A stretch of 64,000 nucleotides of DNA from Perkinsus olseni (Eukaryota > Perkinsozoa > Perkinsida > Perkinsidae). A program made the translations under genes and the position numbers. Shown one piece after another: positions 1 through 64,000 of this stretch. The number at the start of each line of letters is the position of its first letter. Positions within the stretch are counted from its first letter, which is position 1. Below the pieces are notes generated by a model, which did no database searches, was not told where the DNA came from, and was given only the letters and a program-made list of their open reading frames with translations. The DNA lies in NCBI GenBank assembly GCA_013115135.1, contig JABANP010000018.1, positions 62,001 to 126,000 on the forward strand, written 5' to 3'.

Positions 1-2129
1 TATCATCCTCCTCAGTTAGTGTATTGTCCGGTCGGGGTTTGGACTTTGCAGCAGTCCTCGACGAAGACCGTGTTGTCATGAATTAGTTCAGTTGACAACG
101 ACAAGAGAAGGGGAAGAAGAAGCGCGATAAACTAAAACGAGAAGCGACCCGAGCGAACTAGCTCCGCAGACAGAGGGGGGGTGAAAATCCCAAAGGAGGA
201 CGGAGCGCCACCAAGGCTGGCCCCGACAGACATTTCGTCTCAACAACGAAGTGCGATCGTGTGAGGAACTGAACCAACCGACTGGGGCTACCACCACTAT
301 CCTAGTGGGAGGTAAGACGTGAGAATCTCCGAGGCTCATTGACGACTACTGGCCGCCTCCACCCAGCATTCATGCACTCCAACGCAGATACGGAGATGAA
401 GCAAGGAGGAGAACAGTGTGAGGCGCCCACTAAGAGAGACTAGCGATGCAGGCTGGCAATGGTACAGGGCATAGTACACACCAACCTCGCATCGAAAAAT
501 CTTCCGTGTGCGCAATATGATACTCAGATACGCCGACGTGTACAGAAACCCTCGCTCTGCGAAGTTGGATGGCCAGAGTATTATCATCATCCTCCACCAC
601 CACCACCTGTCAGTGCCATCATAGTCTCCAAGTTCCTCTGGATGGCCAACACCTGCATCAACACGACCCATGCATCCGCCAAGCCCGGCAAGGCGTCACG
701 TAGAATCATCAGCGTTGCCCACCACGCCCAAACCCTCCGAGCCCACACCCGGCGTCTCACCGTTATGACAGCCGCCAGGGCGAGCAAGACCATCTTGAGG
801 AGCTGTCGGGCTCTCCGTCTATGCCGACCGCCTCGGCCCTCAACACCATCCTCTACCGCACTGTCCGGTCTACATCGCCGCGCTGGTGGACCCTTCCCTC
901 GATACCGGAGGAAACCGAATGCCCCCGGAGATGATGATGAGCGACACCGGGCGTCCGAATGCCGACCACCCTGAAGAAGAGAACAACCGTCTCCACCTCA
1001 CCTAGCCTTCCTGACAGATGCTATCATGAAAAGTGGAGACTCATCGATATCATTCTGCTCAGAGCTGTGCGCAGAAGAACAGCGGCTCATGCACTCCCTC
1101 CCGCCCAGGAGAACCCCAATCCTCGGGAACAACATCGGGTGTTCGATAGCCTCCCTCCACGGAGTTCAAAGAGCGCTCCCGAGATCGTCTCCCACACACT
1201 AAATCGAGCCCTGGGAGCTCTCTTGAAAGGCAGCCCATTGAGCAGCCGCACAGCATGGTCAGACCTAGATCCCTACCTTCATTCCGTGTATCGGTCTGCA
1301 CGCCCCACCACCGCCACAACTCATGTCGTCGCAGGTCGAACAGCTACGTCGCCGTGTCTCCACTACCTACAGAGAATAGCACCACCATCATCAACTACGC
1401 TATTCAAAAAGGAACCGTTCGGCCAAGCCTTTGGCACAGGAATCATACAAAGCAAACAGCAATGGCCGTTGTGTATTTACATCAGCAGCCCTCCGCACTC
1501 TAACCCACAGCTCTTCGATCTCGGCTTCCGTGGGAGCCTCTTGTTGGCTAGGTGATGCACCATCGCCGTCCATCGACCCTATTCATCGAACTCATACATC
1601 GACATGCATAGCCATCCCACTGTACTACTTAGAATCTCCTTCGCCTCGGGGACCAGCCCTGCTATGTCCCGCTCGATCTCCCCCTTGGACTTCCCTGACG
1701 CGTCCACCTGAAGGCAACCCAGCTACATCAAGCCCCTTGATACAGCGGCCCAACCCTACCGGCATCGGCAGGACGAGCTGGCATGAATCAGTCAACACGC
1801 GGGATAACAGATGAATATAGCGGAGATGACGCTCACCGTATACCGACGAGTCATAGCTCTAGTAGCATCGGCATGACGAGCGGGAATGAATTATCCAACA
1901 TGAGCTATCAAGTAACGATGACGATACCGACGAGCCGGCCAGAGCCCCGGAGACATCCGCGAGATCATCAATGAACGAAAATTGGCAACATCCGCCCAAC
2001 AAACACTCGACTCCGTCCAATAGAGTGCAGGAATGCCCAACCTCTTTTCGCAAGAACCGCGGCGGCAAGTACGAAACTTGAGACCAAAGAGACGCGTCCA
2101 ACAACCGTCAACCAGGCCAAATCCTCATC
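1..2129. other. No confident gene
   Basis: Several open frames of 60-200 codons run through this stretch on both strands, but none gives a recognisable motif. The plausible-looking segments (an acidic stretch near 1,900-2,070 on plus; a hydrophobic tryptophan-rich stretch near 590-790 on minus) stop and change frame without clear splice pairs. A CCACCACCACCACCT-type simple run lies near 593-609. This may be a decayed gene, untranslated sequence, or exons of a gene running off the left edge. I could not choose between these. Confidence 0.4.
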
Positions 2130-3246
2130 TCACGATGCCACCAGACCCACCTGGGAATCCCCATCGTGCGTGCCAGATTTGAGCATACTCTGTTCGAACG
2201 CCGACAGCTGGCGCATGAACCCCGAGTTGGGGGAGCTCTCCGGCCTGACCCTTCGAATCTGATGACCGAATATGTCCTCCAAGCCTGTCCATTGTACTAT
2301 TACGTGCGTGAATGCCAGTCGCAATGGCATGTGACGGGCATAGACCAGATACGCGAGGACTACTGCGACCGATCGTGACCTGAATCCAGCCACCCTGAGC
2401 CGCCCTTAAGATTCCGCTGATGGTGCGGGTGTCCAGCACTCAACAGTATGGACCTCAACAGCTACTCGGATGACCTTATCCTCATCACAGCGCACGCCTT
2501 CACAGCAATAGCAGGACATGATGTGCGCCCTTACTCCCCGCAGGCTCCCTTTCTTATGACCCGGGTATAAATACTCACGAAGGACCTCTCCCAAATTGCT
2601 ACCTCCCCGCAAAGCAATGTACGAAAACTGAATGGCTTGGACTCTGGTTCAAGGATGATGCAATCCACGATAGACACTCAGGCAGTATCTGAACAACACC
2701 ACAGCCTTCGAATGACCATCACACAGCCTGTGTGACAGAGCAGGCGTATTCAATAACCATTGAGCTCATCCTAGCACTTCCACCTTGTGGAACATTCTCA
2801 GAACGTGTCTAGCGTCCAACGAATAACAACGGAAACTCTAGTGATGACGAATCCAAACACTGGTGTACCACTAGAGAAGCTCCCAAAACGACTACATCCC
2901 TTTCCTCACATCGAGGAGGCTCTCTGATTCTGAATCCAAAATCTGCACCGAAAAATACGTGAACTTGTCTTCATGCATCGGTCTGAACGACGGGAAAATA
3001 AACGAACAAAAATCGCTTCGCTCCGCCCTCACTTTATTCCAGTTGCAACACACAGTATATGAGTGATTCCGTTCTTCTGTAACTCTTCAACGTTCAACGC
3101 TCCGCCTATCGACCCGATAAAGAGTCGATCCGCTACTTTGTGGACGTCTGCGGAAATTGTGGTATGGACAATTATCTGCACGCATGCACATTAGCTCTAC
3201 CGTTATCAGCCTTGACCGTCTGCAGCACCATCAGCCCTCGGAGCAT
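2130..3246 (-). CDS. Dual-specificity protein phosphatase (DSP)
   Basis: A small protein-tyrosine/serine phosphatase of the cysteine-dependent DSP family, assembled from six exons: about 3201-3246, 3033-3147, 2910-2982, 2603-2698, 2304-2379 and 2130-2258. Joined, they give about 190 residues. The N-terminal half has the DSP-typical phrases RLFIGSIGGALN and NGITHILCVA. The catalytic loop HCFAGRSR fits HC-x5-R (nucleophile Cys, phosphate-binding Arg) and is created exactly across a splice junction (2603/2379). It is followed by the usual helix SVAVVLAYLVY and the RP-x5-PN-x-GF-x-QL tail motif. The ATG at 3246 is the first in frame; an open frame upstream (FERFVDGL region, 3290-3440) joins only if a 10-nt gap is ignored, so the N-terminus is uncertain. 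The last intron (2259-2303, 45 nt) is a multiple of three with no stop. The substrate cannot be predicted. Confidence 0.85.
2983..3032 (-). repeat. Short intron carrying the GCTTCGCTCCGC motif
   Basis: This 50-nt intron of the phosphatase gene holds CGCTTCGCTCCGC (plus strand, 3014-3026). The same 11-13-nt word recurs at 4659-4671, 5301-5313, 6618-6628 (one variant base), 11669-11681 and 16378-16388, in introns or unassigned DNA. It also occurs at 4028-4040 inside the coatomer beta coding tail, where it encodes part of a Lys/Ser/Arg/Glu-rich stretch. The minus-strand genes carry it in one orientation and the plus-strand LUC7 gene in the opposite one relative to transcription. Confidence 0.6.
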
Positions 3247-3990
3247 TGACTTCTTAGTTTTGGTATCAACGTCATGGAAGGGCACCTGCCATCACCAGGC
3301 CATCCACAAACCGCTCGAACATTTTGATCGGCGCGCCTCCTTTCTCCAATGTGGCCAGAGTCGGACGCACACGTATTCCGATAGGAAAGTGAATCTTTCT
3401 TTCGGTCGACCTATTCGCAGTGCTTCTCCTGCGACAACGTCCCGCCATTGAGAGAAGCTCCGCACGCGCAAGAATAGCAGAACTAGCACACTAAGACCCG
3501 AACGTTACCAAGATGAGAAAGAAACTCAAACTAAGATACCCCCATGCCCACCTGACTCGGATGCATCCCATTCAAGTAAGAATTCGTAGGACTGCCGCAT
3601 CCACTCGATTGTGCTATCTGAACAGCAGCGACACATGCTCAAACCTCACGGTGCCATCTTGCAAACTTGCACTTCCTCAACGCCCCCCTCCGTACTACCT
3701 CGCCCTCCCTTCTACTGTACTCCTTCTCAAGAGCCTCATAGCTCGCCGGCCCTATTGCCGTCTGCGGGCTGATCGCCACTGACATACTTCCCTGCACAAT
3801 ACCGGGAATCTCTTCTTCAAAAAATAACTACGAGAAAAGCATCGCTCCGCCGACACTTAGCTCCTTTCGAAGAGGCCCTTTCTAGGTGCACAACTCGAGA
3901 CGAGAAACCGTTCCATTTTTGAAACTGTCACCTAAAAGTGCCTTCTGGCCATCACCCACAAAAACACGCCTAAAAATTGTTCTCCCTCAT
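3247..3990. other. Intergenic, contains upstream motif CTTGCAYTTCCTCAACGC
   Basis: Gap between the phosphatase start and the coatomer beta stop. No convincing conserved gene is seen, although the minus frame at 3,290-3,440 reads like coding and could be an upstream exon of the phosphatase. At 3666-3683 lies CTTGCACTTCCTCAACGC, which recurs with one change at 10628-10645 and 43766-43783. Confidence 0.4.
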
Positions 3991-6900
3991 CTACAGCAAT
4001 TGCGGTGCTTCCGCGACGGGCTTCTTTGCTTCGCTCCGCTTAGCCGATGACTTTTTCTGGCTCTGCTTCTGCTGCTGCTTCCTCTGTATCAGTGTGATGC
4101 GATCCCCCAGACTGAGTGCAATGCCCTGCGTTCTGGACCGTATCCTGACACTGCCGCTCAGGGAGCCGTCAGGATTCTTCTCTAGTGAGACGTTTGCTAG
4201 GGCGTCTTCACCGAAGATCGATCGGGCGTATCTGAGGATACTCGATCGAGCATCAAGGAGCAATTATCCACATTCGATTCCCTAGCGCTCATCCGGAGGT
4301 ATCTTAGGTTGACCTCGGGCGTAACATGGCGTCAAAGATTCCTTCATCACTTGCGAACTCCAGTCTTATTACAGGTTAACGGCCACGAACTTGGACTGTG
4401 GGCCGAGGAGCTTCGACAGGCTACTGGACTCATTCAGCTCCCTAGCAACTTCTGCCTTGACCAACGCCTGAGGAGGCACAACATTCGGATGTCGTGATGC
4501 GGCAGATCCAGACGCTGTCATATAGAAGTTCATTCTTCAATGTAACAGACGGAGAGTCGCCTAATAGTGTATCCTCTTCTCTTCACCTTCTTCGCAGTGT
4601 GAGTGTCCTCTCCTGACTTCACACCAGCACGAACCTAAAAATCAACGATACGTGGATCACTTCGCTCCGCTCAAACTGCCGCCATACCTCCCTCCTGCCA
4701 ACGATGCTCATATTTGTGTTCTCCATGAGGTTGGCCAAAAACTTCCGAGGCTCCACACTGGTGTTGGTGATATTGATCTTGTTCTCCCACTCAAATTCGG
4801 ACCTGTCGCCCGGAAAATTTCAAACATGCAGACGGAGCGAAGCAAAGATATGCCTTACCACATGGTTCTGAAGTTCAGCTCATTCACCCAGGCTCTCTCA
4901 ATGTAGTCCAAAATATCAACATGGAAGCTCGTTCAAAACCAAAGATTCCTAAAACGTATCTTTTCACCCGTAAAAAACTGCCTCAACCTCCCTCACCTTA
5001 TCGTCAGCTGACTTCATATCATAAGCGACATAACCGTAGATAACGCCGGTCTCAGTCGACGACACCTTGATCGTCGCATAAACAACAGCATGAGCACCCG
5101 GTGCCAGTGTAACACACTGAGGCCTCTCAACGATCTTCAAGTCACCTACAATCGATCGCCTGGGCGTGCGCTACTGCCATCCACTATTGAGCTCTCACCT
5201 TGAGTACTCAGCTCAACCTGAATGTTCTGCAGAGTCGTGTTCGTACGGTTGAAGACATTCAATTCCAACACCTGCAATCAACGACAAAAAAACAAGTATC
5301 GCTTCGCTCCGCTGAGAATGATCGCACGATGAACTTACCAAGTCGAAGCTGTGCACACGAAGGAAGCCTTCAACGTAAACAGGATCCGCCAGACCGGTCA
5401 TGGGCAATACCCTGAACAACCAATGACGTCCACAAAGAAGAGCTTCCTCTTCGAGTCCGCAGTGGTAACGGAAATGATTTTTCCTCTGCTGTGAACCCCC
5501 GCGCTGGAGACGACAGAAGCCCTCAGAACACGAGGAGACGCTGATGACAAGAACGAAAAGAGTGCAAATTTTGAACTGAGACCGACGGGAGTGTGTTGAA
5601 GAAATGAAAACTCATGATTCTATCAAAACTTACGTGCCGAACAAGACTCCCCGTAAAGAAACCCTCACGCTCCAACGAGTGGCCCCGAGCGTCGAGTCAA
5701 AAAATATCTCCACCGTACGCAGGCGGCGCGATCGACCTCTCTAAAGCCCCTACTTGTCCAGTCGTTCAGCAAATAATGCGCCAGTCTCGAATTCACTGGT
5801 CGGAGAGCCATCAGTAGTCGAGGCGGTTATCATGGAGCTGTCGTCACTTTGGAAAAGGTCACAGCCGCTGTCGTCACCATCGTCATCCACAGTAGCACCT
5901 AGAGGTGTGAAACGCCGTTCCCAGGGATCGAACTCGAGACCACCGCTCTCGGACAGGGGTTCTCGTCCGCTCAACTACCTGGCTTCAACTGTCTGAAGAA
6001 GACGAGGTCGTCCGGTTGTTTGCTCGTGTCCCGCATGGTGCTCTCCTCGGCATTAGCTGGGTCTTCTCCCGCTTCCAACTCCAGGACCTAACAAGAACCG
6101 TGAAATATCGCCGGTGGGAGTCGAACCCGAGACCTTCTGCCTACCTGTTTCAGGGCGTTCCTTGCCTGGTTACCCGATCCCCACTCGCGCTGACAACTGC
6201 GCTCGATCTGAAGTGGATAGAGGTACGCCGATGAGTCATGAATCGACGCACGTGGGTATCGAACCCGGGACCTACACTCTTGTTCGGGGCGACGATTGCC
6301 CTAACGCACTGAGTTAATCGACTGACAGCATCAGTATCGGTGACTCTGCCATTCACCGCTCCACTTGCCGATGCCTCAACGTCGCTCGCACCTGAGCAAA
6401 ACCTCATGATACGCCTATCCTGAGAGTATCTTGGGCTGAATCGTGCAAGATACAAATAAGGTCGACTCGAATCCGGCACGGCACGTGGCACGAATGCTCA
6501 CCTTCCTGTTTTGAGACGTTCTCACAGAGCCTCACCAGATTGGCAAGAAGGAAGCATATCTGATTCTTCAGAACCACAGGGCAGCTGTGAACTAAATAGA
6601 AACGTAAAATGAAAATTGCTCCGCTCCGTCGTCGGAGTAGCTGACTTACGAACTCCTCCCTTGACGAGCAGTTTAGTGGCAGTGACTCCGACCATCGTGG
6701 CCAATAGCGAGTCCCCCTCGGATATCAGTTTACCTGAACAAACAGAGCTCCGACTTGACCTCTTTTGTATCCTGTACGCTCAACCCAAAGATATCCCCCT
6801 AACTACGCATCGGGGTCTTCGACTCCTTATCATTCCTGTCCTCCTCTGCCGCACTGCCGCCATCATACCTAATCCAAATCAACTACCTTCAGCACTATCG

Positions 6901-9900
6901 GTCTGCTAACCAATCATACACTGTCTCGTTGGCGTATGTGCCGTCCGCCAATACCACCGTTCGGGTGGTGACCTTGGTGCCTGAAAATGGAAAGACGGTA
7001 ATCCATATCCACTTGGAGATGCGCCCATGATGTAGGACCAGTCCAAAGATCGGATAAACAAGATACTGAACCGTACAACATAGCCGGAGACTCGTGAATG
7101 AATGGTCTATCACGTTGAGAGTGATAGTCTCACTCAAGAGGCGAGTGCTATATGCGAAAGATGGAACGAGGTTACCATGGTACGCGATAGGTACGAAAGA
7201 TACTCTATCACGTCACGGGGTCGGCGCGGACTAAGAGACATCCTCACCAGTTTCGGCAGGCTGCTTCGTCTTCTCTTCCTTCTCTCCCTCCGTAGACTTC
7301 GGTTTGATCGGGAATGGCGACAAACAGTCGATGATCTCCTCCAGGACGCTCTGTGAGAGCTCCTTGCCGCAGTCTGATATCACCATCACCATCGTAACAC
7401 AATAAAATCTGCACGCATGCACAGCCCCGACATACCTGGTGAGAACTCTCCCAGCAACCAGAGGCACCCTCTGATCACGCGCGACTGGCGTATCTCATTC
7501 AAGCTCTCCGCCTAAAAAAGGAATCCTTCTCAACTGCAACAACCATGCTCTTACCAGTCGAGTTAAGATACTCTCACGAAGCTGTTCATGTCGGATGATA
7601 GTCTCTCTAACGAACATCACTATGTCCGCCGCCACCGCAGCCGAATCTGAGAATCATAAAACTCACAAACCCAACGCAGCAAAGGAAACAAGATCGGGTA
7701 GGCCAAAAGCCATGCCGCGAATTCCAAGTGAGTTGGCACGGCCCCATTCAATCGTGCAAACTTCATCCTGAACGCACGACGATCCTGCGCTCCTACTTCA
7801 ACAACATTCAAGGGAAAATCAAAGCAGCACTAGTCCGACGGGAGATGGAATGAGTGACAGTAGTACCGCGAATAGTTATACGACCACTACTACCAGATGC
7901 CTTAACATCAGTCTGCTCGGTAAGGATGTCCAACAAGACAGAGACCACTTGGCTGGCGTAGGTAGCATCACCAACACGTGTTGTGCTCAGGTGTAGGGCT
8001 CTTATGAGGAGACGGCGATACTGACAGGAGAACTGAGTGAGGCTCGGCTAGCACGACGCCTTCATCAAAAAAATTACGAAGTCACTCTGCGTACTTCGCG
8101 GCGATAAGCCCGCCATGAGGAACGCATTCCCCACAGCAGACGACCGGTGAAAGAATTTTTCGGAAGAACACGGTCCCACAAAATAACCGGAAACAACCAA
8201 TCAGCCGTACCTCGGTATTGCCCTCCGAAGTGCTGGTATCTTGTGTCTTGATAAGTTCCTTCTTCAACATACCAACAACGTCGGCAATGTTACGGCTGTT
8301 CACCTGCGTACACTACTAGCTAACCTCCACACCACCGACAGCAAAATTGAGCCGACCCAAAAACGATACATGATGCTCAGTCAATGACAATAAGGACAGC
8401 GGCTAGCCCCATTCATACCACACACACCGATCTGAGTCCGGCTACCCCATCCAAAAAAAACCGGAAAATCACAAAAAAATTTCTCGCTTTCTCAGTTCAG
8501 CTCACGAGAAAAGCTCAGCAGATCTCTTCACAACCACCGAACGGCTCCACAAACCTCAGTCACAAAATACAATTCAATTCCGCCAGCTGTCCAACGATGG
8601 GAGACTTGCTGATGACCAGTTCAGCAAAGGCTACTACCAGCGGTGTGCAGATATCCAGTATCTTCCTCCTGACCTCCACAGCAGGGCATGAGAGTCCCCT
8701 TAGCAAATCCATGACCAGCGGCTCCATCGCCTAGGATGAAGAACGTGGACACGCAGGTCGGGAGGGTCGATACTTGCCTACTACCTGTTTATAACGCTTC
8801 CTTAGGAGGTCTATTCTGTCCAGTACGATAAGCTTGACATTATTATCAGCTTGGGTTACGACCAGGTTAACATATGCCTCGGCAGCTGACAGCAGATACA
8901 CGCATGAAGGCGAGCAATCGAGGACAGAATAGCGGACAAGTGTACGAAGAAGGCTATGTTACATTCCTCAACTGGGGTCAAACCTCAGGTAGGTGTATCG
9001 TTCGGAAAGTCCGCCCGAAACTTTTTACTCACAGATTTATAGACAGGCGCCAATAATGTTCAAAACAATAAGGTCGTATATGAGATTCATCTATTCGTCA
9101 AAGAGTACACTAGCCCTGTCCAGTCTGTCGTCTTACCGGCGCCAATGGCGACATGAGACTTGGATAGAATAACCAGGGTGTTGGCGGTCTCGTACTGAAC
9201 AGCTGGGCTGGGGGACTCCCTCAAAGTGTATACAACCTGAACATCCCGCATAGTTTAGAACCTTCGACCTCACGATATACAACCCAGCGCATTAACCCAC
9301 TAAGCTGCCACACCGTAGAATATCCTACCTTCAAAAGCGCTCCCTTCACTTCCGGACGGTGCTTGTTGACCCTCCGAATGAGCTCGAGAATCACCAGCTG
9401 GCAGATATCACCCAAGTTGGCCACTTGGTCCTGAGAACACGTATTAGGTCGGAGACTGCAATACAGTGACGCATCCCACCTGCATCGAGAATACATAACT
9501 CATCGCCTTCTCCTCATTGTGGGGCGTCAACATCAGCATCAAAAACGCGTTACGCTTGGTCGACAGGTCGCCCTCGACCTAGACACACAACAAAGATACC
9601 ATTTCCCTACCGCAGCCAAGCAACTACCAATAATAAGTTCTCCACCTCTTGCGACGCAGTGGGCATCATCTCCTCTCCGAAGGTGCTCACAATGGCGTAA
9701 CTGCCCGGGCAAAAGTCTCTCCCGTAAAGAAGCGTAAAACCCCTCCGTTGTATACTACACGCACATCACAGCGTTCCTGCGGACGTAGCTGTGCCGATGC
9801 GTCAAATTACGAAGTATAGCCTCGGTAAGAGGCTCGAGGATACGGTAATACTTCAGCTTGCACAGCAACCGTAGTGTACCTACAGCAACGATGAGGATGG

Positions 9901-10505
9901 TGTCACGCGCCACGAAATTGCCCAGCCTACTTCCCCTGACGTATTCGTTGGGGTGCATTAGATCGTTCCGCAGGGCATTGACGACGAGTATCATCTCCTC
10001 CTTAAGACTGCCATCATCGTTGGTCTTCTCGCAAAGCTCCCAATAGCTGACGTGATGCCATCAGAATACTCGACAGTGCCCAATGAGAAATTTACTACAT
10101 CATCAATAGCTTCTTCACCCGATGGTCCTGCTTGGGCACGACGAACCTAAAGCGTGGAGATGATGAGAATACGTTCTGATTTAAAAATGGTAAAATCCAA
10201 TTACCGTATCATTGTCATGAGTAACCTTGGATATGACTCCCCATTGATCATTAATAATAGGAGCTCCTCCAGCACAGCAATCAGCTTATCAGAGTTACGC
10301 TGATTGGCCGCGCATGCCTGCCAAAACATCATCACTGCGCCACGAAATCCCTCATCTAACCACAGTACATTCTCTATGCGTTTTTGCAGCTCCTGCTGCG
10401 TCGGTGGTACCCCTTTGTCGTAGTAAATGAGTAGCGTGCATCCCTGGGGCCCTCCCGCCTGCTGCTGTTCGGTCGGACTGTTAGTGGCAGTTGGAGTGAC
10501 GGACA
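3991..10505 (-). CDS. COPB1: Coatomer subunit beta (COPI coat)
   Basis: Beta subunit of the COPI coat that drives retrograde Golgi-to-ER vesicle traffic. At least a dozen exons can be ordered by homology. N-terminal HEAT region: MLINGE-like segment near 10,210, [18 protein letters not shown] across 9930/9880, [11 protein letters not shown] at about 9,770, STKRNAF at about 9,550, [16 protein letters not shown] at about 9,420. Middle: a WLLGEF segment near 7,460 and a QPDDLVFF segment near 6,030. C-terminal appendage: [19 protein letters not shown] near 5,380, EFEWENKI near 4,790, and the end [18 protein letters not shown] followed by a Lys/Gln-rich tail at 3,991-4,220. The start ATG at 10505 precedes a Ser/Thr/Gln-rich leader. 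Introns are 51-119 nt. Two contain the TTTCGTGGCGC motif and four are tRNA-like. Exons between 7,600 and 9,200 and between 6,330 and 7,200 were only partly assigned. Confidence 0.93.
5899..5978 (-). repeat. tRNA-like intron (80 nt) in coatomer beta
   Basis: The intron begins GTAGTTGAGCGG, which resembles a tRNA A box (TRGYNNARNNG type) with the splice donor inside it. It contains GAGTTCGATCCC, a perfect match to the B-box consensus GTTCRANNC, 50 nt downstream. It ends CCTCTAG. Splicing restores the frame QLKPG into an acidic exon of the coatomer beta gene. Confidence 0.65.
6088..6184 (-). repeat. tRNA-like intron (97 nt) in coatomer beta
   Basis: Donor GTGGGGATC, acceptor TTGTTAG. Inside is CGGGTTCGACTCCC, with a perfect B box and flanking C/G bases able to form a T-stem, and an upstream GGTAACCAGG segment like an A box. 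The join gives [13 protein letters not shown], matching the conserved LSAKLEEE region of coatomer beta. Confidence 0.65.
6208..6322 (-). repeat. tRNA-like intron (115 nt) in coatomer beta
   Basis: The intron opens GTCGATTAACTCAGTGCG, very close to a tRNA 5' half (TTARCTCAGTGG). It has CCCGGGTTCGATACCC, a perfect B box with complementary flanks, 50 nt further on, and ends CACTTCAG. It lies 23 nt from the previous tRNA-like intron, so two such introns sit around one tiny exon (6185-6207). Confidence 0.65.
9237..9328 (-). repeat. tRNA-like intron (92 nt) in coatomer beta
   Basis: It contains TGGCAGCTTAGTGGGTTAATG (A-box-like) and, 40 nt later, GAAGGTTCTAAAC (B-box-like, one mismatch at the purine). 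Splicing joins VKGALLK to [18 protein letters not shown], which aligns with the coatomer beta HEAT region. Confidence 0.6.
9880..9930 (-). repeat. 51-nt intron with AATTTCGTGGCGCGTGA motif
   Basis: GT-AG intron of exactly 51 nt with no in-frame stop. It is confirmed by homology because the coatomer beta phrase [14 protein letters not shown] is restored when it is removed. It carries AATTTCGTGGCGCGTGAC. Confidence 0.8.
10318..10368 (-). repeat. 51-nt intron with ATTTCGTGGCGCAGTGA motif
   Basis: A second 51-nt, stop-free intron in the same gene. It shares the ATTTCGTGGCGC core with the intron at 9880-9930 but little else. Removal shortens a loop in the N-terminal exon and keeps the frame. Confidence 0.65.
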
Positions 10506-12210
10506 TAAGTGACCACCAAGAAGTATTTCCGAAAAATCTGAACTCGAGTTGAGAGTCCTTCCGACGTCCTTCCCGCAAGCGCGCTCCACTAACACGCAGA
10601 AGTGCGACCTTGCTAGTCTTGCACAATCTTGCATTTCCTCAACGCTGGACTCGTCACGCGCCACGAAATTGTTTTTGTCTCGGGATCGTGACATGCACTC
10701 TGTTGCAGTTGAGCTGGTCCCGCCATGGGTGGTGACATCTCCGTATTCAATAGAGACTACTACGATGACCGGAATGACGCGGTGGACACAGGAAGAGGGC
10801 ATCATGCTAGGCAAGGGTACTACTGTGGGGACGCATGCGAGGCAGTGAGGATGGTGATGGTAGTCTTCCTGTGCTGTATGGCTGGATTGCTGCGAGAGAT
10901 GGTATGGTACTGGAGTCGTAGACAAGGCAAAGGGGCATTTTTATTGGCGCAGAGTACTAGCATTAGCTGGAGGAACAGCGGAGTGGGCGAGAGGCCTTCG
11001 TTCGACGCAATCAGTTTAATACGATCGTTAGCATGCAGTAGAACGGACTGCAGACAGGCCAGTAGGTCCTATAGGGGCCGCGAAGCATATACTTAAGTAT
11101 TATAGAAAAAACCAACAGCTGCACTCCAGTCTATGTGTGAGTGTAGCCGTTATTTTAGGATTGGGGTCAGCTGTGATCTCACACTGTGAGATCCTCGGCG
11201 AAAATGTATGACGACTTCCACTACAACCCACGCATGGTTGTTACAACCAGGTTGTAACATATGCCACGCACCTTTCGCCAGTACTTTCATCATGACGCTG
11301 TTTCTTCTCCGTCAGGACCTCGGTGGATCATCGATCGCTTCCACCGGAACTGCGCGCGATAGGAAGGTGTCGGAAGTCCACCATTCTGCGACGATCAGCG
11401 GTAGCAGAGCGATGCTAGATTCTCACTAGCTATACCCCTCCCCTTCTTCAGGTTCTCATACTCAAGCATATGCGTGCCTGTCCACGACGGTGCATCGACC
11501 ACCCGAGGTGCGGTCAAAAGTGCCTCGTTCTGGACCAGGAACTGTAGTAGTCGGTGGAGCGTGGACCTTCCGTGCTTCCTGTGGTTTCGGTTCGCGTTTA
11601 GAAAGCTAGCGGGAAGCTCCTTCTTCTGCATCATCGCTGAGTACACGGATTCCGTGGCCTGTTTTTTTGCTTCGCTCCGCTAGAGATTCGTGTGCCTCAG
11701 GTACAACTCGGTGCCTGCGTTTTCCTTGCATGGATGCTGCGAGTGTCTTAACCCGCTGGTAGCCGCCCGGTCGGAACTCGACCATAAACGGGAGTTGTTG
11801 GCCGGGCCGCCGCTACCGGTGCCCCTCCACGAAATTCAAGGATACCTTCGGGAATGTGTCCGGTAATAAGGGAGCATGCGTCTCTCTTCACGTCCGGATG
11901 CGCGGTGGTGTTTCGCTGGAGATGGAGCCGTGATTGGGTTTTTTTAATAGAATAAGGTTCAGCAATGATACAGCATGTTTACGAGACGCGAGTCTGTGTG
12001 CAGCTTTCTTTAATGAAACTAGGATTCCTGTATTCATCGGCGTTCGGCTTACTCTTATGTGCGTAGCGATGGTGACGTGGCGGTGATGATCGGCGTCAGA
12101 ACAGCTGTATGATTTCGGTTCTTCGGCAGTGCGCGGGAAGGGTGACTTGGGTTGGTGTCTCTGCGGTAGTGGAGGGCAGAAGAAGGGTATGTACTCGTTG
12201 GGTTTATTAG
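10506..12210. other. Weakly annotated stretch upstream of coatomer beta and cyclin
   Basis: No gene is recognised. It contains CTTGCATTTCCTCAACGC (10628-10645) and, right beside it, the intron-type word CACGCGCCACGAAATT (10655-10670). It also holds perfect hairpins at 11175-11193 and 11240-11258 and the GCTTCGCTCCGCT motif at 11669-11681. Upstream exons of the cyclin gene could lie here. Confidence 0.35.
11395..11660 (-). CDS. Possible exon of an unrecognised minus-strand gene
   Basis: The minus frame reads as an ordinary soluble protein: a basic NANRNHRKHGRSTLHRLL helix, then VVDAPSWTGTHMLEYENL. There is no simple-repeat bias. No family is recognised and no flanking exon could be joined with certainty. 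A minus frame at 11,888-12,292 also looks open, but it overlaps the cyclin exon and is probably its shadow. Confidence 0.3.
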
Positions 12211-13903
12211 GTACTTTTCTTGCCACAATGAGCTCATAGTCATCGCCACGGTGTATGCCTGTCGATTTGTTGAGAACGTATGCATGCGCCATTGGAATTG
12301 GCGTATTATTGTTGCCGTAAGCGTCTTTTTGGCCTGTAAGGTAATACAGTGGGCTCGTTATCGTGAGGCCGCGGGTTCTATTCCCATGCTGGACATTTTC
12401 GCCCCACTTCCTTGTCTCAGGTGTGGGAAGACTATTGTCTTTTTCTCTCCAATCTGCAAGACTGTTTTATCTACCTTAGCAAGTGGGCATCAATTTCGTG
12501 GCGCGCGAAGATGAAAACTTCTATCAGATGCGGTCTGATTCAGCTCGGAGCCTATGGCGGCGGACCGCCACTGTACAGGCTCAAAAAGCTTGAGGCCTTC
12601 GCATTAGCCGATATACTTCAGTGGAATGTGAATATTCAGTCACACGAGTAAGCGAAAGGTCCCCGGTTCGAATCTCTGCACGTTCTATTCTCCCCTGTCG
12701 CAGATACTATGAATTTTATTTCTGCTTGGAGCAGAGCAGCATAGGGACTTTTCAGGGAAGTACTCGGAGCGTCGGCGGTCTCCGGAGACTATCTACTACA
12801 CCGGACGCGGTCGGTCATCGGGCTGCCTTCACGTTTGGTGTCCTCTGTGCCACGGAGCCCCTCGCATGGATAGTTGGGCTGTCATGCGTGAATTTCATAT
12901 TGCCCTCAGGACTCCGTTATATTAACAGCAAGTGGCGATGCTTTGGTAGTGTCCAATGTTGACCGGTGAGTATCGCACTCGGAAGATTCTCAGTCAGTGA
13001 ACCTTGTAGGCCACTAACTTTTTTTAGATCTTCTCGGTACTCAACACCCGGCACTACTCGGGACCCGTCAGCCCGCGTGTCGCCGGTATCTCTGCAGTCC
13101 CTGATGCTGCGTCGTCGAGGCAGTAGGTCGAGAGTAAGAAGAATCGTATTACTTCCCTTGGTCGTAAGAATGCATTACTCGCTCAGGTTTCGGCGGGTCA
13201 TAGGTTGGTAGTGCCAGATGAGTATCTTCGGCACGCATGCACAGAATCTATAGGCTGCGCAACTCGGCCGGTGAGTGTTTATCACCTCTATCTTCCACTA
13301 CTCCTCACACCTCGACAGGCGTTCTCGGCCTGTTGATCACGCGAGCCAATGGCTCGGAGCCATCATCAGTGCCCTGTGTTCTCCTCTTGAATGGTCTCAA
13401 AGTCGCATGAATCGAAGTTACTGATCTTCGTTTCTTCCTGAGAGCTTAGCGGGAAGATATGAAATTGATCCGCATCTCCTAGAAGAAGCCGACGCATTCG
13501 AGGCATGCTCTCGCTGCCAACGTTCTGCCGCCATCAAGTTCTTTGCGACCTGTCATTTCCAATTTCGGTTGAGCTCCGCTGTCTCATTCTCAGGTGCGCA
13601 AGTCCTGGGTGGACAGATGTCCTTCGCTATGTGACCCGACAGCAGCTGAGTTGCGACGCCGTTCGTTGGACAAGGGGAATCCTTTCGTAGGCAACTGGGG
13701 TAAGCCAAAAGTCCCGGGTTCGACCCCAGCAGCCTGTGTTTTCACCACATATCGTTGCGTATATCGAAGTCTTGTTCAGCTCATTCCCCGCCAGCCGAGC
13801 CTATGGTGTCTCTTCGAGTCCTCTCTACTAATGAGGGCATGGAGGCGTCGCCGAAGGCTAAGAGGAGCGTGGGGATGCTGCCTGGAAGAGCCGCTTGCTT
13901 GTA
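12211..13903 (+). CDS. Cyclin (cyclin Y / PHO80-like cyclin box)
   Basis: Regulatory partner of a cyclin-dependent kinase. The exon starting after TTTATTAG (12211) encodes NELIVIATVYACRFVEN and then WNWRIIVAVSVFLACK. Across the intron 12341-12420 it continues VWEDYCLFLSNL. This reproduces the cyclin-box core in which NWR..L.....LA.KVW.D is diagnostic. Further exons are separated by introns 12483-12527, 12621-12703 and 13687-13779. Downstream the protein becomes Ser/Arg- and Pro-rich (12,750-13,130) and ends in GRAACL at 13903, so the tail is long and probably disordered. The N-terminal exon or exons were not found. Joins between 12,780 and 13,590 are uncertain, so a second gene could start there. 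Three introns are tRNA-like. Confidence 0.72.
12341..12420 (+). repeat. tRNA-like intron (80 nt) in cyclin gene
   Basis: Exactly 80 nt, as in the coatomer intron at 5899-5978. It contains AATACAGTGGGCTCGTTA and then CCGCGGGTTCTATTCCCATG, a B-box-like arm with one mismatch. The splice is fixed by the cyclin motif LACK|VWEDYC. Confidence 0.6.
12483..12527 (+). repeat. 45-nt intron with AATTTCGTGGCGCGCGAAG motif
   Basis: GT-AG, a multiple of three, no in-frame stop. It carries the same near-palindromic word as introns in coatomer beta, LUC7 copy 2 and TXNDC9. Removal joins FIYLSK to CGLIQLGAYGGG. Confidence 0.6.
12621..12703 (+). repeat. tRNA-like intron (83 nt) in cyclin gene
   Basis: Contains GTCCCCGGTTCGAATCTC, a perfect B box, preceded by a CACACGAGTAAGCG segment, and ends CCTGTCGCAG. 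Confidence 0.5.
13687..13779 (+). repeat. tRNA-like intron (93 nt) in cyclin/downstream gene
   Basis: Donor GTAGGCAACTGGGG, then AGTCCCGGGTTCGACCCCAG (perfect B box with pairing T-stem), acceptor CTTGTTCAG. Removal joins SLDKGNPF to AHSPPAEPMVSLRV. Confidence 0.6.
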
Positions 13904-14446
13904 GATATGTTCGTACGACCGATACCACAACTTCCCGATTTCCCGCGCGAACGGGGCTCACCTCTGTTAGTTTGATGTATTGATTGTATGCGGAGCGGGA
14001 AACGATTTAGTGCCTGTCTGCTGGACTTCTTTCTGTCTCAATATGATTTGTTTTCACCGTGTAGAGTATCTTACGGTCGAGCGTGCTGGATACAAAAGAG
14101 GTTAGACCTGAGCCGATCCTGTACATACCCACAATCGCCCTTTGTAACGTCTCAGACTTTTCTTTAAATTCGATATAATTCTGTTCCAATTCAACTTTTC
14201 ACTTTCTATCACTCTCCCAGCCTCTTGCGTTCTCATGTACAGTCGCCCTCAATCAAACACTAGATGAGGCCGCAATGCCACGTGGCATAGCGGCCTCATT
14301 TTGGCGTGTTGAGTTTCCCCGTTACAGGCTGTGGGAGTGCTGGTTGGCGTGTTTCTTGGGGCCCTAGCTGTTCGGTGGTCCGCAGCGGATCTTAGGTTCA
14401 CTTCAGTTGTACGTATATTCCTTAACCTTACACTACTGTTACTAAC
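13904..14446. other. Intergenic with a long near-perfect palindrome
   Basis: Gap between the cyclin-locus stop and LUC7 copy 1. At 14264-14299 is a 36-nt palindrome whose only non-pairing position is an A opposite an A. It starts ATGAGGCCGC and has the centre ATGCCACGTGGCAT. No gene is seen. A 3' hairpin or terminator role for the upstream gene is possible but unproven. Confidence 0.6.
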
Positions 14447-16965
14447 ATGGAGGAGGCAAGGGCCTTGCTGGACCAGCTCATGGGTTGAGATAGGAACGTC
14501 TCAGCGGCGGAGAAAGTGAAAATTGAAGAGAAGAAGATTAATTGGATGACGCAGACCCGATATTGCCCTTATTTCTTGGTGGATTTCTGGTACTTTTAGG
14601 AGAGGGGTGTATGGTGACAGCAGTGGTGCGGAGGGTCTCAACTTGTCCTTCCCGCACTAAGTGAAAGCGCATCCTCACGTCTCGGGCTTGCGAGTGTCGT
14701 TGCTCACTGGGGCCTCAGTGGGTCTGCTCTCTTTCCCACTAGTAACTCTCAGTATGCGCAGTATGTGATGGCTCATTGGGGCCCAAGCACCGTAGTGTGG
14801 TTCGGTTCTATCCTCCATTAGTGACTCGTACCGCGATACCAATTTGGAGATGGTATCGAGCCTGCTCGTCTTGTACCGCTAGTTCTGTCCCTATTTTCGG
14901 GCTTGGATCATCCTCCTTCATGCCTGCTATCTTTGCTGTACCCACTAGCGTTATCCACCTTCTAGGAAGCCACTCAGACTCTGGTCCTGGCTCGTCGTTA
15001 TCCTAATGCCTCTCTCCTTGTTCAGCCCTCATGATCTCTTCGTCAACACGAAAGCGGATATGGGTCCGTGCAACAAGGAGCACTGCGAGTACACCAAGTC
15101 CCGCTTTGAGAAGTGGGAGGACTGTGCCGAGAAAAGGGCTGTTGTTGACAAGTACGGTCACCGATAGTCTAGTTTGCCGGCAGTTTGCTGATCGCGTCTC
15201 ATCAGACAATTTCTTGACTGCTTCCGTCACTCTCGTAGGCAAGACTATCTTCTTCCTCATTTCGACTGCGAGAGGGCCTCGGGATTTCAATTATACTGCT
15301 TTCCTTTTGCCGAGCATTTCTCCTGTTGGCTTCCTTCATGTCAGCCTTCGAGTTCCAACTTCTATTGTATCTTCTCGGTGGACGTTAACTTACGAACCTT
15401 GGACTCCACGATACTTCGAAAATCCCTTCCATCGAGTAGAGTAGTTCTTGTCCCACTCACCTTCCCTTCAGGTACTCCCGTGAACTACTCAGCTTCTTGG
15501 AGTATTTGGAGACACAATTAGCGCACAAGATAAGGAGGGGTAGTAAAGGATACTTCTCATGCAATTAAAACTACTCTCATACGCTCTCAATGAGAACCAT
15601 TGTGAGCGTTAGATATAGCAGACAAGTCTCAGTAGTCGCCTTTTTGAACGGTTATAGGGTCAGTCCCAATGCGTTTGCTCTCTGTTTTGGGCTCGGTGTT
15701 GTACGGACTTGGACCGCCGGATGACTTCTGAATTGTGGGCATCGATTTATTCACAGGTAAGGCTCGAGTGAGCGCAGAGATACCGGACATAGAAATACCT
15801 CCGCAGAATAAGGAGCAGATTGATGAGCTGAAGGTGAGTTGCCAAAGGAGTGGTATGTCGAGTGCGAGGTTATGATGTCAGGGACGTATACATGGGATTG
15901 TGAAGGAGGCCGAGGAGCTTGCCGAGAAGGGTCGCATTGCCGAATCAGAAAAGAGGATGGGGCAGGTTGGTCGGCTGCCTTCTGTCCGACCAGCAACCTC
16001 TTATCCAGGCTGAGCCGTTGAACTCGAAAATTCGCGAGTTGAGCGGGGAGAAGTACATGATGATGACCCGAACAGAATTCGTCTGTGACGTTTGCGGCGT
16101 CCTCGTCACGCTCAATGAGAATGACCCGAAGGCGAATGTGGAGAATCATGAGCACGCACGGTACGGAAGATATTTGATCATCGAGTTAGCTTCGTATTTG
16201 CCACGCTCGACCTAAGATTCTTCTCAGAGGCAAGCAGCATCAGGGCTGGGCTAAGATTCGGGAGACGATATCCATCCTTCGGGAGAAGTTCCTATCGAGC
16301 GGTCCTCCTCCGTCCTCTACCTCATCCTTGCCGCCGAAGGAAACTCCAGCGTCGGACGAACTACCGTAGGTGGCCGCGTCGCTCCGCTCGATACATCCTT
16401 CTGGATAGAATCTTTTTGACTTTGAGTAGGACATTGAAATCTGCCAGCGTGGCGAGTCTCCACCGCACTTCTTTACTCGGGTTCTCTCTTCGACAGCTAC
16501 AGCTTGCGCATGTCGTATTATAATTGCGGTTCGTACAGTGCTAGGCTATCGCTCTCTCGAAGCATGCGGATTACTTAACTTAGTTGCTTTGTGGAGCAGA
16601 GAGTTTGTGGATTAGGTCCACTCCCCCGCCTTCGGAAGCCTCGACCTCCTCTCGTCGTCACGGGTCTTCAACAGCCAGCGCAACGATATCACGAACGTCC
16701 GAGGAGTACACGAGCAAGGTGGAGGACTGGAGGGACTATCTTGCCAAGATGCGTAGGTCCCCGTTGTGGAACGTTCTTCACCGAACGCCCGTCGAAGGCA
16801 TTGTCGTATGTTATTCGATGGGCTGTTGCAGGTGCCCGACAGGAACGGAAGCATCGACACCATCACCATCGACACGAGGTGAAGGAACAGCGAGAGGACA
16901 GTCGAACTCGCAGTAGAAGTCGAAGCCGTGACGGCAGCGTCCGTGCTGAGCAGCAAGAGCAATGA
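14447..16965 (+). CDS. LUC7-like splicing factor, copy 1 (in-frame stop in exon 1)
   Basis: LUC7 proteins are U1 snRNP components that help choose 5' splice sites. Exon 1 (14447-14589) encodes MEEARALLDQLMG, then a TGA at codon 14, then an intact continuation to NWMTQTRYCPYFLVDF. The following exons are all open: CPHDLFVNTKADMG with the first CCCH-type finger (15019 on), ELLSFLEYLETQLAHKIRR, AEIPDIEIPPQNKEQIDELK, a KEAEELAEKGRIAESEK helix, the second C2H2 finger EFVCDVCGVLVTLNEND...NHEHAR, GKQHQGWAKIRE, a Pro/Ser linker and a His/Arg/Ser-rich end at 16965. Only the first exon is hit. It is a recent pseudogene, uses a downstream ATG (14,550 region), or contains a sequence error. Copy 2 lies 1.3 kb downstream. 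Confidence 0.85.
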
Positions 16966-18272
16966 TAACAGCAGTGTTAAGTTGGTTTCACCTTCATCCT
17001 CTCTAAGCCTTTACGCGTTTCCACGACGACCGTAACGCCTTGTGTTCAACTGCAACCCTACGCATGCGCCATTGGAATTGGCAACCCTACGGTGAGTTTT
17101 GTTCGACAGACCTGCCCTCCCGTGCCTAGAGTGCTCCCCTACAATTCGATATTATATTTAGAAGCAGTCGTGAGATAGATAGAGCTCTCCCGCCTCAGTT
17201 CCGCAAAGGGATATCTGAGCCGCGAAGTGAATATGAGCCTCAAGATAGTTTTCTGTCGTCGGCTTCAAGACCTTCAATTTGGGTGGTTGGCAAGTCGCGA
17301 GACCGAGGCTCCCGCAAGATAGTCACCGGAGCAGCCGGCTGGTCGTCATGGTTAATCTATGATCCTGCATCACAGTGTTGTCACTGACGCTGCAGTTGGT
17401 GGCAGGGATACTGAGCCAACGCCGGTCCTCTAGACCACGACCAGCCAGTTCACCTGAATGCGAGTTGTTGAATATCCCCTTAAAGTAGTCGTGATGGACT
17501 GAGACTACATGGTCGCTGTACATGGTAGGCTAACTATGGTTCAAAAGCACTTCTATTGGGCTACCACCATTGCTGCGGGGCAAGAGCCACCCGAAAATGA
17601 TTCTACCATCGCGATCTGCACGCATGCGGCTTGTAACTCGCTCGCCCAAAAATACTTTTCTGAATTTTCTTGTTTTTGGTCAAGACGCGCTCCGCCGCAT
17701 CGCATCAGTCAACTGGGAGTGTTGGGTGAGACTGTGGTGTAAATTAGCCCGAGACCCGAAGACCAGCAGACATCGCCAGGATGTCCAACACACTTCGGGC
17801 CAGCGGCCAATACAACACCGCAGTCACATTGCCTGGCACGCAAGCACACAGGCAATGTCTCCCAGATAACTAACCAAGGGTAAAGAAAATTTCTCGGAAC
17901 CGGCCCGGAAGACCTTCTCACGCCGGGTTCCGCTCCTTAACCACGAACGCAACATATCGTTGCTACCACTTTGGTCGATTACGGGGCGCGCGAATAGCTC
18001 GCGCACAAACGATGCTTGCTACGCTTGCTTGAACTTGCTCCAGGCAAAGCCCGGACCTTCACTCTAGGGCCTCGACTCCAAGGTAAAAGTGGATTAATGA
18101 GGGTAGTTGAATGCACTGTAATCATCCATTCACTTTGTAGTGAGCACGTGCGTATGCAGTCCTCTCAGACCGACACGCGACTCGAGCTCGCTGATAGCGT
18201 GAGAATTGGGAAAGATGTGGTATAACTTCCGACGGACGAGGGATCTTGAGCAGCCATATTATTTTCATTGAG
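16966..18272. other. Intergenic between the LUC7 copies
   Basis: No gene is supported. At 17052-17091 an 18-nt block CATGCGCCATTGGAATTG is bracketed by two copies of GCAACCCTACG. The same block with its edges also occurs inside the cyclin exon at 12282-12302. A hairpin with 10-bp arms and a 13-nt loop lies at 17826-17858. Confidence 0.5.
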
Positions 18273-20518
18273 ATGGAAGAAGCCCGAGCTCTCCTCGACC
18301 AGCTGATGGGTCGTGATCGCAACGCCACTGCGGCAGCCAAGTCCAAGTCGTCTGAGAGGAGGATAAACTGGTTAACGCAAGACCAGTATTGCCCCTATTA
18401 TCTCGTCGATTTCTGGTAGTAATAGTGCTGGTGGCAACAGTAGTAGTAGTGGTCCGTTATTTACCGTTATTCGAGGCGCGCACGTACCCTAGATAGATAG
18501 AAGCGCTTACTGACTGACTGGAGTAGTGGCGGTTGTAGTAGTAGCAGTTGTAGTAGTGGTGGTAGCAGTTGTGGCAGTAGTGCAGTAGTAGCAACAACAC
18601 GGGTATAAAGTATCACTTCGTACGACGTGTTTTTTCAGCCCTAATGAGCTCTTTGTGAACACCCGTGCGTACATGGGGTCCTGCGGGAAGGAACATTGTG
18701 AGTACACTAAATTCCGCTTCGACCAGATGGAGGATGGCAGAGAGAAGAGAGAGATAATCGACAGGTGGGCAGTAGCCACGGTTTCGTCGTAGGCGATGGG
18801 ATTGTGGTCATCAATGGCCTTCAGGTACGAACGTAAATTACTGAGCTATTGTGAGTACATGGAGACTCAGTTGGCGCAGAAGATCCGCAGAGGTAGGTGA
18901 CTCGCTGGGTAGTGGTGACTGGTCAAGAGGTGTTGTTGTGCAGGGAAGGCCCGAGTGACCACTGAGATACCGGACATCGAGGTGCCTGCTCAGAATAGGG
19001 AGAAAATTGAGGAGCTACGGGTACTAGGTGTAGATGTATCAGACCTGCGAGGGTTTTGACGTAGCTTGCTTCACCTTGGACTGGATGAGTGGCTGCCGTA
19101 TGGCGGGCTAGAAGCGATTCTGTCGATTATGTATGGGAATTTTGAACGAATATTGAATAATATTGGGAATATTGAACTTACCGGCTCAACGTGCCATGGT
19201 GGTTATTGTAGACCAGAATCAACGGCCTCGTGAAGGACGCGGAGAGCTTGGCTGAACGAGGTCGCCTGATGGAGTCCGAGAAGAAGATGTCACAGGTAGT
19301 AGTTGTCGTGAGCGCGGGGGGTAATTTCGCGGCGCGTGAAGTTACTCTGGTGCTCTCAGATCGAGCCACTGAATGAGAAGATTCGTGACTTGAGTGGTGA
19401 GAAGTACCTCCACATGACGCGGACCGAATTCGTTTGCGATGTTTGCGGCTGTCTCGTGACCCTCAACGAGAACGACACTCGCATCACGCTGGAAACGCAT
19501 GAGCATGCACGGTAGGTTCGGGCGAGTTTGAGACACAGAGATCAGCGCGTGATAGTGCGGGTGGAGGATCGCAGGAAGAAAAGCTTTTGCTGCTTCCTCA
19601 GTGGTGTTGTTGAGCCGGTCGCCGCGTTGCGGAGAGTCTCCATTCCATTCACAGGCATTTAGTACTGGCCGTCCTCCACAGTGAGGGGTGGATGATGCTC
19701 GCGCTTCTCACGCATTCTCGAATAATTCGTCTTTTACTCGACGTACGGTGGTTCATTGCAGTGGCAAACAGCACCAAGGTTGGGCCAAGATTAAGGAGAC
19801 GAGCAAGGCGTTGAGAGAGAAGTTCGCGTCGGGTAGAGGGCTGCCCCTGGCTCCACCTTCGAGGGAAGCGCCGCCGCCGGTTGAGAGACCTCCTATTGAG
19901 CGCAGGTGATACCGCCACGGCTTGGTTCACGGGGGCCTTTGCAATGATACGGCAGGTCGCCACCGCGCTCGGAGATGAAGAAGGTTGAGGAGAGTCCGAA
20001 GCCGAAAAACGGGCCCGAGTCTGAGCGGAAGTCGGAGGAGTATCAATCCAAGGTCGAAGATTGGAGGACTCACTTGTCGAAGATGCGTAGGTCTCCTTGG
20101 GGTTTGCTCGCTTGAGGTTACGTTTGATGTGGTATGTGTCGCCGCGAGAGGATCTTATTCTTCGTTGACTGATTGCAGCGTGGAGACACCGCGAGCATAT
20201 TCTGTGTGGAGAATAATAGAAAGAAATTATTCGGCAGTAGCCAGAATGAGTTGTAGCCGAATACTGTTAGCTCGAAGCAGACATGAGCAGGGCGATATTG
20301 TGAACACTGGGAGCGTGCAAGGTCATCAAAGGCAAAATAATGATTTTCGACATAGTCGTTGAGTGAATGAGTGTCCTGACGAATGTTTAGGTTCGAGGAA
20401 GTCGAAGCATCGGCATCATCATCATGATCATCACAGCGAGAAGGATCGCCATCACTCTCGCCAGCGCTCCCGATCTCGAGACAAGAGAGACGACCGCAGT
20501 GGCGGTAGTCGTGATTGA
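18273..20518 (+). CDS. LUC7-like splicing factor, copy 2 (intact)
   Basis: Exons about 18273-18415, 18639-18764, 18828-18891, 18953-19020, 19208-19295, 19360-19512, 19762-19906, 19951-20093 and 20391-20518 give an uninterrupted LUC7 protein. It has the start MEEARALLDQLMGRDR, the first finger centred on the exon 1/2 junction (YLVDF|CPNELFVNTR, with KEHCEYTK following), a coiled-coil region with an AESLAERGRLMESEKK helix, the second finger FVCDVCGCLVTLNENDT...THEHAR, then GKQHQGWAKIKE. The end is rich in His, Arg and Ser (HRHHHHDHH and RSRDKRDDRSG), typical of an RS tail. Exon lengths and intron phases match copy 1, so the pair arose by tandem duplication. One intron (19296-19359) carries the TTTCGCGGCGCG motif. 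Confidence 0.92.
18424..18600 (+). repeat. GTA/GTG trinucleotide-rich repeat in LUC7 copy 2 intron 1
   Basis: An impure run of GTA, GTG and GCA triplets fills most of the first intron. It is absent from the corresponding longer intron of copy 1, so it expanded after the duplication. Confidence 0.8.
19296..19359 (+). repeat. 64-nt intron with AATTTCGCGGCGCGTGAAG motif
   Basis: Homology-confirmed LUC7 intron between MSQ and IEPLNEKIRDLSGEKY. The motif at 19323-19341 matches the word found in the small introns of coatomer beta, cyclin and TXNDC9. Confidence 0.75.
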
Positions 20519-20910
20519 TGAAGTGGTGGGTGATGCTGGTGGTGATGCGTCTAATTTCTAAACATTTGAATGTTATGTCGAGACGATGGCTTTGCGTTGC
20601 ATCTGAGGTCACAGCTTGCACTGGCCATGTGCCTCGTGGCAAAGGGCGCCATTGGGAGAGGGCAGATTGAATGGAGCGGTCCGTGCGAGTTGAGCAACTC
20701 TCCTCATGAGAGGTTTCCGCACCCTTGGTGGATTTCTAGGATACGCAGGTCTCGGAAGGACCTTTCGAAAGAGGTCGCAGAAAGTGAACCTGAGATGACA
20801 ACCGTGTTTGAGCTCCCCTAGTATGCAGGTGGTGGCCGCCGGGTGTGACGATAGGAATTGCAGACTATCGTCAAACGCTCCTGGCAAAGTGGTTTGCTTA
20901 CCCCATAACC

Positions 20911-22185
20911 ATGCCACTTCCTGACCTCGATGTGGACCAGGAAGGGCAGCGGAACTTTTTCGTCGGACGCAACTCAGAAGGCTTCTGGGAGTGTGGTCTG
21001 TGCCACGTGAGATCTAGCCTCGCTCAATGAAATTTTAGTTTTCTGGTTTTTCTATCAGATAAGCGTCTGTTATGAGGGCATGTTGGAGGGCCACTTGCAA
21101 GGCAAGCAGCACGCTAAAAACCTCCGAAACTCTTCTTGGGAAGGGTCTGTGGGAACCGGTGAGTTGCTACAGCTGACTCGTGATGACCTATCCGTCCTCT
21201 TACTTCCCTCGCCTCCGTCCTTAACCGTAGTTCCCTCACCCTACCGATGACTTACAATGGCCTTCTCACTTTTTCTTTCCTCAGTCCCAGTTCATACTAG
21301 CAGTAACATCTCAACGCCTTCGTTTTCGTCCCCCTCTACCACCAGCCTCGAGCCAGCATCACAAATGTTGTCTTGGCGCAACGATCCACAGTATACAGGC
21401 TACAGAGAGTTCCCCGGAGCAATGCAGTCATCAGTTCTATCCTGGTAGTAGAAGGGGCTGCTCACCCTTACCGCTTCCGCGGGGGAATTCTTCGAGCGCC
21501 GGCGCGCGACACGTCTGTCGCTGCGAGTGACTGTCGATGAGTCCTGTTCCTCGGCAGATGGTGAGACTCTCACGTCCTCGTCTGTCATACCGCCGCTCGG
21601 GTGAGCGTCCGGGAACGGTCTGGGGGAGAGGCACCAGCGATGGATGAAGGGTGGGATACGGTAGGTCGCGGATGGTCTCCTGGGAGAAGCTGATTCTCTC
21701 TCGCTCGCCTCCTGCGGAAGCATCATTCGTTTGCTCGATTGCCGATGGATCCAGTTTGCATCAGCTGCTATTGAAGTCCTGTGCGGCGTCGCAGCCATGG
21801 TGGGTGTTGTTTAGGTTTGCAGGCTCTGCGACGCCCAGTTGGGTGATTGGTTCCAATGGGCGCAGCACATGCAGGGTCGGAAACACAGGGATAACGTCAG
21901 GGCTTCGAGGTGGTCGTACGCTCAGTTTTGGCAGCGCTTAACAGCCGGCAAGGTGAGATGACCTCTTCGTGACTGGAAGTGATGACCGGATGAGTCGGGC
22001 ATGATGGCCGAATCCTCGGGTGTTCCTTGTAGTTCCCTTATTACTATGAGCACCTAACTGGTATATGGTGCCTTGACCCTCCGATGGACCCTTTCCCGAG
22101 TGACGATGTCTTTGTCGAGAACCTCAGGCAGAATAAGAAGATTCATGAACTGAGCAAGGGTGGGGAAGGGAAGGTCTACCCATAA
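20911..22185 (+). pseudogene. Double U1-type zinc-finger protein, copy A (frame-broken)
   Basis: First of three paralogues. Exon 1 (20911-21006) begins MPLPDLDVDQEG and ends CGLCH. Exon 2 (21059-21158) completes a C-x2-C-x12-H-x5-H finger. Another exon (about 21858-21957) holds the second finger, CRLCDAQLGDWFQWAQHMQG, and the last exon starts FPYYYEHLTGIW and ends at 22185. Relative to copies B and C there is one extra base near 21414-21420 (the EQC...QFY segment falls out of frame), a stop near 21600 and another single-base slip near 21625. Three independent breaks make a pseudogene likely, although the fingers themselves are intact. Such fingers (matrin/U1-C type) usually bind structured RNA. 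Confidence 0.75.
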
Positions 22186-22725
22186 GCTGCTCATCACCCA
22201 TTCCGTTCAATTCAGATCGTAGCCATGAGGAGGCGATGGAGTCCCTAGGCCCTGGTCGTGTCGGCTCATGGGCGTGAATCCCTTCGCTTGCGTTAAACGC
22301 AGCAGCTTCACCTTCACCGCCGCTGAGAATCAGAGTGTTTTGTGACGTTTCGAATACTTTAGTAGTTCTGCGATTTTGAGTTCGAGTTCGGAAAGACAGG
22401 AAGTGCAGTTCTGGTATAGGTTTCGCAGCTCCTTGCCTGCACCGTGAACAGGACATCATTTTCCGACCGCTTCTAAGATTTGTCGTAACGACCACGGACA
22501 CTTGATTCTAATTTCGGGTGATCGATATTTCTCCTAGTCGATTTCCTATTTTTCATTTTCAAGTCAATTTCCGATTTCCGGTGCTCGCTCAAAAGGACGA
22601 TGTGAGGCTGTTATGGCGAATCGTGGAGTTGTTCGGGCGATGGTGTAGTATCCGAGCTCGCCCGTTGTCACGGGGTAGAACCTTTTCCGTATCCGATGCT
22701 CCTCCCGTGAGACCTCCTCTGGACC
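22186..22725. other. Intergenic
   Basis: Gap between zinc-finger copy A and the methyltransferase. No coding signal stands out on either strand. Confidence 0.4.
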
Positions 22726-23554
22726 ATGGCAGTCTCCTCTCCTATGGCCTTCGCATCGGACCTGCAACCTCGACAAGGATCCAGCTCAATGCAATTGCAG
22801 TGGACCTTACCTGAAGCATCCTCCTTCGAGCTGGGGTACGACTCGGACGGCGACCTCATTCGTCCTGTAGAGCCTCGTGAGGTTCGCTACTCGGTCCGGT
22901 GTGAGCGCGAGTGTTCTGAGTTGAAGAGTGTAGGAGACCAGCTGTGGAACGGTGCTCTGTTCCTGGGGTGCTTCCTAGCGGCAAACCCTTCCTTGGTAGA
23001 TGGCAAGACTGTTCTTGAGCTCGCCTGCGGCGTCGGTGCTCTGGGTGGTCTTTACGAGGCCTTGGGGGTCAAACGAGCGATCCTCACGGACTACTCGTCG
23101 TCCGCCCTGTCGCTGTGCGAGGCCAACAACGTGGGTAATCCTGTAGTAGAGGTCAGCAAACTCGACTTCGAAGACCCTGGTACGTACTCGGAAGGCCTCG
23201 GGTGAGAGAGTGGATGTGATCTTAGCGGCCGATGTATGGTATGATTTTGGCATCAATGAGGCTCTCAGCGATGCCCTTCTGGCCCTCCTCTCGAGGTTCA
23301 AGGGGGCCAAGGCGCTACTGTGCTGTGAGGAGCGACTGAATATCATCCATCCCGCGGTACCACCCTGCGATGTTTTCGCGCAGGATTTCGTCGATAAGTA
23401 CGCGAGTGGCGACAACGCTCGCTTCCGCATTCGAGAGTTGCCATCGCCAGGAGACGTATCGAAGTACCTCCAGCTGACTGGCGAGGCACCGGGAAGCCTT
23501 CTGCGGCATTGTAAAGTATACGAAGTATCTTTATCGCCCCAAGGCTATTCGTGA
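22726..23554 (+). CDS. METTL21-type (PF10294 family) protein methyltransferase
   Basis: Class I SAM-dependent methyltransferase of the lysine-methylating group (METTL21/EEF2KMT-like). Before the fold is QLWNGALFLGCFL. Motif I is VLELACGVGALGG with the acidic end of strand 2 at ILTDYS. The post-motif segment DVILAADVWYDFG is the family's D-L/V-x-x-x-D hallmark. The open frame from 22726 stops at 23205, while the DVILAADVWYD segment lies in the next frame. Removing GTACGTACTCGGAAG (23180-23194) restores EDPASGERVDVILAAD, so this is either an extraordinarily short intron or an indel. It sits between zinc-finger copies A and B on the same strand. The substrate is not predictable. Confidence 0.85.
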
Positions 23555-23698
23555 GCTTTATGAAGAGTACTCATGCGTTTGGTTGAGTAATAAAATTTTT
23601 TCCTTGGCCTTTTTCCACTGTGAACTCCTCTCTGGTTGGGGTCATGAGTCTGCCGTTGACTTTACTTGTTGCTATCCTTTCACTAGTCTGTGTCTCTT

Positions 23699-25113
23699 AT
23701 GGCCTCCCCCTCTGAGGAGGACCGTGGCTTTTTTGCCGGTCGCGACAAGGACGGTTCATGGCGATGTACTCTATGTGATGTAGAGCGGTCATTTCCATGG
23801 GAGAATGCCTCATGCTTCCTCTGTCCAGATAACGGTCTGTTACGAAGGGATATTCTTATCCCACATGCAAGGCGAAAAGCATGCGAAGAACGTCCGCAAC
23901 CTCCAATGGGGAGAGCACGAGCGGCGGAGGAGGAGAGCCGGACAGGAGTTCCCGCGGGGTCGCACTCGAGTGCCGCGTCATCGTCGTAGTAGCTCGGCTT
24001 CTTCTCAGCCTCGCCCGTTGTTGACGTTGGAACGCCATCAACGTCTGAAAGTCATGCGGCCCGAGTGTAGGGATACGCAGGTGGAGGCTTCCGGGGAGCC
24101 CATGTGGAAGAAGGACCCTCAGTATAACGGCTTTAGGGACTTCTCCGAACAATGCTCGGAGCAGTTCTATCCAGGTAAACTCCTTGTGGGTATCCTCACG
24201 GAGTCGTTTTGGAGGTCAAATATTAGTGTCGTAGCATTATTAGGTGATCTAGGGTCGCGAAGGGGGCAGTCAGGATAGCATTCGCTGCGGGAAATACTCC
24301 ACTGGTCGAACCCTCCTCTCTTGCCCATTGCTTCAGATGGGAGGACCTTGGCTGGGTGCGGAGTCATACCTCCTCTTGACGAACGTCCTCCAAATACTTG
24401 GGGGGAGGCACCTGCCATGGCCGACGGCTGGGACATGGTGAGTCGGGCTGACGGACGGCAACCGCGGCATCCGCAGAGTGTCCAGTTGCGGCTACTGCTT
24501 CTAGTGGTCGTGCTACGGATACTTTAGCGCCGACCATGCATCTGCTCGATCAGACGACAAATGGACGGTATTGACTGTACCTTATCAGGTATGCCGCTTA
24601 TGCGATGCTCAACTCGGTGATTGGTATCAATGGTCGATGCACATGCAAGCCAAAAAACACCGGGCTAATGTCAAGTCCGGTAGATGGTCATTCGCCACTT
24701 TTTGGCAGAAACTCACAGTTGGCGAGGTAAGTCTGGTCCGACGAGACTGGCTCGTACCTCTTCCTGAGGGGCGCGGGAAGTCAACTCTTGTTGTTGTTGT
24801 TGATTATGGCCGAAGGGCGCGTGTTTGTTATGCGGCCTGTCTTTGCTGCGTGCAGAGGCTTTCTTTCGTGCGTCCTCAGTTCCCCTACTATTACGAACAC
24901 CTCACTGGCATCTGGACCATTGAGCCACCGTTTGATGACTTCAATGGGGATGTCTACGTGGAGCCGCTGGTGAAGAATGCCTACTGCAATCCTGATTACG
25001 AGCTAGGTCAGCACGGGTCCCTGACGCCTCTCGGCCTGGTCGAGTTTCCTTCGTCAGATAGAGAACAGGAGATGAGCCCGTTGGAACCCGGCCACGATGG
25101 AACGTGGATTTGA
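23699..25113 (+). CDS. Double U1-type zinc-finger protein, copy B (intact)
   Basis: Exons 23699-23779, 23829-24174, about 24334-24436, about 24589-24727 and about 24871-25113. The first finger is built across a 49-nt intron: CTLCD|ITVCYEGIFLSHMQGEKH (C-x2-C-x12-H-x5-H). The middle is Arg/Ser-rich, then KKDPQYNGFRDFSEQC and a Pro-rich acidic linker. The second finger is CRLCDAQLGDWYQWSMHMQA plus KKH. The C-terminal domain begins FPYYYEHLTGIWTIEPP, a signature shared by all three copies. The family name is unknown to me. The two fingers resemble those of U1-C and matrin-type RNA-binding proteins, which suggests an RNA or spliceosome role near the LUC7 genes; this is inference. Confidence 0.8.
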
Positions 25114-25125
25114 AGGCGTCGAGTT

Positions 25126-25648
25126 TCACATAGTGCTGAGCCGCTCCAGCCACGCCTCAACTGAGACCAAATTCAGTAGAAGCAAAGTTAGTTCATTACC
25201 GTTGAGAAGTCCATTTGTCACTCCGTACCGCGTTTCAGTATCAATTAAGAGTAAGGAATAGGAAACGTCTAAAACGGGGCGTCCTGAAGATTCCCTCACG
25301 TATCGTGCGCCACATCTGAGCAGGGCTCTGCCTTCCTCGTCGAGACTCCTGACGTGAAACGACTGCAACTCCAGTAGAGAGCCTCTCCTAGAGTGAATGG
25401 CTTCTTCTGAAGCCCAGCAGAGTTCTGCTATCATAGCGAACGACACTCCCGGTGAACGCTACAAGCCGGCTCCTTAGGACGGAAATTGCTCTGAGCAGCA
25501 ACTTGCCCTGGACGGCTTCCCGAGGCCGGTTGGCCTCCTCGAAGAAGCTCTTGCGCGTCATACGTGCACAGGTATCATAAGGATAGCCACCCAGTTGCGC
25601 GCGATTCGAACCAAGCGACAAGCGTGTCCCTCTAAAGTATTTCATCAC
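25126..25648 (-). CDS. Unrecognised minus-strand gene between zinc-finger copies B and C
   Basis: Two open minus frames overlap: 25388-25648, starting MMKYFRGTRLSLGSN and containing FFEEANRPREAVQGK, and 25126-25446, containing SLLELQSFHVRSLDEEG and VLDVSYSLLLIDTETRYG and ending SVEAWLERLSTM. Composition is protein-like and free of repeats. A frame change near 25,450 needs an intron or indel I could not place. Its stop lies 12 bp from the stop of copy B, so the two genes are convergent. No family is recognised. Confidence 0.45.
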
Positions 25649-25908
25649 GGGAAATTATTCTCTGCGAGCAAGCCTAGCTACGCCTATGCACTCAGGGTTA
25701 CATGAGAATGCTGTTATGACTAGAACGCTGACGTGCTCCCCTCTGCTGGTTGCGTAAAGCGTAGTGTGTGAGCTAAGCCTAATAGGGCTTCCTCCTCGCT
25801 ACGTTTCCGCTGCATTCGTTCGCGTAATGGGAAATGTCTTCACACGGCATATGGTGGTGCGTCACAGAGGTGTCTGGTAGTTGTCTTGTTTCTCAATTGC
25901 CAAGGTCC

Positions 25909-27107
25909 ATGGCGATTGCATCAGCGGATGTAGCCAAGCTAGGTTTCTACGCGGGCCCGACTGTGGAAGGCTCGTGGGTGTGCACCCTGTGTGAGGTGAG
26001 ATGACGACAAGTTGTCTAACGAACCCGTTATTCTGCTGGCGTCAGCCCAGATCAGATGTTTTCCTAGTCTCACCATCGATACCATGAGGGTTTCACTTGT
26101 CTCTTTAGATCTGAATCACCACTCCCGCGTCCGCTGCAGGCGTATGAAGCGGTTCCTGCACTTTGGTTTCTTGTGCACTGAGCTTCCAGTATTCCTGTAG
26201 GCCATCAGGTGACGGTGTGGAGTGACTATCACTTTCTGACTCACATGAATGGCAAAAATCACAGCAAGAGAGTCAACATGGGAGGATGGCAGCAACAGAA
26301 CAGCCGTGAACCTCCCTCATTAGGCCGCACGGAAGTACCAAGTCTTATCATCAGGAACCGCTGCGCCATCGGCGGAGAACAAGGCGAGCGAATCCGATGT
26401 TCACCCTGAGACTTCGCAAGGAGAGCTCGAGGACTTCGACCAGCAGTGTGCGCAGCAATTCTTCTCCAGTAGCATACTTTCGTCGAGAAGATACTCGGAT
26501 ATGTTTGGTGTACTTCAGGCACGGGAACGCTGATCACTACCAGTGTGATCGACCCTCTCCGGGAGGATCCTCACCCGTTCGAATCCGCACCAGCCCATAA
26601 CGATGATAACATCGTAAACTGCGCTAGATCGGCACGCGTAGTGGCTCATGGCTTCCTCGCGAGAAGTCAAGTTGGAACCCTTTCAAGGCGGTATTGCTTA
26701 GTGCTCGATCGCTCAGAGGGGCAGAAATTCTTTCTCCCTGAACTCCGCTTCATGCCGGCGCGCGGTCCCGAGAACCCATTTTCAGACCTGCGAACTGTGC
26801 GAGTCGTCCCTCCCTTCCTGGCAGCGTTGGAAAGTTCATTTCCAAAGCGATCATCACAAGTCTCGTGTGAGGGCGGGAAGGTGGACCCACGCGCAGATAT
26901 GGCAAAGGCTGACAGCCGGCGAGGTGAGATCCGGTGCACACTCCTCGATAACACCTGGGTATTCATCTCCACTCCATTACGGTTCAGTTCCAGTACTACT
27001 ACGAGTACCTTACCGGCGTGTGGACGCTAGAGTGTCCCGTTGGCAGCTTTCCTCGAGGCGGAGTCTTAGCTATACCGCTTGAAGCCAATGGTGGCGGTAG
27101 GACTTGA
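25909..27107 (+). CDS. Double U1-type zinc-finger protein, copy C (intact)
   Basis: Exons 25909-25995, about 26209-26308, 26358-26490, 26519-26610, about 26782-26923 and about 26989-27107. The first finger is CTLCE|VTVWSDYHFLTH plus MNGKNH. A linker holds LEDFDQQCAQQFF (matching FSEQCSEQFY of copy B), then VIDPLREDPHPFESAP. The second finger is CELCESSLPSWQRWKVHFQ plus SDHH. The final exon is FQYYYEYLTGVWTLECP. Both fingers keep the C-x2-C-x12-H-x5-H spacing. The sequence has diverged well beyond copies A and B, so the triplication is not recent. Confidence 0.78.
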
Positions 27108-27922
27108 ATTGAATCGTCAGTAGCTCTATTCTCCATCGATCAGATGCCAGTGACTTCTTCCCCGAAGATTCCTGAGGGCGCGACTACCTTCGACGGAGTT
27201 GATAGATCCACATATCTCTTTTCTCTCGAGCGCATCACTCGACCATTTACTTGCGTGAAGGTCCCCCTCGTGTTCGCAATATTTGCGGCTCACCTCTCTA
27301 TGAGCACTCGCGCTCAACGTCACCACTCCATGGCGATCCTGCTGTTCAGTAGGTTCCTAGTACCATTGCCTACCACACTGGCAGTCTCGATGCCTGATTA
27401 TATGATGAGGTTTTGTTGGCGTGTACTTTCGTGTTTCAGAACTAGTATCTTAGCCTGGCCTATTCTAAGTCGTTGTAGTCCGGTGGAAGGCTAGGTGTGT
27501 TCAGTAACTCTGTGTTGAGCTGTGGTGATGAGTGTCGACATTCACTACTGTGGGTACCAAGGGTAGAGGCTGGTACTCACAACGTGTAACATACATATCA
27601 CCTGGGTTCGGTTACAGCCTGTAGCCTTACCAATATGCACGGAAATCAGTCGTACGAATGAATCTTGTGAGCGCGGTGCTGTCAACGAAGGGAGCGTAGT
27701 TGCCGAGAGCTGCGGGTCGGTCCTTGCTGCTACTATATGTATCTCCCGATTGTTTCTGCTGGCAATACAAGGCACCCTCCGAACTGAAGAAGTCTTATTT
27801 GACGATTCGTTTTCCGTGCAGCTTAGTTTTTACATACAGACAGTTACACAGTCAAAAGTACCTCGAGCCTCGCTCCCAAAGGAATGTTCCGCGCGTTACC
27901 AGTGTGACACTGGCAATGTCGC
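27108..27922. other. Intergenic
   Basis: No recognisable gene. Open frames on plus (27144-27494, 27750-27944) show no motif or matching splice pairs. Confidence 0.35.
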
Positions 27923-28800
27923 TTATGGCCTCTCGTTCGTCTGAGACGAACCGCCTCTATCCTCAGCTACATCTCCGTCGATTATATCTTCATCGCAGCG
28001 ATGGCATTCCTCGAAGCATCTACAATGTGACTCATCTCTTGATGAGCAGTATCTTAGAAATCTGTTGTTGAACGATCGCGTAGGAAGCGTTTCTACGCGA
28101 TTGACAGGAGGCTTGATGATCACCTGAGTCCGCTGCTATCGGTAGGGAGTCGAAGTGTCCGAGGGGCCAACGTGTATTTCATGAGGGCGTTCACGTCGAA
28201 CGCGTAACCTCTAACGCGGCACTCACACTGGTTGTGTCCCGAACGCTATCCGAGTAGCGCCCGAATGTGAGCAGCATCCCCAGACACGGAATCCCCTTGC
28301 ATGTACAGCTCATAGAGGAAGTCCTCGGCCTCACCATGCTCGTACCTGATGAGCAAGTGACAAAATAGAGGCAAAAATGCTCTTCATCACTTGCGTGCCA
28401 CGCAAGTCCGTGACATGTCCAACGACATGTCAGGTACTTTGCTCTCATATTTGGCTGAACTACTTCGTGATTGGTCCAAAAGTGGAGCTACGAAGTACAC
28501 AACCTCGGCCAATCGGTACCGTGCGCTGTCTCAACCAGCGATTCATCACAATAATGACGCTCACGTACGAACTTGGCGCCCTTAACCGAAACTATTGAAA
28601 AGAAGTAAGCTCCTTTCTTGGCTCGCCGAATAAGGAACACAATTACTGGTGGTCAGTGCGGACAGGCGCCGAGTAGGACATCTCGACCGCATCACGTTTT
28701 GGGTCGACACACGAGTAAATGACTTCGTAGACTATGAGATCTGCGAAAAGCACCGGGAGACTGTCTTCCAGAGACAGCGATGAAGACAGCTGACGTGATT
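27923..28800 (-). CDS. Unrecognised multi-exon gene, minus strand
   Basis: Five protein-like segments follow each other on minus: LSLEDSLPVLFADLIVYEVI (28,700s), KGAYFFSIVSVKGAKFVRER (28,560s), YEHGEAEDFLYELYMQGDSV (28,330s), GYAFDVNALMKYTLAPRTLR (28,200s), and a Cys/Asp-rich end with FEECHRCDEDIIDGD stopping at 27923. They lie in different frames, with CAG/GT-type joins between some of them. No domain is recognised and the start was not found. Perfect hairpins at 28389-28407 and 28411-28432 lie in the intron between the second and third segments. Confidence 0.5.
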
Positions 28801-28890
28801 TCGGGGGAGCACGCTAAAGCTTAGAACATCTGGACCCGAACTCCGGGTTTCGGTCTTAAGATCTCTGCCAGCATTAGATTCTCCAATTTG

Positions 28891-30296
28891 ATGCTCCGAG
28901 TACTTTACCTCGTCTCGGCGTTCCTAGTTATTTCGGAGGCAGACGTTGCCCGACGACCGGACGATTGTATCCATCAGTAAAGCCTCGACACCCCCTTCAG
29001 CATTCCTCGAATCAATTTCATCTTCCCCAGCTTCATTACAGTCGGCGTCGGTCTCATCCTTCGTGGACGTACGTTCGGTACCGGACATGGTGGCTGACCG
29101 CGTTGGCGCCAGACGATTGAGCTCCACCGAGGAGGCGGTCGTGGATTGCCTATCGAACGAGCTGGCGGTGGATAGCATGTTCACTGTGGGAGTGCAGGTC
29201 ATTAACACAGCCTCAGTAGACTGCGAATCTACTCGAGAAGAGCTGTGCGAGTACTTGGCCGATGCTTGTGAAAATTTGGGGCTTGAAGTTATCTGCGAGC
29301 CCAACTTCGCCGTGGAACTGAACGGCGGCTTGGTTGAGGAAGCCGTCCGAGCCCTGCCGTTGGCCGAGCTCAATGTAAATGATGAGCACTCCGAGAGGCA
29401 GTGGAACCTGGAATTAATCGGCATGAATGAAGCCTGGGAGGCGCTGGAGGACCGCTCACTGCGAGAGGTCGTCGTAGCCGTCGTTGACACGGGCGTTGAC
29501 TACCGCCATAAGGATCATGTTCGCATATGAGAACTGCTCCCACGGTTATAACTTCGTCAATGGCAATAGTGACGTCAGCGATGTTCAGGGCCACGGCACA
29601 TCCTGTGCCGGTATACTCGGCGCCGTCACGAATGATGGAGTCGGAATAGCGGGTATTGCACCGGTGAAAATCATGGCTGTGAGAGCATTCGATTCCGATG
29701 GTAGGGGTGGTGTCGCAAATGGTATAAAAGCTTTGAATTATGCTGTCGAAAACGGAGCGGATTTGTCATCTCATTCCTACGCCACATCTAGCTACTCTTC
29801 GGCAGCCCAAATGGCAGTCACCAGAGCTGCTCAACAAGGTCATCTCATCATATCCATTGCAGGCAACGATGGCTCGGACATCAGCGTCAATAAGCGGTAC
29901 CCGTGCGCTTACACCGAGGATGCCGAGATGTTGTGTGTTGCCTCTAGCAACAGTTTGGATCAACTCGCATCTCACAGCAACTACGCGCCCTTCGTCGATC
30001 TCGCCGCCCCCGGGGAGCATGTATTCGTGACTGAGCGCAATAATGGGTATACTTCGAAAAGTGGTACGTCGATGGCCGGTCCGCAGGTCGCCGGTGCTGC
30101 CGCTCTTCTGTACGGTCTTGGACTCTCTGGAAGTGATGTCAGGAGCTCGTTATTGGCCTCCGTCGACCCTCTGACTGATGTTTCTGGCAATAAAATTGCC
30201 GACTTCGGTCGATTGAACGTCGCGAAGGCCGTTGAAGTCGCTTCAACTAAACCTACTGTTCCTCCCAAAAAGGTTCGTTCAGTCGGTGTTTGTTAG
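28891..30296 (+). CDS. Subtilisin-like serine protease (subtilase), frame-broken
   Basis: Secreted-type S8 protease. The ATG at 28891 begins a hydrophobic leader (MLRVLYLVSAFLVISEA) that fits a signal peptide but is one base out of frame with the prodomain frame (28946-29527). The catalytic triad is present: Asp in VVDTGVDYRHKD, His in GHGTSCAGILGA, Ser in SGTSMAGPQVAGAA, and the oxyanion Asn in AGNDGSD. At about 29,515-29,530 the frame shifts, and the loop that normally separates the Asp strand from HGYNFVNGNSD is missing roughly 25 residues. The mature domain then runs open to 30296. No intron repairs either break cleanly, so this is a decaying copy, or the assembly or splicing is unresolved. 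The prodomain frame contains an I9-like SAVDCES/ELCEYLADACEN section. Confidence 0.8.
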
Positions 30297-32065
30297 AGAG
30301 TCTTGACACTTTTGTAATAGCAAAGCTCTGAGCCTCAGAACTCAGAATCTGAGGGTATCTGTCGCATACGACAGGTCGTAGGGCTCATCTTAACGACTCT
30401 CTTCTTTACTTTCTGTGTTGATATCGCTATCTGCTGTGGTAGAGTATTATACCGCAGCTTTCACTAAAATACCCTTTTTATCAGTCGTATCCGTACTGTA
30501 CGTCGCGCGATGATGGTCCACTCACTTTAGAACGTAGGCCAGTTGTTGCACACACAAACATAAGATGTATCCCTAACTTTCATATCCCAACTAATCTTGG
30601 TGGCGTTATCAGTGGGCCGGACAGGTTCTGAAATCATCACCTAGAAAGTTGTAGGATCGACCTCACCTGAGTTGTAAGAGAAAAATTCAGGGGCAATTCT
30701 CGCGATTCTTATATCCTTGTGGATGTGGAATCACGAGACAGATCACTGGATATAGTTACCGGGCTTGTAATACAGGCGGTAAGCATGCAGTCGTATCGTC
30801 TTATTGTCATCGAAACAGTCCTATTGTCTGACTGTCGCATGTTCTAACTGTGAGTATCTCACAGAACACTCATATCGCCAGATTACATGAGCTGCGTATA
30901 AATTATGACGCGCACTGTGTATGATAGTATCATAATTATACGGTATAACTCGGGACCGCCTGAGACTACCTGTCACGGGCACGTTAGCTCATCCCAGCCC
31001 TTACCCCTGTCCCGCAGGGAATCAGCGTTGTGATACCACGGCCCGGGCTACGATCTGCATACGAAAAGTTCGGGGCACGAGTGAACCTATTAGGTTCAAC
31101 CTAGCCCGCGCAGCTCGAGTCGCGCTCGAGTGACTATTTCGTGCCCTAATCATCAAGATACTATGGTTGCTGTGTCGCCTCGTTTCTCGGTGCATCGAAG
31201 CCCGGTCACATCGCATAGGTTGTAGTGGGTCGAAGGTCCGCTAGGACAGCAAACTCCACATGGACTATTCTGGGGTCGGTGCTCTCGGAGCGAAAGAAGG
31301 CTCACTCCTGTCGTAGATTCTGATTATTATCTGCGTTCATCTTAGGTGCTGAATTTGCATAACGACAAAGCATCGATCATAAATAATAACAAATATGATG
31401 AATGAGACATGGTGAGCACGAGGAAGGGGATTACAATTGGCAGTAGTCTTATAGTACTATTCTCCGATGAATTGTAGATAGATTTTTACCGTAAATGAGG
31501 CTTTCACTGGACGGCAGACTGTGAGTACGTTTGAGTGTGTGGGCTACTTTTGTGTGAAATTTGTGGTACTACAGAAATGTATGTGGTGTCGTGTTCAGTG
31601 AACACTGTTCACCCGTTTCCTGTCGGATAAAATGTCCTCGGAAACTAGTCCCATGAGTCGCACACAGAACCGCAACTCGGACTCGCAAAAGTTTCGCCGA
31701 CCGAGCGCTCAGCCAATCGCTACAATATTATAGGTATATCCGTATCCTTGATCTGGTTGAGGACGTCAAGATTAATCCTATCAACAGGGACGCGGCCTCG
31801 CGCGGTTTGTACGCGCAAAACTAGCACGAAATACATCATAATCAGTGAGGCGTCCTTCCCTCTGGCATCTAAGCCTTATGCGGCATCCGTCTTGTAACTG
31901 CTGCAACGTCAGTTCTACTACTCTTGAACGCAAGCCTGGTTACGGAGCGGTAGAGTAAAGCTGAAGCACAATTCTGTGTGACTGAAGTCGGTATCGCTTG
32001 GCAGCCTCATAATAAAAGTAGGAAACGGTCAGTGGAACTTTGAGGCATCCTCGTGTACATAACAA
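30297..32065. other. Intergenic, hairpin-rich
   Basis: About 1.8 kb with no credible gene on either strand. It has short perfect inverted repeats, such as CTGTCGCATACGACAG near 30,358 and GTGTTCAGTGAACAC at 31591-31605. Confidence 0.5.
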
Positions 32066-33650
32066 CTAATATCGAGAACGGATGTATCCAGGCAGGGGCA
32101 AGTCCAGGGCCCTCGTGTCGAGAACGTCTTCCGTCACCTCGTCAAGCGTACGGCAGCCCATCAACCTCATGCTGACGATGATGTCTTGGTGGAGGATGTC
32201 AGCAAGTCTGGCAATCCCCTCCTCACCAAAGGCAGCCATGGCAGTCATGAAGGGCCTACCCATTCCCACCGCACGAGCCCCTAAGGCGATACACTTCAGA
32301 ATATCTGTTCCTCGACGGACGCCGCCATCCACGAAGACTGAGAATTCAGGATCATCTCTGCCTAGCCACCCAACCTGACACACACAGACCCATACCGCTA
32401 CCGTCATCAGTACTGCGTGCTCACCTTCTTAAGGGCGCGGGTGCATTCGTATAGGAGTTGTACGGCACTCTTCACTGTATCGATCTGCCTCGCTCCGTGG
32501 TTTGAAATCACAATTCCTCGGATGGACAGGCTTCCCCGTTCTGTGTAAGCCTTCAGGGCATCAGCGGCTGAGACGAGAATACATTGTGCCGAGCATGGAA
32601 CCTGGGCCATCTGCGAAAGATGAGAATCGCACTCACGAGAAGTTATCCCTTTGAGGAAGATATCGATGCCCCTGCCGCGAGCTTTCGCCTTCGCTTTGGT
32701 TGCTCTGGTCAACTCAGCCACACTGTCCCAGTCCATCGACAAAGCCAGATATGGGGAGACGGCCATCGAGTACCCGGATGCTTTAGGGCCACCGTTCTGC
32801 GAAACTTTGTGGCGCATATCCCTCTCCCTCAAGCCCACGCCAGGGCAGTCGACAGTAATAAACATGGCAGTGAAGCCCGAGTTGACCACTCGAGTGATCA
32901 TTCTGTCAGTAATAGTGGCGTTTGGGTGAACACAAAGCTGATACCATCTCGGCAGCGAATCTCCCATTGAAGCTACGATGTCTCTCAAACCTGAGAATGA
33001 TAGCCTCACAGTTATACAGCAGGGGTACAGTGAACCCACCACAGCTGGCGAGGGACGGCACCATATACCCCATAGCCACACCACATTTACTGACACCTCT
33101 AGCCATGCATTTTTCACCTACGAGCCGCGAAATCATTTCGCCGAAATGTGAGCCAAGCGTACCGTCTTTGTGGAACAGCTTCCCCATGGCTACACCCGTG
33201 ACGTAAAATGGCACATCAAAGGAGTGGCCCAACACGGTCGTAGCGCATGTGACGCGGCTGACGTTACGGAGTACTCGAGGAAGCAACGCTATTCTGAGGG
33301 GTATAGAACACAGGAACTACCCAGTCGGGGTCGCCGCGTACCGAGAAAACATGGCCTCGTTCTCCTGGAAAGTGAACTCATCGCCAGCCCCCGAGTAGAG
33401 ATAGTCCCAGCTCTCCTGTGGGAGCTTACCTGAAGGGGAGAGGTTCTGTTGATAACGAGTTGGCAAGCCGCCCAAATCTCATGCTACTTCTCGCCACGGT
33501 CTTGAAATCCATAGCATTGAGCATCATATTCACGGTCACGCCTTGCTGCCGATGGCATGTCACAGAGGATTCCTCGACCGTATCAGCTACCAAAGGCCGC
33601 AGACTGTTGGAGGCTGGCATTACTCCAGGAGAACGCTTCTGGCTGACCAA
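32066..33650 (-). CDS. FMN-dependent alpha-hydroxy-acid dehydrogenase (L-lactate/glycolate oxidase family)
   Basis: Oxidises 2-hydroxy acids with FMN. Exons: start uncertain to 33488, 33342-33429, 33163-33293, 33043-33117, 32637-32990, 32425-32567 and 32066-32374, with introns of 45-69 nt. Family landmarks in order: DFKTVARSKLPQESWDYLYS with SGAGDE, LLPRVLRNVSRV, SLPRWYQLCVH, FITVDCPGVGLRERDMRH, GIVISNHGARQ (the His-Gly-x-Arg catalytic motif) and FVDGGVRRGTDILKCIALGA with GMGRPF for FMN phosphate binding. The C-terminal motif DVLDTRALDLPLPG closes the barrel. No cytochrome b5 domain is visible. The start could be the ATG at about 33650 or a later one. One intron (33118-33162) is 45 nt, stop-free, and carries ATTTCGCGGC. 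Confidence 0.9.
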
Positions 33651-33834
33651 GAGAGATTAACTCCGTGCGGTGCACACAGGTGTGATGGACGGCTTTACCA
33701 GGAGTACGGCAACTAGGGGGACCCGCTGCGTCACGCTTCGCGATAGACGAACGCATGCGTGCAGAGTCTGCAACCCCGTCTGCACTGAAGACGGGGTTGC
33801 GAGCGAGCGTCGCCCTACAACGGTGCGCCTTAAT

Positions 33835-34015
33835 ATCGGCACCCCCATTGGTCCCAGTGCCTGATTGGGGGGTCACTGTCATGGGGGTCACTGTCCAGTA
33901 ATTCGAGATCGAAACTGGGGCCAGGCTAAGCCTGGCAGGCTTGCTATCACTCATACATCCACTCCACGAGTGCGACCGAGGATGGCTCGACGGCATGCGT
34001 CCCCTCTTATCTTCC
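33835..34015 (-). repeat. Dispersed repeat, copy 1 (inverted relative to 63280-63445)
   Basis: About 165 bp match the reverse complement of 63280-63445 at roughly 90% by eye. Shared words include CCCATTGGTCCCAGTGCCTG, CATCACTCATACATCCACTC (here with CTATCACTC) and GATGGCTCGACGGCATGCGT. No terminal repeats or coding capacity are seen. This copy contains a hairpin GCCAGGCTAAGCCTGGC (33920-33936) that the other lacks. Confidence 0.85.
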
Positions 34016-34749
34016 TCCTCCTGTTACGCCCATTTCTCCGCCTAGTGAGAGCACCAGCTCAGATACCGGCATTCTTTGCAGCAACGGTGCTGCCATCTGA
34101 GCGCAAACGCGCGGCTATCGCTAGAGTAGGCAGAGAATTTCTCACCAATTTACACCGTCTTCACCTAGAGAACTAACACTTCAATTCGAAAATTTCGAAT
34201 TAAGAGTGGAGGTCCGATTTCAAACTGAACTCCCAACTTTTGAAAATTTACCAACTTGGCGTTCTCGACTCATTTGAACGACGTTATTGACGTCATTCCA
34301 ACGTGGATTTCACAATTCCAAATTGGACACTGGTGCTCGTTGATTGGAGTTGAGCTGTCTCGCAATTGGCTTCGCCCCTCACACACTTGCACTTATACGT
34401 CAAGGGCTTTCTGCGCGTTGAACTTGGTTGGGAGTCAACAGTGGCACACAACGGGCGCAAACACATGCGTGAAGACCTAGTTTCAAAGACGTGTCTCGAG
34501 GTAACGAGGGATACTGGTGGTTCCCAAGGGAGCTCGATGAGCGAAGTAAGGGTAGACGACCTTTCAAATCTTGAGGGAAACTGGACGCACCTAAAGCTGG
34601 CGAGAAAGTTCAGGCACGTCGCTGCCACTTGAGTACGCAACTCCGAGCCATCAAGGAAAGCGCAAGTCCTTGAGAATGTGGTACATGCTTTCAGCCCCAA
34701 AGTCGAGGCCAGTGCCCTAAGGCAGCGAGGGTGCCAACGAAACACATCG

Positions 34750-37660
34750 TGGACGAGCACACCTCGAACTCAGGGCCGCACGAGTAGGCGCTGCTCGAGG
34801 AGATTCTGCCGTCGAGCCCGGCCACTCTAACCTGATAGTCAACATGGGAGTCTCCCATTGAGAGGTCAATGCACGATAGCCGTCGGCACCAGGCGACCAG
34901 TCAAAGTGTGTAGTAGAGTTCCATATGGTCATATCGAGCGCTATCTGAAGGCTCTACCCCAATCCACCCAGACACGGCCAACTCACCGGCTCGGGAAATC
35001 CCCATATAGCCGACCCAGCCTCCGCAATGAACGTGTTCGTCATGTCCAGGTGACCAGGCCTCTCACAGGCAGACTCTCTCCCTCTCCCTGCACCACCATG
35101 GCCGTCCTCGGGTTCGTTCATTCCGACCTGAAAGTTAACTATTGAGCTACCCTTGGCCGAGCTTCAGTGCATGACTGAAGACTTTCCCTGCGACCACTTC
35201 TTCGCTCTTGCATCCGAGAGCCCGCATGATCCTGCCGATGTGCAGCTCGTCAACTCTGCCTCCTTCAAGTATCGACTGGACGGCCTCGCCGACGTCCTTG
35301 CCCTCTTCTGAAGGCACCATCATTGACCCCACCATAGGGCACGATCAGCGAATAGCATTAAAGGCATTATCCAGTGCCCACACCGAGCCCGACCTAGTGT
35401 TATGTTCTTGCAAGACGTGCCCCTCCTCATAGCATTCCGGAGGCGGATTAAGCCGCTGTGAACAGCTGCAACTGACTTGTCTTTCACGGCCCTTTCAAGC
35501 GTCGCAAGTGCCGCTGCGGTGCTGTGCCTGGTCAAAGCGGCAGCTCAGGTGTTGAACGTTTACTCCTTGGGCGCCGAGGTCCTACCGGCGATAATGAGAG
35601 CCGCTCAGCAGTGCAGTCGCTCGTGCTGCTCTTTCGAGACTCTCACATGCTTTCACTCCAGGCTGAGGAGAAACGAACAACTATTTTACGTAAGTTCTCG
35701 CCGAGGAGTCTCCGCAGGTGAACTTTTGACCGTTCAAGTGGCACTTAATAATCACTAAGTGCTCCGATTCGGAGCCTCCTGAACGCTGCAGAAAAGCAAC
35801 GGCCAGGTTGTCCACGCATAAGTTCTACTTAATTGTGAACTGAGGGTCCAGATTTGCATGGGCCCGCATCGAACGGGGCACATCGGCCGAGTCGCACAGG
35901 CCGACCTGGTCGAATGGATCAAATTTCAGAGACAGCGTGTCCGAGTGGTTAAGGAGGTGGACTAGAAATCCACTGGGCTCTGCCCGCGCAGGTTCGAATC
36001 CTGCCGCTGTCGTTTTCTTTGAGCGCTTCAGCCACTGTCCCTACTCTAGTCAACATGAATCGCAATAACTCCTCGGAGTGATCAAAGTTTGTTTGATTCT
36101 TCACTGCAACCACGTCAGGCACGTCGCCGACCTGCACACACAACAAACCGGCACTCCCATAAATAGCTTCTCGAGTTGCGATTCATGCTTGTCCGAAATT
36201 CGAGAAACTGATAAGTGGCCTACTATCCCGGCCACGAGAGAGAAGACCTCATTCTCAAGTTCATTCCCCATAGCAAGGCCGCCACATCCTCCCGTTCGCT
36301 CAGTCAACGATGAGATACCCACTAATCGTGCTTGGCTCTTCTCGGTCTTATCCGAGCCCTCCAAGACTCTTGTCTGCGAAAGCTCTGTCTCAACTTGCCG
36401 GAGCAGACTATCAGGCAAGCGGCCAAGATGTGTAAGACACTCTGCCCGGACTCCCTGAAAGGGATCCAGACTAGCGATATCAGTGACGCATCTACACTGC
36501 TCTCACAGGATTGCGCTCCTCGAGTGATAACAATACAGCATTGATAAATGCATCAGCGGCGCCGTCGAGATCTCCTTCACCCAGGCAGCATAATCCGTGC
36601 CAGCGCTCCCTTTTAGCGTTGTACGGCAGCTCAGTGACGAGGGAACTGACACAGGGTTCGCCCAAACATGCGAAAACATTCGAGAATTGGGGAGGTAGTT
36701 ATTCAGGTGGTAGTCCATCGGTTAACCCTGCGCTTGTTCTTATTTAGTCCCCTCTGAGCACTGCGACAGAGGGCGGCAGCGCTGCTAGAACGTCACTGAT
36801 CGGAGGCACTACCGCGCTCTTCTGATGTCCTCGCGGGCTATTAGTTGCCATACCACTCTTTCCGCATAAGCCGGGTGATTCAGGGGGTACTCGATGCTGA
36901 GCATTGCCTCTCGCCACATGTCCTCAGCGGTGTCTAGGCTGGACAGCGGTCCCACATTCATATTAACGGAAATATAGCCCACAAGTGCCCTGCGGCTATA
37001 AGCTCCAGCTATCGGTGAATCGAGCGTCCGAATGAGTTCCCGCGAACGTGCAAAAAGCTAAGCGTACAAATCAAGTAGAGCTATTCATTCGAACGACCGA
37101 ATCCAACAGCGTTGAGGATTCAAGTGTCGACCGCTCGGATTCGGTTCGCAATGGTGTCTACCTCACGCGTCCACCGACGCCCAGAGAGCGGACGGGCACT
37201 CTTGAGTTACCTATCCCGGCAGACCCAGATTCTGGGTCCCAGAACAACCTCACAACGCAAATGACGACAAAGGCACACTATCAGAAACAAGAATTCACCA
37301 TAATCGTGATTTGTTCTTTCCCGGGTCGTCCTGTGGACCCTGCATCGGTCGGTTCTCGGGCTCTTTTGGTTTCCTTTTTCTAATTTCGGCCACAACTCTC
37401 GTCAACTGCTTCAGCATCTCCTTAACATTCTCGTTCGAAGGGCCCCAAAGGTGTGCCGACAGGTTCACGCCCTTCTCCATCTGAAGATAGTTCCGGTCAA
37501 CCCAACCTCGCCCATTCCTTGACGAACTCCTGCGTTCATTGGGCAACATGAACGAGGACGCCCTTCGAAGCAGCAACAAACAAGCCGGAAGGCCGCCTTA
37601 ACCGTCCTGCCGGTAATATCGTCTACATCGACTGTGGATGAGATCGATTTCAAAACCAAG
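34750..37660 (-). CDS. Unrecognised multi-exon helical-repeat protein, minus strand
   Basis: A chain of protein-like minus-strand exons: SISSTVDVDDITGRTVKAAF (37,640 down), NLSAHLWGPSNENVKEMLKQ (37,450), AEDMWREAMLSIEYPLNHPA (36,900), LCCLGEGDLDGAADAFINAV (36,560), LDPFQGVRAECLTHLGRLPD and a long helix to 36,150, VGDVPDVVAVKNQTNFDHSE (36,100), ACESLERAARATALLSGSH (35,630), HSTAAALATLERAVKDKS (35,500), EEGKDVGEAVQSILEGGRVD (35,270), then an acidic-to-Gly segment near 35,100. The VRAE..THLGRL phrase looks HEAT-like. A faint resemblance to Integrator subunit 4 was noted, but it is too weak to name. Exon limits are approximate, and two genes could be merged here. A tRNA gene lies on the opposite strand within it. 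Confidence 0.45.
35931..36012 (+). tRNA. tRNA-Ser (anticodon AGA)
   Basis: Complete class II tRNA. The acceptor arm GACAGCG pairs with CGCTGTC (36005-36011). The D arm contains GAGTGGTTAAGG, an A box. The anticodon stem GTGGA/TCCAC encloses CTAGAAA with anticodon AGA. A long variable arm (GGGCTCTGCCCG) is diagnostic of Ser/Leu. The T arm is CAGGTTCGAATCCTG, a perfect B box. A T-rich run (GTTTTCTTT) directly after is the RNA polymerase III stop. It reads opposite to the surrounding protein gene. Confidence 0.97.
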
Positions 37661-37859
37661 CCAACTGATATGCCGCTCGGACGGCTATTTCACCGGAAAC
37701 GAGATTAACTTTTTTCTGATGGTGCCACGAAAGGCCGTAGGGTATCATCCTTTCTTCGATGCGAGCGAGTGGACCATCGTGTGGATACGACTTCGTGAGT
37801 CATCTCGCGGATACCTCATCAGCCTAGAAATCTACTACATTGCATCAACCGCTCACCAT

Positions 37860-39544
37860 CTGCGTCAGAGATTTAGTGCTCCAAACAAGGGCCGTACACC
37901 AGTGGCGATCACGAGCCTCTCTGCGTGCCATGACGGTCCCCTGCCTACCGCATCTGCAGCACCTTCCAGTTTACCCAGCTTCTCATACGCCAAGCCAATG
38001 TTGAAATACGTCATCGCCACGAATCTGTTCTCCTCCTTTCCCCCAGTGTGAGTGAGTAGAATTTGCAGAGCCTCCGAGTACAGCTCCACAGCCCGCTCAT
38101 ACGAACCTGGGCACAAATCTTGCTATCTTGGCCTCTCTTGGTCATTTCCTAAACACCTTGCACATGCAGCATCCCCGCCGCGTTATTGAGGCACTCCGCT
38201 ACAGAGAGGTGCTTCGCTCCCACACACGCCTTCCTCAGCTCCAACGCTTGGTTGCAAATGGACAGAGCCTCAGGAATACCTGAACAGCCACATCTTATTT
38301 TCGTGGCGCGCGGTAGTTTTCGAAATCACCCGCTTGCCATATGAGTGGTACTACGCGACACCAGAACAAGAACGGAGCAAAAACCCGCGCGGCCACGGGG
38401 ACATCGGGGTCTCCCACGCGTTACGTGAGGGGCTGTTACTACCATCATCGCCATCTCGCTCTCGCACAGCGACACTTAGACAACTGTAAGCCGATGCCAA
38501 CTGATATCTCAGTGCTCTCAGTCGCTCGACGTTCCCAACCGACGTCTCCTTTATCATCCTAAAAACGGCCAGAAGGGGGGCTGCGGAACCCGGAGTGAAA
38601 CCAAATGCCCATGCAACGGGGAGAGGAAGAATGGTGGTTGAAATTGAGGAGAATATTAGACATGAATCACCACAACCGTACACATGTAAGCTACTTATGA
38701 GCACACATTCGCGCAGCCGAGAGCTGTTATACTAATGCCAAACCACTCCCTCGATGAGCATCAACGAGGGCAGGACTCACCTGTCGAGGACTGCGCATGC
38801 TTGTCGGTAAGCTTCCACCGCTCTGTCCAGCTTGTTAGCCCTATGGTAGTGCATTCCCAGATCGCGATACAGCTTAGCCTGCCACAGCCAATCAATGTCG
38901 TGCGGTCCCTCAGGAACTTACAACTCCCTCGGTGAGGTCCTCCCCTGCAGCCTCTATGGCGCCTTCAATGTACGCTATAGCCTGCGCCAATCGGACAGGG
39001 TCGTCGCCAATACCATCAAACTTGCCTACCACCAAAACATACACTCAGCTGTGTCCAGCAATACTGAGGTCCCCTCACCCTAGTCTGTATAAGTACCGAC
39101 AGTCGCGAGGAGTGTGCTACTACTACGGTATGATGGGCTATCAGGCCAGGCAGATCTCAGAGGTTGGGTGAGTCGCCAAGGGGTGGGTATGACACGCTTA
39201 GACCCACCCCTCAGGCGAAACGCTCATGATGGAGACGATCAGAGGCCTTCAGCAGTGATCGTGTCCCTTCCCTACCAAGACCTATGTAACTGTTCCCCAC
39301 AGTCTTCAATGTCGCCCTCGTCGCCGGCGTGCGCTCTTGACCAGGCATGATCGTAGCCGAGGAATCAAGATGATGCTGGCGACCTGAGTGGATAACTTCC
39401 AAGCGCCCCCTTCTATACCAACTCTATGACATGACAGGTGAGCTCCCACCGATAACCAGTATGCGGATTAGAGAGTGCCGCAGCAGGCAGGACTGCGTTG
39501 CTTGCATAACGAGCGTGACTATCACGGGCACTCTCATCAACCAT
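37860..39544 (-). CDS. TPR-repeat protein (kinesin-light-chain type repeats)
   Basis: Helical scaffold protein. A possible start at 39544 (MVDESARDSHARYASNA) leads through TRATLKTVGNSYIGLGRE (39,320) and DPVRLAQAIAYIEGAIEA (38,970). Clear TPR units follow: LYRDLGMHYHRANKLDRAVE plus AYRQACAVLD (38,840), EALSICNQALELRKACVGAK plus HLSVAECLNNAAGM (38,240), and ERAVELYSEALQILLTHTGG plus FNIGLAYEKLGKLEGA (38,080-37,950). The A-L-E-I/L-R-K...G..H..VA..LNN pattern is that of kinesin light chain and related TPRs. Introns contain a TTTTCGTGGCGCGCGG word (38298-38313) and a hairpin (39179-39211). The C-terminal exon was not found. Confidence 0.7.
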
Positions 39545-40024
39545 CTCCGAGCTCTAATCAGCACCCCCAGCTGACCGCTCGGGCTTATACCGCGTGTAGT
39601 GACCCCACTAGGGCCACCTCGATTCCAGAAGCACTCGAAGGCCTTTGACCTTCACTACTAAGAGTGTGTCCTTCCCAGTGCTACTTGGTTGCTCCCGGTA
39701 TCCTTCCCGAAGTAGAGCAGAAGCCTCGAGTGCTCGCCAGTGGCCGTACCAACACACGACATGCGCCGAGAGACATAGCACGAGCAAAACTGAAGGGGCA
39801 CTAAACTCTGACAAGGCACCTGATAGAACGATTAAGCCCGCAAACAACACACCAGTAGTCTAACTAGGCATGCCGGACGCTGACAGCTTCATCCGCGACA
39901 ACCGAGCAAGCTGCGCGGGGAGACAGAATTCGGGTTTCCATTATTCAGCACTCAACAAAACAGAGTAGATCGATCAAACTTGACCAAGGTAACGAAGCAA
40001 CCAATCGTGATAGTCTTCGTCTGT

Positions 40025-41801
40025 CTAATTAAACTCATCATCGTCGTCCACTTCCACACTCCCCTGCACGGCTCGGTTATGCTCAGCGCCGAAAGTACCT
40101 GAGATGCAGCAGCGACAGGCTGCCGGCAGCACCACCCTCATTCTCCTCGGCCGAACCACTCCACGGAATTATTGGGAAAAGCATATTCCTGAGATGCCTT
40201 CTCCGCATTGGAACTTACAATCTCTACAAACGCCCCGAGTACGACGGACGGCTATGAGTATCACTACAACAATCGGCAACGAGAAAGGCATGACATGGGC
40301 GATTGCACGTCGACCGATCTGACCATTGACCGGACGCCTACGTTCAAGGTTGTCCAGCTCGCCATCAGACACCATGTCATTCTCGTAGAGTACCTACTAG
40401 GGCTCCTCATTGATAATTTCGAGGCGCGCGAAATACCTTAGCCAGACTGAGAGTGGTGATATCTTCGCCATCTATACAGCGCAGACCCTCGAATCCTACG
40501 ATGTGATATACCTGAAAGGCCAGCGTAGTCTTCCCCACCCGCACGAGGGGCGGCATGAGCTCATGCGACCCGGCGACCGGCTACTGAAGTTGGTTACACG
40601 AAGAGACTCGAGGACGCTATCGAGTATTTCTGCTGCAACATGCTGTCCATACGACCAGATGCACGAATCAAGCTGAGCCCCTCATCCCGGAGAAGAGCGA
40701 TCTACGTATCCGTTCTCGGCGGAGACGAGTCAGTCAGTCATCCAACCTCTTCACTACCGCTATTCCCTTGACGAATAAGACCGTGGTCGGCAGCACTCTG
40801 ATCCGGAGCCTCTCCACGAAGAACGGCGCCTTCTGGGCGTCCAACTACACAACAATCGCGGATATGCCGTCCTTCTGACCATTCTCTAGGTTGATGGAAA
40901 TCAGCGGCCAATACCCGAATTGTGGGCACGTGAGTGAAAGCATTGTAGAACGTTCTAATTTCTCACCCGAGCCATCTTGATGTCAAGTAGTGATGGCGCT
41001 AGCAGGCCGAGATGCTTGTCAATGACTCTGCATTTTCTAAAACTGCGATGATAAAAGTGCACCTGAGGGCGGCCAGTCTCCCAAGACCAAACTTCGGCGA
41101 TCTCCTCGAGTCTGTGGCCAGGCGGCGATGGTCGGTTGATACAGTATGGCTGCCTCCGGTACTACTATAGCTTTATCGCTCTTCGTCACAGTGTCCAGAA
41201 ACTCAGCCTCAGTGATCTCATTCAGCTCGCCATGCCCCTTGGCACGGTTCTCAGCGGCTGCCTTGTGTTCGGCCTTCAGTTTAGCGAGCCCTACCAATAG
41301 AACGCTATACACGATGAGCGCTCATCCACTCTTGATTTCTTGCTAGTTGCTCTCTCAAGGGAATTCACATTCAGACTAGTCTTAAACTAATCGGCAGACT
41401 GAATCGAGCGAGTTTCTGCCGCCAAGAATTGAACCCACGACCTCCAAAATTACGAACCGTTTATCGCACGAGTATAACGCCGTCCCTGAAGGATGATCAC
41501 CGACGTTGAGCGCGGATAGCCTCGAGGTCCAAGTCCGTATTCCCCGCTTTCTCATTGTCCCTGTCGGAATCGGTTTCGTCAGAAGACTCTTCCCCTTTTT
41601 TCTTGCCACTCAGCAGCGCGACTTGAGGGGGCAGTGAGTACTAAGATCACCACGCAACAGCAGCAACTCCGCACAGGTTCGACCCCACCAGCCCACATCT
41701 ATTACCTTCATCCCGAACCCCGTTGTATCCCCTGCTGATGATGCCTTCATCTTGTCATTGATCGCTTGCTGCATGACCATATCCGCGAAGTAGCCCGCCA
41801 T
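40025..41801 (-). CDS. TXNDC9: TXNDC9 / phosducin-like thioredoxin-fold protein
   Basis: TXNDC9-type proteins modulate the CCT/TRiC chaperonin in actin and tubulin folding. Exon 1 (from 41801) is MAGYFADMVMQQAINDKMKA. After a 65-nt intron comes SLPPQVALLSGKKKGEESSD, then DLDLEAIRAQR, AKLKAEHKAAAENRAKGHGE plus LNEITEAEFLDTVTKSDKAIV, VHFYHRSFRKCRVIDKHL (the family's HFYR.....C...D.HL motif with a single Cys and no CxxC), APFFVERLRIRVLPTTVLF, VYHIVGFEGL, and the acidic end VQGSVEVDDDDEFN at 40025. Intron 40394-40436 is only 43 nt and holds TTTCGCGCGCCTCGAAA. The intron around 41291-41500 contains a tRNA-like T arm. Confidence 0.85.
40394..40436 (-). repeat. 43-nt intron with TTTCGAGGCGCGCGAAA motif
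   Basis: The smallest well-supported intron in the window. Nearly half of it is the near-palindrome also found in introns of coatomer beta, cyclin and LUC7 copy 2. Removal joins TLSLAK to VLYENDMVSDGEL. Confidence 0.65.
41420..41500 (-). repeat. tRNA-like segment in TXNDC9 intron
   Basis: On the gene strand the intron contains GTTATACTCGTGCGATAAACG followed by GTCGTGGGTTCAATTCTTGG, a perfect B box (GTTCAATTC). Its arrangement is like the T arms in the coatomer beta and cyclin introns. It lies in a longer intron (about 210 nt). Confidence 0.45.
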
Positions 41802-41814
41802 CGCTTGGGACGCT

Positions 41815-42223
41815 TTACCTTCCAGCCGACCTTTCCATTAAACTCACAACCAACGGCACATGCGTGTACTGGAGCATCCGACGGATACGAGACGAGCTTA
41901 GCAGCAGCAGCGAGCAGCGGATGGAGAGAACTATCAGCCGCGTAGCACGAAACCTATCACGATGATCAGAAGGTGAGGCAAACCACTCTCTCGACGTCCT
42001 CGGTGTCTTCGATACTATTCTCGCCCCACCGATGGAGCACACCCACTCACTACGATCGGGTTGATCTTGTGAGTACTTCGTGCCGAGCGGACTTACCCGT
42101 GTCCTGTGTGACTCTACTCCCACTCGCCTTCTTCTGCGGCTTCACAGGCCTGCGTTCATTCTCCAAGTCATTCCAGGGCTTCCTAGTCTCATCCCAGAAA
42201 TGCTGGTCCCCACCAGTAGTCAT
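41815..42223 (-). CDS. Small unrecognised gene between TXNDC9 and RanBP1
   Basis: Exon 1 from the ATG at 42223 encodes GDQHFWDETRKPWNDLENER and a Lys/Pro-rich stretch, ending before GTAAGTCC. A second segment reads ENSIEDTEDVERVV or continues in another frame to 41815 as HPLLAAAAKLVSYPSDAPVH. The intron limits are not settled and no family is recognised. The spacing to the neighbours is typical of this gene-dense stretch. Confidence 0.45.
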
Positions 42224-42387
42224 TGTTGCAGCAAAGCCTCTATGAAACCATAAACCACATGACTAACTCAACGACATGGGAAATTGCTTCCAGTGTTTGT
42301 TGTTATATCCAGAGAAACGTCGTACATATGCAGCAGAAGAGGAGAGTGATAGTAGTAGTAATCACTATTCAAATCATCACAGTCGCT

Positions 42388-43265
42388 TTACTCTTCCTTC
42401 TTCTCCTCGTCCTTCTCGTCCTTTTTCTCAGCCTCCTTCTTAACAGCCTTCTCGCCAGAAATGATATCGGCATTCTCCTGCTTAGCCTGAACAAAGAACC
42501 ATCACCAGCGACAAGACGTATTCAAAGAGCATTCCCAAAGTACCTCATTGAATGCCTTCTCGAAGGCCTTGGCAAGATCCGGGTTGCCGAATTTCAAGGC
42601 AAACTGCTCGGTACGCTGTTCGCCCTCCGCGTAATCATTGGCCATCCACACCCAGCATTTCTCAGATCTGACCAGGAATGTTGATCAACACTTCGACCGC
42701 CGACTAGTTCCTATCGCCTACCCAGCGTTAGGCTTGAGGCTGCAGTAAGGACCGTTCTCAACGACGTAATGGTTGGCGATGATCTTCAGGGTTTTCTCCT
42801 GGCGCATCAAAGCACGAACCTGATGCATCAAACTTACAAAGATCGATCACAACCGCAGCCCCGCCGGCACGCACCCTTCCGCTCTTCTTTTCCTTCAAAA
42901 GTCGCATCTCGCCGGTACCACGCTCCTTCCACTCACCGGAGCCCTCATCCTTGGACACCCATCTGACATGACGGACGTCCAAATTAGATGTTCACGAAAA
43001 AACCGGCCGCTAACCTGTAGAGCTTGCTCCTTTGACGGTAGAGCTCCTGCTCGCCCTCTTCACCAGTCTCTACCTTGTCACTGACCTCAAGGGACACAGA
43101 AGGGGCCCATCCATCGACCTCGGTAACCTGTCGGAATCATCAAGTTTCAGGTAATCGACCATGATGAAAGATGCTCACCTCTTCCTCATCAACCTTCTCA
43201 ATCACTTCAGCCTTCTCAGCAGTCGCAGTCGCTTCGGCGGTCTTCTCGAATTCGGTCGTTGCCAT
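42388..43265 (-). CDS. RANBP1: Ran-binding protein 1 (RanBD domain)
   Basis: Cytosolic partner of Ran-GTP in nuclear transport. Start ATG at 43265 (MATTEFEKTAEATATAEKAE). An acidic leader is followed by EQELYRQRSKLYR, WVSKDEGSGEWKERGTGEMR plus LLKEKKSGRVR|ALMRQEKTLKIIANHYVV, CSLKPNAG, EKCWVWMANDYAEGEQRTEQ plus FALKF, and the end AKQENADIISGEKAVKKEAE with a Glu/Lys tail to 42388. The WKERG.G..kLL and QEKTL.i.ANHY phrases are the RanBP1 hallmarks. Five short introns interrupt it. Confidence 0.93.
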
Positions 43266-43857
43266 TGCTAGAGATGCAGAAGCAGCTGCCCAAATATCAA
43301 AATGCGCTACCAACCGTGGTAACCCGATTCGTATCTTCCTAGATCAACCTCCAAGATACCACCCTACATCATCATCAGCCAACCCGATTTCCCAGAAGGC
43401 TATAGCGTATCTTTAAAATTGCCAAATACTCGATCGACCTCCTTGCTATCGTACCCCCTACATCCATCGCATGCGGATCGTAAAGTCCGTCGTAGACCTC
43501 CAACGAGGAAACATAGAAACCTCACAAGGCAGACAGATCGGCTAGTACACACAACGAGGATGACAATCTCGCTCGCCCTAAATCCGTCCCCGTCTGATCG
43601 ATTAGTGCGTTAGCATGTAACCCTTTGGCCAAAGTAGTCCACAACGAGCTGAAAAGTCCGAACTAGACATTCCTCATCCGGTCTGGACTTCAACCGAAGA
43701 GATACCCTCATCAATTGAAGGAGTCATGCTCAAACGGAACGTCCGTCGTACTAAACACTTGCCCTCTTGCATTTCCTCAACGCCATCACGTACGTCCACT
43801 TTCACCTTCACCAGCCTCCATGAAGAACGCTTGCTGCAGAAGTACTTCAATTCTACA
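43266..43857. other. Divergent promoter region between RanBP1 and SAP gene
   Basis: The intergenic gap contains CTTGCATTTCCTCAACGC at 43766-43783. This is the word also found 123 bp upstream of coatomer beta and 420 bp upstream of the phosphatase. No gene is seen. Confidence 0.45.
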
Positions 43858-44360
43858 ATGGCTGACCTTCATCAACAGTTCGGGGCCATGCGCGTGGGAC
43901 AATTGCGTACGCTTTGTAGACAGAAGGGCATTGCCTCCGACGGTAAGATACGCCGCGTCGCGACAGTCTCCGACGACTCACTTGAACTCAGGTGGCAAAA
44001 GAGACCTAGTGCAGCGGTTATGCGAGCTAGCTGATCAGGCTGGCGCTCCCACAGACACTTCTGATTGCCAATCGGTGCCGGGAGATGTCATCTTAGAGCC
44101 TGGCCTCAGTCATGAGGAACTCCACGAACTAGCTACGATAGCTGACGAGATAAGGCATATAAGGAAACAAACGGTAAGGGTATTCAACATCAGCAGCAGC
44201 TCTGCGACGATCCTCCTGTGTGTAGGAGTATAACCTATTACGCCATCAGCAACACAGATCAGCTGGAGCGGCGGGCTACCAATCTCATCGGGGGTCCTTC
44301 CGGCACGGAGTAAGTTGTGGTTTGCCATTATTGCATTGCCGAGGGTTGCTTGAAGCATAA
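43858..44360 (+). CDS. SAP-domain protein
   Basis: Exon 1 (43858 to about 43956) encodes MADLHQQFGAMRVGQLRTLC plus RQKGIASDG. After a 49-nt intron come GKRDLVQRLCELADQAGAPT and an acidic helical part with GLSHEELHELATIADEIRH. The V..LR.LC...GI...G.K.DLVQRL pattern is a SAP motif, which binds DNA or RNA in chromatin and RNA-processing proteins. A second intron after KQT would give a basic His/Ser tail ending at 44360; reading through would end at 44233. It is divergent from RanBP1. Confidence 0.75.
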
Positions 44361-47300
44361 TTTGGCTAAGTTAGCGTCGGAAAACTACGTCCTTAGTGAC
44401 CCACTGATTTCGATCTTGCCCAGCTAGACTGAGAAAATACATTACACGAGTAGAAGTCCTGTGAGAATGTGCGTCCACACAGTAACTTGCACAACCTAGC
44501 GCTGCACAAAAAATCTTGCCTCGGTCACAGGATGTTCTCAGGGTTCGGCCGTAAGAAGGGGCACTCCGATGTATAATGCACCATACATCAACATCTAGTG
44601 CAACTTCTCGGACCGTTTCATCGGGCATCCGTCCAGCACCTCCAAGCTTCGAGCTGCACCAAGCCCGCACACCCTCCTCCGATGCTCCTGTATAATGACG
44701 GGTCATCAGTGATGACTCAGGAGTACAGCTGCAGTAATCCGTTAAAGTCAGCCTTAATAAGTGAGTCTCGGAGAGTTCAGAGACTAATAGCATTCATTTT
44801 ATTCGCCTTGTCAGGCCTGACATGTTGAATAACTCTCCACAACTTAGCCAGCCTTGCTGTATGTAAAACATCCTTCACACATTTAACCAGTTTGGAAAGA
44901 ACGTCTTCATGTTCCGCTTGTGTTTCAGTCGAGAGGGGATTGATGCAGCTGTTGGGGGCGGGAAAAAGATAGTGCGTCAGGTAACCTGACTCAGGTTTGT
45001 CCTGCCCCCGTGTCTGAGTGCGACATTCCGGGCTCTATGAACTTGCCTAGACTAATGCCTCGTGAACCAAGATAGATTCGTGCTAGACTGATGAAACCGG
45101 TTCCCAGCGTTGGATTCGAAACATTCACAAAGGCTAATTTTAAGCTTCCATCATTCCTTCCCTCATCTGCACATCCATAGTCGTGTCATGCATCACACGT
45201 ATAATCCGTTATACGCCAGTAGACGAGAGAACGGGTGACTGCTCGTTCAAGGAGAAGCTCGAGAGGCTCTTGACAAGAGAATCTCTGCTGTGGCACATCA
45301 CACCCTACAGTGTCTTGACGAAACTCTCTTCTGGTCACCTGGGTTCCGAGAGGATCATGTGAAGTCTAGCCTAGCAACCTTTAGCTGGTGCAGCTAGAGC
45401 CGCGCAAATTTGTAGTCTTGACATGTTGGTAGCACCTTTGGGAGTAGAGCTGGGCGCGCTCACAGGATGGGACAGCGCGTTTTATAGTTTTCATGGATAG
45501 TCTCTAACGTTCACTCATTGCAGCAGCATCCTCCTGTGGTCGAGTCATAGCAACACTACGAGGTCCTACGATTCCCGCGGTAGAGCGCACAAGTCAGATT
45601 AGCCTCATCGAGTTTCTCCTTGCGTTCCATGGGATCGTGAAACTTTTGTGTTCACAACTTCTTCGCCATGCAATCGGACCGCACTTGGCATTGCTAGCGG
45701 ACATTGCCATTGCCACTGAGAGCGCTCGACGAGTATGTTCCTTTCGAAATGCCCTTGCCTCATCGAGTTCACGGCGTGTGCTCAAATTTTGAGCCTCAAA
45801 AGCGTGTTCTCGTTTATACTCCCCGTAAATGGTTCCTCCCTTGTTTGAGTTTGCATATCCAACTGGTGCAGACAGTTGGACAGGCCTTACTAATTCACTT
45901 ACTTGAAAGAAAAAGCGTGATGCACGGTACATCAGTGATGTAACATCACGCAGTGCGTGACACGCACCCGCTAAGGAGCACTCGAGTCCCAGAAGTGCTG
46001 GGGAACTAGTCACTGATGCCAGCTGTTCAGGGATTTCCAAGAAATTCGGATCTCCTAACCAAGGACGATCCAATAGGATGAATGGATTAGGAATAGTCGA
46101 TGCTCATGGTCCAGTGAAACGATTTTTGGCAATTCTCAGCGATTTTCAGTGAAGCGATTTTTCAGCTCGCGATTTCGTGCCGTCAGCAAAGCAAACAGGG
46201 TGTCTGAAGAGTACCCTCGAAATCGTGGAAAGTTTCCGAAGAATCTTTCCTGGAAATTTTCCGGAAATTTCCGTAAGTTCCTGAAGTTTGCGAAAAACGG
46301 TATCTATGCCGAATCGGATGCTTCCGAGCCAGGTCCAAGGCATTCTCGGCTCTCGGCGAGAGCCTCTCGCGAACACCGATAGGGCTCCAGGACCGAGGGC
46401 TGCGTTCGGTGTAGTTGGAACGAAGCCTGTGATCCTGGGGATTCAGAGGTCTTGCGAAAAGGGACTTTTCAATCTCTCCGAAATGCTTCTGCGAGGGTTG
46501 CGAGTTAGTGGACATTCTGGTTTGGGAGGAAAAGTTCTCCATGGGAATACATATTTCTAAATTTGAGTTAGGTGACATATCATATGTCGTCAGATCGTAG
46601 TTATGGATTGTGGAGAATCCACCAGTGCAGCTCCAGTGTGCAGACCAAGCGGTCTGGTCCAGACCAAACGCATAGCTATGTTCCTCCCACTTTACATGTC
46701 TTGACGTGACATGTAGAGTCGAAGGAACCTATCTCACGCTTCAAGGAGCTGTGCACGATAATGAACCAGGTCTCCGGCGTTGGAATTTCCTCACGTTCGA
46801 GAAGTCCCTTCAGGAAACTCCGAGAAAATATAGTGCCCGGAAAAATTAGGAGAGATTCTCAGACACCCTGAGGGCCCCTCAGCGAGGGGAGTTGATCGAT
46901 AATGAGATTTTAAAGCGTAATCTAGCCTAGCGCAAGTTCTAGCCTAGAACGCATACTCAATGAATATTTCTCATGCGAACGCAAGGCGCATAGTGAGTCA
47001 GACGGTTTTCTTGAGACTAATGATACGCAGTAGCAGTAAAGGTAATTGCAGCGATGATAGTCAACAGGTGAGTAGTACTGATTAAGGTGGCAGCTCCTGC
47101 GTAGCGTATAGGCGTCACAACGCTGCCATAAAATCAGCACCACAATTCAAAGGCCGCGTAGCCGGTATGGGACAGTTGTCTAGCTTGCTGTAGCACCCAG
47201 CTGCTCAATAGCTTGCGTCTTATCTGGACACAGGAGGGGGCATCCCCTCGCTCCCGGTTTAATCCACGTTGAGCCCCGCGGTTTCAAGTCAGAAGAGATC

Positions 47301-47667
47301 ATTCACATAGCACTCGATGGTGCTGCGAGTTTAGTGTCGTTGATACGAGCGGCGAGATTGTTATTACTAACAGCACTGTCGCCCGTGACGCCAGACCACA
47401 GCTGGTGAGGCCGTTGACGCGTGCTTAACCCATTCAGATGACGCTTCTCATTCATCTTGTTACCACTAGGCTCATCAGGCTTCGGACTGGTATCCCAATG
47501 GGTGACCACGGGTTTCTGGCGACCGGGTTTCCTCCGGGAATCACACCTGCGATGCCAGAGGCACCGCTAGGCAGGGACAACAACGAGACGAGAAGTTCAC
47601 TACATCCCGTCATGACTGCGGCCGAAAAGTCCTCGAGTGGAATAGAGTGACAGGATTTCAGTTTTCT
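44361..47667. other. Long stretch without confident genes, left edge of the repeat block
   Basis: The only notable frame is minus 45594-46073 (159 codons; YGEYKREHAFEAQNLSTRRE is its most protein-like part). It crosses several perfect hairpins (45,918-45,965) and has no recognised motif, so it is doubtful. DNA at 45420-45530 matches 54020-54125. GGAAATTTTCCGGAAATTTCC near 46,250 and many other short inverted repeats are present. Confidence 0.35.
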
Positions 47668-48552
47668 ATGCCCACAATCCAACAATGTCAACATCGCACT
47701 ACCCATAAATGGGACAGCTACGGCTTTACCGCAGAGGCTGGTGCCTGCAAGAATCCAAGAAGCTCGCTATCGTCACTCAGGAGTCTCTTACGATCTGGAG
47801 TCTCTGTAGATAAGGTGTTTTGTGTGATTTTGTCACTCATCGTGCATGGCATAGCCTTCTACGTCCTCCTCAGTATCAGTCTTATTATTTGGGAGAACTA
47901 CATCATTGAAGCATGTATTTCAAGATGGAAGATGGAGTTACAAAGTTTTGATACGGGCCCAGAACCCGCATGGTTGGCTGATCCACCTACGGATTTCCTT
48001 CACCTACCCCCCGGCGCCGACAAGTACGTCAACTTCTCCTTGTCTCTCTTTCTTAAAAACAGTCCACCTTGGTTGGGAGTGGAGCTCTCTTCGGTGAGAA
48101 TGTTATTCTTCGAAGAAGACCTGTTGCATCTGTTACTCGAAGACTCGCCGGCCTCCGAAAAGGGTACGATCTCCATTTCAGCAAAGGTCCCTCTGTCAGC
48201 CCTCGATGAAGTATCGTACCTCTGCCTCCGCTACGCGCCGGGGATGGTGAGAACGCTAGCTATGCACTTCATGCTCGAAGCCAGATTCACATTGTTTGGA
48301 CGGAAGAGCAACACCTTCCTGCTGAGCACAAATCTTACTTACGATCTATCACTGCGAGGTAACTACACTGATGATCATAAACTTGGCCCGCGGGGCGAGT
48401 GGATTGCTCAAATTTGCAGAGAGCATTGTTCTAAGGAAGCATCGCCAGCGGTAGAGCATCATACTGGCGAGGTCGTAGTGGTGACACCAGGCTACGTATC
48501 GTCTCCGACCTTTATCCGCTTGAGCTCTCTGTATGACGCGGATATGATCTAA
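47668..48552 (+). CDS. Accessory single-pass membrane protein family, copy 1
   Basis: Intronless, 294 residues. A Ser/Arg-rich cytosolic N-terminus (SSLSSLRSLLRSGVSVDK) leads into one hydrophobic segment at about residues 53-78 (VFCVILSLIVHGIAFYVLLS and SISLIIW). Then follows the family core: YIIEACISRWKMELQSFDTG, PPTDFLHLPPGADKYVNFSL and PPWLGVELSS, and later LEARFTLFGRKSNTFLLSTN plus LTYDL. The layout suggests a type II membrane protein with a roughly 215-residue beta-rich outer domain. The alternating S-L-S-L-x-L-x-N-x-P-x-x-L-G pattern recalls LEA-2/NDR1-like domains, but that is only a resemblance. First of four copies. Confidence 0.8.
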   Translation: MPTIQQCQHRTTHKWDSYGFTAEAGACKNPRSSLSSLRSLLRSGVSVDKVFCVILSLIVHGIAFYVLLSISLIIWENYIIEACISRWKMELQSFDTGPEPAWLADPPTDFLHLPPGADKYVNFSLSLFLKNSPPWLGVELSSVRMLFFEEDLLHLLLEDSPASEKGTISISAKVPLSALDEVSYLCLRYAPGMVRTLAMHFMLEARFTLFGRKSNTFLLSTNLTYDLSLRGNYTDDHKLGPRGEWIAQICREHCSKEASPAVEHHTGEVVVVTPGYVSSPTFIRLSSLYDADMI

Positions 48553-50744
48553 TGCTAAGTTGAGAGTGCTGACGTATGTCATAGGTCCTATAATACCCGG
48601 AGTTTGATATCCTTTGATCCGCCGATATCGTTATTGGGCTTTCATTGAAAGCACTCGAAAGTCTCAAGGCCCTCGAATCAAGGGATTCCGTTGGACGGTC
48701 CAACTTGGACCAAGTCCGTCCGATGTAATTCTTTCCTATTTTGAGGATGGGTTCTATCACAATTGCTGACTCATTAATCTACGGTTCAGCTCTGAATTGT
48801 TCCGAGTTGACGAGTTGAGCAGAGAACAGGGAAGGCCAAGGGAAGGCAGGCACAGGCTTGAATTACGCGTAGGCTACTTCAGCCTACGCGTGAAGATGCT
48901 CGGTCAGGTAGCGCGAATCTGGGCGCTCGAGAATCTCGAGCCGACTGAGTTGGCCCCACCGACAAAAACGCGTTGTCGACTAGCCGGGTCAGAGAAACTC
49001 GTGTCTGGACGAGCAAATACGGATAAATGGTGGACGACGCGTTCATTATGAACGGTTCATATTCTGGTCGTTCGAAATGATATGAGACGAAATGACCAAG
49101 AGAGTAGGATCAAGCGATGTCACATCACCGAAGACATCGGCCCGATGTGGCATGGGACATAAGTTATGTCACATAACCTGGACGAAAATTTCGTCACGAA
49201 ATGCTCATTGACGAATCACGGTACACCCGTTCGAGCTACACGCAGACTCTGCGTCGCAGAGAATAAGAGTGAATACCAAGAAGAGAGGACCTAGAAGAAG
49301 AAGAAATTAGGAATTACCGGATGCTTATGGTCCAGCGAAGCTCAGATTGCTTCGTTTCGGCACCTGCCCGGCACAGCATATTTCAAGTAGCCACTATGTG
49401 GCCACCTTGGAATAGAACCGACGACTCCTCGTGACAACGCGTTTCGTCAACCGTCGCTTTTTGTCTGTTTCGAGCCCATCGTCCCTAGCTCCTGTGAACT
49501 GAGCTGTGAATTGAGCTGTGAATTGAGCTGTGCACGGATTTGATTCAATTCCCCTCGTGAACGGAAGCTGGGGAGAAGACTTTACTTACTCCTCCCATCT
49601 CGCGTTGACTATGAAGTTCATAGTCTGAACAATAGAGGGGCGGCAACATACATGAAAGAAGAGCTCGCCATCCCTCGAGCCATATCTGCAATAACATCGC
49701 TTGGCGGGTGAAGCATGTGGCACAGTGTCTGCGGGCTAATGCATTCCGCTGGCTGTATTTGTTTTTTCGCGGTCCTTTAACCATCCGACAAGCAGTGACT
49801 GCAAATGGGAAAGGTGGAGGACTTTGATAATGCAACAAGGCTATAACCCTCTCGCTGAAACAACGACCCGTGGCACGGGTCCCGTGCGACATTAATAGTG
49901 TTTTTGCAAACAAATCGGCCTCTAGCCGCCGCCATACGAGAATATCTGAAACATTGAATTCGAATATTCTCATATCTCCGGCAACTGAATAATCCATGAC
50001 CGATATCATCAAAAACTTCATTACCATAATCAGTACACAAAGTGCATCATGCACTGTGCATGGAGGACTATTGACTTTCCCTATTCTAAATGAATAACCG
50101 TGACAAACTGATCGCTAACCCGATAAGATCTGCTACACATTCGAATGTATATAGCGCATTAAAGTATAGCCTATACTTATACGCTAGACTCATACGCTAC
50201 TTATACACTATACTGATTGGCTATACATATACGTATAGCCCTACACCCTATGGGGGGGGGTTAACCATCGGATCGCGCTTTCGACCGGATAAATAAAGGA
50301 CTTGACACCCGGAGGTGGCGGTCACACTGCCCTAATTCAGTGCCCTCCTCCGCCGACCTATCAACAAGAGTAATCCAAAATGAGAAGCTAGTATTACTAG
50401 CCTAGTTACAAAGGGAAGCCTATATCATCGATAGTGTCGGGCTTACACTATTGAAATCATCTCAGTGAGATGTTGAGACTACCCAACCCAGCCCTCATTT
50501 GTAGCACAGAGCTAAATCAGCTCAGCTTGGGTGCACGTCAGCTAAGCCGGGGCGAGGAAAAAGGCCTCTACGTCGCAACGCACGAGTCCAGCTTACTCAT
50601 CATTCGCTGCATGGGCCAGGAGTCCTGGCCCAGGACTCCTGGCGCAGTCCCAAAACTGAAGTGAATTCACGAAAAAAGTCATTCGCATTGTACTCATTGA
50701 GTACTACTCAATCATTGTGCCTATTGAGACCATGGTTGCATCGG
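48553..50744. other. Non-coding DNA between membrane-protein copies 1 and 2
   Basis: The first 500 bp match the 3' flanks of copies 2 and 3. A 27-nt perfect hairpin (11-bp arms, 5-nt loop) lies at 48865-48891. A minus frame at 49545-50054 (169 codons, hydrophobic start) shows no family match and no homologue in the other units, so it is not called. A TATA/GTATAC-rich palindromic tract lies at 50150-50241, followed by a run of G. 50450-50640 matches 54270-54450. Confidence 0.5.
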
Positions 50745-51221
50745 CCAATGAGGTTGTTATTACTAACACCTGTGTGGAAGTGCCACTGTCGCCCGTGACG
50801 CCAGGTCGCAGGCTGCGTCGCGACTCGAAGCCGGTGACGCCGTGCGACGGCGGCCGCGGACGCGCGCTTGATGCTAAGCGTCTCGGAGACTGTCATCGGA
50901 GACTGATTCATTGAATGTACTGCCATCTGCGCGCGTGTTGTCAGGAGAGTCAGATAATCAGGTTACATCTGAATCAGATGACGCTCCTCGTTCAGCTTGT
51001 ATTCACTAGGGCCTAGTGAATATGCTCATCGGGCTTCTGAACGGTACATCAATGCGTGACCATCGGGTTTTTGGCGACCGGGCTTCCACAGGGAATCACC
51101 GGCACCACCAGGCAGGGACAACTGTGAGATAAGATGAGTACTACATCCTGCCATGACTTGGCCCAAGTCACTTGGGCCGAAGAGACCTCGGGGTAGAATA
51201 GGTAGTAGGATTTCACCGTTT
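50745..51221 (+). repeat. Duplicated 5' flank of the membrane-protein genes
   Basis: The same upstream segment precedes copies 1, 2 and 3 (starting about 47,330, 50,745 and 54,525). It is marked by TTATTACTAACA, then CCCGTGACGCCAG, later GATGACGCT...CATTCA and GGGACAAC, ending just before the ATG. Conservation across more than 300 bp of non-coding DNA shows that whole units, promoter included, were duplicated. Confidence 0.8.
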
Positions 51222-52111
51222 ATGTCCACAACCCAACAATGGCAACGTCACCCTACCCATGAGGAGAGCAGCTGCCTCTTCACTACAGAGGCTGATGCCC
51301 GGAAGGATACAAGAAACTCGCTGTCGTCACTTAGGAGTCTACTACGATCTGGCGTATCTGTGGATAAGGCATTTGGTGTTATTCTGTCACTCATTGTGAA
51401 TGTCGTAGCCTTTTACGCCTTCCTCAATTTGGGCCTTATGGTTTGGGAGAATCATATCATTGAGGCATGTATTTCAAGATGGGAGATGGAGTTGCAAAAC
51501 TTTGATACGGGCCCAGCACCTTCATGGTTGGATAATCCACCTGACTATTTCGTCCATCTGCCCCCCGGCACCCGGAAAGTTCGCCAACATCTCATTATCT
51601 TTGTTGCTCAAAGAGAATCCACCTTGGTTGGGGGTGGAGCTCTTGGAGGTGGGAATATTTAATTTGAAAAAAAGAGCTGGTGCGTCTGATATTCGACGAC
51701 CCACCATCCTTCGAAGGGAGCACGATTTCCATTGCAGAGAAGGTCCCTCTGTCAGCCCTCGATGAAGTTCCGTACCTCTGCCTTCACTACGCGCCGGGGA
51801 TGGTGAGAACGCTTGCTATTGAATTTGTGCTCGAGGCCAGATTCACATTGTTTGGACGGAAGAGTAACACCTTCGAGCTGAGCACAAATCTTACTTACGA
51901 TCTATCACAACAAGGTAACTATACTGAGGATCATAAGCTGGGCCCGCGGGGCGAGTGGATTGCTCAAATTTGCAGAGAGCATATTTATGAGGAAGCATCG
52001 ACAACGCCAGAGCAACACACCGGCGAGGTCGTAGTGGTGTCATCAGGGTACGTATCGTCTCCGACCTTTATCCGCTTGAACTCGTTGTACGACGTGGATC
52101 TGAACTATTAG
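51222..52111 (+). pseudogene. Accessory membrane protein family, copy 2 (two +1 frameshifts)
   Basis: Homologous to copies 1 and 3 end to end. The start MSTTQQWQRHPTHEES is intact, with the membrane segment FGVILSLIVNVVAFYAFLNL. At about 51,575 one extra base (GGCACCCGGAAAG against GGCGCCGACAAG in copy 3) shifts the frame. At about 51,667 a run of seven A adds a second base. The final third (IAEKVPLSALDEVPYLCLHY to the stop at 52111) is open in the third frame. With no introns in the family, these shifts make it a pseudogene unless they are sequencing errors. Confidence 0.82.
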
Positions 52112-54895
52112 TAACCTATGATGTTATGGTCGCCCGATATGGAATCCCACGTTTCGGATGATGACTGGCGTTTGATACTTCTCCATCCGCCAATACCATT
52201 ATTGCGCGTTCAAGGCTTGAACTTCAAGGACTTCCGTTAGAAGAAGTCTGCCCACTGTAAATTTTCGTCCTAAGCCTCAGACAAACTTAAGAGCAGATTT
52301 ATATCAAAATACTCCGTGAGTATTGCTCACTCAGAAATCTACAGTCTAGTTTTGACAGTCCTGAGTTGTTGAGTTGACCTTATATCATAGAAGTTCTATG
52401 CCGTAGGATCTATTGAGGAGAGGCACAGACTTGAATCACGTGTGGGCTACTTCAGTTACCGAAGCATCATCGAGCAGAGCGTTTCTCCACGGGAGAAGAT
52501 TCATCGTCGACCACCCGTCGAGCTCGGGGCACGATAGGAATTTCGAGATAGCATCTAGTGTTCATCAGCAGTCGAAGCTGGATCAGTTTTTACTGCGGAA
52601 CTGGAGGTTGCGTAGTGAATACAACAGAGCAAGTCGATGGACGACGATTTATGGCCATTATCGGCTGAGCCGACACTGTTGGCTGTCAGGCCGACAGTTA
52701 TAACTGGCTAATCATCTCTGGAGTTCGCGAGTTCTGTAAGCTGAGATTCTAGCTACCGAACAAATGGTCCACAAATCCTCCAAGTCCTCCCCCGTCGGGG
52801 AGGCTCAACATAGCTGGGACATAACCCACTCTGGGAATCCCAGAGTAGTCTACTCTGAACTTCTACTCTGAGTAGAAGCTATGTTGAGCCAGTGTGGTCT
52901 CATTCAAGCACCAATGGTGCTGCACCATGGTAACACAGGTTGGTTGGGATCATTCGAACCACCCTACCAAAAACCCGAAGATTTCAATGGAGTGGCTGAC
53001 CGCCCTGCCAGGGCGGCCCTGGCGGAGCACTCACAGTGCGACAACTGCGACCCTCGGGATTCTGAAGCTAAATGAATCACAACTAGGGCTCCCCCCATCC
53101 CCAAGCCTCACTTCATCGACTACAGGAGGAACAGAGGGCCTCGTTCAGGCCTTTCCACATACACGGACGCCTGAAGCGACGAAGCCTGACTCATCATCAT
53201 CATGCTGCTCCGGGCCTTCACAAGGACGCGGAATCGCTGAAAGCGATGAACGGGACAAAAGAGAGACTGAGTCTCTGAGACTCACCCGATAATTCTAGTG
53301 AGGCCCGTTGCACATGTATTCATTCACTTTCCTCATAAAAGTTCCATGCAACGATGGCTAGTACGCGACTGCATAGACACAACAGAGGCTCGGAACCCAA
53401 CGAGGCCACGTAGTTGTAGGGCTACCCCGTAGTTACGTATCTAGCATCAACCAGGAAGCAGCGCGAATGCGATCTAGAGTGTAATTGCGAAGCCGCCTTC
53501 CAGTGGGAGGCGGGAGGATTCCACCGACAGGCAACACAACCGGTCAACTGATTCGGGCTAAATCATACCAAACGACCTCTCCGGCCCTGATTATCCGCAT
53601 TCGGTGAACCGCGTTACCTCAACGATCCAATTCGATTGGAGTCTGACGACACGTAGTCGGAGAACGCGGCGACGTATCATCCTACTAGGATGATCCTAGA
53701 ACGCGGCAGAGTTCGCTGTTACACTTTGGAAGGCAGAGTTCGGAAAAATGGTCCAGACCGGAATTAAACTAAACGAGTCGTTCGTCGAAAGAGCTCTGAC
53801 TGGCAAAACGATACCAGTGTCACCCGTGCCTTTGAAGGGACTGTAAATAGGAAGAAATTCCAGAGCCAATTTTGCTGAAGGAATCTCCACTTTCTCACTC
53901 GGGGACTGAGCCAGTCCGACTGACTCTTATCCCAGGTGTCTGCTTTCTGCAGCTGAGGAGGTGTTCCGTCTTCGGTTGAATCAGCAGCACCCCAGCACTT
54001 CGAGTTTTTGCTGCTGTTCACTGTTAGTAGCACCTTTGAGCGTGAAGGTGAGCACATTTGTAAGGTGGGACAGCGCGTTTTACAGCCTTCATGGCAAGTG
54101 ACTAACGCTCATTGGTTGTACCAGGGCCCCTTCGGCGCAGTTTGTCTGGCAAACTGTGTCACAGCCTGTGACACACTGTGCCAGACAGCCTGGGACTCAC
54201 AGGGGAATGTAACCTGTTCAACAGGTAAGAAAGAGTGACCTCGACGTCATAGGCTATGACTCATAGCCGAGATCATCTCAGTGAGATGTGGATAGCATCC
54301 ACTGGATACTCCCCAACCTAACTTATCCGTGGAAGAGAGCTGGTTCAGCTCAACTTGCAGGCTCGCTAAGCCGGGACGTGAGAAAAAAGGCCTCTGCGTC
54401 GCAACGCACGGTTCTGGCTCACTCATTATTCGCTGCATGGAAGGATCGCAGCCCGAAGGCTGCAATCGATTGAAGAAAAGAAATCATTTACAACGTACTC
54501 GATAATAATGAGTTTCGGTGAGGCCACCAGTGAGGTTGTATTACTAACAGCACTGTTGCCCGTGACGCCAGACCGCAGCTGGAGACGCCGTGGGCGCGCT
54601 CACTGGGCGCGTGCTTGGCGCTCAGTGTCACGGAGACTGTCTCCGATCACAAGTGCTGCCATCTGCGCGCCTGTTGGAGGCCGCTCAGTTCAGACGACGC
54701 TTCCCATTCAGGTTGTAACGATTAGGCTCACTTCTAACTGGTATATCAATGCGTGACCAACGGGGTTTGTCCAGACTCTGGGCCCCAGAAAGTCACAGGC
54801 ACGCCCGGGCAGTAGCAACTGCGAGACAGAAGGTGTACTACATCCCGCCATGGCTAGGGCCGAAGTGGAATAGGGTAACATGATTCTAGTTTTCT
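52112..54895. repeat. Duplicated non-coding DNA between copies 2 and 3
   Basis: 52112-52680 matches the 3' flanks at 48,553 and 55,781. 52685-54020 matches 61205-62530 (shared CACAAATCCTCCAAGTCCTC and CCACATACACGGACGC; then CCTTGAAGGGACT near 62,355 against CCTTTGAAGGGACT near 53,830). 54020-54125 matches 45420-45530. 54270-54450 matches 50450-50640. 54525-54895 is the shared 5' flank. Open frames in it do not survive in the homologous copy, so no gene is called. Confidence 0.75.
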
Positions 54896-55780
54896 ATGTC
54901 CACCATTCAGAAATGTCAGCGTCGGACTACCCATGAGTATATCAGCCCCGGCTTTACTACAGAAGCTGATGCCCGCGAGAATACCAGAAACTCGCTGTCA
55001 TCACTAAAGAGTCTCCTACGATCAAGGGTCTTCATGGATAAGGCGTTTTGTGTGGTTCTGTCGCTCATTGTGAATGGCATAGCCTTCTACGTCTTCCTTC
55101 ATTTGGGTCTCACGGTTTGGGAGAATCATATCATTGAGGCATGTATTTCAAGATGGGAGATGGAGTTGCAAAGCTTCGATATGGGCCCGGTACCCTCATG
55201 GTTGGATGATCCACCGCAGGATTTTCTCCATCTACCCGCCGGCGCCGACAAGTACGCCAAGTTCTCATTATCTTTGTTGCTCAAAAACAATCCGTCTTGG
55301 CTGGGGGTGGAGCTCTTGGAGGTGAAGATATTCATTTCTAAAGAAGAGCTGGTGTGCCTGTCATACGACGACCCGCCGGCCTCCAAAGAGGGTACGATCT
55401 CCATTGTAGAGAAAGTCCCTCTAACAGCCGTCACTGAGGGAGCGTACCTGTGCCTTCGCTACGCGCCGGGAATGGTAAGAACGCTAACTCTTGACTTTAC
55501 TCTCGAGGCCAGATTCACATTGTTTGGACGGAAGAGTGACACCTTCGAGCTGAGCACAAATCTTACTTACGATCTATCACAACGAGGTAACTACACTGAT
55601 GAGCATAAGCTGGGCCCGTGGGGCGAGTGGATTGCTCGGGGTTGCAGAGAGCATATTTATGAGGAAGCATTACCAACGGCAGAGCATCACACCGGGAAGA
55701 TCGTAGTACTGGCATCAGACTACGAATCGTCTTCGACCTCTATCCGCTTGGGCTCGCTATACGACGCGGATCTAATCTAA
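54896..55780 (+). CDS. Accessory single-pass membrane protein family, copy 3
   Basis: Intact, 294 residues, intronless. N-terminus MSTIQKCQRRTTHEYIS, membrane segment AFCVVLSLIVNGIAFYVFLH, then the family core IIEACISRWEMELQSFDMG, PPQDFLHLPAGADKYAKFSL, SWLGVELLEVKIFISKEELV and LEARFTLFGRKSDTFELSTN. It is closest to copy 2. The CISRW Cys and HIYEEALPTAEHH end are shared by copies 1-3. Confidence 0.82.
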   Translation: MSTIQKCQRRTTHEYISPGFTTEADARENTRNSLSSLKSLLRSRVFMDKAFCVVLSLIVNGIAFYVFLHLGLTVWENHIIEACISRWEMELQSFDMGPVPSWLDDPPQDFLHLPAGADKYAKFSLSLLLKNNPSWLGVELLEVKIFISKEELVCLSYDDPPASKEGTISIVEKVPLTAVTEGAYLCLRYAPGMVRTLTLDFTLEARFTLFGRKSDTFELSTNLTYDLSQRGNYTDEHKLGPWGEWIARGCREHIYEEALPTAEHHTGKIVVLASDYESSSTSIRLGSLYDADLI

Positions 55781-58700
55781 TCGTAGTCTATGTTATGGTC
55801 GCCCGACAAGGAATTGCACGTCTCTGATGACTGGGGTTTGATATTCTTTTATCCGTCGATATTATTATTGGGCTTTTAGTTCAGAACTGAGTCTGCCCAC
55901 TGTAAATTTCGTCCCAAGCCTCAGATACTCTTGAGAGTGGGTTCCTGTCACAATTGCTGACTCAGAAATACACAGTACAGTGTTAACATTTCAGAGTTGT
56001 TGAGTTGACCTCCTGTGGAGCACAGCCACGGACTCGAATCACGCGTAGGCACCTTCAGTTACCTAGGCATACTCGAGGTGGGCGCTCCTTAGCGGGACAA
56101 AGTTCTTCGTCGACCAACCGTCGAGCTCGGAGCGCGATAGGATTTCCGCGATAGCATTGAGTGTTCATCGGCAGTCAAAGCTGGATCGATTCCTACAGCG
56201 GAACTGGAGGTTGCGTAGTGAACACAACAGGACGAGTCGAGAGACGGCGATTTATGGGCATCACCCCTCCCCCATGCCTCCCGCGTATCAAGAATCCATC
56301 CACTGCAGTTGCTCCTCGAGGCGGGCGCGCATCTTCAGCTACCGATACCGAGAAAATCGCGAAGCGTTTCGCCGGCTTTTGTTTACCAGATCCGCTAAGT
56401 CAGTGTCCACCTCATGCGGCGGGTCGTCACCATCTTCGCCCGGCGGCGCCTTCTCATCCGCAAGCTGAAGGAAGCGTATGGCGCTGCGCCCTAGCCAAGT
56501 GTGTTCTCGTGAGAACTGAACACCCTCTCTCGAAACTTCCCGAACTGAACGTACCCTCCAAGGTACTAAACTGTGGAATTTCTCTGCATTCGCGAGGACA
56601 ACGATTGCCTCGCCAAATCATCTTCAATTCGTAGAGAACAAATCTTGCCTCTCCAACCGGAGTATATCGGTTGAACCGGTTCGACCTCACTGCCGTTCGG
56701 AGTTGTGCTCAGTGCGTCAATAGCAACGATGTTCCGGCTCTCACGAAAGATCCCTAAGGAACTTGCTGAAGGAGAGATTTTCAAGAGCCCTGCCGCCTGC
56801 TACACCTCTCGGTGACGTGAGATGGCGGATTGTCATGGCTAGGAGCATACTGGTCACTGACGATCCGGCAGGGAGGTAAAGACACTGCGAAGGCGCGGTG
56901 TTAGCCCCACAAGGGTGGCCAATTATACTATATAATAGTGGATAGTCGAGAGAAATCCTAGGGGCAGCCCATGTGTTTACTCTCGACTGCGAAACTCGGA
57001 TGCCGTCAGCAGGATAACAGCCTTTGAGGTGTGCCCCGCCCACTGCCCCATCAGGAGAGAAGTCCGAGCGAGTCTCTCGATTCAGGAATGGAGCCCCGAT
57101 CTGGATGGAAGGGATGATCGATGAGAGCTAACATACGGCCAGATGAGCGCTCACAGCTGTCTCTGCTGCCGTCGAGCAGACTTCGGTGGTGTTCCTACCA
57201 GCCAGAGTACGGAGATTGTCGATACTCTTGCGTAGGTCGTCCAAGCTGGATGGCCTTTCACAGGTTAATTGATGGCCAGGACGGCTGCTTTGGGGAGTAT
57301 TCTGACGAGTACCGAGGGTAAGACTAGCCCTGATGATCAGGGCCTGATCGCCGTCACTACCTCAAGCTGGCCCTGGGGAGGACGTGTCCGTGACTCTACC
57401 TGTGTGTGAGGACCGCGCTTTGCGAGCAACCAGCAAACGCTACCCCAGCCGCCTCTCTGATCATCCGAGCTTCACGTGTTTCACTTGTGATCAGATGCTC
57501 AACCATATGACCAACTAGACGGAGCACCTACGCCCGAATCTTGGTTGGCCAACAAACCATACTCGAGACCTCCACTACGGTCTGGGACGAGCAGTTTACC
57601 CGCTCCTCCTGTTCCTGGAGAGAACGCCCTAGGTCGATGGCATGCGCTTCCTCATCGCAGCAGAAATCATTTGCCTTCAGATCTCCGCTCCTCGTCAAGG
57701 TCCCCTTCGCCGATATCCCGCCAGTCCCGATGTCTGAGCAGTCATCTACTCAGTGCACTCCTGCCGAGCCCACGGTGATATGCTACCTTGCTCGATGCCC
57801 TCGAGGCGCCTTTCCACTGCTCGAACCTGGCGACCCACGGCGAGGGGCTGCCGACTCAGGACCAACGTAATAAGCTACCTGTTCGGTGAGCTCCTGGCGG
57901 ACATTCTGAACAAGCGATCTCAGATCTGCGGTCGATCTTCTACCGCGCTGCCTCCCTGCAGTGAGCGGCTGGGAAGACGCTTCTTGTGTATTCAACACTA
58001 CCATGACAGCCTTCCGGAGTTTGCGAGCGTTCTCCCCGTGATGCGTCTGACGGAGTTCAATGTTCGTGATCTGAGCGAACATCAGTTTAAAGGGCACTCT
58101 TCCGCGGAGCGTTGACCTGTTGAGCCGCGACCGACTCGATATAGGAGATAGGGATTTAACCTGGAGTGACTCATCTTGAGTCTAACTTGAGTCGCTGTAA
58201 TCGCTGCGGGCTGCTACTACCTCAGCGGGGAAAAGATTGCGGCTCGCTCGTCTGTGTTGTTCCGAACTACACCTGCGAGTTGAACATCACTGTGAGAATG
58301 TTCGTCAATGTTTTGGGACTTGGGTTACCCAAGTTGGGTAGCGATGACCGCTTGTGAGCTACTCATCACGAGTAACTCGTGCGCAAATGAACGTGGATTC
58401 TCGAGCGAGGAGCATGTGATTCGCAAGGTTCGAAGATAAGAGATGACCGGGAAATCATCAAACAGCTTTATGAGAATGCATCGCATCGGGGAGATATCCC
58501 ACCGACATAAGTCCCGCCTGTGCGTTGTTACCTCGTCGGCCTATCGCCGTAGTAGATCGTCCTGGTGCCCGGATACGAGCACACCGGGCCGCCCGATCTC
58601 TGACGATACTCGACTTGTCTCCGGGGTTGATGCAACGAGCTGAGACTCTCCGCATAACAGCGAGAAGAAGCGTACTACAACCCGCCCAAGCGTTGCCCTC

Positions 58701-60182
58701 CGAGAAGCGAAGGTGCATGAGTAGTCAAGCAACGACATGGTCCAATAGGAATCGATTTGATTCGCGAGCACCTCTCTCTGCTGACTTCGTCGCTAGTCTT
58801 GCTAGGACAAGTTCGCTCGGCTAGGCAACGAATCCTGAGGTTCGGGCTCAAAATCACGCTCATAAACCATGGCAGTGAAGATGATAGTTACGCAGATCTC
58901 GGGCCAGAAAGATGCGTTACAACATTACAAATGACTATCGCAATTTGGATATCATGACAATACCACATTGTCATGATAAACTGATTGGCAAGTTGCCGCT
59001 TTGCCTACCTCAGTTTGTTTACCCCGTGTACCAGTCTCGCCCTCTCCCTGCACGCCAGATACCATCCCCCCCACTGCCAGCTTCACCTGCCAAAGAGCAT
59101 ATCCCTAGCGGTGGGAAGCAATCTCTGCACCTTACTCACATCGCGGTTTTCCTTCTGAAGTGGAAGATCCTCGGACGGGTCCCTCATCTTCAGGTCCCAG
59201 GTTGTCATCAGTGGTGCGTCTCCGCTCTTCGACGCGTTCAAAAGGCTGAAGACCACGACCAGTCCATCCTTCCGTAAGGGAGCCTCCTATCCACCCGAGG
59301 TGGCGTCACATCATCGCAGTCGCCGCGCGACATGTGGCGAGGCTAGAGAGCGCCGGAGCCGCCGTGCCGGAAGTCTGGCGATATCTCGCATCGATCTCAG
59401 TGCCTTTGAGGACACTCGTTCACACAGTGTTGAAATTCACACATGCAACGGCCTCCGACGGCGTCCTCGCTGGTTAGACCCTTGCACTCATCGTGAGTGA
59501 TTCATGATATGGACTCTATTATGAATGTCCAGGGACCCCTCGTTTTCAATCAATTCGGAGTGCTCCCCGGGAGCAGCTCCCGTCAAGGTAACTCACTGAG
59601 TTACCCGAATTGAACTTAGTTGGTAGTACTGGTCCTGTCTGAAAAACTTGGCACTGGGATCTGTTGCCAACCGAAGAAACCTCTGGTACCCTCAAAGTCC
59701 ATGCCTCCCATAGACTCTCATCAACAACTGGGAAGCTAGCAGGGGGTTCTACTAGAACCGTTCTAGGCTGGATAACTTCCAGCCAAGATAATGGGAAAGG
59801 ACGCCCCAGCTACAGTAATCCATGCACAAAGGTTGTAGAAGTGGAATAATGAATAATACCCTGCGCGACAGGCCGCGCTGAGCCACAGGCGGCGGCATTC
59901 GCCGCGTGGCTGACGCCGAATGACATCCGGCATCGACCGTGACACCGCTCCCGCACGCATGCACTGTCCCCGAGCAAGGGAATCGTTCAGGCTTGTGTTA
60001 CGAAGGGCTATGACGTTCATCAGCTCGTGCCTGTCGCTAGTTATCAGAACGCCGGCCGACTTCCCTCGGAGGGCCATCTGTGTTGACACGAGACGTGGTC
60101 ATGTTTCAATCATCGGCATGTCATGACGAGGACGTTGAATACTTCTAAGTGGTCGATCAGGGTGGTTCCCCATTTTGTTGTT
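55781..60182. other. Non-coding DNA between membrane-protein copies 3 and 4
   Basis: 55781-56260 matches the 3' flanks of copies 1 and 2. Beyond that the sequence is unique in the window. A minus frame at 57783-58097 has a basic, Gln-rich helical stretch (ADLRSLVQNVRQELTEQVAY) that could be a degenerate retroelement gag-like coiled coil, but no polymerase or integrase motif accompanies it. A perfect hairpin lies at 58951-58977. Nothing else is supported. Confidence 0.45.
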
Positions 60183-61073
60183 ATGCCCCCAACCGAACGA
60201 TGCCTGCCGCAGACCACCCATGTATGGCAACACAGCGCCGACTATACTGCTGATGTTCGCGAGGATACATTCAACTCACCTCCGTCATTCGGCAGTCTCT
60301 TTAAGTCTGGAGCCCCCGGGGATAAGGCGTTCCATATAGTTATGCCTCTTATTCTGACTGGCTTGGCCTTATACGCTGCCCTCAACCTGGGGCTCATGGT
60401 TTCCAAGAATTATATCATTGAAGCATGTATTTCAAGATGGGAGATGGAGCTGCAAAGCTTTGATCTGGGCCCAGCACCTTCATGGTTGGATGATCCACCA
60501 CAGGATTTTCTCCATCTACCCGCCGGTGCCAACAAGTACGCCGACTTCTCATTATCTCTATTGCTTAAAAACAATCCACCTTGGTTGGGAGTGGAGCTCT
60601 CTTCGGTGGGAATATTTATTTTCGAAGGAGCTCTGGTCCATCTACGGTTTGACGACACGCCAGTCAACGAGGATGGTACAGTCTCCATTATTGACAGGGT
60701 TCCTCTTGTCGACGTCACGGAGTTGCCGTACATATGCCTGCTACATGCGTCGGCAACTGAGCACTTGATGGCCTTCACACTTATTCTTGAGGCCAAATTT
60801 TCACTTTTCGGCCAGGGAAGCAACACTTTCAAGCTGAAAACAGATCTTATTTACGACACATCGGGGGGAGACAACTACGGGATGCATCGCGACTTGAGCG
60901 CGCGAGGAGAGTGGATAGCTCAGGTGTGCAGAAGGGCTTGCAACAGAGCACGAGTGCCTACTGTGAGACATCACTACGGTAAGGTTGCTGTGGAGGCGGT
61001 GAACTATGTGTCCAATTGGGGTTGCATCAATCTTTCTTCGTTGTACGAGGTGAGCCTTAGGTTCAGAGCCTAG
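60183..61073 (+). CDS. Accessory single-pass membrane protein family, copy 4 (divergent)
   Basis: Intact, 296 residues from the ATG at 60183 (MPPTERCLPQTTHVWQ), which aligns with the starts of the other copies; an in-frame ATG at 60123 would add 20 residues. Membrane segment AFHIVMPLILTGLALYAALN, then YIIEACISRWEMELQSFDLG, PPQDFLHLPAGANKYADFSL and WLGVELSSVGIFIFEGALVH. The last 100 residues have diverged strongly (LEAKFSLFGQGSNTFKLKTD) while the segment just outside the membrane is nearly identical. This suggests either strong constraint or gene conversion there. Confidence 0.82.
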   Translation: MPPTERCLPQTTHVWQHSADYTADVREDTFNSPPSFGSLFKSGAPGDKAFHIVMPLILTGLALYAALNLGLMVSKNYIIEACISRWEMELQSFDLGPAPSWLDDPPQDFLHLPAGANKYADFSLSLLLKNNPPWLGVELSSVGIFIFEGALVHLRFDDTPVNEDGTVSIIDRVPLVDVTELPYICLLHASATEHLMAFTLILEAKFSLFGQGSNTFKLKTDLIYDTSGGDNYGMHRDLSARGEWIAQVCRRACNRARVPTVRHHYGKVAVEAVNYVSNWGCINLSSLYEVSLRFRA

Positions 61074-63279
61074 CTCATTCGAGAGCCTGATCTTTCATTT
61101 CGTCAAGTGTCAAGCTTTCCCTCGTCCCTTCATTTCGAAGACCGCATGTGCTGGTCGACTGTTTCGTGATGTACCTTTCAATGCTAAGTTCTCATCTCTT
61201 AAGGTAGCCGACAGTTATGAGTTGCTCATCATTTCCAGACTTGTGAGTCTTGAGTTCGCGGCTTTCACAAGATGAGATTGTGTTTCTCGAGCTAATGGTT
61301 CACAAATCATCCAAGTCCTCCCCCCACTGGGGGCCCCCAGTCTGGGGGTCTCAGAGTAGACCCTACGACCGCGACCCTCGGAAATCTGTAGCGAAATGCG
61401 TCAACTAGGAGCTACCCTATTCCCAAGCCTCACTCTATCGACTCCCGGAGTAGAAGAGGGCCTCGATCAGGCCTCCCCACATACACGGACGCTTGAGGTG
61501 ACGAAGCCTGACTCGTGATCAACTGCAGTCCCGGGCCCTCACGAGGAAATGTTCGTAGTGCTACCTCCAGCCCCGGTTGTCCATTGCTCTCTGCTGATCG
61601 TCCAGTGTTGATATTGCAGTAGTAACTCGGCAACGAGGAAGCATCACTGCAGAAGGAGGATTCCGAAGGAGCAGCCATCAATAACTTGAAAGGAATCGCG
61701 GTTCAGTCAGCCCTCGTCAGCAGCACACTTTCACCACCTTGTGTGAAGGCAGCCTTCACAGTGAAGGGCTTCGATAACCCTTCCGAAGCGCGTATAACAT
61801 GCATACGCTCGGCAATTATTCATTCGCTGGGTCCTACGCGGCCGCGCGGACACAACAGAGGTCAGCACCCAACGCGGCCCCTCATTCGCAGGGCTAGTCA
61901 GTATTCTCATACCTAGCAACAAAAATTTAGGCAAGGAAGTAGCAAGAATGCAATCGAGTAGTTTCAGCACTGCTAGCCTAGTACGTTCGAAGCCTCCTGG
62001 CGGGGGGCAACGAAACCGGTAACTTCAGTCGGGTTCATTTCTAGCAACCGACCTTTCCGACCTTCATCGTCGGCAGTTAGTGAGCCACATGAGCTTGACG
62101 ATCCTATTCGAATCAAATTATTCGGTTGAAGTCTGATGTCATGCATTCAAATAACGTGGCGACGTATACTAGTTGGCTTTCATCCACGACGTTCTGATCA
62201 GTGAGATGTAGCCTTTACGTAAGTGCTGTTCTCTCAAGAGTATATTGTCCTCACCACGGGGCGAGGCAGCGTTCGCTACTATGCCTCTTCCATGTCCAGA
62301 TTTCACCTAGAGAGCTCATAATGAGACTCTCATTCGCCTTAGATATCATCAGTGCCCTTGAAGGGACTCTTAGCAGGGAAAATTTCAGAATCAATCTTGC
62401 TGATGGAGTTTCCACTTCACGATTCGAGGACCGACTCTTACTCCCGGCCCAGGTGTCCCGGGGGCCTGCTAGTGGCAGCTGAGGGTGTTTCGTCACTCGT
62501 CGAGTCGCCACGCTAGCATCACAGCACTGGCAACCCGTCCAAATTGGACGGCTTGCGAGGGCTGTAAGTTTGTCCAAGGGACATTGTGACACAATGATTG
62601 TGTCCAAAGTGGACGGTCCAATAGGACACGGAGTCTTTCTTAACAGGGTAGCACGCGGTGTTTAAGCAGCTTAGCCACCGCTAACTGCTCGCAGCCGAGA
62701 GCAGAAAGCAGTGCTCTAGACTATAGAGCTTGTATATACTCTCAGCGAACGACCGAGTCATTCAGATGAGTCTGAACTTACTTCCGACACCCCGAGGAAG
62801 TTCAACTCGTCTAAGGCGGTCATTGGCGTAATTCGAATGAACAAGCCAGTTATTGATTCGGATTCTCGATCGCTCCGTGCAAGGGGCCTGCTTACAGACT
62901 GGAGTATGTGTGTGTGGGTCTGTTGCCAGGCATTACAGGCCTATCGCCCTTAAACATACATTAGCCGACTCTGAGCGATCGCGAGTAGGCCCGACAGCAG
63001 CAATCCCCCGCGACCAAGTGAGGCTGAATGAGATCAAACAACGATCGGCGAGGGAGGGAGAGATGCCGGAACGAACACATCCGCAAGCGATGTGACACGG
63101 AGAGAGAACCTCCGCCGCAGACCCATGGCTGAACCCAGCGAGGAGCGCTACGGCCGATGCGGCTCATCCTGAGGCGCAGCACCAAACGTTGTGCGCCTCG
63201 AGTACATCAGCTATCGACACTGCTAGCATACCAAGTATAAGAAACAATAAAGGAAACGTTTAATTGACACGAGGTACAC
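61074..63279. repeat. 3' flank of copy 4 with duplicated block
   Basis: 61205-62530 is the second copy of the block at 52685-54020. 62,535-62,630 is packed with TTGGACGG/CCGTCCAA-type inverted repeats. No gene is seen. Confidence 0.6.
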
Positions 63280-63445
63280 CACAAAAGATGAGGGGGATAA
63301 GAGGGGACGCATGCCGTCGAGCCATCCTCGGTCACACTCGTGGAGTGGATGTATGAGTGATGGCAAGCCCGGCCCCAGTTTCGATCTGACCATTACTGGC
63401 CAGTGACCCCCATGCCACGATCAGGCACTGGGACCAATGGGGGAC
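63280..63445 (+). repeat. Dispersed repeat, copy 2 (inverted relative to 33835-34015)
   Basis: Reverse-complement match to 33835-34015, about 30 kb away. It ends with CCAATGGGGGACTGGAG on this strand. It has no coding capacity and no clear target duplication at its edges. Confidence 0.85.
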
Positions 63446-63799
63446 TGGAGTAATTAGGAATAGACGCATCGTAGGGATGGGAATTTTGTCAAATCGCTCG
63501 CCATGGCGGGCGCGAGTTCTTCGAATACAGCATGTATTTGCGAAGAATGTCCACCACGACGAGAGTCTAGGCCTGGTAGGCGCTATCTTGGGTCTAGGGC
63601 TGTTCTAGGAGGTATGCTTATCAACAAAGCTTCCCGCGTGAAATCCGTTGACTTACCACTCTTTTTCAACGCGGCCCCTGACGGAATAACACTGGGTACC
63701 TCCATGGAGCGTTGCACGAGGCAGCAGGTCCCAGCGCTCGATCGGGGAGTGTGTCGATCGGATGAGGTTCAATCAGCCTTGCTGGGTTAGAAGATATCA
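63446..63799. other. Upstream region of the gene at the right edge
   Basis: An open plus frame at 63503-63790 (MAGASSSNTACICEECPP start) shows no recognised domain. It could be an upstream exon or untranslated DNA. Confidence 0.3.
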
Positions 63800-64000
63800 A
63801 TGGCTACTAATTACCCTGGCAGTAACTTTTCCGGGCCTCCTCAGTCGGCCGCAGGGGGCAGCTCGCAAGGTACGGTCCGGAAGGTTTTGATAATGTATCG
63901 AAAATTTGCATGGAGAAGAGGTTGTTGTCCAACCATCAGGTCAGCAGGATCCCTTCGCTGCTGCAGCCGCCATCGCCGCTAAAACAGCAGCATCCTTGAC
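63800..64000 (+). CDS. Start of an Ala/Gln-rich protein, cut by the window end
   Basis: Exon 1 encodes MATNYPGSNFSGPPQSAAGG plus SSQ. A 70-nt GT-AG intron (about 63871-63940) follows, then GQQDPFAAAAAIAAKTAASL to the edge. The DPFAAAAAIAA type of start is seen in several RNA-binding and splicing proteins, but nothing diagnostic is included, so no function is assigned. Confidence 0.55.

What the first reader, a model, noticed from the sequence alone, without database searches (positions are those of the whole stretch)
5899..13779. Introns built on tRNA-like sequences
Eight introns or intron segments in three genes (coatomer beta 5899-5978, 6088-6184, 6208-6322, 9237-9328; cyclin 12341-12420, 12621-12703, 13687-13779; TXNDC9 about 41420-41500) carry the same arrangement on the gene strand: an A-box-like 5' part and a T-arm-like GTCnCGGGTTCGAnnCC block. 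Six have a perfect GTTCRANNC B box. In five the intron is little more than the tRNA-like unit plus splice signals (80-97 nt). Splice sites of several are fixed by protein homology. This suggests intron gain from tRNA genes or tRNA-derived SINEs that bring their own GT and AG, a route I do not know to be described in this lineage. Random B-box matches are expected in 64 kb, but not with this shared layout inside introns.
Basis: partly seen in the sequence, partly recalled or inferred. Interest (0 to 1): 0.85.

Follow-up and report, generated by a model that had tools for sequence, protein, structure and literature searches.

The report
Introns built around tRNA-end-like cores
In the shellfish parasite Perkinsus olseni, many short introns are little more than a repeated ~34-base unit that looks like the tail end of a tRNA gene, placed in either direction, which points to an unusual way of making introns, although the gain itself has not been seen.

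Summary
The window is Perkinsus olseni (393 of 393 aligned residues identical). Most of the claimed introns hold up, but what they share is only the 3' end of a tRNA gene: A-GGTC, T-arm/B-box, C72-A73, T-run. An A-box half is no commoner than in controls; in two cases it is exon. The ~34-bp unit recurs genome-wide: 321 near-consensus sites versus 0 reversed; 167 versus 0 by a second pattern, with tRNA-like spacing in 75 of 88 sequences examined. It lies in short introns in both directions (23 sense, 21 antisense of 44 predicted), anchored by homology in coatomer, kinesin, isocitrate dehydrogenase and adaptin genes. Some anchored introns are 49-57 nt, so little more than unit plus splice signals. 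I found no T-stem covariation, acceptor pairing or target duplication, and no clear constraint between haplotypes. Two other short words recur in introns likewise. Best reading: an introner-like family of tiny repeat cores, one resembling a tRNA 3' end. Not shown: insertion, mobility, splicing in RNA. All 8 introns compared between haplotypes are shared.

The parts
9237..9328 (-). Coatomer beta intron, 92 nt, with tRNA-like block AGGTCGAAGGTTCTAAAC; the one case with a clear A-box-like 5' part
   Evidence: Splice sites fixed by P. olseni protein P0001 (393 of 393 aligned residues); shared with contig C719; no Rfam tRNA match
6088..6144 (-). Coatomer beta intron, 57 nt; unit A44-A73 at 6106..6135
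   Evidence: Homology GSGNQARNALKQ|VLELEA with P0002 and P0068
6208..6275 (-). Coatomer beta intron, 68 nt as read by eye (GTAGGTCCCGGG...CAG); unit 6244..6273
   Evidence: Upstream RLTQCVRAIV is exon by homology; the aligner itself put the 5' splice site at 6251, so the donor is a judgement (also chosen by the local score); coordinates
5899..5978 (-). Coatomer beta intron, 80 nt; unit 5913..5942
   Evidence: 5' splice site by homology FFRQLKP; 3' site by reading frame; the aligner placed the 3' site elsewhere
12341..12420 (+). Cyclin-like gene intron, 80 nt; unit 12366..12395
   Evidence: Cyclin_N match on the exon frame ends at this point; donor and acceptor; shared with C719
12648..12703 (+). 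Cyclin-like gene, likely intron 56 nt (GTAAGCGAAAGGTCCCC...CAG); unit 12657..12686
   Evidence: not homology-anchored; shared with C719
13700..13779 (+). Cyclin-like gene, likely intron 80 nt (GTAAGCCAAAAGTCCCGGG...CAG); unit 13709..13738
   Evidence: not homology-anchored; shared with C719
41399..41453 (-). TXNDC9 region, possible intron 55 nt read by eye; unit 41414..41443
9880..9930 (-). Coatomer beta intron with a different short word, CAATTTCGTGGCGCG
   Evidence: Splice sites; word
5272..5338 (-). Coatomer beta intron with a third short word (GCTTCGCTCCGC, antisense)
4803..4858 (-). Coatomer beta intron with the third word (sense, one mismatch)

Best explanation
P. olseni carries a dispersed repeat of about 34 bp whose sequence is that of the 3' end of a tRNA gene: variable-loop A44-GGTC, T-arm/B box, nine variable bases, C72-A73 and a T-run like a Pol III terminator. 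Copies sit in unrelated genes, in either orientation, and form the core of many short spliceosomal introns; the splice sites lie in the few variable bases on each side. The family behaves like introners with a very short core, and is one of at least three such short intronic modules in this genome. Shown: the unit, its ends, its genome-wide excess, its place inside homology-defined introns, both orientations. Inferred: that insertion of the unit into exons created the introns, and that the unit descends from a tRNA gene 3' end, perhaps through a Pol III transcript. Not shown: how it moves.
For: Genome-wide excess with 0 in reversed-pattern controls and fixed spacing in 75 of 88 sequences examined. 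Among 20 loci picked by the spacing pattern (13 of them for one subfamily), similarity in most pairs starts at about A44 and stops at the T-run, with unrelated flanks. Homology-anchored host introns: coatomer, AP-1 gamma and AP-2 alpha, kinesin and isocitrate dehydrogenase, whose spliced peptides align without a gap across the junction. Unattended census: T-arm unit in 7 of 57 canonical introns of three genes versus 0.2 expected in shuffled introns (one of the 7, AP-2 alpha 2617-2652, is poorly anchored); coatomer introns 5899-5978 and 6208-6275 add two with boundaries set by eye. Of 85 elements, 44 sit in a predicted intron at null p<=0.2 (17 expected, p 8e-11), 23 sense and 21 antisense (the score was trained on coatomer exons, where 3 of the 85 lie). 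Length: 33 of 51 motif-free introns are <=120 nt (median 53, shortest 43), and ten motif introns in homology-defined genes are 49-92 nt: the 49-57 nt ones cannot be old introns that took in 34 bp unless they shrank later. Haplotype divergence of the core is like that of the rest of the same introns.
Against: No presence/absence difference seen: 8 of 8 motif introns that could be compared are shared between haplotypes. No target duplication or terminal repeat. Similarity does not reach the intron ends. Bases 66-71 vary too much for one young family. 41 of 85 elements have no predicted intron at p<=0.2. T-stem pairs do not covary, so tRNA ancestry rests on sequence and spacing only. In one tandem-paralog comparison read by eye, the same intron position seems to have the unit in one copy and none in the other, which also fits replacement inside an existing intron.
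Confidence: 0.6

Rival explanations
1. The unit is a transposable or repeat sequence that landed in introns that already existed; introns are simply where it is tolerated.
For: No polymorphic copies; six of ten motif introns are 68-92 nt, longer than the 53-nt median of short motif-free introns; a tandem paralog seems to have a motif-free intron at the same position.
Against: Four of the ten are 49-57 nt: kinesin 49, AP-2 alpha 50 and 50, coatomer 57; L095 may be 46 (by eye). They leave too little for a previous intron, the shortest motif-free one being 43 nt.
Confidence: 0.22
2. The unit is a functional DNA site, such as a B-box bound by TFIIIC (like extra-TFIIIC sites), kept by selection in introns; orientation does not matter for a DNA-binding site.
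For: B box with conserved flanks and fixed spacing; orientation-free; bases 66-71 vary while the B box does not (where the B box was part of the search pattern). Core differences between AP-2 alpha haplotypes (9 of 232) are fewer than in motif-free introns of the gene (56 of 873).
Against: The rest of the same motif introns differs at 12 of 246, close to the core's 9 of 232 (small numbers, two related haplotypes). Roughly 8,000 copies by extrapolation.
Confidence: 0.1
3. The introns derive from whole tRNA genes or tRNA-derived SINEs.
For: Coatomer intron 9237-9328 has an A-box-like stretch before its block; three of 29 profile hits have an A-box match of 8 of 9. Rfam gives weak matches to tRNA-like models in 20 loci: tRNA once (E 6), mascRNA once (E 2.4), tmRNA end twice (E 0.36 and 1.3), all far below gathering scores.
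Against: No A-box excess over controls, no acceptor pairing, no T-stem covariation, no tRNA match at the window sites, aragorn 0 of 22.
Confidence: 0.05
4. Chance or composition.
For: Plain 9-base B boxes are hardly enriched in the window.
Against: Zero hits for reversed patterns against 321 and 167.
Confidence: 0.01

Closest known systems
Introners / introner elements (Gozashti et al. 2022, PMC9860276; Farhat et al. 2021 Amoebophrya, PMC7789003)
   Same: Similar sequences in introns at unrelated positions. In the passages seen, some introner families lack TSD and TIR, another recruits both splice sites from the insertion site, and opposite-orientation insertions are allowed for.
   Different: Here only a core of about 34 bp is shared, the intron ends are not; the core resembles a tRNA gene 3' end. 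A whole-word search of the 2022 main text found no Perkinsus, SINE or tRNA. Its method asks for similarity that begins near the intron-exon boundary, so this family could be missed (inference).
tRNA-derived SINEs
   Same: B box and a tRNA-like 3' end with a T-run.
   Different: No A-box excess, no shared 5' tRNA half, no body, no target duplication.
Extra-TFIIIC (ETC) sites (recalled)
   Same: B box without A box, dispersed.
   Different: Thousands of copies by extrapolation, many inside short introns, no clear constraint.

Membership tests
Introner | Sequence-similar introns at non-homologous positions in many genes | tested here: met
   Core shared across coatomer, AP-1 gamma, AP-2 alpha, kinesin, IDH and others; for the core only
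Introner | Similarity begins at or near the intron ends | tested here: not met
   Similarity limited to about A44..T-run; flanks unrelated in most pairs
Introner | Recent gain shown by presence/absence at an orthologous site | tested here: inconclusive
   8 of 8 introns shared among haplotypes; other species not available
Introner | TSD or TIR (found in many, not all, families) | tested here: not met
   Direct and inverted flank matches equal shuffled pairs over 86 elements
tRNA-derived SINE | A box and B box at tRNA distance | tested here: not met
tRNA-derived SINE | Pol III-like 3' end / T-run or tail | tested here: met
   T at 56-73% in the four positions after base 73; spacing
tRNA-derived SINE | Target site duplication | tested here: not met
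tRNA gene or pseudogene | Cloverleaf by covariance model or ARAGORN | tested here: not met
   0 of 22 by aragorn; one weak RF00005 hit (18.5 bits, E 6) in 20 loci; none at the window sites
ETC / TFIIIC site | Occupied by TFIIIC without Pol III | not testable with these tools
   No chromatin data
ETC / TFIIIC site | Sequence kept by selection | tested here: inconclusive
   Core 9 of 232 differences, rest of the same introns 12 of 246, motif-free introns 56 of 873

The most novel reading that the evidence does not exclude
Fragments of tRNA gene 3' ends, or of their Pol III transcripts, have been inserted thousands of times, many of them into coding sequence, in either direction, and turned into ~50-nt introns: a tRNA-derived route of intron gain that needs neither a transposon end nor built-in splice sites, in a genome where at least three such tiny modules have together shaped a notable share of introns.
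Probability: 0.35. Interest if true: 0.88.

Novelty: new variant of a known kind. Interest (0 to 1): 0.72.

Why it matters
How new introns arise is a long-standing question. A genome with perhaps thousands of introns around one recognisable ~34-bp core, in both directions, can be tested directly against its sister species. If the core founded the introns, the size needed for an introner drops to a few tens of bases and tRNA gene ends join the list of sources. It also warns annotators: unspliced antisense units read as peptides such as GIEPGTS or RTRDLS in open frames.

Tried and rejected
A simple gene finder failed (in one search it recovered 0 of 29 coatomer introns); I replaced it with a spliced aligner against homologues and a local intron score with a random-position null. 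The local score is weak: for kinesin (L017) and isocitrate dehydrogenase (L040) it chose other splice sites than those confirmed by protein alignment, and it did not find the CDK-like introns (L031). Full tRNA elements, acceptor-stem pairing, T-stem covariation and target duplications were tested and rejected. DNA search with coatomer introns found only self or self and C719. Searching L012 found no haplotype copy. eIF4E (L032) was not used as an anchor: its frame allows more than one splice solution, some non-canonical. AP-2 alpha intron 2617-2652 is poorly anchored (2 of 20 flanking residues identical). A tandem paralog pair was looked at by eye and is ambiguous. I found no description in print in paper searches (open-licence full texts only); passages of PMC7789003, PMC9860276 and PMC9399869 were seen, the rest only as search listings.

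Rows dropped before counts: 7 near-duplicates of 44 exact sites (at least one further copy, L067+ of L031-, stayed in); 5 real tRNAs, contig C719 and 4 profile hits scoring 16.4-18.5 (two of them reverse readings of palindromic hits) before the set of 29 (the 18.6 threshold was set after seeing scores); L093 (kept). Whole-genome counts include haplotype copies. In one search I copied 88 distinct sequences from the 100 listed places of 167; at least three more distinct ones were left out by oversight, all of the common length. In one search the intron length lists were typed; two of the 51 motif-free ones have a non-canonical end.
Full report
What the window is. The window is part of contig C90 of a 61.5 Mb genome. 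Its coatomer beta gene matches a partial P. olseni protein (399 residues) in 393 of 393 aligned residues, so the organism is Perkinsus olseni (Perkinsozoa).

Check of the observation. A spliced alignment of the coatomer gene to homologue P0002 (a transcriptome protein, organism not shown) gives 29 introns, a few of them doubtful. One claimed intron (9237-9328) has splice sites fixed by the P. olseni protein; 6088-6144 is fixed by two homologues. For two of the claimed introns the supposed A-box part encodes conserved protein (RLTQC, and GSGNQARNALKQ before VLEL), so it is exon. Contig C719, a second copy at about 94% over most of the overlap, carries the blocks at 9237-9328 and at all three cyclin sites.

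Not only here. In 244 kb the extended block occurs 20 times with at most one mismatch against 0.2 expected (one is a real tRNA, two are duplicates on C719). Over the whole genome, GGTCCCGGGTTCGANTCCC with at most one mismatch occurs 321 times, the reversed pattern 0 times. A second pattern with free T-stem and free spacing to CATTT gives 167 against 0; of 88 distinct sequences taken from its list, 75 have exactly 9 bases between the B box and CATTT, the tRNA distance from base 62 to 72, out of 13 spacings allowed. Profile hits in 224 kb number 29 after removal of five real tRNAs, which extrapolates to about 8,000 in the genome; the sampled loci were not random, eight of them having been chosen for adaptin matches.

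What the unit is. In 37 exact sites the conserved stretch runs from A44 (81%) to a T-run after base 73; base 65 is C or G in all, base 72 C in 76%, base 73 A in 70%. In 66 sites pooled, the only positions more than five bases before the block with a signal above 0.1 bit are seven and eight bases before it (weak A or A/T), where GTA donors often lie. Among 20 loci chosen by the spacing pattern, 13 of them for one subfamily, most pairs share about 33-37 bases and then nothing; one pair is a near-identical copy and a few pairs run longer. T-stem pairs 49:65, 50:64 and 51:63 form no more often than in shuffles (34 of 75 versus 36.8, 39 versus 40.1, 27 versus 33.5); acceptor pairing and A boxes do not exceed controls; ARAGORN finds 0 tRNAs in 22 sites; Rfam finds a few weak tRNA-like matches in 20 loci (tRNA E 6, mascRNA E 2.4, tmRNA end E 0.36 and 1.3) and no tRNA at the window sites. 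So it is tRNA-3'-end-like in sequence and geometry, not a tRNA and not a SINE with A and B boxes.

Where it sits. Spliced alignments and protein matches place it inside introns of coatomer beta, AP-1 gamma (antisense, 72 nt, flanks 17 of 20 identical to P. marinus) and AP-2 alpha (sense 50 nt, antisense 50 nt, antisense 85 nt; a fourth poorly anchored), kinesin (49 nt; peptide contiguous with KIF7 across the junction) and isocitrate dehydrogenase (69 nt read by eye; peptide contiguous over 58 residues). A CDK-like gene has an antisense unit before YRPPELLL and a sense unit after a later exon, and a ubiquitin-hydrolase-like gene has an antisense unit; these two are read from the translation with family names recalled. 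An unattended census finds the unit in 7 of 57 canonical introns of three genes, 4 sense and 3 antisense, against 0.2 in shuffled introns; two further coatomer introns have boundaries set by eye. A local intron score puts 44 of 85 elements in an intron at null p<=0.2 (17 expected), 23 sense and 21 antisense, and 25 at p<=0.1; the other 41 are unresolved.

How it most likely works. Motif-free introns in the three genes have a short class (33 of 51 at most 120 nt; median 53; shortest 43), and ten motif introns in homology-defined genes are 49-92 nt. An intron of about 50 nt that contains a 34-bp unit has little room for a previous intron. The simplest reading is that the unit, inserted either way round, became the intron core and that splice sites formed in the flanking bases. 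Insertion itself was not seen: all 8 introns that could be compared between haplotypes are shared, and there is no target duplication. In AP-2 alpha the core differs from two other haplotype copies at 4 of 116 and 5 of 116 bases, the rest of the same introns at 5 of 123 and 7 of 123, motif-free introns at 22 of 436 and 34 of 437, exons and other columns at 86 of 1686 and 76 of 1685: no clear sign of protection, though weak constraint cannot be excluded.

Wider picture. Two other short words behave alike: CAATTTCGTGGCGCG (276 genome-wide, reversed 0) and GCTTCGCTCCGCT (985, reversed 3). In the 57 introns near-matches occur in 2 and 3 introns, expected 0.05 or less. So P. olseni introns appear to contain several families of tiny modules, and the T-arm unit is the longest of those seen.

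Comparison. Introners are the closest known kind. Passages of PMC9860276 and PMC7789003 were seen. Some introner families there lack TSD and TIR, and one recruits both splice sites from the insertion site. The present family differs in sharing only an internal core, in the core's resemblance to a tRNA gene end, and in its small size. It fails one usual introner feature (similarity at the ends), so I say it works like an introner family and do not file it as a proven one.

Noticed in passing
window 9880-9930 and genome-wide: A second short intronic word, CAATTTCGTGGCGCG: 276 exact copies genome-wide, 0 for the reversed pattern.
   Followed up: partly
window 5272-5338, 4803-4858 and genome-wide: A third short word, GCTTCGCTCCGCT: 985 copies genome-wide, reversed 3; near-matches in both orientations in introns.
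   Followed up: partly
window about 17055 and 12286: A 34-bp stretch present in the window but absent from the C719 copy holds GCGCCATTGGAATTGGC, also found at 12286: a possible insertion polymorphism of another short unit.
   Followed up: no
L025 reverse strand, query bases 4153-4337: A repeat of about 185 bp in a longer AP-2 alpha intron, with about 40 other places listed at 78-96% identity.
   Followed up: no
L012 reverse strand, 1566-2006 and 8224-8664: Tandem paralogous genes whose last exon is 98% identical over 441 bases while the sequence before it is unrelated, with the unit in one copy only.
   Followed up: partly
C767, C120 and C149: The AP-2 alpha gene exists in three copies at about 94-96% identity, as expected of separately assembled haplotypes.
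   Followed up: partly
window 35931-36012: A tRNA-Ser gene, the only tRNA found in the window.
   Followed up: yes
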